NCBI GenBank assembly: GCA_949825025.1
Contig: OX463784.1
Span: forward strand, 9,245,431 to 9,309,430
Reading direction: 5' to 3'
From: Siphlonurus alternatus
Lineage: Eukaryota; Arthropoda; Insecta; Ephemeroptera; Siphlonuridae
DNA: 64,000 nucleotides
Shown here one piece after another: positions 1 to 64,000 of this stretch (positions are counted from its first letter, which is position 1; every line of letters begins with the position of its first letter). The translations under genes and the position numbers were made by a program. The notes beneath the pieces were generated by a model. The model was not told where the DNA came from and searched no databases. It was given only the letters and a program-made list of their open reading frames with translations.

Positions 1-520
1 TGCAGGAACAAATGGGGAACTATAATATTATAGAACCTCACCATAATGAAGTATTTGAAAATGTTTAAGTATTACAAATAAATTTAATATTTTCTTTGAA
101 AATAATGTGTAGATTTTCTCTAACATTAATGAACAAAAAGTATTTATGACAGAATAGTACAAATATTGCAGAATAAATTTAACCTGCTCTGTATATTGTC
201 CCTTTCCCCTATAGTAGCAATTAAATTAAGTTACCTATCATGATTATTATGCATTAATTAATGAGAAGTCTGTTATTTGAGGTGAGTAAAATAATGAAAT
301 TTGGATGTTTAATTAATTTAAAGTTCATAATTGTACTAACCAGATATAAAACAGACATCTTGTCATATTGTACATAATTATAGGCAGATAGTTCATTATT
401 CTGAACAAAGGACATTAATATATATATTAGACAATATTATATACCACATATAGTCTGAAATAATAAGGAGTGATAACTTTTTAGTACTGCTAAAGTTGAG
501 TAGGTCTTAACTCTCCTAAG

Positions 521-1235
521 ATGGACAACATATACATTGTATATGTATTTTTTTATTGCAGAAATGAATAGAGGGTACCAAATTATAATATACATATATT
601 CTTTTCTGATTTTTTTTTTGAAACCCAGAACTATTTTTAAATAATTATTGAAAGTGAGGCCACACCCCCTGGATGCGTCAATAGGCGTCTCGGTCCTATC
701 CTTTTTATTAAAGGGACAGGGGACCATAAAAATAAGTATTTTTTATTTAAAAGTTACCACTGAGTATGAATACATGCCGCACGGTGGCGAGTGCCTCAGG
801 GTAAACGCCCAGCGAGTAACTGAAGTGTGGATTGCTGACGTCAGCAATCACGAAAGGCAACATAGTTGCCAATTTTCCATGGAACTCACTCCCCCCTCCT
901 CCCGCTCAGCCATGCTCAGTGCGATGTTGCCGGTGCAATTGCCCTGCGGCTGCCTATATATTTATTTAATTTTTATAAATTCGGGGGATGGTCCGACAAC
1001 GGAAATTTACTCATTTCTCACACTTAACATATCTTACATAAACTTTTTATGCATTCATGATTGCATTGTCCTATGTCTCTTTCAGGATTCAGGGGTGCCA
1101 ACTTAACTTAATCATTAACAATAATCATTTAAAAATAGTTCCAGCTCAACAAAATCTGAAAAAATTCAGAGTAGCATAATTTGGTGCCCTCTATTCATTT
1201 CTGCAATAAAAAATTTTCATGTATATGTTGTCCAT
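521..1235. mobile_element. Palindromic MITE (family 1), long copy
   Basis: Ends ATGGACAACATATAC and complement; inner arms contain TTTTATTGCAGAAATGAATA and its complement. It is longer than other copies because of extra central sequence. It lies just downstream of the ARL14EP-like stop codon. Confidence 0.75.
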
Positions 1236-1271
1236 TACAAAAATGTTGTCTCTTCAACAAATCAGTCGAAG

Positions 1272-3733
1272 TCAAACTTTATTTTGCCTTGAGCGGTTTA
1301 CCTTTTGCTCACTTTCAGAAACTTGTGTAGTGGTTTCTTTATCATCATCATCAATGACTATTTCTACTGGTTTTGATTCTGGTATCTCAAACACAGAACC
1401 ACGCTCTTCAGGCAACAAAGTTTCGGAAACAATTGATTCATAGGACCAACGACGATTTATCCTGGAAAAGAAGTCAGAACCGTAGTTATAAATTAAAAAT
1501 TAAATACGCATAAATGAAAGTATGTAGAAATTACAAAAGAAATTATTCAAGCAAGGCAATGATTTCAAATATGCAAAACTGCTTAACTGGTGGAAGGCTG
1601 AGGGTGGTGATTTTTTTTTTTTTTTTTTTTTTTTGGTTCACAAATTTGACATTATTTATAAAATGATAAAAATATAAAAGCTGAAGCAATTCCCCTCTTT
1701 ATATTCCTATCAAAAAGTTAATTGTTCTCACCTGCACTCATGTCCACATTTAGGTGAACGACACTTGGGGCAAGGGAAGTGGCAGCCTTCACAGCCCTCT
1801 ACCAAGCAGTCGCAAGTGTCTTTGTTTGTGCTGATACACACTCCGGCACTGTCATACAGGGGCTGGTGCTTAAAGCGGCTAGAGAGAAACAAAATTAATT
1901 AGAATGTTGTTTTATAATTATTATATATATATATATATATATATACAGTCAGTGGTGAAAGTAAGCCGGTGCGCACCAGTGCGCCGCACTGGTAAGACAT
2001 TTGACGCCAGTGCGGCGCACTGGTAAGACGCTGATCGAAATTTACAAAAAAAAACAATAATTTTTAATGAAAAAAAAACAATATTTGCAAGTGTGAACAG
2101 ATCACATTATAAACCATTATAATCATGCTCAATACATGTTCTTGTACTTTGATTTTATTTATCTCACGAAGTTTTAACTTGCACTATATTCTTTTAAAGT
2201 CAAAATTTTGTACTAAAAAAAAGTAATTGAAATCCATGGTGAATGTATTTACTTTTATTTATATTTTTCATTGGGTAAAAGATAAAAATAAATTAACAAT
2301 TTGTGATACGAAATTGTTGCATTATAAATAAATAGTAAGTGCTACAGTAAAACATTATTTTAAAAGACTACGATAAAAAAGTTAATTTTAATAGTTTTCT
2401 CACAAACGCCTAGCTTTCTTTTTATTGGCGCGCGAGCCTGAGGACACATTTATTTATTATATAATTTTTTTAAGGTTAAGATAACACGAACAATCGATTG
2501 TTGTTAGTCCCATTTGATTAACATGTAAACCTTAGCAACCTCATAATGATTCTGAATTTTTTTTAGAGACAGTTCTTGGCATTAAAAAAATATGGAGAAA
2601 ATTTCAAAACAATCGGACGATCCAATTTTTTTAAATTAATTTTTTAGTTTCGGTCTCCATGGGAAAGCCCTATACTGAAAACTTAAAAAATATTCATTTA
2701 AAAAAATTGGATCGTCCGATTGTTTTGAAATTTTCTCCATATTTTTTTAATGCCAAGAACTGTCTCTCAAAAAAAATTCAGAATTATTATGAGGTTGCTA
2801 AGGTTTACATGTTAATCAAATGGGACTACAACAATCGATTATTCGTGTTACCTTACCCTTAAATTTTTTTAATCAAAGAATTTTTTATATAATATATATT
2901 TTAAATATCTTTAGGTTTACTGTTTACTGGGTTTACTATTTTATCTTCAATTTTCCTATAAATTGGTAGTCGTTATCACTTTTTTAAAATTGTAACCTAT
3001 ACATCTTTTTGGAATTTTTTTATTAGATTAATTTTTGAGAAATTTTAAACGATAATTTAATTATTTAAAAAAATGTAACATTTATTAAATTAATTAAATT
3101 TATAGAATATTCTAAATTGTGAAACAGTTCATTAAAAATTATTTTCATTAGCCAACACAGATATTTTTGAATATTTTTTTATCATGCAATTTAATATGCG
3201 ACACTACATTTTTTTTTTAATCGGTTAAAAGTTTGAATAATTATTTAATTTTACTTATTTTGTGGGATTTTCAATATTTTTTCTGTAAAAACGGCTCAGT
3301 AAAAAAAAATATTTTTATTTTTAAATCGAAAATTCATTAATGAATTTATGATAGATTACGTACATATTTTTTAATTGGTACCATAGTTTAAGTAAAAAGT
3401 AAAAAACTGTTTTCTGTGCCAAAATTTTGCATGTTAAACGCCTCCGAAACACCAACTTTGGGAAATTTTTGGTTTTCATTTCTTAATTAATGGAGGGCAG
3501 GTTTTAAAATATTTTTAGAAAATAAATTCTTTAAAAAAATGTAATCGCTCGATCACTCTATTTTAAAAATTAATTATATAAATCAATTTTAGTGTAACTT
3601 TCAATTAAAAAAAAAAATAAGCCACGCCCCTTTTTCCCAAAAAATCGCGCCTCCGGCGGGGGTTTGGGCCCTTCAGGCCTCTATCTGAAGCGCACTGGTA
3701 AGAAATTAAAACTACTTTCACCACTGTATACAG

Positions 3734-3767
<34 letters not shown>

Positions 3768-4229
3768 TATGATGGTCTTCATAATTTTATGGATTTACAG
3801 TACATTCTATTGAGTGCCTGGCCGGCAATTAAACGTTGGGATTTAGTCTATTAATCAGATGTATTTTCACTATTTTCGTGGAAGTCTGTTGTTGGAATCC
3901 ACCAACTCTCCATCATAATTAACCCCTCCTTGATCACAATTAATCATAATTTTACACTAAACATTGAAATATAAATATACTGTTTTTTGTATTTGAATTT
4001 TACCCTTAAGAGTTTTAGAATAACATTTAGAGTTTCTTTCAGGAAATAATTTCGTAAATGTATGCATGCATTAATCTAATAATGATACATAGGAGTCACA
4101 ATATTAATTACTGCATGCATGAAAATCTAAAAAATATGGCTCAAATGTTTACCAAAAGTTGAATCCATGCTGCTTATTTTAGGGACGTTCAGTTTTTTCA
4201 ATAAATAACGTGCAACAACCATAATCCAC

Positions 4230-4266
<37 letters not shown>

Positions 4267-5245
4267 AAATTCAATAATATACCATTGCACTTCCAGATAT
4301 TTTCAGGTGTCAAATCTTGTTTGTTACACTGTATGGGGTAAATTTAAAGTACAGTACCGGTATTAAAATTAACCTTCTTATAACGACCTCGGCATTGGCC
4401 CCCTTCAATTCATCAAGACTTGCAGGGGAATTTAATTGAACTCATATATGCATCATCAATAATAGGTGCATTAATATTTTGAAGTGACATCAGTTTTGTA
4501 AAAATTAAAAGGTGACAATGGACAATTTGCATGACATTTTTTTATTGCAGAAATGGATAGAAGGGTGCAAAAAAGTTATGCTATATATACTCTGAATTTT
4601 TTCAGATTTTTTAGAGACCGGGAACTATTTTTAAAAAGTTATTGGAAGTCGATTTTATGACGTCACGAGGAGTCTGTCCTTAAGAAAAGGATAGGCGCCA
4701 AACGCCCGTGACGTCATAAAACAGACTTCCAATAATTTTTTAAAAATAGTTCCCACTCTCAAAAAAATCTGAAAAAATTCAGAGTAGCATAATTTGGTAC
4801 CCTCTATCCATTTCTGCAATAAAAAATGTAATGCAAATTGTTCATGTAAGTTTAACATGGAGCCTTATGGACGAAGACTGGAAATGGAGCTGCAACGTTG
4901 AGAGATTGGAGCTCCTTGAAATTGCTCAAAATATGAAGCAATTAAAAGCATTCAAGAAATTAAAATATAATTATTTCATTCAATTCCACCAGACAGAAAC
5001 ATCTAGCTCTTGACTACAAATGAAGTAATGACAGTATATATATTATGAGGTTAGAAATTAGAAATATTTATTAATCGTTAATTATTTCTTACTCTGCATT
5101 AGTCTTCCTAGTAAGTCTTCGGCTCGACTTGCGGCCAGTTGCAGCGGCAGCCCCATCATCAGGTTGAGGAGGATCACTTGACGCTGGCTCCATATTCTCT
5201 TTGGCTTCGTCCAGCTTCTTTGTTGGAGATACTGTGCGGCGCTCC
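1272..5245 (-). CDS. ARL14EP: ARL14EP-like protein (Arf7EP_C domain), 5' end not resolved
   Basis: Three 3' exons can be read: 5245-5093, 1878-1732 and 1461-1272 (stop TGA at 1274-1272), joined by GT-AG introns whose phases agree. The domain has the Arf7EP_C signature: DTCDC, EGCEGC, PCPKC, KCGHEC, then NRRWSYESIV, matching the cysteine-rich C terminus of ARL14 effector protein. The vertebrate homologue links ARL14/ARF7 to myosin 1E in vesicle transport; the role here is inferred. The tail after the domain is acidic (run of Asp). The 5' boundary at 5245 is tentative: the frame that joins correctly is closed by a stop about 25 nt upstream, and CCTTCAG just before 5245 could be an acceptor. A different open frame (5428-5247, Ser/Glu-rich) lies directly upstream and may be another exon or reflect a frameshift. 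No start codon was identified. A hAT-like element sits in the intron. Confidence 0.8.
1950..3726. mobile_element. Non-autonomous hAT-like element
   Basis: Terminal inverted repeats CAGTGGTGAAAGTA and an 8-bp duplication TATACAGT (1942-1949 and 3727-3734) fit the hAT superfamily. There is no transposase. A TTAA-flanked palindrome is nested at 2470-2862. The element lies in the ARL14EP-like intron between (TA)n tracts. Confidence 0.75.
2470..2862. mobile_element. TTAA-flanked palindromic MITE (family 4), nested in the hAT-like element
   Basis: The two arms are near-complementary around the sequence near 2660, with TTAA at both ends. It is related to the copy at 36873-37256 (shared AACATGTAAACCTTAGCAA and CTCCATGGGAAAGCCC). 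Confidence 0.75.
4518..4845. mobile_element. Palindromic MITE (family 1)
   Basis: Arms share TTATTGCAGAAATGGATAGA and CTATTTTTAAAAA with the other copies and are complementary around about 4685. It is in the ARL14EP-like intron. Confidence 0.8.
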
Positions 5246-5441
5246 CTGAAGGCTCAGACTCAGACAGAGAAAGCTCCTCCAACTCGGAAATCATATATGG
5301 ACTGATTGGGAGAAGGTTCTTTCTCTTCAGAGTTGTTGTCAATTTGCTTCGCTGCTCAGTTTCGTTGTTTTTTCTGTTGTTTTTTTTCTGGCGTTTTATA
5401 TATTCACAACAATTACCATGTACAGGAATCTGTAAAAACAA

Positions 5442-7162
5442 GATGACAAACTATAAAAGTGATCATAATGCATGCACCATGAATGCAGATATTGATTAAT
5501 GAATTAAATAATAGGGGAAGCAGGGGAGGGGGGGGGCTCAAACTCATTAGCCCACCGCATCCTTCAATATGGATTAGATATTTAATTTTTATTCTATCCC
5601 CCTCCCCCTTTTAATTCGTGTCTCTGGCCTTTTATATGGCTCCCGTTGATTTTTCCTAGATATCGCCTGCTTGCCTGAAATGCAAAACTATACCGGAATG
5701 GTATTTGGTACATTTATGATACAGGATTATACAACTAGACCATGCGTACAGTAATACGAAATTTCAGGGGCGGGGGGCTGACCCCCCACAAGTCCAATGT
5801 ATTATAAATAAAAAAAAGGAGTAAATTGCAGTGTATTGGATACTATGTAGAATTAATATGTAATGTATGTAAGTTTTGTTTATGTAAAATATTCAGCTGA
5901 CCGAAGAGAGCAGCATTTTGTTGTTCTACGATTCGAGCGTGGTTTTTAGACTAGAAATTAAAAAAATATGTTTACAAATTTCTCGTTGACCAAGCATATT
6001 ATACATTGGATGACTTTACTATAAACCAATAACAAAGATGTTGAAATATAGGGATTTTTCCAGCAAATAAATAATAGATGAATGCCCTGACTCCACGGCA
6101 CAGTAGGGCACAGTTAGGTACCAAGTTCAATCTTGTGTTCTATTAATATTGTAATTAATTAATTAATTAAATCCTTCCAAAATATAATATTTTATATATT
6201 ATACTGTGTATCATGTATGACGATTTAGTTTTTAGTTAAACTCTCGCTTTTACGACTGCGCCATTGTAATAAATACATGTGGCATGCTGTCGGCCTCTCT
6301 TCCTAATTTTAATTCCCCATGCAATAACCCCTCAACTCTCACGACTCTGTGTCTCTCTCGATCTCTCAAGTATTTTTCTATAATCAGTTAATTATCATAC
6401 CTGAGTTACCTGAATAGTAAACTGAAGGTCCCTCGATCTGCAGCCTAACTAATTAAAGGAGGCTGGAGTGCCGAACACTCCGAACAGAAACACGTCTTGT
6501 TCTTAGTTCTTGGCGATGTACCAAGTTGCGATGTACGATGTAATCATGTAATCCAGCCAGAGAGAATGATGTAATCATCAAGGAGCAATTATTGTTATTG
6601 TAATGCAATGTAATCATTGTAATCGCTGTTACATAATACATAACGTAATTTGATGCTCCATTGTTTTTTTATGTAAAAATGCGCGAATATATTATACAGT
6701 TTTTAAAAATAAAATTTATTAATCACTGAATCAGACGCAAACGCCGCAAAGTTCCTCAGGAACTTTGAATCAGACGTTTCAGCATTGGTCAGCATCCATG
6801 ATGACATCACCAATCCTTTGTCCTCCCATTTACTTACAAAAAAAGATTGGGCGCACGTAAGATCCTATACGGAGCAATTTTTCGATCGCTTATTGTTAAC
6901 CCTCTAAATAAGTTATGTTTGCAAATTTAAAATTACGTATTGGCACTAACCTTTTACGTTTGCTGCTATAAAAATTTTATTATTTGCCTTGGGTCAGTTT
7001 AATTAAAGAGCATCTAAAGAATTTCGCGGTTGTAGTGTTTTGACTTCAAGCCGAAAAAACGTGCGCAGAAGGGTTGCGCGCCGATGCGCGGTGGTTTTAG
7101 CAGGAGTCAAAATTAGCAAACGAACATGGCGACTATACAATTTTTCTGATGGATACTGACCA
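5442..7162. other. Intergenic, no gene seen
   Basis: AT-rich sequence with short G/C runs (5528-5540, 5768-5790). No exon chain or recognised domain on either strand; 5' exons of the ARL14EP-like gene may hide here. Confidence 0.5.
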
Positions 7163-7950
7163 ATAAGGGTAAGGTAACGCCACCAATGTTAAAAAAAATC
7201 CCTCACACAAAAATTCTGAAAAAAATTTAAAATGTTCACCTCTACACCCCCTATCATGTAGCCATGAAAGAAAAAGGAAGGAACCCAAACAAGCTGGTAT
7301 TAACGTTGTGTCGGTTGCGGCAAAAGTGTAACGGCCGTGGCGCTTTTCGGAACTAATTTAGGCTCGACTCCTCGTAAGAATAACATTGTCACATTTGGAG
7401 GCAAATATCGCAGGCAATATTCATTTTAGAACGAAATGCACTTGAATTTCTAATAAATGAAGAATTTGTTTATAAACTAGTATTTTTTTAAGAATTTTAG
7501 GACCAACAGTTTAAGCGTGGTTAATTTTTTTGTTAAGACACAGCGAAGCGGATGACAACGCCGCTAGAGCCTAAAATAGTTCCAGATTTGCCGCATGGCG
7601 CTGTAGCGATTACATTCGTCGACGCATTGGCGTTGCTTATGATTTATCTCCTTCTTATTTTCTTCATGCATGTAGCTAAAATATCAGGTATATTATATAC
7701 GTACAAATTCGATCTAGTTTTTGAGTTATGAATTTTTAAAGTTGCATGACTCAATTTAACACGGGATTTCCATTTCTCCATGTTAAAGTAGTCAATTTTA
7801 AAAATTCATAACTCAAAAACTAGATCAAATGTGTATACCTGATATTTTAGCTACTGATAGGGGGTGTAGAGGAGAGAACATTTTAAATTTTTTTCAGAAA
7901 TTTTGTGTGAGGGATTTTTTTTAACATTGGTGGCGTTACCTTACCCTTAA
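7163..7950. mobile_element. Palindromic MITE (family 2) with a nested insertion
   Basis: The ends GGGTAAGGTAACGCCACC and its complement match the copies at 8593 and 14897. The arms are separated by an unrelated segment (about 7262-7672) with its own weak inverted ends, near CATGTAGC on both sides. Confidence 0.75.
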
Positions 7951-8596
7951 AGTAGAGTGAGCGATTGCATTTTTTTTAATATTTTATTTTCTAAAAATAG
8001 AGCTGGCCCTCTATTGAGAAATGAAAACCAAAAAATTCCATCTCAAATAGTTTCACCACAAAAAATTTCCAAAGTTGGTGTTTCGGAGGCCTTTGACGTG
8101 CATGCAGCGCGCCTTATTATGGAACATAAAACCGCGTTTTACTCCAACATTTTCCATTTTCTGAACTATATATATGCTACCATTTAAAAAATACCTACGT
8201 AAACTATGAAAAAATTTTTACGGAGCCGTTTTTTCGGAAAAAAATCTTTAAGTTTTTGCGGGTTAATTCCCATAAGGATTTTCATGATTTTTTTCCAAGA
8301 AAACGACACCGTAAAAAAAATTTTTATTTGAAAATTTTCATTAAAGAATTCATCATAGATTATGTAAGTATTTTTTAAATGGTACCATAGTTCAGAAAAA
8401 GTTGGAGTAAAACACGGTTTCATGTTCCATATAAGGCTGCACGTTAAAGGCCTCCGAAACACCAACTTTGGGATTTTATTGTGGTGAATCTATTTGAGAT
8501 GGAATTTTTTGGTTTTCATTTCTCAATAGAGGGCAGCTTAAACTATTTTTAAAAAATAAAATATTAAAAAAAATGAACTCGCTCACTCTACTTTAA
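7947..8596. mobile_element. TTAA-flanked long-palindrome MITE (family 3)
   Basis: Ends AGTAGAGTGAGC and its complement between TTAA sites, with arms of about 300 bp. A second copy is at 42358-43015. It shares its TTAA sites with the family 2 elements on either side. Confidence 0.8.
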
Positions 8597-8952
8597 GGGT
8601 ATAAGGTAACGCCACCAATGTTAAAAAAAGTCCCTCACACAAAAATTCTGAAAAAAATTTAAAATGTTCTCCTCTACACCCCCTATCAGTAGCTAAAATA
8701 TCAGGTATACAAATTCGATCTAGTTTTTGAGTTATGAATTTTTAAAGTTGACTACTTTAGCATGGAGAAATGGAAATCCCATGTTAAATTAGTCAACTTT
8801 AAAAATTCATAACTCAAAAACTAGATCGAATTTGTATACCTGATATTTTTATAGCTACTGATAGGGGGTGTAGAGGAGAACATTTTAATTTTTTTTTTTT
8901 TTCAGAATTTTTGTGTGAGGGATTTTTTTTAACATTGGTGGCGTTACCTTAA
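8593..8952. mobile_element. TTAA-flanked palindromic MITE (family 2)
   Basis: Same arms as 14897-15248, inverted around about 8770. The left TTAA is shared with the preceding family 3 element. Confidence 0.8.
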
Positions 8953-9089
8953 TTACACTTAATCATTTATAAGTCTTTGCATCTTGCATGTATGGCCACA
9001 AATTTCACTTATTTGACCATGCAAAATTTTAGAGCTTAACTCGCACGAGAGATATGTGGGGATGGTATACTGCCATTTATATAAGCAAT

Positions 9090-9336
9090 TCGATGGTGTT
9101 CCGTCAAAAACGACTTAACTCATTTTATCGCGTCCTCTCAAAAACGACTAACTCGTTTTATCGCGAGCCGAGATGGTCGGTTTTGCACTATGGGTTTCCA
9201 GGTATAAAAAAAATGTATACCTGGAAACCCATGGTGCAAAAGTGACCATCTCGGCTCGCAATAAAACCAGTTAGTCGTTTTTGAGAGGACGCGATAATAT
9301 GAGTTAGTCGTTTTTGACGGAACACCATCGAATTGC
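9090..9336. repeat. Foldback element of about 250 bp
   Basis: The arms 9090-9206 and 9213-9336 are complementary (GATGGTGTTCCGTCAAAAAC against GTTTTTGACGGAACACCATC; GAAACCCAT at the centre). Open frames across it are palindrome artefacts. Confidence 0.8.
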
Positions 9337-10322
9337 AAAATTAAAAAAAAGGGCATAAAACAGAGATACAACATGTTCGTGTAATTAAGTCTCTAATCTA
9401 ATTATAAACTATTTATTATTCAATATATAATTATGTTAAAAAATAATATTTTTTTTATGTGTTTTGTTATAATTGCATGATATGCGCAGCTCCATTAATT
9501 ACTTTTTTTTTCTCTTGTACGCAATATTAATTTTTAATCAAGATATTTTTTTAATTTTAAACTAGATAATTAATTATTCTTTTAAATATTTTAACTTTTT
9601 TTTTCTATCATGCAGAAACCAGAATATTTTGGTTGAGTAAAAAATATATCTTATTGTCTGCATGCAGCTATAAAATATATATAAGCAAAAACTCGGCTCT
9701 CAACTGGAATGTAAAATTTTAGCATGACCAATATCACTTAATAGAAAATGCCTGAATTATGATCCATATAGTAATTATATATAAATATAATTGTATATCC
9801 TACCTAATTTATAATTATTCTAAATTGACAATAATGAAGTCTTCATGCGCGCGTTCCAGACTAAATTTAAAAAATATATATGAACACATAATTTTAAAAA
9901 AATAAAAAGAATATAAAATATGATAATTTTAAATGTTTAATGTGATTATTTAAGCTTCAAAAAATACAACAAAATTTTACCAAACTTATAATTATACAGA
10001 ATAAAAAATAAATACAACACGTCAGAATAATGTGGAAATAAAGTATAATCATTGCACTGTGATTCCCATCTTTTCAAGAATGCAAATCAATTCTTAGAAA
10101 TGAAAATAAGTGCAACAGAATGTAATTGGTGTTCTCATTATTATGCAACATTATCTGCATTTCTTTCTCTATTATTTATCAAGTTGGAGTTATTTATTCT
10201 AAGTAAAAAAGAAATTTTAATTAAAATAAAATGAACAAAAGAATATAAATATGTATTATGAGTATAATTATTAAAAAGTATTTTTTTTATAACAGGCTTC
10301 TATCTGTAGTCAATAATGGAGT

Positions 10323-10640
10323 ATGGAGTATTGACCTCCATTTTTTTTATTGCAGAAATGGATAGAGGGTAAAAAGTTATGCTACTCTGATTTTATTCAG
10401 ATTTTTTAGAGCACGGGAAGTATTTTTAAAAAATGATTGAAAGTCCTTTTTGTGACGTCACGCGGCGGTAAGTCCAATCTTTTTCTTAAGGAGCGGCGTC
10501 TCGTGATGTCACAAAAACAACTTTCAATAATTTTTTTAAAATACTTCCCGTGCTCTAAAAAATCTGAAAAAATCAGGGTAGCATAACTTTGCACCCTTTA
10601 TCCATTTCTGCAATAAAAAAAATTGAGGTCAATACTCTAT
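10323..10640. mobile_element. Palindromic MITE (family 1)
   Basis: Ends GGAGTATTGACCTC and complement, flanked by AT on both sides; CGTCACGCGGCGG at the centre. Confidence 0.8.
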
Positions 10641-11308
10641 TAATATAATAATTATACTGTAAGTGTATATACATGTGCCTAATATCTTCTCCACATCCTT
10701 CTGATCAGTGAAATAAGGCGGTAATTTCTTTCAAATGGTTTTGCATATTAAGTCAACCAGCAGATTACTAGATCAAAATAATAAAAGCTTTGCAGCAGAA
10801 ATTTAAGTTACATGAAGATATAGATAGATAAAATACAGTAGAATATATTATACTAGATGAAAGTCCTCTTTTTACAAAAATGTCAAAATGTTTCTATTAT
10901 AATTTTTATATTGTTGCTGGCATTTTAAACATAAAAAATAAATGAAGTATTAATTCTAACTTATTAAAATTTAACTCGTTTCAATAGTTTTGAAGTGACA
11001 GTAAGTTTAAAATTTAATTATTTTATACTGGCACTCAGCATTAGTAAAAATTTCTTAAGAATAAGTTACAAAACATATTAAAGTGCTGGTAGAGACAAAT
11101 TTTGACATTCATGAAGTAAAGTCAAGTACCACATGTACTTGAAAGTCTGATAATTATTGCAGAAACCTTTGAAAAATATTTAACCAAAATGGACTTTTGC
11201 TTTTCTCTATAGCTACTATAAAACTTATGTTTGTAAATTGAGCAAAAACTAATCGAAATAGCAATTAATCTATGATCTGTCTACCATGATTATAATTGAG
11301 TAACAACA

Positions 11309-11467
11309 GGCGCGGATCCAGGGGGGGGGGAGCTTCAGCCCCCCCCCCTTCCGAAATTTTGGATTTAACTTGGGCAATATAGGCATTTTCCCCACTCAAA
11401 AATTTTTTTTTAAACATGGGTCTTATGGAGGCAGCCCCCTCCGAAATTTTTTTCTGGATCCGCGCCC
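11309..11467. mobile_element. Small hAT-like MITE with GGCGCGGATCCAG ends
   Basis: GGCGCGGATCCAG at the left and CTGGATCCGCGCC at the right enclose G-rich, then C-rich runs. Elements with such ends are widespread in invertebrates. Confidence 0.65.
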
Positions 11468-12300
11468 GAGTAACAATGATCTATCTGCTAAATCAGATGA
11501 GTGCATAACTGCGTAAGTTTTCTGCTTAACAATTACAGGTCGTATTTGCACTCAGCTAGTACCTGATACAGCAGACACAGCTCATGGTAGTCAGATTGTT
11601 CATTATTCTGGATATAGGATGATACATTGTTCAATTTACAACCTAAATCTTAATGTTAATTGTTTACAAATAAGCTAGAAAACTGAAGTAAAATATAAGA
11701 AAGCATTTTAATTAAAACAATTAATGCAGCGCGCGTCCTTTAAAAAACAACAACACTAATTTAAATTAAAATAAACATAAAAGTAATTGCCTCAAGGACA
11801 GTCAGCACTCAAACAACAATTTTTTTTTTTTTTGTGCCATGAAAGTTCAAATACGGTATTTAATTTTGACAGTTTATGGAAATAAACTGACTTGTAAATT
11901 TTTCTGCATCATTATTAAATGTACAGTATTACTGTTAATTTGTGAAAAATGAGAATCTTAATCCACTACCACACAGACACAAAAATTCACATGAAAAGTC
12001 CACTTAAATAGAGGAGGTATTTTTCATAAAATTGATAGGATTACTGTGCTAAATTCAAACAAAACATTAAGATTTTATGAAGGTTGAAAAATAATACTGT
12101 AATAAAAAAAATACAGCTATTTTTTGTTTAATGTCAACATATATGTCAGCTTTGGCAAGATAACTGAACTTGTCAGACAAAAGAAAGAAAAAATGTTGTT
12201 GTTTTGATTGTAATACAAATACAAGTAAAACCCAAGTGCAGATTTGACTCCGGGGCAATGGAGAGTCTATCAGGAGGGGAGAGCAGGGAAATACTGTATA

Positions 12301-12528
12301 TTAAGGCGGATTCAGATGGCGACAATGGCAATGCGACACCATTTTGTCACACAAGCTGTGAAATCCTATGTGGCGAGTGAATTATCGTCAGGTTGCGGCA
12401 GCGAAATCGCATTAATTGTGATGCTCCTGTTTTTTTAATCGCCAAATATATGGCCGCCAATGAATGTCACAGCAAGTGCGCATTATTCGCGTCACATTAT
12501 AAAAATCGCCATGTGAATCCACCTTTAA
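12301..12528. mobile_element. TTAA-flanked MITE
   Basis: TTAA sites bound GGCGGATTCAGATGGCGA and TCGCCATGTGAATCCACCT. It lies just 3' of SMYD4-like A. TTAA duplication is typical of piggyBac-type elements. Confidence 0.7.
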
Positions 12529-12773
12529 ACTGAAAATTCTTCTCAGTTATCAAACCTTGTTTCTGAAATCGAGCTGAGCTATACGTTGACAATAATCTTT
12601 TATGAAATAATGAGCATATCAGGAGAGTACAACAAAGAGCTTTATACTTAAATTAAATGATTTACAGATCATTGTTGCACACCAGATCATGGTAAGCAAA
12701 TATATAGCTATTATTCAGAACAGAAGACAATATTGAAGAGAAAGCTGCTCTCCCCTCCTAAGTGTGTCTCTCT

Positions 12774-15700
12774 CTACATACTGCAGATCTGAAAGTTATT
12801 GTCTTGAATATGCAATATCACTTCAGGTCCATGGTTAACCAAACCATCATCTTGAACAGTTCCCACGTGATTTCCGAGCATGTTGTAGTAAATACGGATA
12901 CATTCTTTCATCACATGATACTGCATGCACAAATCCTTGCCATAAATGTCCATCAATTTGATGTGGTTTTTGAAGAGATGAAGGTTATGTTCCTCTACAC
13001 GCCATCCATCTGTGTCACCTACACACTCTTTCAACAACTTTGCAAGTGAAGACATGATTTCCATGTGTTCTTTCTTTTGCAGAGGATCACTTCCAATAAC
13101 ATCATCAGCAATAGGAAAAATAGGAGCAGGTAACAAACCTTCTTGCTGTGGCCAGTTTCCTACACAGGCATGGCAAGAACATTGGAAATGTAAAGCCTCA
13201 AGTGTAAATTTTTGTCTAACTTGTTTGGAATATTTTAAGAATGATTTACCAGAAACTTCAAATAATTGTGAACCTTTTGTGATGAATTTTCCAGCACGTA
13301 CAACTAATGTTTTACCATAAAAATGATAAAAAATATTACTAACACATGAATGATTTATTAATGCAAATGTAGGAAAAATACTTGGAGCAACAGGTTTGAT
13401 TTCACCAAGGTAACTATTTTTGGTTTTGTGAAATTCTGTAACACCATTACAATTACATGACATAGAAGAAAAGAATTTCATTAAGAAACCACCAAGCTCA
13501 TGACTAAATGGTAATTTATTAAATTCTAACATTTTCATTAGTTTAGCTGTCATCATACCATATGCCAATGTTTCGTTAAAATTTCTAGGTTTGTGGTAAC
13601 ATAAGTTGGCTATTGAGTTCAAATCCGATGAGACATACTTTCCGTTCTTGTTGAATCCTGCAGTACGTTTATCATTGCTGGTGCTAGACGATTTGCTCTG
13701 CTCTTCTAAGAACTTGCCCAGAGTTTCAAATCCAGTTTGATACACAAGTCTTGCAACAAGATGGACAGAGTGGTTCTTCTGTAATTCGAGGAATCCCGGC
13801 ATCTTGGCACACTCCAGCTGGTGGTAACTGCGGGACTCTTCAATACAAGCCTCACTGCAGAACATGGCCTGGAACATAAAAGCAAGGATTATGTCAAAAG
13901 AAACAGGACTCATTGATTAAATGCATGCAGTATAAACTTAATTATGAATAATAGTTGTCAATCAAATAACGTTTAAAAAATTTTGGGGTGTTTCAGGGAT
14001 ATTATTATATAACTATTTATTAACCAATGGACTTGTGAATTTAAAACTTCTCAATACACTCTCTGTACACTAAATACTTCAGCAACCGGTACTGCAATGT
14101 ATTTTATTTGAAGATTCTGTACTCTGGCTCTATGTGTGTGAAGTGGAGGAGAAGAGGGGATAAGCAGGGAAGGGGTACCTTAAAACATGAAACAGAAACG
14201 GGGCAAAGATATGCTTTTTTCCACCTCCCCTCTGCTCTTTCTGTAAAATCACTTTACCTTTAAAATGACACATGCTAGTATGCATGGTACATTTTGATAA
14301 CTGATGTGACAATTACCTTTTAATTTTATGATAAAAAGTTTGTTCGAAACTGCATGACATTACGTGTGCTGTGCTTCATAAAATTATAATAATGAATCTT
14401 ACCCAGGTACAGTCACGGCAGGGTAGCAGGGTGCGACACAGTTTGAAGCAGTGGCTGCAGTGAGAGAAGCTCAGAGAGGTCTCCAGGACAGCAGCAAACG
14501 GCTCCTCAACAATCAACACCTCACCTGAAAAAATGAAAATTATTATAGCTATATGTATATAGTGTATATTTTTTACCAGGGAATATTATTAAAGCCAACA
14601 AAAGAGAGAGAAAAAAATTAGTACAGTACGAAGAATATTTTAAGAGGATGTTGTATGCATTAATTAAGGTAGTTTACAATGGAGGCTCTATAAGCTATAT
14701 GTCAAGTATAGGCTAGAACACTACGTTGCTTTAATATCATGTGGCAACTATTTTGAGTAGAGAATATAGTCTTCAGCGCTGCAAGGAGCAATTTTATCAC
14801 CAACATAGCCTAGATGCAATATATGATATTAAAGCAAGTGCTTTTCTCGACCGGCTAATCTTCATAAGACATCACTCCAGAAATCTCAAAATCACCTTAA
14901 GGGTAAGGTAACGCCACCAATGTTAAAAAAAATCCCTCTCACAAAAATTCTGAAAAAAATTTAAAATGTTCTCCTCTACACCCCCTATCAGTAGCTAAAA
15001 TATCAGGTATACAAATACGATCTAGCTTTTGAGTTATGAATTTTTAAAGTTGACCAATTTAACATGGGAGTTTCATTTCTCCATGTTAAAGTAGTCAACT
15101 TTAAAAATTTATAACTCAAAAACTAGATCGTATTTGTATACCTGATATTTTAGGTACTGATAGGGGGTATAGAGGAGAACATTTTAAAGTTTTTTCAGAA
15201 TTTTTGTGAGGGATTTTTTTTAACATTGGTGGCGTTACCTTACCCTTAAAAATATGGATTATGATCGAACAATGAATGCACTACTGTATGACATAATGAG
15301 CAATTAGAAACGAAAAATTTTATTGGCTTAATCGAAAGAAGGGGTAAAAATATGACGTTGTGAATTTTTTCAGATTTTTTTGTGACCTATAACTAATTTT
15401 AATTAATTAATTAAGTTGGATTATTTTGAGAGTGCCGCCTCTCGTGACGCCTCTGACGTCACACCATTCTTGTACTTTTGCACTATAGATGAGATTAGGT
15501 GAGAACATGCAGGTATGAAAATCAAAATGGCTGGCGCCACGTTTGAAATTCCCCGCTTCAAATTTTTGAAGTTTTAATGTGGGTTACGTTTGATCAATTT
15601 TAGCTTTATTTTGTTCGCATACCACTGGAAACTATGGTTGAAATATGATTTAAAACTTCTATCGTGCTCTAATATTGTTTAATACGTAAAAAGTAGAAAA

Positions 15701-18170
15701 TTATGAGAGACTAACATCTTACATCAAATTAGTTTGCTTTCTTTCTTTAAATAAAATAATTTGCTGATATCTAGTGTGCTAGTGGGTTAGCTCAGTGGTA
15801 AACGCATCAGACTTCAAATTTCGTGGTTGCGTGTTCGATTCTTTCTCCCGGCGGGTTTTTATTAATACGTTTTTTTTTTCTTTAATTTTAAAATATTTAT
15901 GAATTCTAAAATTATAAAATGTGGTTAAAATATGGTTTACAGTCGTAATTGATAACTTTTTAATAGTAAAGAGAGGGAACAATATTAATAAAAAATTACT
16001 TCACTTTTATACGTTCAAATAAAACATTTTTCACACTGTCCCGAAGCTTGGTGTGGCACAGTGGCGAAGACGCAGCTAGAGCTCGTACTCTGACTCTGGC
16101 TTGTGGTGGAGAGTTTGATTCTCCACGTCGAAGGATTTTTTAAACTCGACACTTTTCTTTCCTTTAATTTAGTTTAATTTAATTAAAGAACATTTCTCCG
16201 CCACAGTGCCACACTAATTAAGCTATGAGCCTCGGTAAGAGAAATGTTTTATTGGAACGCGAAAAAGTGAAGTAATTTTTTATTAATATTGTTCCCTCTC
16301 TTTACTATTAAAAAGTTATCAATTACGATTGATAGTAGCTGTAATCCATATTTTAACCACATTTTATAAATTTAGAATTCATAAATATATTAAAATTAAA
16401 GAAAAAAAATGTACTTATAAAAACTCGCCGGAAGACAGAATCGAACCCGCAACCACAAAATTTGAAGTCTGATGCGTTTACCACTGAGCTAACCCACTAG
16501 CACACTAGATATCAGCAAATTATTTTATTTAAAGAAAGAAAGCAAACTAATTTGATGTAAGATGTTAGTCTCTCATAATTTTCTACTTTTTACGTATTAA
16601 ACAATATTAGAGCACGATAGAAGTTTTAAATCATATTTCAACCATAGTTTCCAGTGGTATGCGAACAAAATAAAGCTAAAATTGATCAAACGTAACCCAC
16701 ATTAAAACTTCAAAAATTTGAGGCGAGGAATTTCAAACGTGGCGCCAGCCATTTTGATTTTCATACCTGCATGTTCTCACCTAATCTCATCTATAGTGCA
16801 AAAGTACAAGAATGGTGTGACGTCAGAGGCGTCACGAGAGGCGGCACTCTCAAAATAATGCAACTTAATTAATTAATTAAAATTAGTTATAGGTCACAAA
16901 AAAATCTGAAACAATTCACAACGTCAAATTTTTACCCCTTCTTTCGATTAAGCCAATAAAATTTTTCGTTTCTAATTGCTCATTTTGGCATAATTAATAA
17001 AGATCTATATAATATGCTTCAAACAAATTCCACAGGTTGCAATGGTGCATGATATCTTGCTTTTAATTTTTATGTCCTTTTTTATTAGCAAATATGACCT
17101 AGTTAATTTTAAAGGTGCATTTCCATGAAGCAATGTCGAGCGGGGCTTGGCGGGGCTAGAACAGCGCACTTGCTATGGTAGCCATGTCGGCCAAAAAAAA
17201 AAAAAAAAAAAAACACTCCCCGCAAGGCGAGGAAATCCTGAGCCTCTGATTGGCTGTGGCACGCGATTTTCTCGCTTTCCGCGCTCCATGGAAATGCACC
17301 TTAAAAGTTGCAGCAAATTTGCCATAATCACATCTTTTATAATATATGTAGTCGATAACATACTGAAAATTGCTAATGTTTAAAAAAAAAAATACAGTAA
17401 TGAAATGAATTAATTCTTTAAAATCTGCAAATTAAATTACCTGGTTCAATGTCTCTGGTGGCAACCAGGTGTCGTCCGAAGGTCTTGTTGTACTTGAGAG
17501 CAATGCAGTCCGAGGCAGACGGAATCTCACGGTTGACGTTGGAACCAAGACTCGGAACTTCAAAGTTCAGAACACCAATGCTCTTGTCATGAGTCAAATC
17601 CTCAAACTCCTCCCCTGCCATGTCATCATCAATGTACTTCATTTGTGACTCAATGTTCAGTCTGATTTTCTCCTTTTCTTCTCTTACGATCATTGAATTA
17701 CGGTCCAAGGCTTCCATCGCATCATTAAAACTCTTTACAGCTCTGCCTACTTGACCTAATTTTTCATAGCAAGTTCCTTGGCGGATGTGGAGTTTGTGGA
17801 CTTGGTTGTCTGGATAACCTGTCTTAAGAGCTCGCTGACAATCAGCAATTGAATCTCTTAAGTAGCCCATGTCTTTCAACACTAAAGCTCGATTAGCAAA
17901 TGCTAATGGAAGGGCCTCAGAGTTTGGTGGAGCAAGTGACATGCTTTGAGTGTACAGTGACAATGCTTCATTGAATTCATACCTTCTGTATTTAGTATTA
18001 CCTTCTTCACGCAATTTTGACGCTTTTTCTGCGTTTTTCTGGTTAAAGTTTGGGGTCACGACAGGGACATCCTTTACTAAACCCTGCAGCAACATGGCGA
18101 CCCTAGCAGCGTCATTGGGAAGAATCTCAGTAAACATAAATTCGGTATGATCCCCCGAAATCCCTTCCAT
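12774..18170 (-). CDS. SMYD4: SMYD4-like SET/MYND/TPR protein, paralogue A
   Basis: Coding exons 18170-17441, 14524-14403 and 13868-12774 join with GT-AG introns (phases 1 and 0) to give 648 aa. TPR repeats fill roughly residues 45-150 (REEGN, LAFANRA, KTGYP). The SET domain opens with GRHLVATRDIEPG and is split by a complete MYND zinc finger (C266, C269, C279, C282, C288, C292, H300, C304). The SET core has NHSC at 456-459 followed by N462, and a post-SET CxCxxC at 514-519. SMYD4 proteins are putative lysine methyltransferases of cytosol and nucleus with roles in muscle and heart. The YG motif after NHSC reads SG here, so activity is doubtful. The start at 18170 is chosen because it matches the short N termini of B and the shared LPNDAARV block; an upstream in-frame ATG at 18302 would add a hydrophobic 44-residue leader that the paralogues lack. 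Confidence 0.9.
14897..15248. mobile_element. TTAA-flanked palindromic MITE (family 2)
   Basis: Perfect TTAA flanks, ends GGGTAAGGTAACGCCACC and complement, arms of about 165 bp, within intron 1 of SMYD4-like A. Confidence 0.85.
15783..15858 (+). tRNA. tRNA-like sequence (degenerate), left arm
   Basis: A- and B-box-like motifs have tRNA spacing and an anticodon-loop-like CTTCAAA, but D, anticodon and T stems pair poorly. It is probably a tRNA pseudogene or tRNA-derived element head, not a working tRNA. Confidence 0.35.
16425..16500 (-). tRNA. tRNA-like sequence (degenerate), right arm
   Basis: Inverted partner of 15783-15858. Its B box (GGGTTCGATTC) is better preserved, but the stems are still imperfect. 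Confidence 0.35.
17109..17304. mobile_element. TTAA-flanked MITE with AGGTGCATTTCCATG ends
   Basis: TTAA sites bound AGGTGCATTTCCATG and its near-complement CATGGAAATGCACC. The interior is GC-rich with an A19 run. It is in intron 1 of SMYD4-like A; open frames inside are not genes. Confidence 0.75.
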
Positions 18171-18786
18171 TCTAATGTTGATATATTTATAACAGCTCTT
18201 TGAGCTTTGAGCGACGTTTTCTCTGATTCTTTTTTCTTTGATAACGATTGAAAATATACGAAGAAATGTTAAAAATGTTAAAATGATAAACTCATACAGC
18301 ACTTAATTTCGACCGGAACACGGAAGTCACGGAACAAAAGAGTGAAAAGTCATCATGCAGTGAAAAGAGCATAATTAATTAATGCACTGTTGCCAAACTT
18401 TCATTTTCTTTTGTTTTTACTAACTTTTAACCACGAAAAATTTAAAATAGAGTAATTTATTTCAAATAAACTACCACAGTTGTCTCTGTTGATATAAAAC
18501 TACCAAAAATTTTCCACTTGTATACAAAATACATAAATATTATCAAATATAAAAGTGAGCTTGTATGTTAATTAATTAAGCTTAATTCAGTTTAGCAGTG
18601 AGAGCATATATATATATTTAAATCAGTTAATTAATAAAACTGCATGAAATTATATACTCAGCAGCAGCCAGCATGATTTTAGATTTCTTTCTCCTGGTAG
18701 AAAGTATGGTTCCATGCATGGACAAAGCTTAATTTATTTTATACTGCTATAAGTGCTATATATGTTTGTATATATATACAACCGCT

Positions 18787-19830
18787 ATGCAAAAACGATG
18801 AAATTTATTGTGACGGTCAAAAGATTGAATTTCTAAATTCATTTAAATATCTTGGCATAATACTTCAAATGACAGGGCATTCTTTTTCTAAACATATAAC
18901 AGAAAGATGTAAGAACGCTATCACTGTTATGTACACTATCTCAGGTCTGTATCTGGTCTATCCGTCAAAACAGGGGCTCAAACTATTCAATTTAAAAGTC
19001 GCCCCTGTGGCTACTTATGGTATTGAAATTGTATGGCCTCATTTATCTGTATCCGATTTTGATAAATTAGAATCAGTAAAAGCTATGTTTGTTAAAAGAC
19101 TACTGTGTCTGTCAAAATTTACCGAAACTAGACTGGCCTATAAACTGATAGATTCCAATTATTATTTTATTACAGAAATCAAAGAAATGTTTAAACTTCC
19201 AACGACAGATCAATATTCCAATTTTATAGCTGTCAGGAATCAAAAAGCTCAGGATATTAATCCTGAGTTTTACAGCGCTGATGCTATGACATGTAAACAT
19301 TGGTGTCTGCCCCAATTGGATACATCCAATGTTAGAAATGTCTTAACTCGCCAAGCTGTTCACGGCTTCCACCATCTAATTTGTAAATCCTCTGGTTATC
19401 ATAAAGCTAAACAATCTTGTGTATGTAAATTATGTAATGAATATTGTAGCCAATATCATTTAAATACCTGTAAATCTAGAATTAAGCCTATCAGCGATTA
19501 TGCCAGGGGAGATTTTATATAGTCTATAGATTTTGAATAGCAATGAAGCAATAAGTTTTTCATTCTATCTATTTTCTATGTCATATTTTGTTTTATATAT
19601 GTGATTATATATATGATATATTATGATGTAACAGGCTGTTGTTTCATCTGTTATTTTATTTTATATTGTTTTATTATCATTTTCTATTGTTCTATTTTCT
19701 GTAACTATTATATATGTTTTGTATGTATGTTTTATGTGTTCTATTGTAATGTTTAATTTTCTATAATGTATGTTTCTAGTGCTGTTAATATGTACACTTT
19801 CTGTGTTTAATAAAAGACTAATAATAATAT
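18787..19830 (+). mobile_element. 5'-truncated non-LTR retrotransposon, reverse transcriptase C-terminal part
   Basis: An open frame from about 18787 to 19522 has CDGQKIEFLNSFKYLGIIL (end of the palm), then YGIEIVWPHL of the RT thumb, and a terminal CCHC-type finger (CKLCNEYCSQYHLNTC) typical of LINE ORF2. An AT-rich 3' UTR follows, with AATAAAA near 19809. It lies upstream of SMYD4-like A, on the other strand. Confidence 0.8.
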
Positions 19831-20006
19831 GTTTGTATTTTAAACTTTTTAATCAGAAAATTGTAATATAATTTTTTAGTGTTTTTAAAATTTTATTTTT
19901 ATTATAAAAAATATTAGAAACTAAAATTGATAGTTCGTTAATTCAATAAAAACATACATATAAAATTGTAAGGTTTCAAATTCATTATTGTGTAAAAAAT
20001 TTTGTG

Positions 20007-20047
<41 letters not shown>

Positions 20048-20205
20048 TTAATTGCTATGTCCCCATGCATGTAGTATAATAAACAAACTAAGAATAAAAT
20101 ATAGACAAAAAATCAACTCGTCATATTTATATTCATAAACATTATGTTTTATTCACGAATTTACACCATATCTATCAATATAAAATAATGATGTACATAA
20201 TGAAA

Positions 20206-20211
<6 letters not shown>

Positions 20212-20246
<35 letters not shown>
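20212..20246. repeat. (TA)n microsatellite
   Basis: Uninterrupted TA dinucleotides abut the left end of the family 5 element; a matching tract follows its right end (22790-22826). Confidence 0.9.
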
Positions 20247-20250
<4 letters not shown>

Positions 20251-22785
20251 GTGAACCACAATTCGCGTGCCAACTTTTTTCGTAAATTTGGTATTGCAAA
20301 AATTTTCGCACAAACTTCAAACTTGGTACACTTGTAGCTGAGGGTTGTAAAAATTAGTTGAGGATGTTAAAATTTTTATTGGACACCAATAACACCCCTT
20401 TCAGGGGTGGTTTTTAAAAAAATTATTTTCGCCTTATGGGAATTCAATGCAAAATACAACTTTTTTTGAAATCATTGGAATTTTGCGGAAAAAGTTTCTA
20501 GCATAAGGTAATCGATCGTCCTGAACTCAGAAATAATTTTAGATTTTTTCCCCGACGCACCCCTGAGGGTGGAGACTTACCCCTAAAATCCATTTTCCTT
20601 AAAAATTGTGCTAAAATTATGAAATTAATTTTCAAGGGGTAATCGACCCTCCTGAACTCGGAAATAATTTTAGATTTTTTCCCCGACGCACCCCTGAGGG
20701 TGGAGACCTACCCCTAAAATCCATTTTCCTTAAAAATTGTGCTAAAATTATGAAATTAATTTTCAAGGGGTAATCGACCCTCCTAAACTCGGAAATAATT
20801 TTAGATTTTTTCCCCGACGCACCCCTGCGGGTGGAGACCTACCCCTAAAATCCATTTTCCTTAAAAATTGTGCTAAAATTATGAAATTAATTTTCAAGGA
20901 GTAATCGACCCTCCTGAACTCGGAAATAATTTTAGATTTTTTTCCCTGACGCACCCCTGAGGGTGGAGACCTACCCCTAAAATCCATTTTCCTTAAAAAT
21001 TGTGCTAAAATTATGAAATTAATTTTCAAAGGGTAATCGACCCTCCTGAACTCGGAAATAATTTTAGATTTTTCCCCGACGCACCCCTGAAGGTGGAGAC
21101 CTACCCCTAAAATCCATTTCCTTAAAAATTGTGCTAAAATTATGAAATTAATTTTCAAGGGGTAATCGACCCTCTTAAACTCGGAAATAATTTTAGATTT
21201 TTTCCCCGACGCACCCCTGCGGGTGGAGACCTACCCCTAAAATCCATTTTCCTTAAAAATTGTGCTAAAATTATGAAATTAATTTTCAAGGAGTAATCGA
21301 CCCTCCTGAACTCGGAAATAATTTTAGATTTTTTTTCCTGACGCACCCCTGAGGGTGGAGACCTACCCCTAAAATCCATTTATCTTAAAAATTGTGCTAA
21401 AACTATGAAATTAATTTTCAAGGAGTAATCGACCCTCCTGAACTCGGAAATAATTTTAAATTTTTTCTTTGACGCAGCCCTGAGGGTGGAGACCTACCCC
21501 TAAAATCCATTTTCCTTTAAAATTGTGAAATTAATTTCCTAGGTGTAATTGACCCTCCTGAACTCGGAAATAATTTTAGATTTTTTTCCCCGATGCAACT
21601 CTGAGGGGAAACTAGCTGCTACCCACCATATCCTTCTTTCTTAATTATCGAGTAGAAATTGCGAATTAATTTTTTTTCAGGATGTATCGAAATTTTTCAG
21701 AGAAAAAATATCCCAGACTGACCCCTTCACTTGCAGCATGACGATGGTTTCACTCAATGTGTCCACCGTTAATTGGCGTGATGGCACATGTTGGTCCGCT
21801 CAACGTGGCTATGTGTGTAGGTGCATAGCCTCTAACATCTGAGGTGTGACTAATTCCATGCAACGTCTGATCTCCACTTTCTGTTTGTCAATTCGTCTCA
21901 AATCTCTTCTTGTGAACATTTTTCTTCAGAAAGAGATTTGAGACCATTGACGAGCTAAAAGTGACAGACGTTATGTGGAATTGGTTACATCTCAGTTGTT
22001 AAGGGCACACATAGCCTCGTTGTGCAGACCAACATGTGCCTTCACGCCATGCAATTAACGGTGAACACATCCATCGTCATGCTGCAAGTGAAGAGGTGAG
22101 TCTGTGATTTTTTTTTATGAAAGATTTTGATATATTCCGAAAAAAATTTAATTCACAATTTCTACTCGATTATTAAGGAGAAAAGATATGGTGGGTAGCC
22201 GTTGACCATCAGGGTTGCGTTAGGGAAAAAATCTAAATTTATTTCCGAGTTCAGAAGGGCAGAGTACACCTTGAAAATTAATTTTACAATTTTATCACAA
22301 TTTTTAAGGAAAATGGATTTTAGGGGTAGGTCTTTACCCTCAGGGGTGCGTCAGGGAAAAAAACTAAAATTATTTCCGAGTTTAGAAGGGTCGATTACCC
22401 CTTGAAAATTAATTTCATAATTTTAGCACAATTTTTAAGAAAAATGGATTTTAGGGGTAGGTCTCCACCCTCAGGGGTGCGTCGGGGAAAAAATCTAAAA
22501 TTATTTCTGAGTTCAGGACGGTCGATTACCCTATGCTAGAAACTTTTTCCGCAAAATTCCAATGATTTCAAAAAAAGTTTTATTTAACATTGAATTTCCA
22601 TAAGGCAAAAATAATTTTTTTAAAACCACCCCTGAAAGGGGTGTTATTGGTGTCCAATAAAAATTTTAACACCCTGAACTAATTTTTACAACCCTCAGCT
22701 ACAAGTGTACCAAATTTGAAGTTTGTACGAAAATTTTTGCAATACCAAATGTACGAAAAAAGTTGGCACGCGAATTGTGGTTCAC

Positions 22786-22789
<4 letters not shown>
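20247..22789. mobile_element. TIR element (family 5) with internal ~130-bp tandem repeats
   Basis: The inverted ends CAGAGTGAACCACAATTCGC extend for more than 200 bp. The element sits inside a (TA)n tract, so any duplication is hidden. The left half holds about eight tandem units, the right half about two inverted ones, and the centre (about 21720-22100) is itself palindromic. Open frames of 131 and 74 residues are translations of the tandem repeat. Confidence 0.8.
20516..21600. repeat. Tandem repeat, about 130-bp unit, about eight copies
   Basis: Each unit includes GTAATCGACCCTCCTGAACT, CCCGACGCACCCCTGAGGGT and TTGTGCTAAAATTATGAAAT. Units differ by a few substitutions and short indels. Confidence 0.85.
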
Positions 22790-22829
<40 letters not shown>

Positions 22830-22832
<3 letters not shown>

Positions 22833-24478
22833 TAATATATAAATATATATGGAGTTGTGCTATATATTATACCACCACCTTTAAATAATTAAGATAATTA
22901 GCAATGCTAAGCATCAGAGACCTATCTATTCACAAAGTCTGGGGACTGGGTGCCATGCCTCCGTCACATAATTTTAAGCAATACATGACAGTGTGCAGAA
23001 GTGTGTGACAATTGGCACTAACGTCCCCAGTTCTGAAAATGATTGTGAAATTTCCCAAAGACTTGTGTATAGTACACGTCTGATAGAATCTCTGTTAATT
23101 AATTGTATAAAACATCTATCAATTATAGCAAACCTCATCATGTTTCAAAAGTTGTATCTGATATGTAATTAAGATTTGCTTAATTATAGATTAAAATTGA
23201 AATTATTAACTATAATATATATTAAGGCGGGATTTACATTAAATAAAAAATTAAATATTATTTAAATTAAAGTTACCACATATAATTCAAACACAACATA
23301 ATAATAATGAAAAATGTTTGATTATTTAAGTAATTGAACCATCAAAATTATTTCTCTCACACTTCATTTTCCGTCTCCCTTAATTATTTTTATAAAAGAT
23401 TTTTAATAAAAACATTCGCTAAATCATGCACTTCAGGTGTTGCAAAAGTGAATAAATTTGCCAAGTGTTACCACAACCTTACAATACATAATAAACAGTT
23501 TTCAATATATCTCTCAAATTTTAGTCAGATTCAAGCAAAAATGGATCAATTTTAAAAACTGCTTACTATTGTTCAGTGATTAGCTATAATACAAAAGTGA
23601 TGTATAAAAAATAAGATTAAACATTTTCTATTGATAGTCAATTAAAATCTAAACATTGTTACGTGGCTGCTACTAAAAAATGTCCTATAGTGATAGATAT
23701 TTGATAAAATTAATGAAATTTCACTTTGTTCCAAAATAAGCACAAAATACAAAATAGCTACATTAATATTAAAATCTTATTAAAACTTACCATCAGCAAA
23801 TTAACATTAGATTTAATTATAAAGAATAAATCAAGGATACCTAAAACACTTCAATAATAATAATTAGTAATTACAATTAGTGTTAAATATTTTTTCACAA
23901 TTTTTTTTTATGTATCTTTTAACACCTGTGTAACATAAGATAAAATTACAAAGCTTACTCCGATCTTGTATTCAACGACTTCAACACGTTTTTGTTTTTT
24001 TGTCCCCCCCCCCTCCCCCTTTTTAGCTATGAGATTGGAGCATTGGAGCTCAAGGCGGGGTTATAGCTACTTAAAATCTATAAACCGCGAACTACAAAAA
24101 TATAAGCAAATTAAAACAAAAATGTATACAATGTGTAATATAATATTTCAGTAATTATAACATCATCCTGTAATTTATTAAAATACAGTTAATTTTTAAT
24201 TGATTTTATTGTTATGCTTTTGTCATACTTTCTGATACACATAACATGATAAAAAAAGAAAATGTGATTTCTTAAGCTATCCAGAATGTAAAAATTATAA
24301 TTTAGAAACCTTTTCAACAATTTTCAATTATTTACATGGTGATTAAAACAAAATACTGAAGCATATTTTTAAGACATGAAAAACTCTTAAATTCAAAATT
24401 AAAAGATGTAGCTGGGGTGGGGGATTTAAGATGTCTAAAATTAAAAAGTACTGATGAGAAAAACTTGAAATTTTTAAC
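22830..24478. other. Spacer between SMYD4-like A and B, no gene seen
   Basis: AT-rich; short open frames lack any recognisable domain. Confidence 0.5.
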
Positions 24479-25060
24479 ATTGTATTGCATAATGGGGAAT
24501 TCTCTTACAACTCAAATTTTAATTTAACTACTATATTAAGATAGGGTACATATTAAAAATAAGTTTGACTTAAGTTTCAACTTTTTAAACTCAAATTTGG
24601 GGACTCTGAAGGGATTATTAGAATAGGGGCAAAGTATGCAACCCGCGCGCAAACCTGAAAATTGTGACGTAGAAACTCCCTAGTTAACACACAACAACTG
24701 CCTGATATCATAATTTGAGAGTCAAGGAGTGATTTGCTATAAATTTTAGTAACACGATCGAAATCAGCGGGTTTTTCTACCCTAGTATCAATAGTTTTGT
24801 CTCCAATATCAGTTTATTTTAAGAGTGATAATCGAAAATATAAATTTATTGCAGGAAAATTTCGCCTCCTAGGCAGTTTCTACGTCACGTTTTGGCGCTA
24901 AATTCAAAAGAAGGAAGATTTTTAAAAAATTCCCTTGTCTCCAATTTTGAAGATTGAAACTTTTTTGTTTTGGGATATTTAATTTCAAGGCATAGAGCAT
25001 CTGAAAAAAAATTAAAATAAATGTAGGAGAATTCCCCATTATGTGTAAGAAAAACAATAC
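24479..25060. repeat. MITE-like segment with inverted ends
   Basis: CATAATGGGGAATTCTC near the left end is complementary to GAGAATTCCCCATTATG near the right. A second inner inverted pair (GTGACGTAGAAACT against AGTTTCTACGTCAC) lies inside. It is just 3' of SMYD4-like B. Confidence 0.55.
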
Positions 25061-25144
25061 TAAAAGGAACACTTGTAAATGTAAAATATGCATGTCCAAG
25101 GACTTGAATTTTCAGTACAGTATTCCTTTGTTCCTAGATGCTAA

Positions 25145-27483
25145 CTACATGTGAACTTCGTTGATTCCAATACCAACACCAATAAATATTTCATTTACGT
25201 CATGTTTTACCAAACCATCATCTTCCACCTTTCCTACATGATTTCCCAACATGTTATAGTATGTCCTGACACAAGTTTTCATCACAAAGTACTGCATATT
25301 CAGGAAATTGTCATGCTTTTCCATCAACTTGAGATGGTTTATGAACAGAGGAAGGTTATGTTTCTCTACACGCCATCCGTTTGGGTCTCCAACAGACTCT
25401 TTCAGCAACACCCTGAGTGAAGTCATGATTTGGCTTCCCGCAGAGGCCTGATTAAAATCAATAGACCAACCATCAAAATGACTATGTGGTGCAGGAGGTA
25501 TGTTCTCTTGTATTGGCCAATCTCCTTCACAAGCTTCACAATGACATTTGAATCTTAAACTTTCTGTATATTCTTGTCTAAATTCTTTTGGATATTTTAA
25601 GAATGATTTACCATTAAATAGAAATATTTGTGAACCTTTTGTGATGAATTTTCCAGCACGTACAACTAATGTTTTACCATAACAATGATAAAATACATTA
25701 CCAACACATGAATGATTCATTAATGAAAATGTAGGATAAATACTTGGAGCAATACTTTTGTAAATGGGCAGACAATTTCCTTTTTCCCTATGACATTCAG
25801 TGACATGATTAAGATTATATGAAAGTGTAGATAATAATTTCATTAAGAAACCACCAAGCTTGTAACTGAAAGATAATTTATTAAATTCTAACATTTTCAT
25901 TAATCTAGCTGTCACTATTCCATATGAAACTGCTTCATCAAAATTTCTAGGTTTGTGGTAACATAAGTTGGCAATTGTGTTCAAATCTGACGAGACATAC
26001 TTTCCGTTCTTGTTGAATCCTGCAGTCCGTTTATCATTGCTGGTGCTAGACGATTTGCTCTGCTCTTCAAAGAACTTGCCCAGAGTTTCAAATCCTGTTT
26101 GATACACAAGCCTTGAAATGACATGAATCTCTTTCTGTATATCTGTGCTTCTGAATCCCGGCATAACGGCACACTCCAGCTGATGGTAGTTGCGAGACTC
26201 CTCAATACAAGCCTCACTGCAGAACATGGCCTGCAATTTAGAATATTATATATTATTTATGAATGAATTTTACAATATGGTTATTTAATTATGTATTCCC
26301 ACCCCCACCCCCTATTCACAACAAATCAAACGCACTAAGTTTTGATGAGAAGGGGCGTGACAATCACAAAAATATCAACGCACCTTCAAGATATTGTAAT
26401 CTCTTGGATACTTTCTCGCCCCTTCTAAACTCTGCCTTACTAAAAGTTAAAGCACACAACCAGTTTGACTTGACTAACTACCATGTAATGTCAGTACTTA
26501 ATCACTCTTCAAGGTAATTGTCCAGTATGAAGAAATTCATCTGCATATAGTAGACATTCCAAGGTATAATCATCTCGCCTAATCTTTGAAGTCACAGACC
26601 TTGTCTTCTAATACAGTACTCTACTGGGAGGTCTCATGACCCCAAACCAACGATGAAACAAGACAACTATACCTGATAAAAAAGGGTGATCCCTTTGGTA
26701 CCATTTTACTTCAGTGCAAACTGTATTTTCCAACCAAATAATAAAGAGTATTTTTCAAAAATATTTTCAAATATTTGATGAGATTTATTAACTTATTACT
26801 AGAGTTGGCAAAAATAGTCTTTCGACTATTTTTAATTTTGAGGCTATTGATGTTTTTATTGCAGATGTCCACAGATCTCATGTAACTGAATCAATAGAGC
26901 TAATAAAAAAAAGAGTTGCGACCTTTTTCCTATTTAACGACTATTTTAGAAAACCCAGACTATTTTATGACTTTTCATGATTTAATTTTTCTTGATTTTA
27001 CGGTCATTTCCATGCCTAAATTTCTAATATCTTGCATGTTTCTGTCAAACCATGTGAATGATCCTGCGCCTACACATTGTTGTTCGAGTAGTCTGTGGTG
27101 CCCTGTAAGACTAAATTCCCAAAAGATAGTCAATTTTTCACTTATTTTCTTCTTATCCTGCCCAATGGAGTATTGACCTCAATTTTTTTTATTGCAGAAA
27201 TGGATAGAGAGTGCAAAGTTATGTTACCCTGATTTTTTTCAGATTTTTTAGAGCGTGAAAACTATTTTTAAAAAATTATTGAAAGTTCTTTTTGTGACGT
27301 CACAAGACGCCGCTCTTTAAGAAAAAGATAGGACTTGACGCCGCGTGACGTCACAAATAGGACTTTCAATAATTTTTTAAAAATACTTCCCGGGCTCTAA
27401 AAAATCGGAAAATAATCAGGGTAGCACAACTTTTCACCCTCTATCCATTTCTGCAATAAAAAAAATTGAGAACAATACTCCAT

Positions 27484-27520
<37 letters not shown>

Positions 27521-28988
27521 GACGAACGAGACGACTAGTGAGATATTATTATTGCTTTCGTGTCACGTTTTTTGCTTAATTTATAGCAACAATACTTGAT
27601 TTACTGATTTACGTCCCCACCAGAAACTTCTCATTGCAATTTCACGGCTAGACCCATATGAACCGTTAATTTATCGTTAACCACCCAATTTCATCATTTT
27701 TGGGCCGACTATTTGAGATTGAGAGACTATTTTGCGAGAAATAAGTGACTTTTTAGGCGACTATTTTGTCAAAAATAGAGACTATTTTTGCGAACTCTAC
27801 TTATTCCTCATACAAAGACTATATTTTGGCTTCTGTTTATACACTAACAAAAAGTTACCGGTTTCTTTTAACCTGGAATTTCCATTTAACAAAGTGACTT
27901 ATCAGTCAACAACAACCATTTTCATAATCTTCATATTAGTAAATCTTACCCAGGTACAGTGCTGGCAGGGCAGCAGGGTACGGCTCAGTTTGATGCAGTG
28001 ACTGCAGTGAGAGAAGCTTAGAGACGGGTCCAGGATCACGGCAAAAGGCTCCTCAACAATCAACACTTCTCCTGAAATCAAAATAAAGACAGAAATGGGA
28101 ATAATGAAATGAAAAATTATAATTTTACAATATTAAAATATCGGTGCAGTGTGTGCAAGGTTTAATTCTTTTATAATAAAGAAAATTATGCCGCGCGTGT
28201 ACATAATAATAATACCGGTAGCTGTGGCGAATTCATCAAAGTAAAAAAAAATTATAATTACCAATCTCAATATCTCTGGTGGCAACCAGGTGTCGTCCGA
28301 AGGTCTCGTTGTACTTGAGAGCAATGCAGTCCGAGGCAGTCGGAATCTCAGGATTGACGTTGGACCCAAGACTCGGAACTTCAAACTTCAGAACACCAAT
28401 GCTCTTGTCACGAGTCAAATCCTCAAACTTCTCCCCTGCCAAGTCTTCATCAAGATACTTCATTTGTGACTCAATGTTCAGTCCGAGTTTCTCCTTTTCT
28501 TCTTTGCTGATTTTTGAATTACGGTCCAAGGCTTCCATCGCTTCATTAAAACTCTTCACAGCTCTGCCTATTTGGCCTAAATTTTCATAGCAAATTCCCT
28601 GACGAATGTAGAGCTTGTAAACTGAGTTTTCAGGATAAAGACGATAGCCAGTTTTTAGAGCTCTCTGAGTATCAGCAATAGAATCTGCAAAGTGACCCAT
28701 GTCTTTCAACACAGCAGCTCGATTAGCAAATGCCAATGAAAGGGCTTGAGAGTTTGGAGGAGCAAATGAGATGCTTTGAGTGTACAGCGATAATGCTTTT
28801 TCTTTAAAATTGTCACCCTTTCTGTAATAAGCATTTCCTTCTTCACGAAATTTTATCGCCTTTTCTGCAGATTTCTGGTTGTACATAGCGGTCAGTGCAG
28901 GAGTATCCCCAACTGCTTTCTGTAGCAACATGTCGACACGTGCAGCATCATCAGGCAGCACGCTCATAAATATCATTTCTTCAGCCAT
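25145..28988 (-). CDS. SMYD4: SMYD4-like SET/MYND/TPR protein, paralogue B
   Basis: Coding exons 28988-28262, 28071-27950 and 26230-25145 give 644 aa with the same intron phases as paralogue A. The start MAEEMIF is the first ATG of the open frame and puts LPDDAARV about ten residues in, as in A. The order of domains is TPR (REEGN, LAFANRA, KTGYRLYPEN with a small insertion relative to A), SET start (GRHLVATRDIEIG), MYND (HCSHC, LPCQHC, MFCSEAC, YHQLEC), SET core with NHSC, and post-SET CHCEAC. The residue matching the catalytic-site tyrosine of YG is Asn (FNGKSF). Exon 3 is clearly closer to A than to C. Intron 2 holds a palindromic MITE and a run of about 33 C. The hammerhead array starts about 370 bp upstream of the start codon. 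Confidence 0.9.
27165..27483. mobile_element. Palindromic MITE (family 1) in intron 2 of SMYD4-like B
   Basis: Same arms as 10323-10640, AT flanks, followed at once by a run of C (27485-27517). Confidence 0.85.
27485..27517. repeat. Homopolymer run of about 33 C
   Basis: Unbroken C run directly after the MITE end. Its true length is uncertain in any assembly. Confidence 0.9.
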
Positions 28989-29424
28989 CTCTCGCGTATT
29001 AACACGTTGACAATTTTATACTCACGATACTTTGCTACTCTTCTTTAATTTGTCGACGTAAATTTCAGAAATACGAAGATATTATTATTATTAGATTGTT
29101 ATAAACAGATTTTCGGCAACAGGTGAAGACACTGAAGACTTCCAGAAGATTCCATTATCCATTATTCCATTTTCCATCATTGCATATTCCATTTTTTTTC
29201 CTACTGTCGCACTGTTGCCATTCTTGTTATCTTGTTTGCGCTGATGCCAAATGGACTGCAAACGCTGCAACGCGCTGCGCGCGCTGCTGCCTGCTGCTGC
29301 AAATCGTGCAAATCGAAAAAGTAAAAAGCGCGAAATAATTCAAAGATCTAATTAATTGATTTTTTACATCAGCTTTCGTGTTGAACCTTGGCGCCACAGT
29401 ATAAAATAGCGATATTCAGTTCCA

Positions 29425-29505
29425 TAGCAGCATTCACTCTTATATCCATAGACCCGAGTTTCGCCTTTTCCAAGGCTCATCAGTATGGCTCGTAAGAGGC
29501 TGCTA
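29425..29505 (-). ncRNA. Type I hammerhead ribozyme, copy 1
   Basis: Core CTGATGA, stem II GCCTT/AAGGC closed by a GGAA loop, GAAA, a two-pair stem III with a four-base loop, and cleavage triplet GTC. Stem I pairs CCATA with TATGG, then an internal loop, CTCTTA with TAAGAG and TAGCAGC with GCTGCTA. All universally conserved core bases are present. The predicted cut is between 29451 and 29450 on the minus strand. Confidence 0.88.
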
Positions 29506-29978
29506 CTGACTGCCGAAGCAGTCAGTTCGCAACTGATGAGAGACGGGAGAGAGCACCGGCTTTTATTGCCAGCTTGCTTCCCCCACCTCTCACCATGACG
29601 TCACTCTGCTTCCCCATTGGTCGTGTTAACAACGGCTTCTAGAACTTTCAAAAAGTTACTAGAGAGGTCGTGGCACGGACCAACAGAGTAGCAAAGCAGA
29701 CATTATACTGCATGGATCTAAATATCACTATGAGTGAACGTTTTTGTATTCACTCATTAATTTATACTGTGTTTACTGACCATGTTGTCAGTTTTTTGGA
29801 GGTTGTGTGCTCACGTTAGCACCACGAATTTAAACCATAAAGGTCCTCCGGTAAGCGCCCCACGTAAGGCAGTTTAATGCATTTAGGTGAGTTTTCAAGG
29901 TCGCGATTGTTGATTTTTTACATCAGCTTTCGTGTTGAACCTTGGCGCCACAGTATAAAATAGCGATATTCAGTTCCA

Positions 29979-30059
29979 TAGCAGCATTCACTCTTATATC
30001 CATAGACCCGAGTTTCGCCTTTTCCAAGGCTCATCAGTATGGCTCGTAAGAGGCTGCTA
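29979..30059 (-). ncRNA. Type I hammerhead ribozyme, copy 2
   Basis: Identical to copy 1 over the full ribozyme. The predicted cut is between 30005 and 30004, so cleavage at copies 1 and 2 of a minus-strand transcript would release a 554-nt monomer. Confidence 0.88.
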
Positions 30060-30531
30060 CTGACTGCCGAAGCAGTCAGTTCGCAACTGATGAGAGACGG
30101 GAGAGAGCACCGGCTTTTATTGCCAGCTTGCTTCCCCACCTCTCACCATGACGTCACTCTGCTTCCCCATTGGTCGTGTTAACAACGGCTTCTAGAACTT
30201 TCAAAAAGTTACTAGAGAGGTCGTGGCACGGACCAACAGAGTAGCAAAGCAGACATTATACTGCATGGATCTAAATATCACTATGAGTGAACGTTTTTGT
30301 ATTCACTCATTAATTTATACTGTGTTTACTGACCATGTTGTCAGTTTTTTGGAGGTTGTGTGCTCACGTTAGCACCACGAATTTAAACCATAAAGGTCCT
30401 CCGGTAAGCGCCCCACGTAAGGCAGTTTAATGCATTTAGGTGAGTTTTCAAGGTCGCGATTGTTGATTTTTTACATCAGCTTTCGTGTTGAACCTTGGCG
30501 CCACAGTATAAAATAGCGATATTCAGTTCCA

Positions 30532-30612
30532 TAGCAGCATTCACTCTTATATCCATAGACCCGAGTTTCGCCTTTTCCAAGGCTCATCAGTATGGCTCGT
30601 AAGAGGCTGCTA
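30532..30612 (-). ncRNA. Type I hammerhead ribozyme, copy 3
   Basis: Identical to copies 1 and 2. The predicted cut is between 30558 and 30557, 553 nt from the copy 2 site. Confidence 0.88.
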
Positions 30613-30964
30613 CTGACTGCCGAAGCAGTCAGTTCGCAACTGATGAGAGACGGGAGAGAGCACCGGCTTTTATTGCCAGCTTGCTTCCCCACCTCTCACC
30701 ATGACGTCACTCTGCTTCCCCATTGGTCGTGTTAACAACGGCTTCTAGAACTTTCAAAAAGTTACTAGAGAGGTCGTGGCACGGACCAACAGAGTAGCAA
30801 AGCAGACATTATACTGCATGGATCTAAATATCACTATGAGTGAACGTTTTTGTATTCACTCATTAATTTATACTGTGTTTACTGACCATATGTTGTCAGT
30901 TTTTTGGAGGTTGTGGCTCTCTCCCGTCTCTCATCAGTTGCGAACTGACTGCTTCGGCAGTCAG

Positions 30965-31045
30965 TAGCAGCCTCTTACGAGCCATACTGATGAGCCTTGG
31001 AAAAGGCGAAACTCGGGTCTATGGATATAAGAGTGAATGCTGCTA
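30965..31045 (+). ncRNA. Type I hammerhead ribozyme, inverted copy 4
   Basis: Same ribozyme on the opposite strand, in the inverted partial unit. Core CTGATGA is at 30987-30993, stem II at 30994-31007, GAAA at 31008-31011, GTC at 31017-31019 with the cut after 31019, and stem I strands at 30972-30986 and 31020-31033. Confidence 0.88.
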
Positions 31046-31889
31046 TGGAACTGAATATCGCTATTTTATACTGTGGCGCCAAGGTTCAACACGAAAGCTG
31101 ATGTAAAAAATCAACAATCGCGACCTTGAAAACTCACCTAAATGCATCTAATTAATTCTTCAGCCAGAGACCTTAATTCTTCAGCAAGACCACAGAATTT
31201 TTATACAATTTTAAAGTAGCATTGTAAAAAAATAAATACAATAAATTATTAATTGATCTCTGCATTTTATGACCATGCATGCATCTCCTATTGGTCTTTA
31301 AATCTGATTCGCGCTAGCAGCATGTGTACCAAATTTGGACCCCATCATGCATATATTGATTTGATTTGTTTATTGGATCCAAAACAGAAGTTCCAGTTGT
31401 TGGATACATTGCAAATTACCCACGAGAAAAAAAATGCGAATAAATTGTGAATACGAGTGAAAAATTCACACATTTTCCCACATGTTGAAGCCGATTGACG
31501 ACTCTCTCATGCAGATTGATGCGTCATTCACGCATTTTAACAAATTTTTAATAATTTAACAAAATAAGTGTATTTCAAGCAATTTCGCCCATCCATATTG
31601 ACATATACTGATTAATATTCACATAGTTGACTAGAGCAACTCCACGCATTTTCACATAAATTGACGTATTTTTAATTTAGTATCAACTTCACCTCTATTG
31701 ATGCAAATTGAGTTGATTCCACTCGCCCATTTTCATGAATTTTCACGCAGTTTCATCCAATTATGATCCAACATTTTTTATAAAGTCAGTTCATGTATAC
31801 TGACGCACTTTCAGCCAGTTTGATGCAAAGTACGTTCACTCACTTTGAAACTTTTTCATGCACATTCACCCATTTGTCAACCAATTTTT

Positions 31890-32345
31890 TTCATAAAGTC
31901 CCCTCATGCAAATTGACATATTTTGACGCATTTTCACCAATTTGCTGACCATTTTTTTTCAGAAAGTCCCCTCATGCAAATTGGCACATTTTGACATATT
32001 TTGACGCATTTTCACCAATTTGTTGACCATTTTTTTTCATAAAGTCCCCTCATGCAAATTGACACATTTTGACATATTTTGACGCATTTTCACCAATTTG
32101 CTGACCATTATTTTTCATAAAGTCCCCTCATGCAAATTGGCACATTTTGACATATTTTGACGCATTTTCACCAATTTGTTGACCATTTTTTTTTATAAAG
32201 TCCCCTCATGCAAATTGACACATTTTGACATATTTTGACGCATTTTCACCAATTTGCTGACCTTTTTTTTTATAAAGTCCCCTCATGCAAATTGACACAT
32301 TTTGACATATTTTGACGCACTTTCACCCATTTGTTGACCTTTTTT
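31890..32345. repeat. Minisatellite, about 80-90 bp period
   Basis: About five units share the phrases AAAGTCCCCTCATGCAAATT, TTTTGACATATTTTGACGCA and TTTTCACCAATTTG, with small changes and variable poly-T. Confidence 0.85.
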
Positions 32346-33679
32346 TTTTTTTAGTAAAGACCCCTAATGTTTTTTCACGCATTTTCACACATTTTCACGC
32401 ACTTTGAACTATTTGTTCGACAATTTTTTTTAACAACATCCTTTTTAATTAGTGCATATTAATGTATTTTAACATATTTTCAGCATCTCTCAGTAGGAAA
32501 TTTGACGTCCCATGACCAGCAAGTGACGTCATGGAACAAGGCGTGAAATTTTTTTATTCATGTGAGGGGACTTAATTAGGAAAAAAATTAGTCGACAAAT
32601 GGTCGAAGTGCGTAAAAATGTGTGGAAATGCGTGAAAATACATTAGTGGTCTTTATTAAAAAAAAAGGGTCAACAAATGGGTGAAAGTGCGTGAAAAAGT
32701 GTGAAAATGCGTGGATATGCATGAAGGGACTTAATGAAAAATGTTGGTCGACAAATGGGTGAAAGTGCGCGTGGAAAAGTGTGAAAATGCGTGAATATGC
32801 ATGAGGGGACTTCATGAAAAAAATGTTCTACAAATCTGGTCACATGACCGGAAGTCATGTGACTTGGCGGTTGGTAGTAACACAAGATGGCTGACGCAGA
32901 GAGGTTATAGAAAGCTCCTCGTGTGTGTATGGTGATTTATGAGGTGTTTAAGTGAAGTTTTACTTATTCCTGAACATTATAAATAGTTAATTACAATGAA
33001 GTTAGGTTACCATTCGTTTGTCCAGTGTTAATATTTGCCATTTTTTCGCACTTTTTATGATGTAAAAAGAAAAAATTTAATGTTGCATTTTTGCCGGTCG
33101 AGTTTTCAAAATGTCAGATTTAATTGGAGTCGCATAAAATATCGAAGATTAAGCCACGACGAGAAGTTCTATCAGATAAGTAAAAACAGTTCTTATTAAT
33201 TTATTTAATTATGACGAAGTATAAAAATAATTCCTTTAATAGTTGAATTATTCAAAGGAATCATTAATTATAAAAAGTAGTGAAAACCTTATACTGCTAT
33301 ATATTATAGTCAGCCTAGTAAGTTTTTTTTTTATAAAAGCCTCTCATTTTATACTAGCTGTATATCTGTATACCGGCCTATATTTCTGTTTGTAAAAATT
33401 ATTGTTTTTATTTTGCTTTCGATGTTTGACAAATGAGAACAATCTTTATTACTGTACGTAAAAATTTGCGCGCGTTTCTTTGTGGATTTTTCGTACATTT
33501 CAGGTATCCATGGGGACTGAGGCCATGGGACTGCATTCACATCCAATGGTTTGGTGAGCTAGCCTGCGACGAAAAATGCATGAGACCATGTGTAAAAATT
33601 TGGTAAATGATGGTGTGAAAATTCATGGGAATGAATGAATTTTGCATGTATAGACTTTGTGAAAAAATTACTTGTTAAA

Positions 33680-34440
33680 TGTATGAAATTTCGTGAAAAG
33701 GTTTGAAAAATATTAAATTTGAATGACTGGAATTTGTAAAATAATATGGTTGATAAAAGCGTGAAAGTTCATGAAAAAGCGTCAAAATGAGTGAATTTGA
33801 AGGACTGAACTTTGTAAAAAATAATGGTTGATAAAAGTGTGAAAGTTCATGAAAAAGCGTCAAAATGAGTGAATTTGAATGACTGGACATTGTAAAAAAT
33901 TATGGTTGATAAAAGCGTGAAAGTTCGTGAAAAAGCGTCAAAATGAGTGAATTTGAATGACTGGACTTGGTATTTTTTTAATCGCTTTGCGATAAATGCT
34001 GTGATTGCATGTCCATTCATGATACCATGCATAAAATAAATAAAAAGATCTGTATGTCTAGTCCTCAAGAATTCTGTGATCAAGGGGAAGGAGAAATGAT
34101 TTGGATATTTGGATATGGCTCACTCATTTGGCGTGCAGGTTTTGAGTGGGCAGAGAGAGTGCCAGGTTACATCCAGGGCTTTGAACGAAGGTTTTGGCAA
34201 CTCAGCGAAGACCATAGAGGTGTTCCTGGCAAGGTACAGTATATGCATATATATATATGCATACACCACATGCAGACAAACAGACAAACAGATGCAGACA
34301 AACAGGACTTTGTAAAAAAATTATGGTTGATAAAAGCGTGAAAGTTCCTGAAAAAGCGTCAAAATGAGTGAATTTGAATGAATGGACTTAAGGAAAAAAA
34401 TTAATCAATGAAAGTGTGAAAGTTCACGAAAAGGCGTCAA
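33680..34440. repeat. Minisatellite, about 80 bp period, interrupted by the ChaC exon
   Basis: Units contain GGTTGATAAAAGCGTGAAAG, AAAAAGCGTCAAAATGAGTG and AATTTGAATGACTGGAC. The array stops near 33970 and resumes near 34305 after the ChaC exon segment, which also carries a short AGACAAACAG repeat. Confidence 0.85.
34054..34233 (+). pseudogene. CHAC: Orphan first exon of a ChaC-type gamma-glutamylcyclotransferase
   Basis: The exon encodes [12 protein letters not shown], then [12 protein letters not shown] and DHRGVPGK, followed by a donor-like [14 protein letters not shown] is the substrate-binding P-loop motif of ChaC enzymes, which degrade glutathione to 5-oxoproline and Cys-Gly, and [13 protein letters not shown] is the adjoining conserved block. 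The conserved start is the ATG at 34096; an in-frame ATG at 34054 or 34009 would add 14 or 29 residues. No later ChaC exon (WGVAY block, catalytic Glu region) was recognised downstream. Both sides are minisatellite, and the segment from about 33970 to 34305 interrupts the repeat. I therefore treat it as a captured or orphan exon rather than a working gene. Confidence 0.7.
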
Positions 34441-34549
34441 AAATGTGCGAGCCAGTATACCTGAAAGTGTGTGAATTCGAGCGAAGTATTTTGGTGGCAG
34501 GCATTTACGTCAATATTTGTTAATATTAATCAAATTACATGAAAATGTG

Positions 34550-35040
34550 CCAATATATGATATCAAATTCACTCGCGCATATTGACTCAGAAAAGGGGCG
34601 AAATTTAGGTGAATTGGAGTCAATATGCGCGAGCCAATATACCTGAAAGTGCATGAAGTCGAGCGAAGTATTTCGGCAGGCATTTACGTCAATACTAATC
34701 AAAATACGTGAAAATGCGTCAATATAAAGTACCAAACATCGCCAAAGTGCATCAATACACGTTAATTCACTTGCGCATATTGACTCTAAAAAGGGGCGAA
34801 ATTTAGGTGAATTGGAGTCAATATGCGCGAGCCAATATACCTGAAAGTGCGTGAAGTCGAGCGAAGTATTTCGGCAGGCATTCACGTCAATACTCGTCAA
34901 TATTCATCAATATACGTGAAAATGCGTCAATATAAAGTACCAAACATCGCCAAAGTGCATCAATACACGTTAATTCGCTCGCGCATATTGACTCCAAAAA
35001 GGGGCGAAATTTAGGTTAATTGGAGTCAATATGTGCGAGT
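34550..35040. repeat. Minisatellite, about 190 bp period
   Basis: About two and a half units share GGGGCGAAATTTAGGTGAAT, ATATGCGCGAGCCAATATAC and GTATTTCGGCAGGCATT. Apparent open frames here are repeat translations, not genes. Confidence 0.8.
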
Positions 35041-35079
35041 GAATTTGTTGTGAGCTTTCACTCTTATTTTCTCGTGGGT

Positions 35080-36872
35080 ACATCATAAGACATAAACATC
35101 ACCATATGTACTTTTACATGTTTAACATAAATATGAAGCTCTTAAAATCTTTAATTGTCAAATTTCTGGCCATCGAAGACACATATGCAATTAGGCTGGG
35201 GAGAACTCGTTAATGAGAATTAATTTCATGCACAGATCTCGACATGCATCTTATATGATTTGTTCAGAAAATTGACTTAGCATAGAAAAAAAAACAGAAT
35301 TCAGAGGGATATAATTATAATCCCATGTTTTCTAAGACTGCAGCTCCGCGAGGCTAGCTCCGTGTGCACATTCTGCCCTGCATATATGTTCGTCGCTTAA
35401 ATTTTAGTAAATATTCTAGTTCTGGCCCAGACGCCTCCGGGTCAATGCAACACACAAGCAAGGCTTCTATATTATTAATAATTAGAATTTGTCATTTAGT
35501 TATATTTTTAATTATTATATATATAAATATTATTTAATATTATATTGATTTAATCATGTTTATAAATTTTAAGAGTAATTTTATTATATAATATCAAAAT
35601 GATTTAATTAAATATATATAAGCAGCTTTTATTGAGATATTTGAACATAAAAAAAAAAAACAATTAAATAAATAAATTATAAAACTAAAGAAAAAGAAGG
35701 GGGAAAAAAACAGACAATTACAAAATTAAAACCAGAAAATTTATTAATATTGTCATTGAGTTTTTCAAATTTAATTTTGAAATAGATTACAATTGAAGTA
35801 CAATCGCAGTAAAATTTAGTTGGTCAACAGATCCACTGTACTGATGATTTCAAGTACCCAAGAATTGGTATATATATAATATATGCTCTAATCTTCATGT
35901 TGACCGATTGATTAATTAAACAAAAACACTGTTGAAAGTTGTTAATTGTTAAGTAAAAATGTTGATCATTCCAAAATAATATTGTACACACGTAGTCATG
36001 TTAACTTATGTATGTGCAACTTTTGTTATTTTTTTAATAAAGTTGATATTTTTTATTTTCTATCAACTACATCAGAATATCTATAGTGGTCGCTGCAAAT
36101 GAGCTTGAACAGTTTTGCCACGAGACGACTCTCATACACTTTTTTGTTTCATATTTAATTGTGAAAATGCATGGCTGGATTGTGCAACAAAAGCAAAATA
36201 TTTTTACCTTTAACAACAAATGAGGGACCGACAATTAAAAATGGGCATACAGCATAACAGTTTACGGTAAGTTATGTAATTTTATATACTAAACTAACAT
36301 TTAGTAAGAATGTACAGTATAATGTAAATGTTATTATTATTATTTTTATCAACTAGAACTAACATTATACTTCTTAAATATATAATCTAAAGCTATAAAC
36401 GTTTCACAAGATTATTTACGTATGCGTAATATTTTATTTATTTATTTTTTTTTTTTTTTACTTTTGTTAGAAATAAAACAATATATTACACTTACATATA
36501 TATTAAGTTTTAAATAACATTGTAACTTATATATCAACAGTTCTTAATTCTGAATTATAATACTAAAATGTTTAAATAATGACTACAAAATGTGTTGGTC
36601 AAATTCTTAAAAACTATCATCACCAACATAGGGTTAATTGTTAAAGCGTGGATGTATTGTTTTAGCACACAACCATATGTAATTGGTTATGGGCATCATT
36701 TTTCCAGGCAACAGCTAGCTGTACTTACCAAGAAAATTAATATTATGGGCAATGACTGCTTGGTCCGCAGACCCGAAGTCAATAAATCAATAAATTAATT
36801 TCAATTCAATTCCAAGAAAATTAACTTTTACTATCCAAGAAATTATATTGAAAACAGAAAGAATATCCAGAA
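35080..36872. other. Spacer between the foldback element and SMYD4-like C, no gene seen
   Basis: Strongly AT-rich, with short A/T and TA runs. I looked for the missing ChaC exons here and recognised none. Confidence 0.5.
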
Positions 36873-37256
36873 TTAAGGTGGAGATAACGTCGAACAGCTG
36901 TTCGACGTAATCCCCTTTGATTAACATGTAAACCTTAGCAAATTGACAACAATTCTGAAATTTTTTTGAGAGGCAGATATTAGTGCCTAAAATTAAGCCA
37001 TAGCAAAAGTTTCAAAAACATTTAACGAGCCGATTCTTTTAAATTAATTTTTTAGTTTGGCTCTCCATGGGAAAGCCCTATGCTGGAAATTAAAAAAAAT
37101 CGGCTCGTTAAATCGTTTTGAAATTTTTTCTATCACTTTTAGGCACTAATATCTGCCTCTCAAAAAAATTTCAGAATTTTTGTCAATTTGCCAAGGTTTA
37201 CATGTTAATCAAAGGGCATTACGTCGATCAGCTGTTCGGCGTTATCTCTACCTTAA
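36873..37256. mobile_element. TTAA-flanked palindromic MITE (family 4)
   Basis: TTAA ends, terminal GGTGGAGATAACG against CGTTATCTCTACC, long complementary arms and no coding capacity. Confidence 0.8.
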
Positions 37257-37301
37257 AAAGAGAAATAAGCTAGTAAATTCCTGTACAGCAAATTAACTAT
37301 A

Positions 37302-37315
<14 letters not shown>

Positions 37316-37363
<48 letters not shown>

Positions 37364-37370
37364 TATATAT
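37316..37370. repeat. (TA)n microsatellite
   Basis: Long TA tract just 5' of the MITE at the end of SMYD4-like C. Similar tracts are at 1920-1946, 3736-3760, 45500-45538 and 55351-55402. Confidence 0.9.
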
Positions 37371-37523
37371 ATGTGTGTGTATATTAAAAAAAAAAAAAAA
37401 TAATAATTATTAATAAAAGAAGACAGCTGGTTTAGGCTGCTGAAGATTTAAAAATAATTTGAATCGATGTTCAATTTATTTTTGTATGTTTTTTAAACCA
37501 AAGACATGAAATTTGTTTTTGCA

Positions 37524-37862
37524 ATGGACAACCTGCATGAATTCTTTTATTGCAGAAATGAATAGACTGAATAGAGGGTACAGTACCAAATTACGCTACT
37601 CTGAATTTTCTCAGATTTTTTTTTAGTACAGGAAATATTTTATAAATAATTATTGAACATTATTTGAAAGTTAAGTTGGCACCCCTGAATCCTTAATAAA
37701 AAGTATAGTGCCTGGACGCCTATAGGGGGCGTGGCCGCACTTTCAATAATTATTTAAAAATAGTTCTGGGTCTCAAAAAAAACCTGAAAAAAAATCAGAG
37801 TAGCATAATTTGGTATCCTCTATTCATTTCTGCAATAAAAAAAATTCATGCAGGTTGTCCAT
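37524..37862. mobile_element. Palindromic MITE (family 1) at the 3' end of SMYD4-like C
   Basis: Ends ATGGACAACCTGCATG and complement. It ends 21 bp beyond the stop codon on the minus strand, so the gene's 3' UTR or polyadenylation site may lie within it. Confidence 0.85.
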
Positions 37863-37883
37863 TCCTCCATCTGCTGTTTTTAC

Positions 37884-40800
37884 TTATGATCCGGGAACAT
37901 GGTTTCCGAGCATGTTGTAGTAATTTCTCAGACACTCTGCTACCATGTAGTACTGTTTGTTCTTGGTCTTAGCTAACTTGTCCAGTAACATGAGGTGAGA
38001 ACGGAATATTTGCAGAGTTTTCGTGGTGACTCCAAACCCTTCCTCCCAGTCACCAACTCCTAGAGCTTCAAGGCGAGTCACAGAAGACTCGACTGCAGAC
38101 TTTGCAGATTTTTCTTTGGGTAAAGAGAATGATGGATTTTGAGGCAGGTCTTTGTATGTTGGCCAGTTACCAATACAGGCGTCACATTGACACTCAAATT
38201 TCAAATTTGTTTTAAAATGTTCATGTCTATAATCTATTGAATATTTTGTGAATGATTTACCAGAAAATGTAAAAATTTGTGAGTTTTTTTTAATTAATTT
38301 TAATGCTCGTACTACTTTTGTTTTACCATAAAAATGATAAAATGTATTAGCATTACATGAATGATTTAATAATGAATAAGTTGGATAAATACAAATACCT
38401 AATAATCCATATTCACTTTCATTATTAATTAAATTAAATTCAGTAATAGCATTACAATTATATTTAACAGAACATAAAAATTTATATATAAATCCACCAA
38501 GATCATAACCAAATGGTAATCTATTAAAATGAAACATTTCCATAATATCAGCTGCTTGTACAATATGACAAATCATTAATTCAAATGAACTTGGTTCATG
38601 ATAACATAGATTTGCAATGGTGTTCAAATCTGATGATTCGTACTTTCCATCTTTGTTGAATCCAGCAGTCCTTTTCTCTTCATTTGTTTCAAGTGGTTTC
38701 TTGTCACGTTGCTCAGCGAAGAATTCACGCAGAAGAGACTTGATTCCGGCACATGCCACAACTCTGATGGCAAGTTTGGAGTACTGGTTAATGTTGGCTT
38801 CAAGGACTGATGGCATCACGGCACACTCCAGCTGGTGGTAGTTGTAAGACTCCTCAATGCAAGCCTCACTACAGAACATGGCCTGGAAAATAGAATACAG
38901 TTGCAGGTGATACAAAACAACCAAGGAACTATCAGATGAACTTCCATTATAAGTTTTACATGAATAAATTGAGCATATAAATATATATAATTCCTCTTTT
39001 TTTTTTTTTTTTTTATAATTTTTAGAGTCTGGAAAATATTTGTGAAAAAAAAAAAAAAGTTTTTATGTTCTCTTTTAGAGGTTTAAAACAACATAAAAAA
39101 TATACTGTACTGTACAGTAACTGTTTTGAAAAAAAAAAAAAAAAAATACAGCATGCAAATGCATAATAGCTATTTTGAACCCTTTTTTTATTAATGGAGT
39201 AAACATTCCAACCTCTCATATGGTCCTTTATGCAATTGGGCATTCAAGGCTGTGGTGTGTTCAAACTCCCCTCCTCCCTTACTCTTTTCCATTGCCTAAA
39301 CTTCTGCTAGATAGAGTATCTTACTTGAGCAGTACATACCGGTACAGTATATGGACAACTGACAGAATGTAAGAGTCAGCTAAAATTAGATATGGGCTTT
39401 GCCTGTGAATCTTACCCATGTACAGTCACGGCAGGGCAGCAGGGTGCGACACAGTTTGAAGCAGTGGCTGCAGTGAGAGAAGCTCAGAGAGGTCTCCAGG
39501 ACAGCAGCAAACGGCTCCTCAACAATCAACACCTCTCCTGGAACATTGGGAGAGGTTTCATTATATTTATTTTTGTCTTCTTTAGTACAGTACCGGTATT
39601 TTTTTTCCCACTGTACTGCATACACATCCAGGGAGGTGTGAATCCAGGAATCCAGGGAAGGAAGGGCAGGATGGAGGGGGGGGGGGGGCAGAAAGGAGGG
39701 GGAGCAAGCCCTCCCCTCCATTTTGGAATTAACATGGGCAATATAGGGATTTCCTCCAATCTATTATTTATTATTAAATTATATGTACACTGTATATTAT
39801 ATTACATTTATAAGTTATAATTCTTTAGTGTCAAATATGTATGTATTATAATAATAATAATATTAACGCGGCAAATGTGGCAATGCCACGGTGGCTCGCG
39901 AATGTTCACGAACTCTCAAAGATTTTTTAAACAAATCAAAACTCTCCGCCTCAGCAACATCTGCTGTCAACGCATTCCACTCCCTCACCGTCCTGTTTAC
40001 AAAAGAAAACTTTCCCACATCACTTCTACATCCAACACACTCCAACTTCCATCCATGATCATTTCTTCCAATATAACCTGCTCTCATCACACGACCACTC
40101 AACTCTTCCCAACCCTCACAATTTCTTGTTATCTTATATATAACAACAAGTCTACAATTTTTCCTTCTTAGCTCAGTGAATGTTGACCATAATTACCTGG
40201 TTCAATGTCTCTGGTGGCAACCAGGTGTCGTCCGAAGGTCTTGTTGTACTTGAGAGCAATGCAGTCCGAGGCAGACGGAATCTCAGGGTTGACGTTGGAC
40301 CCAAGACTCGGAACTTCAAACTTCAGAACACCAATGCTCTTGTCACGAGTCAAATCCTCAAACTCCACAGCTTCCTCTTCATTATGCAAATACTTCAGCT
40401 TGGATTCAATATTTTGCTTGAAAGCCTCTTTCTCTGTCTCTCGTAGAGCTGTACTATTTTCCAAGGCAGTTGCAGCTTCATTGAAAAATGCCAATGCTTG
40501 TCCACCTTGCCCTAAGTTTTGGTAACAGATTCCTATACGGAAATACAATTTGTAGCATAGATTTTCAGGATAGCCATTTTTGAAAGCTCGCTGAGTATCA
40601 GCAATAGAATCTGCAAAGTGACCCATGTCTTTCAACACAGCAGCTCGATTAGCAAATGCCAATGCAAGAGCCTCAGAATTTGGTGGGGCAAATGCAATGC
40701 TTTGAGTGTATGCATACATCGATAATGCGTTTTCCTTGCTATTTTCCTTAAGATAAGCATTGCCATACTCTCGTAATTTAATAGAATTATCTGCAGATTT

Positions 40801-40998
40801 CTGATTATGGTTTGATTTTGCGACTGCAACGTCGTCTGCCTCGATATTCATTGCCATGAACATTCTCACTCTGGCAGCGTCATTTGGTGCAGACAGCAAT
40901 GTGCTTTTTATTCGTTCTTCAGCGGCTTTTCTCATGTTATTGAAGTCTTCATTAGAGTAATTAGGGTTCAAACTGAGTTGCTTACTAGTCTTTTTCAT
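37884..40998 (-). CDS. SMYD4: SMYD4-like SET/MYND/TPR protein, paralogue C
   Basis: Coding exons 40998-40197, 39537-39416 and 38882-37884 give 640 aa with the same phases as A and B. The N terminus is longer (about 35 residues before APNDAARV) and the C terminus shorter, ending NHVPGS. TPR, split SET, MYND and post-SET CQCDAC are all present, with NHSC intact; the YG position reads SG (FSGKSF). Exon 2 is almost identical to that of A, while exon 3 is the most divergent of the three, so the gene looks like a mosaic. A MITE ends 21 bp beyond the stop codon, so the 3' UTR probably lies in or across it. Intron 1 contains a LINE fragment. Confidence 0.9.
39863..40173 (-). mobile_element. LINE ORF2 C-terminal fragment in intron 1 of SMYD4-like C
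   Basis: The frame reads RNCEGWEELSGRVMRAG, then FSFVNRTVREWNAL and FDLFKKSLR. This matches the common C-terminal pattern (F.NR.V..WN.L.....A.S...FK..L) of non-LTR retrotransposon reverse transcriptases. It is truncated on both sides. Confidence 0.6.
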
Positions 40999-41262
40999 TT
41001 TAATTGAGTTATATTCGCAAAACTTTTCTTAAAATGTGGAGAAACTTCTGTACAAAACACGTGCCGAGTGAGTGTGCCGACAAAAAACACATTTTGTGAT
41101 TCATTTGTTTTCATTTCAATTTTAGATAATTGCGCGCTTTATTTTAAACTAGGTGAACCTTTGTCCCATTGCCCAGAGAAAAATTTGTTTGTTTTTTTGT
41201 CCCTCGATCATTTAAGATTTAATTATTAATTGATTAATTAATTTACTTTATTATCAGTTTAA

Positions 41263-41689
41263 TTAAGGTAGAGATAATACGGATCAGCTGGCCGAATGCT
41301 AAAAAAATCCCATTCATAAAAATTATGAAAAGAATTTAAAATGTTCTCCTCTACATATATCCCCTATATATAGCTATATCATCAGTTATATATAGGTAAA
41401 ATAAAATATCAGGTATACAAAAACGAGCTAGTTTTCGAGTCATTAATTATTAAAGTTGACTATATATATAATTTAACATGGAGAAATGGAACTTCCATGT
41501 TAAATTAGTCAACTTTAAAAATTCATAACTCAAAAACTATAGCTCGTTTTTTTGTATACCTGATATTTTAACCTACTCTGTGCTCTGTGATAGGGGATGT
41601 AGAGGAGAACATTTTAAATTTTTTTCATTATTTTTATGAATGGGATTTTTTAGCATTGGGTCAGCTGATCCGTGTTATCTCTACCTTAA
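41263..41689. mobile_element. TTAA-flanked palindromic MITE (family 2 related)
   Basis: TTAA flanks, ends GGTAGAGATAAT and ATCTCTACC, inner arms like 14897-15248. It lies between SMYD4-like C and the aldo-keto reductase gene. Confidence 0.8.
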
Positions 41690-42150
41690 GCTGGCAACTT
41701 AATTAAATATCTTGTGTCGATCACTAATTTATTACATATATATTTGAATGAATTTGAATTAATAACAATTAAAAATTTAACAGTTAAATTGGACGTACAA
41801 AAATAATTACACATTATAATGATCTCGATCGACATAATTATATTATATATATAAAATGCTTAAATTTTCCTATACATAATAATATTTAGCTAATAACTAT
41901 GCTTTATAAAATATAATATAAAAGAAATATAAATTACATTAGTTAGAATTATCGCTTCTTAAATTTTTCAGATTGCAAATTTTTTTAATTACTCTAAAAT
42001 ATTAAAATATAATTATACAGTTTTGAAATACTGAAAATACGTAATATTTTATAATTTAATTCTTTATTTATTCTTTATTTATTTTTTTTTTTTTTTTACA
42101 GTCCTGAAGAGGATAGATGGGTGCTGCTGTGGGTAATATATTATATTATG

Positions 42151-45100
42151 TCAATATAAATTTTTGTGTTTCGGTTCCGGATGAAAGCTGAATGGATAAT
42201 ACTTGTGATCTTTGCAGCTGAAACAAAAATATAGAAAATAATTAATCAATCGATCCATGCAGGTATATAATATGATCGAATTGATTAAAGTATATAATTA
42301 ATTTCTTCATTTATGAAAAAAATAAAAAAATAAAACAATGCATAATTATATATTATATTAAAGTAGAGTGAGCGATTGCATTTTTTTTAATATTTTATTT
42401 TCTAAAAATAGTTTAAGCTACCCTCTATTGAGAAATGAAAACCAAAAAATTTCATCTCAAATAGTTTCACCACAAAAAATTCCCAAAGTTGGTGTTTCGG
42501 AGGCCTTTGACGTGCAGCCTTATGGAACATAAAACCGCGTTTTACTCCAACATTTTCTGAACTATGCTACCATTTAAAAAATACCTACGTAATCTATGAT
42601 GAATTCTTTAATGGATTTTTAAATAAAAAATAAAAAAAAAAATACGGAGCCGTTTTTTCGGAAAAAATCTTTAAGTTTTTGCGGGTTAATTCCCATAAGG
42701 ATTTTCATGATTTTTTTCCAAGAAAACGATCCCGTAAAAAAAATTTTATTTGAAAATTCATTAAAGAATTCATCATAGATTACGTAAGTATTTTTTAAAT
42801 GGTACCATAGTTCAGAAAAAGTTGGAGTAAAACGCGGTTTTATGTTCCATAAGGCTACACGTTAAAGGCCTCCGAAACACCAACTTTGGGAATTTTTTGT
42901 GGTGAAACTATTTGAGATGGAATTTTTTGGTTTTCATTTCTCAATAGAAGACAGCTTAAACTATTTTTAAAAAATAAAATATTAAAAAAAATGAACTCGC
43001 TCACTCTACTATTAAATATTAATTAACACAATACCACATTGGCATCTATATATGACTATGTCCTAATTAAATCTCAACCGGAACGCTCTATAGTTCGACT
43101 ATATTCTGCTGAGATTTGTTAATTTTTTTTATTAAACACACATTATATAAGATAATGTAAGAATTTAACATCATTTTAAGACAGTTCATAAAAGATATAA
43201 TAGAACATCATTTATTTATATATTAATACAAAAAATATTAAAACTTTATAAGTCGAAGGGGGGAGGGGGAGTGTTACAAAAACTCTCGAAGTTTTTATTT
43301 TAATAACATGGACAGTAGGGGAGACTTTCCTGCACTCAATCCTTTAATTTTTAATTGCCCTTAAATTATAACCCTCCCTCCCTCCCATCCAGTATAAAAA
43401 ATTAAATAATTTGAAAGCTAATTAAATAAAATCAGATTTTCAAATTTGCTTTGGAGGAATTAGATGATCACTCTATTTATTTACTCCCAAAATTTTTTGC
43501 TTCAATTTCCCTACGGCTATATATATACTGAATTTCCATAAGCCGAAAATATTTAAAAAAAAAAACTTTTAAAGGGGTGTTATTGGTGTCCAGTAACACC
43601 CTGAACTAATTTTGACAACCCTCAGCTATAAGTTTTTACCAAATTTGAAGTTTGTACGAAATTTTTTACAATACCAAATTTACGAAAAAAGTTAGCGCGA
43701 ATGGAGTATAGACCTCAACATTTTTTATTGCAGAAATAGATAGAGCGTGCAAAGTTATGCTACCCTGATTTTTTTGAGCCCGGGAAGTATTTTTAGAAAA
43801 TTATTGAAAGTCCCTTTTATGACATCACGCGGCGGCAAGTCCTATCTTTTTCTAAAGGAGCGGCGTCTCATGAACGTCACAAAAAAAAACTTTCAATAAT
43901 TTTTTAAAAATAGTTCCCGGTCTCTAAAAAATCTGAAAAAAATCAGAGTAGCATAACTTTGCACGCTCTATCTATTTCTGCAATAAAAAAAATTGAGGTC
44001 GATATACTCTATTGTGGTTCACTCTGTATAATATGGAGGGTGGGGGAATGTTCGACTCACAAGTCCATGGTGCAGACTCGTCCTCCGCAGTCCAGGGACT
44101 CGATGTGCCGCAAGTCCTCGGAGTCCAGGCCGAAGTCGAAGATCTTGGTGTTCTCCACGAGGCGGGAGGGAGTCACCGACTTGGGGATGGTCACGTGACC
44201 GCGCTGGATCTGTGATAACAAGATGGTATTAGACGTCATTAGTCATTATTATAATGGAGTATTTACCTCAACTTTTTTTATTGCAGAAATGGATAGAGGG
44301 TGCAAAGTTATGCTACCCTGATTTTTTTCAGATTTTTTTGAGACCTGGAACTATTTTTAAAAAATTATTGAAAGTCCTTTTTGTGACGTCACGCGGCGGC
44401 AAGTCCTATCTTTTTCTTAAGGAGCGGCGTCTCGTGACGTCACAAAAAGGACTTTCAATAATTTTTTAAAAATAGTTCCCGGGCTCTAAAAAATCTGAAA
44501 AAAATCAGGGTAGCATAACTTTGCACCCTCTATCCATTTTTGCAATAAAAAATTTTGAAGACAATACTCTATTACATGACAAAATTATCATTCAAAAAAT
44601 TGTTATCATGTAAATGTATATTAAAATTAAATTGTATATTATTTAATTTATAAATTCATAAAAAAATATACTAAAGAAATGGTCTCGATCAATATCATAT
44701 AGATTTGTACTATAAAGAATATGGAAAAGTAATAGTAAAGACACTAAAAACAATTTACATATAATATTAATATAATTATTATAAAATACAAATACTACCT
44801 GAACTAAAATGATAATGTAAAATTATATTATGTGTAAAAAATTGTTTTCCTCTATATTTTTTCTCTGACTTTTTTTCCAATTAATTATTTTACAACAATT
44901 AGTTTAAATACATTTTAACAAGATAATATAAAAAATATCAATATATTAAACTTTAAGAGAAAAAAAAAATATAATTATGCTGTATAATTAATTATATCCA
45001 GTTTATCTACAATATATATTATTATAACGTTTAATTAATTACTAAATTGCATATAATATATGATTATAATCTAATCGATTGTTGATATATCACTCTATTC

Positions 45101-45485
45101 ATAAGTGTGAACGTTATTAATTAATCCACACCTGGTATCTAAGCAGGACCTGCGCCGCTGTCTTGTTGTATTTTTTTGCGATCTGCAGTATGATCGGTTC
45201 GTCAAACAACTTGGGGTCGGTCGGCTTGGCCCAGGGTCGGTCTGGACTGGCGAAGGGACTGTAGGCGGTCAGGATCACACCCTTGTCCCTGCAGAGGTCG
45301 GACAGAGACTTCTGGGCGAGGTGGGGGTGGCATTCGACCTGTGGAGGAATGAAGAATATTGTTATTGAAGATTAAATATTTTTTTATATCAAAAGTAATT
45401 ATACGAAAATACAGCCTTTAAAGTGTATTTTAGATTATTCAACATTGCAGTCGTAAAATAGCCAAAAATCATACAACTTTCATTG

Positions 45486-45539
<54 letters not shown>

Positions 45540-48500
45540 CACGGGTATATTATATAATATATACTCTAAGAAAAATGTGAACAATTTAACGAATTAGCCT
45601 GAAATGTAAGCAACTTCTTTAGCGCCGCATTTGCATTAACTTTTTTTTTTCATAAGAAAGAGTCTTTGAAATTAAGAAAATAAAAAATCTTATTATTATA
45701 TATTTTAATATTATTATATTAATATAGTTGTTATACAATATTTTTAATATTTTTTTAAATAATAATAAAGGTTGAACTGTGTAAAATATATTTTAAATAA
45801 AAATATATTAGACATATGTATTCTGTTAAAACTTAAAACAATCTAAATGCGTATACATGATTAATATGGCTTCATCATCGCTGGAAGAAGATTAAATTGC
45901 ATTTAACATATGAAGAAAGAACTGCAGCTGTAAAATTAATTGAATGACTTTCAATCAGAGCAGTGGTAAGTCATCGTGGCCTTCAGTTGTGTGACAGAAA
46001 CAACTCGACTGTTCCGTACAAAGTATAAATAAGAACGCGTGTTTATAAAATCACCACTTTCACTGTTTTAACTTAAAATTACTTTTGATGTCTGAGAATT
46101 AGACAAAAATTTATAATATATAAATACACAGCCCTTATAAAAAAGCTTCATCATGAATGATGCATTATTATAGGACCATTTCCACAATTATCCATGTTAC
46201 AATTAATCGTCATATTATAATATATATTTTTTTTAATTTTTAATCAAACCCTATTGGGTACTTCTATTTACTAATTACATACTACTTTGAAACCCCGAAC
46301 CTTCCGAAACCCTAACTTGAGCGTTTCGCGGGCTCTTCTGGAACGGGGGCGGCCACGGCCTTGCAAATCCATCCTGGCATTTGCCTGCGGCTGAGGGAAA
46401 CGTGGAAACCTCAGCCAGGATGGACGCTACAGCTTTTGTCAATGAACCGGAAGTGCAATGGTCCAAAGCCAGGGGAACCACATAGTGGAAAAGCGCAACG
46501 TTTTACCCCTGGGTGGGAAACGTGGTTTTTGTTGAAAATGGTCACCCATCCAACTACTAACCACGCGCGGCGTTGCTTGACTTCGGTGATCTGACGAGAC
46601 CCGGTCAAGCGCACTGCGCCACACCTCCCACTGGTTATATACTTATTATATATAAGTATTGATCCTAAAATGAGACATTAAATTAGTGGAAAGACTAAAT
46701 ATGTATACATAGTATATAAACTATATATAATAAAAAAATCTAAACTATAAATATATCATTAAAAAAAGCAAATAAAATTTTTGAAAAAAGGAATTTAATC
46801 TTCAGAAACAATTATTATTATTTTTTTTTTTTTTAGAGGGATACACCCCTAAGAGCTTACAGCTCGCGGCGGGGTACTGGGTAGGGATAAGGTAGGGAAC
46901 GGATGTGGCCACGGCCTGCATGCTTACGCGTCCCAGCATTCGCTGAGGTGAGACTGAGGGAACCGTGGAAAACCTCAGTCAGGACGGACACCTCTACTTT
47001 TTCTCAATGGACCAAAGCGATATCCAAAGCCTGGGGAACCACACACAAGTGCATTACTGCACTGGGTGGAAAGCGAGACGAATTTACCCCAGGGAGGGAG
47101 CAGCGTATTTTTTACTTGAAACGGTCACCCATCCAAGTACTAACCACGCTCGACGTAGCCTGACTTCGGTGATCTAACGAGAACCGGTCAATGCACTGCG
47201 CCACGCTCGACCTTAAATTAATTAATTTTAATTTAATTAATTTGTGAAGAAAATGCTATCTCCTTATTTTTTATCGCTATTATTAAGATCCCTGACCCCA
47301 CAAAAAGAAAAGAAAATTTCAAAGTTAGCCCCCTCTCCATATTTATCCAATATTGGGTAAATTTATTTGTTGTTATTTGCCGGATGTTTATTCTAATGAA
47401 ATACACATGATATATATTATACATATTATATAATACAAAATAATTGTACAATAATTAAACCTCAAGAGTTTAGAAACCTCGTGTTCGGGGAAGAAGTTTA
47501 AATTAAGAGTCTGCTCATGCCTATTAAAATGGATTAAATAATCATTGTCTCTTTTAAAATACTGCAGTGTTTATAGTTAAAATTAATTATTGGTACGTGT
47601 TGTCTATCTATTATATGACTTATATATATTAAACACTTTTATACTTGTCACACATCTATTATAGCTATCTCTCTCACAAATCGCACCTGGTTTGTGGCTG
47701 GTTTGATGTTACAAATAAGCAGCACGCGTGCCATCATCTCCTCGCTGAAGTTGGAGACTCCGATGGAGCGCACGAGCTTCTTGGTCACCAGCTGTTCCAT
47801 CGCCAGCCACGTGTCAACGTAGTCACGTGACGTAAACACGATCTTGCCGTCCGAGTCGCGCTCTGACGTCGCACCGGACTGTTGCTGTAGTCAAATTATT
47901 ATTAAATTAATTAAGTAAAAAATAAATAAATAAAATCATAATTAATAATGTCGAGTTTTAAATTTTTGTTATCTCCATGCTTTTTTTTTTTTTTTTTTTT
48001 TACACGGTAGATTGTTGTTAATTTTTGAATTTGTTATATTATCTAGAGTGATTTATTTTGAATAATAGAAGTAATAGTAAAATAATTATCAAGATGCCGA
48101 AAAGAAAGCTCAATTTTTATTAATATTATTATAATAAATGAACAAATTGTTTATTTTATAAACCCCTATAAATTATTTTAAATTACAATTTTATTATTGC
48201 TGAGTAAATAAAAATATTCACATTTAAACTTATAATTTATACTCTAAAATATATATTACATTAAAATTATACTAAATAAATTAATGTATTTTAATTAAGA
48301 GGGTACAGTATTTTTTTAGCTGTAGAATAATTTATAATAACATATAATTATGTGGAAAGTTTTAGAAATTGAGACACAAAAGAAATTAGAGTTTTAAAAA
48401 TATTTACGTCAATTTAGGGCAAGCAATTTTGCTTTAATTCTCAATAAAATAAAAATACTGTTGCAGAGAAGAGGGTGAAAAGAAGGTTATTATGAGAAGG

Positions 48501-51500
48501 GAAGATAGTACCCTCTATCTTTCAATGTTAAATTTGGTGCAACATGGGGGCAGTGGAATAATATGGAAATTAGTCACGTCTCACCTTGAATGCGATGGGG
48601 AAGTGAATGAGGTAGAGGTCCAGATAGTCGAGGCCCAGATTCTTGAGGGACAGTCGCGCCCCCTCCTCAACAGACTCGTGGTAAGTACACCATAGCTGCA
48701 ACAAAGAGGGGTAAATCTCCGTGGCGTAGGATGGAACAGTCTTTTTTAGCCTGTTATCTACGCTTTGTAAAAAAAAAAAAAAAGAGAAATGAAATTACTG
48801 TTATTTCAGAACATTAAATTTTCAATAAGAAAAAAAAAAGGTGCTTCTTAATTCGATTCCTGTTTTCTGATATTTAAACAAAAATATTGTAATTTCAATT
48901 TGCTTTAAATACTACAACCCGCATCACACAGTTGTTTATAAAGTTGCATAATTTAAAGGCGTCTTAGCCCCTTAATGTATGCAACTTTTTTAGCACGAAA
49001 GTTATGCGGGCAAGATAACAGTCAGGAAACATGCATGAGTTCTTCGAGGGGGGTTAAAGGTGCGGATAAATTGTCATAATTGAGGTAAAGGGAAAGTGTT
49101 GGATCCTATTTACAATATCTTCTTTATCAGAACAGATTCAATTAAATACCTATAATTAATGGGTCCTCCCCTCAAGGTCGAGTAATGCAAAAATTTTACT
49201 CTTTACTTAATTTTTATTTAAAATATTAATTTATTTCTTTTTATTTTAGTGTTATTTTTTGTTTTCACCATATGTAAGATGCTAAAATTTTGATTAATTC
49301 TCGAGCTTATTCGCAGAGGTGTAAATGCAACAAAATTAAACCTTTGTAAACGTGTATAGAACTATAATGTCTATAATATATATTGTCGCATCACTGGTCG
49401 TAGTGGTCGTACATGATCTCACCTTGCTGGTGATGAACAGCTGATCGCGGGTCACGGTGCCGTCCTTGATCTTGTTGGCGATGGCCACGCCCACCTCCGC
49501 CTCGTTTTCGTAGACGAGCGCGCAGTCGATGTGACGGTAGCCGGCCGAGATGGCATTCTCCACCGCGAGTCCCACCTCGCCCGGAGCGGACTGTGGACAT
49601 GTAGAATGATAATAGTGTTAATTAATTAAAGGGATCCTATATCAGCTAGGCTAGCTATATTAAGCGTGCACTGTCATAAATTTCAGGGAGGGAGGACTCT
49701 CAATAGCTAAATGTTTATAGCATATAATAATATTTTATTTCACTTTTCGAGTCTCAGATCACCTGAGGAAGAGAGCGGTTGACTCTCGAAAGTCTCGAAA
49801 CGTAGTGATATGATGTATTGTGTAGTACATGCAAGTGTTAGTGACGTGCACGAACACTAAGTGACCATCGCAACATACTACATACAGAAGGATTATATCG
49901 AACACCGGCAAAGGTAAAAGTCTGAAAAGTGAAATAAAAAATATGAATACCCTTTGCACGAAAAAGTTATTTACTAAAATATAATAATATATGTAATGAA
50001 AAAAAATATGCACTTTATGCACTCTACATTGTATAATATTTATAATGTATAAAATTAAATACTTATTGTTCACAGAATTTTGTCCAAGAATTCTGTTAAT
50101 AATCAATATGCGATAGAAATTAAACCATAAAGATTTTTTTTTTTTAATGCGTCTAATAAATGTATATAATGGGGAAAAAATATTGTAAATTTGTAAAATG
50201 CATTTCGCGGAATAAAGGTGAAATTCAAAATTAAATTTCCATAGCAATTAATTGGCATCATATTGTGTTATTTATATACAAAATAACAGCTAGTATGTTT
50301 CAGAGTTTTATATATATTTTGTAAGGTGTTCTGTTGGTTCAGGAGAGGATGATCTGAGAATTGCTCAACTAAATTGATAGATGCCCTTTATAATAATTAA
50401 GATCGACATATCCCGCTCGTGTATTTATTTTCAATACAACTAAGTGGCCGTTTCATTTGTTCATTAATCTCCTTTGCATTATTAGCAAAATGTTGATTTG
50501 GAGGTCAAAAGTGTGTGTGGGAGGAGGGGGGTGGGGTCAGAGAGGTAAATTTAACAATTAAGTAATAATTTCTTACGCTTGAAATTTTATTAATAAAATA
50601 ATCAGCATTAATTCTTCATTCCGCAATTAATTTTTCTCATTATATTTACACTGTATGCTATAAAAGTGATAAAGAGAATTGATATTGTGAAGCTAGAGAG
50701 TAATCGTATAAATAAAATATAATATATTAATTAGTCTTTAATTGCATGTTCACTTCAATAAACGTTTTAATAAGGTCATCAATACAATAAAATAATTTAA
50801 TGTGCATTACATTGATATGGCAATTATGACTCAATCCTCTTTTTTCATGAATCGTATATATTTTCAAGTTTATTATTTTTTATACTTGTATATTTTTAGG
50901 TTTTTACAGAATAAATTTATTTTGCTCTGCGATTTATGTATTTTGCGAGTAAATAGTTTGGATTTTTATTTTTAAAACCTTTAAAAAACTTTTCTGCGCA
51001 TTCTGGTATAAAAAAATGTCATAACCCATATGCAAAGATGTGTGATGTGTTATTTTTGTCAAAACTTTTTGGTAGGATTTAAAATTCCCTCTCCTCCTCT
51101 TCTAACTCCCACCTCAGTCTGCGCCTTTGAGAGATTACGATTATTTTAGAACATAATAACCATACAATTGATAAGGTGTTATCTAAAAGTGTTTGCCTCA
51201 CCGGCACTACACACTGATAATATGCAATGTTTTCTCATTTGTCAAATGCTGCATGCTTACATGCAATATTGCAAGAAAGTTAATTCCCTGCAGTTGCATG
51301 GTTATTTTGAATACTCTAGTACACATGCAGGAAAATTAATTTTAAATTGCATTTTTTTTAATAATTTTTGTTAGCTAATTAATCTATTAATCTAAGTTAT
51401 AATAATTTTTGCGATAATTTTACAATTTAGTTTATTCAAAATCTATACAATATTAATAAATTATTGTAAAGAATAATGATATTAATTGCATTTTTTTTGT

Positions 51501-52764
51501 AGCTCTTAATAACAAAATTACAAAAAGGACCAATAAAAAAGAATTATGTAAATAACATTATATAATTATATTAATATAATATGAGAAAAGTTTATTGAAA
51601 TTATTATTATTTTTTCTTATAACGTTTCGTAAAAATATTAATCTGTTCCTTAGTTATCCCATTTTTTTTTATATATAAATTTCGTTATCTTAAACTTTTG
51701 AATTGACTGATGCGTGACACATTGACCCTAAGATTTCTAGCTACAGGTCGTAGAAAAAACAGCTTTTTGTAGCTTTTGTTTATGTTGATTGTTTAAACAA
51801 ATTTTAATTTATTTGGATATTTTATCTCATTATAATAATTAAACGCATATCCACATCACCATTGCATGCACTGAATACATAATTCATACATTTTATTTAT
51901 GTATATCAATGACATAATGAGCATACGAATTCATATGTAAATAATAAATAGATCATCGCTTATTATATTTATAATACGTTTATCAGCGTATATATATTTG
52001 ACCAGAATAAACTGTACTAACTATATATATAATATAAAATATTTCACATAATTTTAATATTTTTATGAAACACCAGACGATTCAATCGATATAATTATAT
52101 ATTTACGCACTCACTTACCTTAATTTTACCTGATAAATTAATATTTTGAACAATAGACAAACAATTAAGTTAATTACAATATAGCAATTATAAAAAAAAC
52201 TATCATATATATATTATAATACAGCTTATATTATTATATTTATATTTAATAAGTCAAGCTATTCTCTATTGTTAAATAGAAAATAATAAATAAAGGAACT
52301 GTTTCTCATGGCAATACTATATACTCGATAGCTAGCACACAAACCTGTGGTAATACACGATACAATTTTTCTAAAGATAATATTTTAGGTACAAACAATT
52401 TTTACTTACAAGAAAACACAAACAAGTGCATTTGAAGTTTTCTTCGTACGCAGTATATAAACAGAAAAATTGTACTACGTTGGATTTTAAGCTATGCGCG
52501 CTGCAGTGTACGCACAGGGTAACATTAATTGAAAAATTTAATGATATATAGTATGCTGATATTAAGAATAACAAAATTTAGCATTGTAAATTGATATGAA
52601 TGACGTCACATGATGACACTGCAGGTAAACTGGTTGCAATTACCTTCCGTCACATATTATATATATTATGATACTGCAGGTAAACTGATATTTACCTTCC
52701 AGGTGCCTAGTCCCAGCACCGGGATGTGATGTCCGCTGTTCAACTTGAGTGTGGGGATGACCAT
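42151..52764 (-). CDS. Aldo-keto reductase (AKR1-type), seven exons, complete
   Basis: Exons 52764-52696, 49590-49423, 48695-48585, 47884-47687, 45338-45132, 44209-44061 and 42217-42151 splice in frame to 322 aa, the usual AKR length. The protein begins [11 protein letters not shown] and has the AKR signatures [25 protein letters not shown] and the IPKS cofactor motif near the C terminus. The catalytic tetrad is complete: Asp45, Tyr50, Lys79, His110. Such enzymes are cytosolic NADPH-dependent reductases of aldehydes, ketones and sugars; the substrate cannot be told. The last exon was found by its HKYYPF tail, typical of the family; without it exon 6 would appear to end at a TGA that is really inside the GTGAGT donor. 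Exon 4 may start six bases later (47878), in frame. Exons are much richer in GC than the introns, which hold two MITEs and two 5S-derived SINEs. Confidence 0.93.
42358..43015. mobile_element. Long-palindrome MITE (family 3)
   Basis: Second copy of 7947-8596, with AGTAGAGTGAGCGATTGC at the left and GCTCACTCTACT at the right; in the last intron of the aldo-keto reductase gene. Confidence 0.8.
43513..44027. mobile_element. Truncated family 5 element, interrupted
   Basis: It matches the right end of 20247-22789 (GGGGTGTTATTGGTGTCC, CAACCCTCAGCTA, TGTGGTTCACTCTG). The rest of the element is missing. Confidence 0.75.
43701..44012. mobile_element. Palindromic MITE (family 1) nested in a family 5 remnant
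   Basis: It splits the family 5 terminal sequence between GCGCGA and TGTGGTTCACTCTG. Comparison with the intact family 5 end shows that AT is duplicated. It is in the last intron of the aldo-keto reductase gene. Confidence 0.85.
44254..44572. mobile_element. Palindromic MITE (family 1) in the aldo-keto reductase gene
   Basis: Arms complementary around about 44410, AT flanks; it lies 45 bp upstream of exon 6 on the minus strand, near the branch-point region. Confidence 0.85.
46297..46628 (-). mobile_element. 5S rRNA-derived SINE, copy 1
   Basis: Read on the minus strand, the head has GATCACCGAAGTCAAGCA and GGTTAGTAGTTGGATGGGTG, which match the internal promoter of 5S rRNA (box A, intermediate element, box C). 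A non-5S body follows (ATGTGGTTCCCCTGGCTTTG). It is in the intron between exons 4 and 5 of the aldo-keto reductase gene. Open frames on both strands are shadows. Confidence 0.75.
46833..47212 (-). mobile_element. 5S rRNA-derived SINE, copy 2
   Basis: Same organisation as copy 1 with a better 5S match (GGTTAGTACTTGGATGGGTG), the same body, and an A-rich tail at about 46820-46834 (T run on the plus strand). Confidence 0.8.
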
Positions 52765-53985
52765 GGTGGAGTGACTCGATCCAGCCGCCTCCGTCTGATA
52801 TACTCGCGCTTATCTCCACGAGGAGGGGGGCGTGGCGAGCGAATGTAGCCTTTATGTACTGAGGACTTAAGAGTCATTTTGTTGTGTTGATATTAAAATA
52901 AGAAATTGTGAAAATGTAATTTTTTCGGGGGTTAATGTATCGCTAAAATATTTATCAAAAATAACCATCGAACTCTAAAAAAAAAGAGAGAAAAAAAAAA
53001 GGATAAATGTCAATTTCATTCATAAATTGACATTTTCTTCTTTTTTTTATGGGTTTATATAATTATACAGTACTTCTAACATTTTTAAATTGGCATGTTA
53101 TTTAACAATTCAAAATTTAATTTTCATCCTATATATTTTACAACTTGTAATATATATATAAGATGAAAATTAAATTTATTTATATTTTTTTTTATATAAT
53201 TAATACGTACATAATATAAAAAATATATAAATATGTATATGTGTATTATATGCTTAATATTATATTATAAGTTCAGCATATAATTTTTATAACAGATAAT
53301 GCAACACATCATGATGGAGTGTATGAAATAATTGAAATATTTGAAATATTGTAGTTCGGGTTTAAAAATTTATGAGTGGATTATATTTTATTTTTAAATG
53401 TGCAATATATATTAATGCATCATGGTGTTTTTTATGATGATTTTATCTGATATATTATGAGACGTGAAAATTATTAATCCATTTGTCAATTTTTTTACCT
53501 CGATCACGAAACATACACCGCTAATATCATCGCTACATTTTTACATGATAATTTGCAATATCACGAAGATTAGCGTAAAATATTACAAGCGCGGTTACCT
53601 TGGTTACGAAGATAATGCGTCGATTTAATAAAAAAAATGTGACAGTCACGAAAAGTAATAAAATATAGCTTACATATCACTTCACTTTAAAGTAGATAAG
53701 TGACTCGAATCTTATTATACTTAATTATGTAATATAATACATTAAAATACTTAATTTATTTGATAAATTATCAACATTTCTATAATTTATGATATATGTA
53801 GTGATTAATATATTTAAAAAAAGTAATATAAAAAATTAAGATGCGAAAATTAACTATAATATATACGTGAAATTTTAATTTTATATTTAATTTTCATAAT
53901 ATTATATATTTCATATTTTTTGTTGGGAGAATGGGGGATGAACGAATTGCAAAACAGGTATTTAAATTAAGGTAGTGTACAAGGC
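52765..53985. other. AT-rich region upstream of the aldo-keto reductase gene
   Basis: The first 60 bp above the start codon are GC-richer (probable 5' UTR and promoter); the rest is low-complexity AT sequence without exons. Confidence 0.5.
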
Positions 53986-54270
53986 ATGAAAGGATTAGGT
54001 AGACCTAAAAAGGTTTGGTTGGATGTGATTGCAGAATGTTTGAAGAACAGAAATTTAAGTGTTAAATTAATTAAGTACTGCACTCAGTGTAATAGAGAGT
54101 GCAGAAAAAAGGCAAAAGAGTGTTATGACTTATGAGTATTTCTGAAGCAAATGGAGTATGCAAGAATCGAGTGCTTTGGAGGGCAATTTGTAGACGGCCG
54201 AGGTAATAATGCTGCTGCATGGCTTATTATATAGTGCTTATACCCCGTAAAGGCGTAAAGGGATGATGGC
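53986..54270 (+). mobile_element. LINE 3' end fragment
   Basis: A short frame to the TGA at 54133-54135 reads GLGRPKKVWLDVIAECLK, the GRPKK.W.DV tail common at the C terminus of many non-LTR reverse transcriptases. Probable 3' UTR follows, ending near the 3.3-kb TIR element. Confidence 0.6.
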
Positions 54271-54294
54271 GTCGATCATGTTATGTATCATATC

Positions 54295-55346
54295 CCACAC
54301 AGCACACAATGGATATTTTTTAGATGATATCTAGATATAATCTGTATAGAACTTTTTACTTATCTAAAAATTATATAGATATTATCTATGAACTTTCATG
54401 TATATTTTCTAGCTAAATGTCCTCTATTTTTTGGATAAAGTTATCTTGTTAATATCTTATCCTATAATTATACAGTTTTTATCTAGCTATATTATCCTCC
54501 TATATATACTATGCTTCTATTTTTAAGTAAAAACACACATAATAATTTAATTTAACATACATTTTTAATATTTATAACATTTCTCAATCAACATACATTA
54601 TAGGAAATTTTAAAGAACTTGTGATAAATCATCATACATGTAGAATGATAAAAAAATAATATTATATGACAAAATTGGTTCTCATTTCTTAACAAAACTT
54701 AACTGCTGCTGACATATTATAACATAAACACATATATATATTAATATATTATATAATACTGTATGCATATTCATTAATATTTCAATATATTTTAATAATT
54801 ATAATATTAAATGCCATGCATAGAGTCATTGCATGCATGGCATACAGTATAACAAATTCCATATAAAACAATTAACTGTATGCATACAGTATGCATTATA
54901 TATGTTTTGTTTTAATTGTTATTAAAAAAGTAAAAGAACCTTAATTGAGCAATACAGATGTACTATATTATTATAAATATGCAAGAGTATATAAAAATAC
55001 AAGGAAAACAACTGCAATTTAGTATGCATACATTAAAAATTATCTCACTTATTCATTTTAAAAACATATACACACTGCATGTTCTCCCTACTTGCTTGGC
55101 TTCTTTTGCTGGTAAGCATTGCTGATCTGTAGTGATGATCTGATGATATTGCCCATTACAGCTGGCTGCAGTTTTCAGGAACCAATATGTTGCACTATAT
55201 AATTTATGCCATGGGTAGATAAGCTGGGTCTAGGTATTGGATGTTGTCATGTCTGCACCCCTGTAAAGTAAAAAAAAAACAAAACATATAAACATCACTA
55301 TATTTATGTTTATGCTGCTTGCAGAATGGCTGCATTTTGGTCATTA

Positions 55347-55405
<59 letters not shown>

Positions 55406-57610
55406 CCACTGTATGGCCAATGTGAAATTTGCTCCTAGAAAACAATAGGGGTGGTGAAAACTAATATAAATATGTATGCATACTGCGCGCACTTGCATAT
55501 GAAATACTGTACTGAAACTTTAAAATAAATATGCTGCTTATTTGTGACATATTGTTATAGAATTATACTGTGTATACAGAATTTACAGTATATAAAAATT
55601 TGCAGTAATAAATATTATAATAAAAATACAATATCCATAAATACACAGCTGTAAATCGTATGCATACATATACAGTATGCATATGATATCATAAGCGCCG
55701 CGGTCGGTGAAAATAATGAACCTAAAATTGTTAATATAAATATATCATCCATATTATAATATAATTACAAATGCTGGCCTGAAATAATGTTAATTTTAAC
55801 ACTGGCAAAAACATTGTAATAATTAAACCCTCATTGCATACCTTATAAATTACTAGACGACTTGAAACCTGCATGGCTACTCCAATACTCCAAGGCATTT
55901 ATTGGTGCAGCATGCAGTCAACCGCCGCAGCCCATATAATCCACTTTTCTGGACAAAAAGTACACACATTGTTAAAGCCGACCAAAGATTTATGAGCAGA
56001 AAATACTCATAATTGATTTCTTACCTTCCACTTGAAGATATTTTCGGTTTTAGATGAGAAATTTATATATTTTTCACGATAAAACCGTTGTGTTTACAAC
56101 AAACATGCAGAATTTTCGAAGTGCGCATGACGTCACATAAAAATTGTACCCGCGATGCAAAAAAATCGCTCCAGATAGAGAATAGATAAAATTATCTATA
56201 AAATATCTAGATAAAAATATCCTCAGATAAATATTAGATAAAATTATCTATAAAATATGCAGTTAGTTTTAAAAAGTTTACATACGCATTAATTATTTTA
56301 ATTTATTAATTAAAGAAAATTTTAATTAATTTAGGTTTCAAAATTTAATTAATTCAAAATTTCAATGGAATAAACAAATATGTACATAAAATTTATATAT
56401 TAAAATTATTAATTTGAAGTATATAATATAACATTAAATACTAATAATTTGTGTTCATTATTTTTTTTATACATTATATACAATAAATCCAGGGCCGTCC
56501 CATGCGCACGGTGCATACGTTTAATTTTTTCTGCTCTATTAAGGTGAAAACAGCCGCCCACTCTACGCGTTCTGATTGGTCGGAAGTTTGGAGAGACCAA
56601 ACTCGGTGCTAAGCTCGGTGCTAAGGTGCTAAGCGCACAAATAATTGCGCTCGTCAATTATTTTAACCGCGAAATTCAAAAATTTTCAACAATTGCATTG
56701 AAATCGTGTGCTAAGGCAATCAGCTGTTCGAAAAAAACACGATCAAAAACATTTGAGCGAGTGTTTCAACTGACTTTCTTAGCACCAAATCGGCGGTGCT
56801 AAGCGTAGCGGCTGTTTTCACCTTTATAGAGTTTTCCGTAAATTAATAGCCACGGCTTAGAAAAGCTGCGCAGAAACGAGTTTTAAATGTTAGTAGTCTA
56901 CTGCGCATGGCTCTGCGAAGTGTGCATGATAAAAAAGCTTGAATCCAAATGAAGCTGCGCAAACGCTTGGTGACTAATCTGCGCACAGCCAATAGCAACT
57001 TTGTATGCTTTATGAACAAAGATACGAACTTCTACCCCAGATTGCTTGCGAATTGCAATGTTTAAAAATTCTTTTAATACGTTACTGCAACCGGTTTGGC
57101 TTGTAGTATTGCAAATAAATATCAAATTTGAGATGAGATAAAAAGCAACGTTCTCGCTAATGTTGAACAAAAATTCTGCTCCGGTAGGGGCCCCTCGTGC
57201 AGCAAAACAGCTGTTTTGAGCTCACTACGTGACGTCACCTTGGGTGTTTTTGGCCAAAATGCGCAGATCAGTCCAAATTCGTAGGGCTGATGGACCTATC
57301 TATTATAGTTGTATCATGCAATAAATCTATTAAATATGTATTATTATATTATTTATTATAAATTTTAACTGTCATGTGCGCATGTTTAAAATTTGGATAA
57401 CTTTATCTATGTAATATCTCTCTTCCAAAATAAGCAAAGGTAAAAGATAGCAGTATCCAATTTTTATCTACATATTATCTCGGCACTTTAGATAAATATT
57501 GTATAAATATTAGATATCGTTATCTTGAATTGTGGCATATCCACTAAATATCTGCATATACAAAAAATATCCAAAAAATATCTAGATATTGAGTTTTGTG
57601 TGCTGTGTGG
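54295..57610. mobile_element. 3.3-kb TIR element without coding capacity
   Basis: Ends CCACACAGCACACAA and TTGTGTGCTGTGTGG, with subterminal TCTAGATA-type repeats at both sides. The interior is AT-rich with a nested MITE (56539-56827) and a (TA)n tract. No transposase or clear duplication was seen. Confidence 0.65.
56539..56827. mobile_element. MITE with AAGGTGAAAACAGCCGC ends, nested
   Basis: The left end after TT reads AAGGTGAAAACAGCCGC; the right end is GCGGCTGTTTTCACCTT. The central GGTGCTAAG phrase recurs. Confidence 0.65.
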
Positions 57611-57989
57611 AATTACAAACACATTTTTCTTGATGACAAACTAAATTGTGTAATGGACGAATAAAATTACTGTTAGAAATTATGTACCGCGAGAAATGTG
57701 AATTTACCAAAATGACACGTTATTGGCTCAAGGAGGTCTCACATTACATGAATACAAAATTATATTAAATAAACACCACACAAAAAAATACATACATATA
57801 TATGTATGTATTTTTTTGTGTGGTGTTTATTTAATATAATTTTGTATTCATGTAATGTGAGACCTCCTTGAGCCAATAACGTGTCATTTTGGTAAATTCA
57901 CATTTCTCGCGGTACATAATTTCTAACAGTAATTTTATTCGTCCATTACACAATTTAGTTTGTCATCAAGAAAAATGTGTTTGTAATTC
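57610..57989. repeat. Perfect 380-bp palindrome upstream of the F-box gene
   Basis: Each base pairs with its partner about the centre between 57799 and 57800, with no mismatch found by eye. The left end coincides with the end of the 3.3-kb TIR element; the right end lies 207 bp before the F-box start codon. Confidence 0.9.
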
Positions 57990-58195
57990 TTCCGCAATTT
58001 TTTTTTTATTTTTTACAATTTGAGTGAGCTCCTGGCATCTAGCGGTAGAAATGTAAACCACTTGTACAAGTGGCGCGCAATAAATGTGACAGGTCACATT
58101 TTAAGTTAGTCAGCTGATGAGGTCGTATGCGGTCGGCGATCTCGCAATTTTGTGTTATTTTTGTTAAAAATACTCAAAAGTCGTAGTTAGTCAAG

Positions 58196-61043
58196 ATGAC
58201 TTGCGGCATTTCTTCACTTCCTCTGGAAATTGTGGAGAAAATTTTGTCAAATTTACAAGGAGAATCTTTGATTAGAGCATCTAAAGTTTGTTGGCAATGG
58301 GCCTGTATTGCTCAGAGGTAAGATTTCTATTTTATTTGTTTTGCTTTATAGGACGTTGCCTTCCATGTTATTACTAGGTTAATTACCCTTTATTACTTAT
58401 AATTATGTCGTAAATTAGTTTCTGTTCAAGAGAGTGGCATAAAAATACTGTAAACAAAGTAAATGTGTAGTATGAAATGCATTGAAAATATCAAGATTTT
58501 ATAACTTTTATTTAAATTAATTTTAACAAAAAATGAAAATTTGGCATGTGAATGTATTGCTAGCTGTCTTCAAATTCATCTATCCTGATGGTACTGAAAA
58601 TTTCCTGCATTTAATTACGATTCCTCCCAATTTTTCTGACAGGATAATGGAACGTTCCAACTCGACAACATTCTCCGACGAGTTGCTGGAGGATATCCAG
58701 ATTGACGTCAGGGAGAAACTTGGAGAAAAGATGAGGGACGTTTACCGTGAGACGACACAGCAAGTCCAGCTGGCGGGCGAGGCGGAAAGCGTGGAGGTGG
58801 CTCACAGCATCACAGCCATAGAGGCGGACGGTTAGTATGCTTAACAAAGATCTTGCAAGATGCTATATTCTTCACTCTAGGACGACAATTTTTACTTTAT
58901 CAAATCCGCTTTACAGACTACATTTTACGGAAATAGGTGAAAATACTGGCAGGTTGCATGCTAGTTTTCCAGGCTAAATAGTGCTGGATGTTATATAATG
59001 TACTATATACCAACGTTCCTTTATACAGGTTAAGCCACCAATTGGACCAATGTTAAAGGTCTTAGCCAATCACGTTCAAGTATTTTTGGCCACATCGTGC
59101 CGCGAAACTTTGAATGCGCCCATCATGCAATGCTATTTTTGAAATTTCGCGGTACAATGGGGCCTGAGAATTTAACGAAATTGACGCACGAAATGCGTGC
59201 GTGTCTTAACCTGTATAAAGAAACCTTGCTATATACCATACCAGTATCCAAGACAAGGAGGGGATGAGGAACAGTTTTGGTCTCATGGGTACCTTTCTTT
59301 TACTTTTTATATCCTATATCCTTATAACCCCAAAATGACAAAGAACCCCTTTAATATTGTTTCTGACAGCATTACTGGCTTTAAGTACAGTGCAACGGAA
59401 AACTTGAATTTTATTTCTAAACTATGACTACAGTACTCTATACTCAGTTACCTTTCTGAAAGAGTCTTCACTATGGAGTACCGACCTCAATTTTTTTTTA
59501 TTGCAGAAATGGATGGAGGGTTATGCTACTCTGATTTTTTTCAGATTTTTTAGAGCCCGGCAACTATTTTTTAAAAATTATTGAAAGTGCAGAAAAAGTG
59601 CCGCCTCTTGCCGCCTCCCTTAATAAAAGATAGGACCCAAAAGGGACGTGGATTCGAACCCGACCTCGCCAAAACTTTTTAGCAATACTTCCCGGTCCCT
59701 AAAAAATCTGAAAAAAATCAGAGTAACATAACTTTTCATCCTCTACATATTTCTGATATAAAAAATTTTGAGGTCAATACTCCATTTTCAATTTAAATAT
59801 TGTTCTGGGTAATGGCTTTATTAAAATTAACAACACAATGATGTTTGTTTTGTCTTTTCTACAGCTGCAAACGTGCATGTCTTTGACCATCTACAAATAT
59901 TAGTTAGTCTTTATTCAGGTTCAGTGATGATTCGCTTAGTTTTAAAGTGATAATTTTCTTTAGTTAAACTTCTTCTTCTATGTGAAATTTAAGTACAATG
60001 AATGCTTTTAAAATTTTGGCATTACTCCAAGTAGTTCAATTTACTCTAATATATTTTACCAATACGAATACTATTATTTTTTTTAGTCCATAGAACAAGA
60101 CTCCAAAGATGATGTTTATTTAATTAGGCTGTCTTTAATAAAGTTAATGAAAAATAAGAAAAAAATAAATATAGTGATATATTACAATATATATAATTAT
60201 AAAATATATTATAATTATTTATCTATTTTTAATTTTTTTTTGAAAAATGTGTTGTGAAGAAACGGCTACTTAATTAGATTTAATGTTAATTTCTTGCACT
60301 ACTATAAATAGTGTTTGGACAGGTAATTGTTTGACTCCCTTATTTGTTTTGCCATTGTTGACATGCATGCAGTATGTCTAGTTTAATTAGAAGCTTGGCT
60401 TGTTGCCACCTACATGTTGACAGATCAAAGACCTTGGGATGCTACCAGTCAATATTAGTTAATTTTCTATTCATAATAATCAAGGTAGCAACATCACGTG
60501 ACTTTCTTTGTGTTTGTATTTATGTAATTTGCTACTTTTAAAATAATGATTTTATGTATTTTTGATTTTCATTTTTTTTTTTATTATTATTATAAAAATT
60601 ATTTATTTAATAAATATTAAAAATTTTAATATAAATTTAATAATACTAAGATTAAGAACTAGCAAGGATTTAATATTAAAGTAAAATTATTAAATAAACC
60701 TTAATAATACAATTTTATTATTGTTTAATAAACATTAATTAAAAATAATACAAATTGTAAAAGATTATTTAATCTCTTTGTTTTATTTGAAATTTATTTT
60801 TTATTTAACCTTTTGAAAATTTCTTTCTTGACTAAAAATATTTTTGTACTTTTTTAATTTTATTTCACAAATATTTTATACATGTCTAGCCAAAATTATA
60901 AACATACTTCACAGCTGGTTTAAATATACAGTAATACAGTAATGCGCTTCTTCCGAGAAGTGATTTGTCCTTATTGGACTGTTTATAAATCTCCTGCCTC
61001 TGACTTGTTATTTATGTACTCATGAGGGAAATATAATAAAATA

Positions 61044-61122
<79 letters not shown>

Positions 61123-62893
61123 ATACAAGTAGTAATTTAATTTGAAGTTCAAACATTTAATTATAGCATATTTTATCAATTCTCTCGCCACGCCACTTCC
61201 TTGAACACTTTACCTCCACTTCTCCACGCAGGCTCCAGTCTCTACATTGGGGATGGTGCCGGCAACCTGATGGTTTACGAACTGCTGGACTCCGGGGGTA
61301 GCTGTCCCTTTCTCAGCCCGGAGCCTCTTGTGTCCACCGTCCTGCCTGATGGACCGGTCGTTCACGTGAGTTGATGTTAAGAGTCATAACTACCGAGTAA
61401 TTAATCATCTATTACATTAAACTATCCATTTTGTAAAGTTTGATTTTATGAATTTGTGTTTTTTTGGGTCCCTTAAAAAATCAAAAGTATTGAAAATATG
61501 ATTGTAGTTAATATAATATAGAGCTTACCAGTTAATACACATGTGTGTCATGCCTCTTTTGAAATTATTGTTGTCATTAATTGAATATTTTATATTAAAT
61601 ATTGAATCAGTTGTTTTGTTCTAATTAAATTAATAAGTACTGTTATATTATTTACTTTGTATTGCAAGTAATAAATATTATATTATAATATAAAATTCAG
61701 TTGAGAAATTTTAAAAAAAAAAATCTATGCTTATGAGTACAAGACAAGTGTACCAATATAATAGTGAACAGATAATACAGTAATAATAATTTTTAATAAA
61801 CAAATTTTTGCTGCAAAAAGAAATGCAGTAATTCCTTTAGTCCAAATTGCATGCAATAGGATCTTAGGGAAATTATATGCACATTGAGATTTTTAATTCC
61901 CGTAATTTGGTACAAGGTAATTTATAATATTTTGAAAATATCTAAACAGAGTGTCAAAATATATTTATCAGACAAGTGAGAATAAAAGAGTTTTTAGTAA
62001 AATATAATTGTCATTGTAGCCAAAGTTTCCTTCCACTTGAAAGCCTCATTTTCCAAGTAGACCAGAGATTACATTTTAACTCTTGAAACATTCATTGTCA
62101 GAGAGCAGTTCTGGTGAAATTTTAATTTTCAGAACGCAGTAAATACACAAAACTATGCTCTAAATGTTTTAAATTACGTTAATTTCACGCATGTGTTATT
62201 TTGGAATACTGCCAGTATATTTTTATTTCAAGAAAAAGAAAAATATTATGCAATTTTTATAAATCTTTCACATTGCAAATAAAAATAATACAAAACAGAA
62301 AACAGATGTGTCAAAATTCTAAAATTGGATTGAAATTGGAAATTTCCATTATACATTTTACAGTTTAGGAAATGATTCAGCACTTTACGCAGTACATGCA
62401 TAAATTATATGTTGAAACTGCGAATTTCTGTAAAATTGTTTACCTTAAATTCTATGTTAAGATGCTATATATACATTTATACTGTTTCAAATTAATTTAA
62501 AATTAACAGATCTTACTGTTAAAAATATTATAAAAAATATTTGACTGTATAAAAATAAAATGCTTTAATGTAGAAAAGATTGGAATTTAAAACTATTAAA
62601 TTCCAAAATAATAGCAAATTTAAAACACAGCCTGATTGCTTGCTTGCTTGATTGTATTTTGGGGCAATCGACATATTATTGTTATGCATTCAGCCTTTCA
62701 GTCTGCTCTTCAAAAAAACTATTTTTCCTTCTGCCTCTCCCCTCCCCACCCTGCTTATTGATTATATTTTATTTTTATTCTTTGGTAAAATTCCATATCT
62801 TTAAAAGAAAACTTTTCTAAAGAAATAAGGATGGGGAGGTTAGGTATTTTAATCACAGGGCTCTCAATTTTATACAAATCATTCTTAGTAGAG

Positions 62894-62928
<35 letters not shown>

Positions 62929-63853
62929 ACTGTTGTATCAATTCATTTGTATCTTTCTCGATCTTCTCACATAATTTTTTTTTTAATACCATGCATCTTT
63001 TTAACAGTGCTTACATTCAAATTTATTTGATGAATTAGATTTTTCCTTCTGAAATATTTATAACTAATTATTTTTCCCCAGCTGGGTCTGATGAAGTGCC
63101 GAGATTTGGTGGCGGTTGTCTCCCCCTGCACCCTCTACCTTTTCTCGACCGTGAGGACTCCCGAGGGACTGGTCAGCCTGGATTCCGTCACCCCCAGCAT
63201 CCCCATCGACCACCAGGGAATGGTCATGAGGTGAGACACCTGGTGGTTAGCTCATGAACTTCCTTCTTATGTCCAAGCTCGTACAACTGTTATTGTTTGA
63301 GGTTCATGAAATTGTTAAAATCTATGCAGGAAGAAAGTAAAGGTTATGACACTTTCTAATTCACCATAATATGTTCTATCTTAGAATATCTTTTAAACAC
63401 ATTTTACGGGAGATTGCGAAAGAAATTAAAGTTCGAATAAAAAAGAAGCCACGTTTTCCGAGCATTAGCATGGAGTAGATGGACGAAGTCATCGACTTTT
63501 AGACCCAAATGCTCAGAATTTTAACGAAGGACGGTCTTAACTGATTTCAGATCCTTATTTAAGGTGCTCCGAAGTAACTTTTTACATGCAAGAGAATGTT
63601 AATGAGCTTTACCATTGGTCAATTTTTCGCTCACTCTACTTTAAAATTGAAAAAAAAAAAGGTCAAAATATACCTGGGATTGACCTGGCATCATTTCAGG
63701 GTTCACCGAGACCTGATCGGAGTGACGGAGGGTGCCAGCCATCTGAAGGTGTTTCGCGTGCTGGGGGTGGAGGGGGGCGTGGCCAGCATGGAGCTCGTGG
63801 CGGACTTCAACACCCCCTGCGGAGTCTTCAGGTGGAAGATCTGGAACAACCAG
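58196..63853 (+). CDS. F-box protein with probable beta-propeller region, 3' end outside window
   Basis: Five coding exons are readable: 58196-58317, 58643-58830, 61232-61365, 63082-63230 and 63700-63853. They have consistent phases and give 249 residues before the gene leaves the window (last donor GTGAGG after 63853). Residues about 5-40 form an F-box (SLPLEIVEKIL, then SKVCWQWACI), the Skp1-binding motif of SCF ubiquitin ligases. Residues about 41-105 are acidic and probably helical. From exon 3 on, short hydrophobic beta-like segments (SLYIGDGAGNLMVYEL, LVAVVSPCTLYLF, HLKVFRVLG) resemble blades of a WD40-type propeller, the usual substrate-binding part; that is inference from pattern. Annotators may miss exon 1 because it is only 122 bp. 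I do not recognise the specific family. Confidence 0.75.
59019..59221. repeat. Small MITE-like repeat
   Basis: CTTTATACAGGTTAAG and its complement CTTAACCTGTATAAAG bound about 200 bp in the F-box gene intron after exon 2. Confidence 0.6.
59473..59785. mobile_element. Palindromic MITE (family 1) in the F-box gene
   Basis: Ends GGAGTACCGACCTC and near-complement, AT flanks, in the intron after exon 2. The centre has lost the complementarity seen in other copies. Confidence 0.75.
61044..61124. repeat. (AAAT)n microsatellite
   Basis: About 20 AAAT units in the intron before F-box exon 3. Confidence 0.9.
62888..62927. repeat. Poly-T tract
   Basis: About 40 T, possibly the reversed tail of a retro-inserted sequence. 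Comparable A runs are at 4233-4263 and 20009-20043. Confidence 0.85.
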
Positions 63854-64000
63854 GTGAGGGACCTTTCACCTTTGGTGCATTTTACAGCTCTAAAGAAAAA
63901 AAAGTACTGTTAAATTAAAAATTTAGCATCGAGTGCAAGTCACTAAAGGTTATCCAGAAATTTATCCAGCTCTTCACTAACTGTAAATATTGATATTGAT

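Follow-up and report, generated by a model that had tools for sequence, protein, structure and literature searches.

Known hammerhead repeats and Penelope-like elements

The closest described systems are the non-LTR retrozymes of metazoans (Cervera and de la Pena 2020, PMC7229834), presented in the available text as tandem, ORF-less units of about 170-400 nt with type I hammerheads, a GC content below 45-50%, RNA that is more than 70% self-paired, and duplications longer than 4 bp. Penelope-like elements are proposed there as a strong candidate for their mobilisation. Plant LTR retrozymes (PMC4918200, PMC7761336) are also non-autonomous, with a hammerhead and a circle, and in the accessible parts of these papers have a type III hammerhead, an LTR, a PBS, a PPT and a 4-bp duplication. 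Among insects, the pDo500 repeat of Dolichopoda cave crickets (463-505 bp) contains a hammerhead and is described as satellite DNA, with no mention of mobile ends in the available portion of that report (PMC2808323). Penelope itself, according to the sections at hand of PMC3846280, has inverted pLTRs, a 31-bp tail at one pLTR, 8-10 bp duplications, and a TATA plus Inr, while the excerpted text of PMC11167929 reports that a Penelope enzyme begins reverse transcription at two internal sites in vitro, with both strands cut and extended.

The window (the whole 64,000-nt stretch of Siphlonurus alternatus DNA analysed here) contains a hammerhead array that is one 1788-bp insertion between two copies of a 12-bp duplication, ATCTAATTAATT, and is probably a non-autonomous animal retrozyme inserted by Penelope-type machinery. 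It shares with metazoan retrozymes the tandem type I hammerhead units, the lack of an ORF, the length of the duplication, and the low GC content (44.7% in this 553-nt family, 41.7% in a second family found elsewhere in the genome). Predicted self-pairing of the unit RNA reaches 72% in the 553-nt family (z of -10.8 linear, -11.1 circular), the second family pairing less (57%, z of -5.4). The units, at 553 and 631 nt, fall outside the size range given for metazoan retrozymes in the available text of PMC7229834, a range that describes reported sizes and implies no mechanism; the insect repeat pDo500 is of comparable length. In that comparison with retrozymes, only the present families have their arms head-to-head and their ends at two fixed positions. 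The type I hammerhead and 12-bp duplication distinguish the element from plant retrozymes, with which it would share the circle, and its mobile ends distinguish it from pDo500 as described. Likeness to Penelope-like elements, as far as the consulted parts of PMC3846280 and PMC11167929 describe them, extends to inverted arms, a tail of about 31 bp on one end, short duplications, a TATA plus Inr in the repeat and, in some, a hammerhead in the repeat. Unlike them, the present unit has a canonical rather than minimal hammerhead and lacks the reverse transcriptase/endonuclease ORF; it could therefore only be a non-autonomous Penelope rider.

In the literature searched, part of which was represented by titles or abstract openings alone, no hammerhead element was found to be described as having Penelope-type ends at two sites. 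Nor was the joint evidence met there, namely two ORF-less hammerhead families with coupled N/T ends and promoter-like motifs.

Structure of the insertion and its ribozymes

On its minus strand the insertion comprises 2.8 units of 553-554 nt, with a 232-nt plus arm standing head-to-head to them (Table 1). Of the two outer ends, that of the minus arm lies at unit position U553, the 'no-tail' (N) end, and that of the plus arm 33 nt further, at U33, the 'tail' (T) end. An earlier note had described a tandem array of hammerheads from 29358 to 31145; these limits are the edges of the insertion, flanked by the 12-bp duplication, and the minus units are indeed in tandem, but the plus copy belongs to the same insertion, as its second, head-to-head arm. 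The evidence supports that interpretation as right but incomplete, the head-to-head arms and Penelope-type ends having been missed.

Table 1. Features of the insertion, in window coordinates
Feature	Position	Strand	Remark
Target site duplication ATCTAATTAATT, left, 12 bp	29346..29357	.	exact match to 31146-31157
Target site duplication ATCTAATTAATT, right, 12 bp	31146..31157	.	exact match to 29346-29357
Whole insertion, 1788 bp, two head-to-head arms	29358..31145	-	arms overlap duplication by 2 bp at each edge
Unit A, 554 nt	29356..29909	-	outer end 29356 is the 'no-tail' (N) end
Unit B, 553 nt	29910..30462	-	reference unit
Unit C, partial	30463..30915	-	5' end of minus arm; gapped BLAST match reaches 30919
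Opposite arm, 232 nt	30916..31147	+	100% identical to unit; outer end is the 'tail' (T) end
Hammerhead ribozyme A	29437..29498	-	predicted cut between 29451 and 29450
Hammerhead ribozyme B	29991..30052	-	predicted cut between 30005 and 30004
Hammerhead ribozyme C	30544..30605	-	predicted cut between 30558 and 30557
Plus-arm hammerhead ribozyme	30972..31033	+	predicted cut between 31019 and 31020
CCAAT box, unit C	30722..30726 (also 30169-30173, 29616-29620)	-	putative function
CRE-like TGACGTCA, unit C	30702..30709 (also 30149-30156, 29596-29603)	-	putative function
TATA-like AATAAAAG, unit C	30667..30674 (also 30114-30121, 29560-29567)	-	putative function
Initiator-like TCAGTT, unit C	30638..30643 (also 30085-30090, 29531-29536)	-	putative function

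Across the whole window, exact CTGATGA...CGAAAC cores occur at 29458-29483, 30012-30037 and 30565-30590 on the minus strand and at 30987-31012 on the plus strand; shuffled windows gave an expectation of 0.01 cores, and none of 100 shuffles held four. The claim made at the outset, of four identical type I hammerheads with three on the minus and one on the plus strand, is thereby confirmed, and the distances between core starts are the claimed 554 and 553 nt. The GTC cut site, 5-bp stem II, GGAA loop, 2-bp stem III and long stem I with an internal loop attributed to them are all readable in the sequence, stem III being closed by a TCGG loop and stem I formed of 5 + 6 bp around the internal loop. 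When the isolated 74-nt ribozyme is folded, stems I and II are predicted as drawn, and in the minimum-energy fold CUGA pairs with UCGG, replacing the 2-bp stem III.

The suggested check against Rfam hammerhead models gave weak support for this family: a scan of the window at the gathering score returned no hammerhead, whereas with an E-value threshold all four matched Hammerhead_HH9 (RF02275) at 23.4 bits (E 0.0072), below its gathering score of 52. Two IMG/VR contigs from a pattern scan were rejected as relatives of the unit, as neither resembles it by eye; one has a RAGATH-1-hammerhead match of 39 bits, below gathering.

Unit composition and promoter-like motifs

The longest ATG ORF is 47 aa on the circularised 553-nt unit, and 45 aa in the second family. 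Each unit presents a promoter-like order of CCAAT, CRE, AATAAAAG and TCAGTT, followed by the ribozyme; from the beginning of the initiator-like motif to that of the ribozyme core is 53 nt. The second family likewise has CCAAT and TATAAAAG, then CAGT 33 nt on. Retrozymes seem promoter-less in the available part of a review (PMC7761336), unlike the present unit with its promoter-like boxes. The TATA-to-CAGT spacing was reached by 4/2000 and 0/2000 shuffles, for a pattern that was chosen after viewing the sequence. The mean fraction of loci differing is 0.034 for CCAAT, 0.007 for CRE, 0.022 for TATA and 0.013 for the initiator, against 0.027 overall; on these figures the boxes do not clearly exceed the remainder of the unit in conservation, that remainder itself varying little between loci.

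Genomic copies and their paired ends

The genome-wide search for further units that had been advised was carried out on the assembly containing the window (455.7 Mb, with the window on contig C7), and 40 loci, scored out of 220 candidates, were fetched with their flanks and read. Arms are head-to-head in 30 of these 40 loci and single in 10; 19 of 73 mapped segments are more than one unit long. The element is considered mobile because an exact flanking duplication of at least 8 bp accompanies 23/30 head-to-head loci, as against 28/870 mismatched flank pairs. Duplications are of 12 bp in 11 loci, and are richer in A+T than the flanks (86% vs 67%); the seven head-to-head loci without an exact 8-bp duplication count against the preferred reading. 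The earlier view of a non-autonomous element accords with these duplications, with the shortness of the ORFs (none with an ATG exceeds 47 aa), and with the compensatory changes in the ribozyme stems described below. Spread of ordinary satellite DNA by unequal exchange, to which the tandem units and their high identity would be suited, is very hard to credit for 40 dispersed loci, most with their own duplications, and with fixed ends and opposite arms.

Outer ends were classed as N or T within ±14 nt and then within ±8 nt. At the wider tolerance, 54/60 outer ends of head-to-head loci and 10/10 3' ends of single arms lie at N or T, and the 30 head-to-head loci divide into 24 N+T, one N+N, no T+T, four T+other and one other+other; at ±8 nt the division is 20 N+T, one N+N, five T+other, three N+other and one other+other. 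Of the 25 loci in which both ends are assigned to N or T at ±14 nt, 24 thus pair one N with one T, and with a free 1:1 choice at each end the chance of at least 24/25 mixed pairs is 8e-7. Counting against the preferred reading, at the same tolerance, are the one N+N locus among those 25 and the five of 30 with at least one end elsewhere. Seven further places of the 553-nt family stand among the hammerhead matches listed, and of three that were read, L053 and L066 are N/T and L065 is a single arm with a T end.

Head-to-head arms might also arise if a single cDNA folded back, so that the opposite arm copied the first with no second priming; palindromic inverted structures are read as self-priming in the consulted part of PMC3846280, and two loci (L022 and L040) share a 5' position between arms, with several others close. 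In 28/30 loci, however, the two arms have different 5' positions, and the second arm too ends at a fixed start site. One arm may be longer than the other by as much as several units (435 against 1946 nt in one locus, 1157 against 3693 nt in another), and for this inequality fold-back copying was disfavoured and is regarded as improbable.

Ribozyme conservation and the copied template

Ribozymes were compared in 91 units from 38 loci of the 553-nt family. CTGATGA is kept in 33/33 distinct versions, and 94.9% of stem cells are paired, compared with 27-52% when the alignment is slid. Double changes occur in stem II (C435A/G444T in L015, L025 and L029) and in stem I (A423G/T461C in L021 and L046), giving seven alignment cells changed on both sides of a pair, a number that none of 500 shuffles reaches. 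To be set against this, only two pairs have changes on both sides, as many as in 66/500 shuffles, and the number of pair types is reached by 42/500. Overall, the stems show compensatory changes that keep them paired. The cut-site C is changed in one L015 unit. Core change G12A affects one unit each in L025 and L038, whereas L044, a locus inserted with a 14-bp duplication, has it in its three units, across both arms.

With G12A in every unit, L044 probably represents a dead ribozyme that was still copied, which counts against the preferred reading. In vitro, ribozyme mutants also inserted (PMC11167929, in the excerpt available). An alternative template would be a multimeric linear RNA, transcribed from a genomic array and left uncut, with the ribozyme being incidental or acting at another step. 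L044 speaks for such a template, as do the mixed units of L043 and L050 (in the latter, units differ in a G run and in having an extra AT), which likewise count against the preferred reading, and the same portion of PMC11167929 judges unprocessed RNA to be the dominant Penelope substrate in vitro.

Private variants bear on this choice. They were counted as events, at sites covered by at least three (or at least two) copies of a locus. At sites with at least three copies there are 28 events, five in all copies, 22 in one, and one in between (L043, 2/8 copies); at sites with at least two copies there are 90, of which 21 are in all, 68 in one and one in between. The five all-copy events span both arms, and come from L014, L025, L044 (twice) and L048. 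In L014 an inserted A is present in 9/9 copies, and G445A is in all nine and elsewhere in just one L030 copy. A linear template predicts variants in several but not all units, a class represented by the single intermediate among the 28 events, themselves small in number, although the observed distribution would also be expected from a source array of uniform units; on balance an uncut linear template is considered rather unlikely. The all-or-one distribution fits a monomer bottleneck, most simply a circle, but the informative events are few.

A more specific version of the circular reading is put forward tentatively, being on the doubtful side: one RNA circle may serve both break ends at once, with a Penelope-type dimer starting at sites 33 nt apart and each member extending one strand. 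Coupled starts on one circle would then account for one tailed and one tailless end in nearly every classed copy, and derivation of both arms from one circle for the occurrence of some private variants in every unit of both arms.

A second hammerhead family

A hammerhead pattern matched 231 places in the genome and none in a reversed control, and many of the matches listed belong to a second family with a 631-nt unit and no clear similarity to the 553-nt family. Twelve of its loci were read. The counted ends themselves served to define its N and T positions, which lie about 33-35 nt from each other, and on this basis 8/10 both-ended copies are N+T (L055, L061, L078, L080, L082 with L083, L084, L085 and L087), L086 has N plus an end about 22 nt past T, and the ends of L067 lie elsewhere; single arms with a T end are seen in L054 and L064. 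Exact duplications of 14-15 bp flank 4/9 both-ended loci lying in one piece. A likeness between the start sites of the two families is faintly suggested, the similarity being reached by 7/100 shuffles.

Three hammerheads of the second family in L062 score 34.1 (gathering 34) and 31.8, just under, against the type I model RF00163, and 25.7 against HH9. The same locus has, at 2679-2925, strong but sub-gathering matches to miRNA models on both strands, and this stretch is perhaps a long palindrome.

Penelope-like elements and the putative inserting enzyme

Penelope-like elements were sought with a composite probe, and two groups, PLE-A and PLE-B, were found in the genome, with reverse transcriptases in tandem and head-to-head arrays. 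PLE-A has tandem units of 2910 bp with an 869-aa frame (RVT_1, E 1.6e-15) and a GIY-YIG-like stretch seen by eye and not reported by Pfam. One whole PLE-A unit and part of PLE-B were read, and the PLE-A unit contained no hammerhead at E<=1. Matches to the start of its ORF, 40 scored of 90 candidates, include 15 that run through, 23 that stop at query positions 36-49 (about 34-47 nt after the ATG), one that stops at 63, and one inverted piece. A guessed start-site motif was rejected, because 23/40 scored matches stop elsewhere than at it; this failure and the lack of a hammerhead in PLE-A count against the preferred reading.

The genome also has 4484 first-look candidates for RVT_1, of which 150 matches were scored, and no Penelope partner was matched to the element. 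A LINE or other non-Penelope enzyme might therefore move it, with the two end positions reflecting RNA structure alone, and the 15-bp duplications of Nematostella hammerhead repeats are likened to those of LINEs in the available part of PMC4918200. Such an enzyme is nonetheless held to be unlikely, since head-to-head arms with a tail at one end are described for Penelope (PMC3846280) and two internal start sites were observed with a Penelope enzyme (PMC11167929), both in the sections consulted.

Direct Penelope-like units of about 2910 bp form arrays of six (C1:418119-434464) and nine (C9:2379466-2406550); the units of both are identical over the 271 nt compared, opposite-strand pieces accompany them on C9, and the arrays appear to have been amplified recently. 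PF01541 (GIY-YIG) matches were rejected as Penelope elements, coming instead from a gene that we take to be SLX1-like and from a bacterial-looking contig. The latter (L051, on C85) is a 17-kb contig with bacterial-looking genes in this animal assembly.

Proposed mechanism and implications

What was observed comprises the ribozyme sequences with their compensatory changes, the units, the duplications, the N/T pattern in two families, some private variants common to both arms and the Penelope-like elements with reverse transcriptase; we infer that the units are transcribed and cleaved, that a circle forms, which type of enzyme acts, and in what sequence the steps occur. Host Pol II would start at the internal CCAAT/TATA/initiator promoter and transcribe through the units, and the hammerheads would cut the transcript into monomers of about 553 nt, to be circularised by a host ligase. 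In AT-rich DNA, a Penelope-type reverse transcriptase/endonuclease would nick the two strands with a stagger of about 12 bp; each nick would prime from N or T, fixed sites 33 nt apart, with both broken ends extended and each reverse transcriptase perhaps circling the template more than once. Joining of the two cDNAs would leave head-to-head arms, one with an N end and the other with a T end, flanked by a duplication of about 12 bp.

The ends of the copies suggest a Penelope-type enzyme as the mover of these elements, one that writes DNA into each side of a break, and the insertion scars carry this Penelope-type signature in two families without clear mutual sequence similarity. Were a single circle to serve both ends, two reverse transcriptases would follow each other round it, and animal retrozymes would be Penelope riders with their own Pol II promoter. 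The one-N-one-T pattern lends itself to counting, both in other genomes and in in vitro insertion assays.

Neighbourhood in the window

An ORF exon on the minus strand (28236-29012), with the element about 340 bp upstream of it, is by reading of the ORF probably SMYD4-like; a protein search with this exon returned six proteins, and the matches carry TPR domains. Pieces of several similar genes, SMYD4-like on the same ORF reading, are arranged in tandem across 12774-41028, and the first exons at 28820-28951 and 17984-18115 share DNA similarity. A 5S rRNA-like match of 43.5 bits on the minus strand (46511-46632) could be a gene, pseudogene or SINE. Tandem repeats with periods of 131 bp and about 78 bp (and 198 bp) occur at 20507-22531 and 31913-35039.
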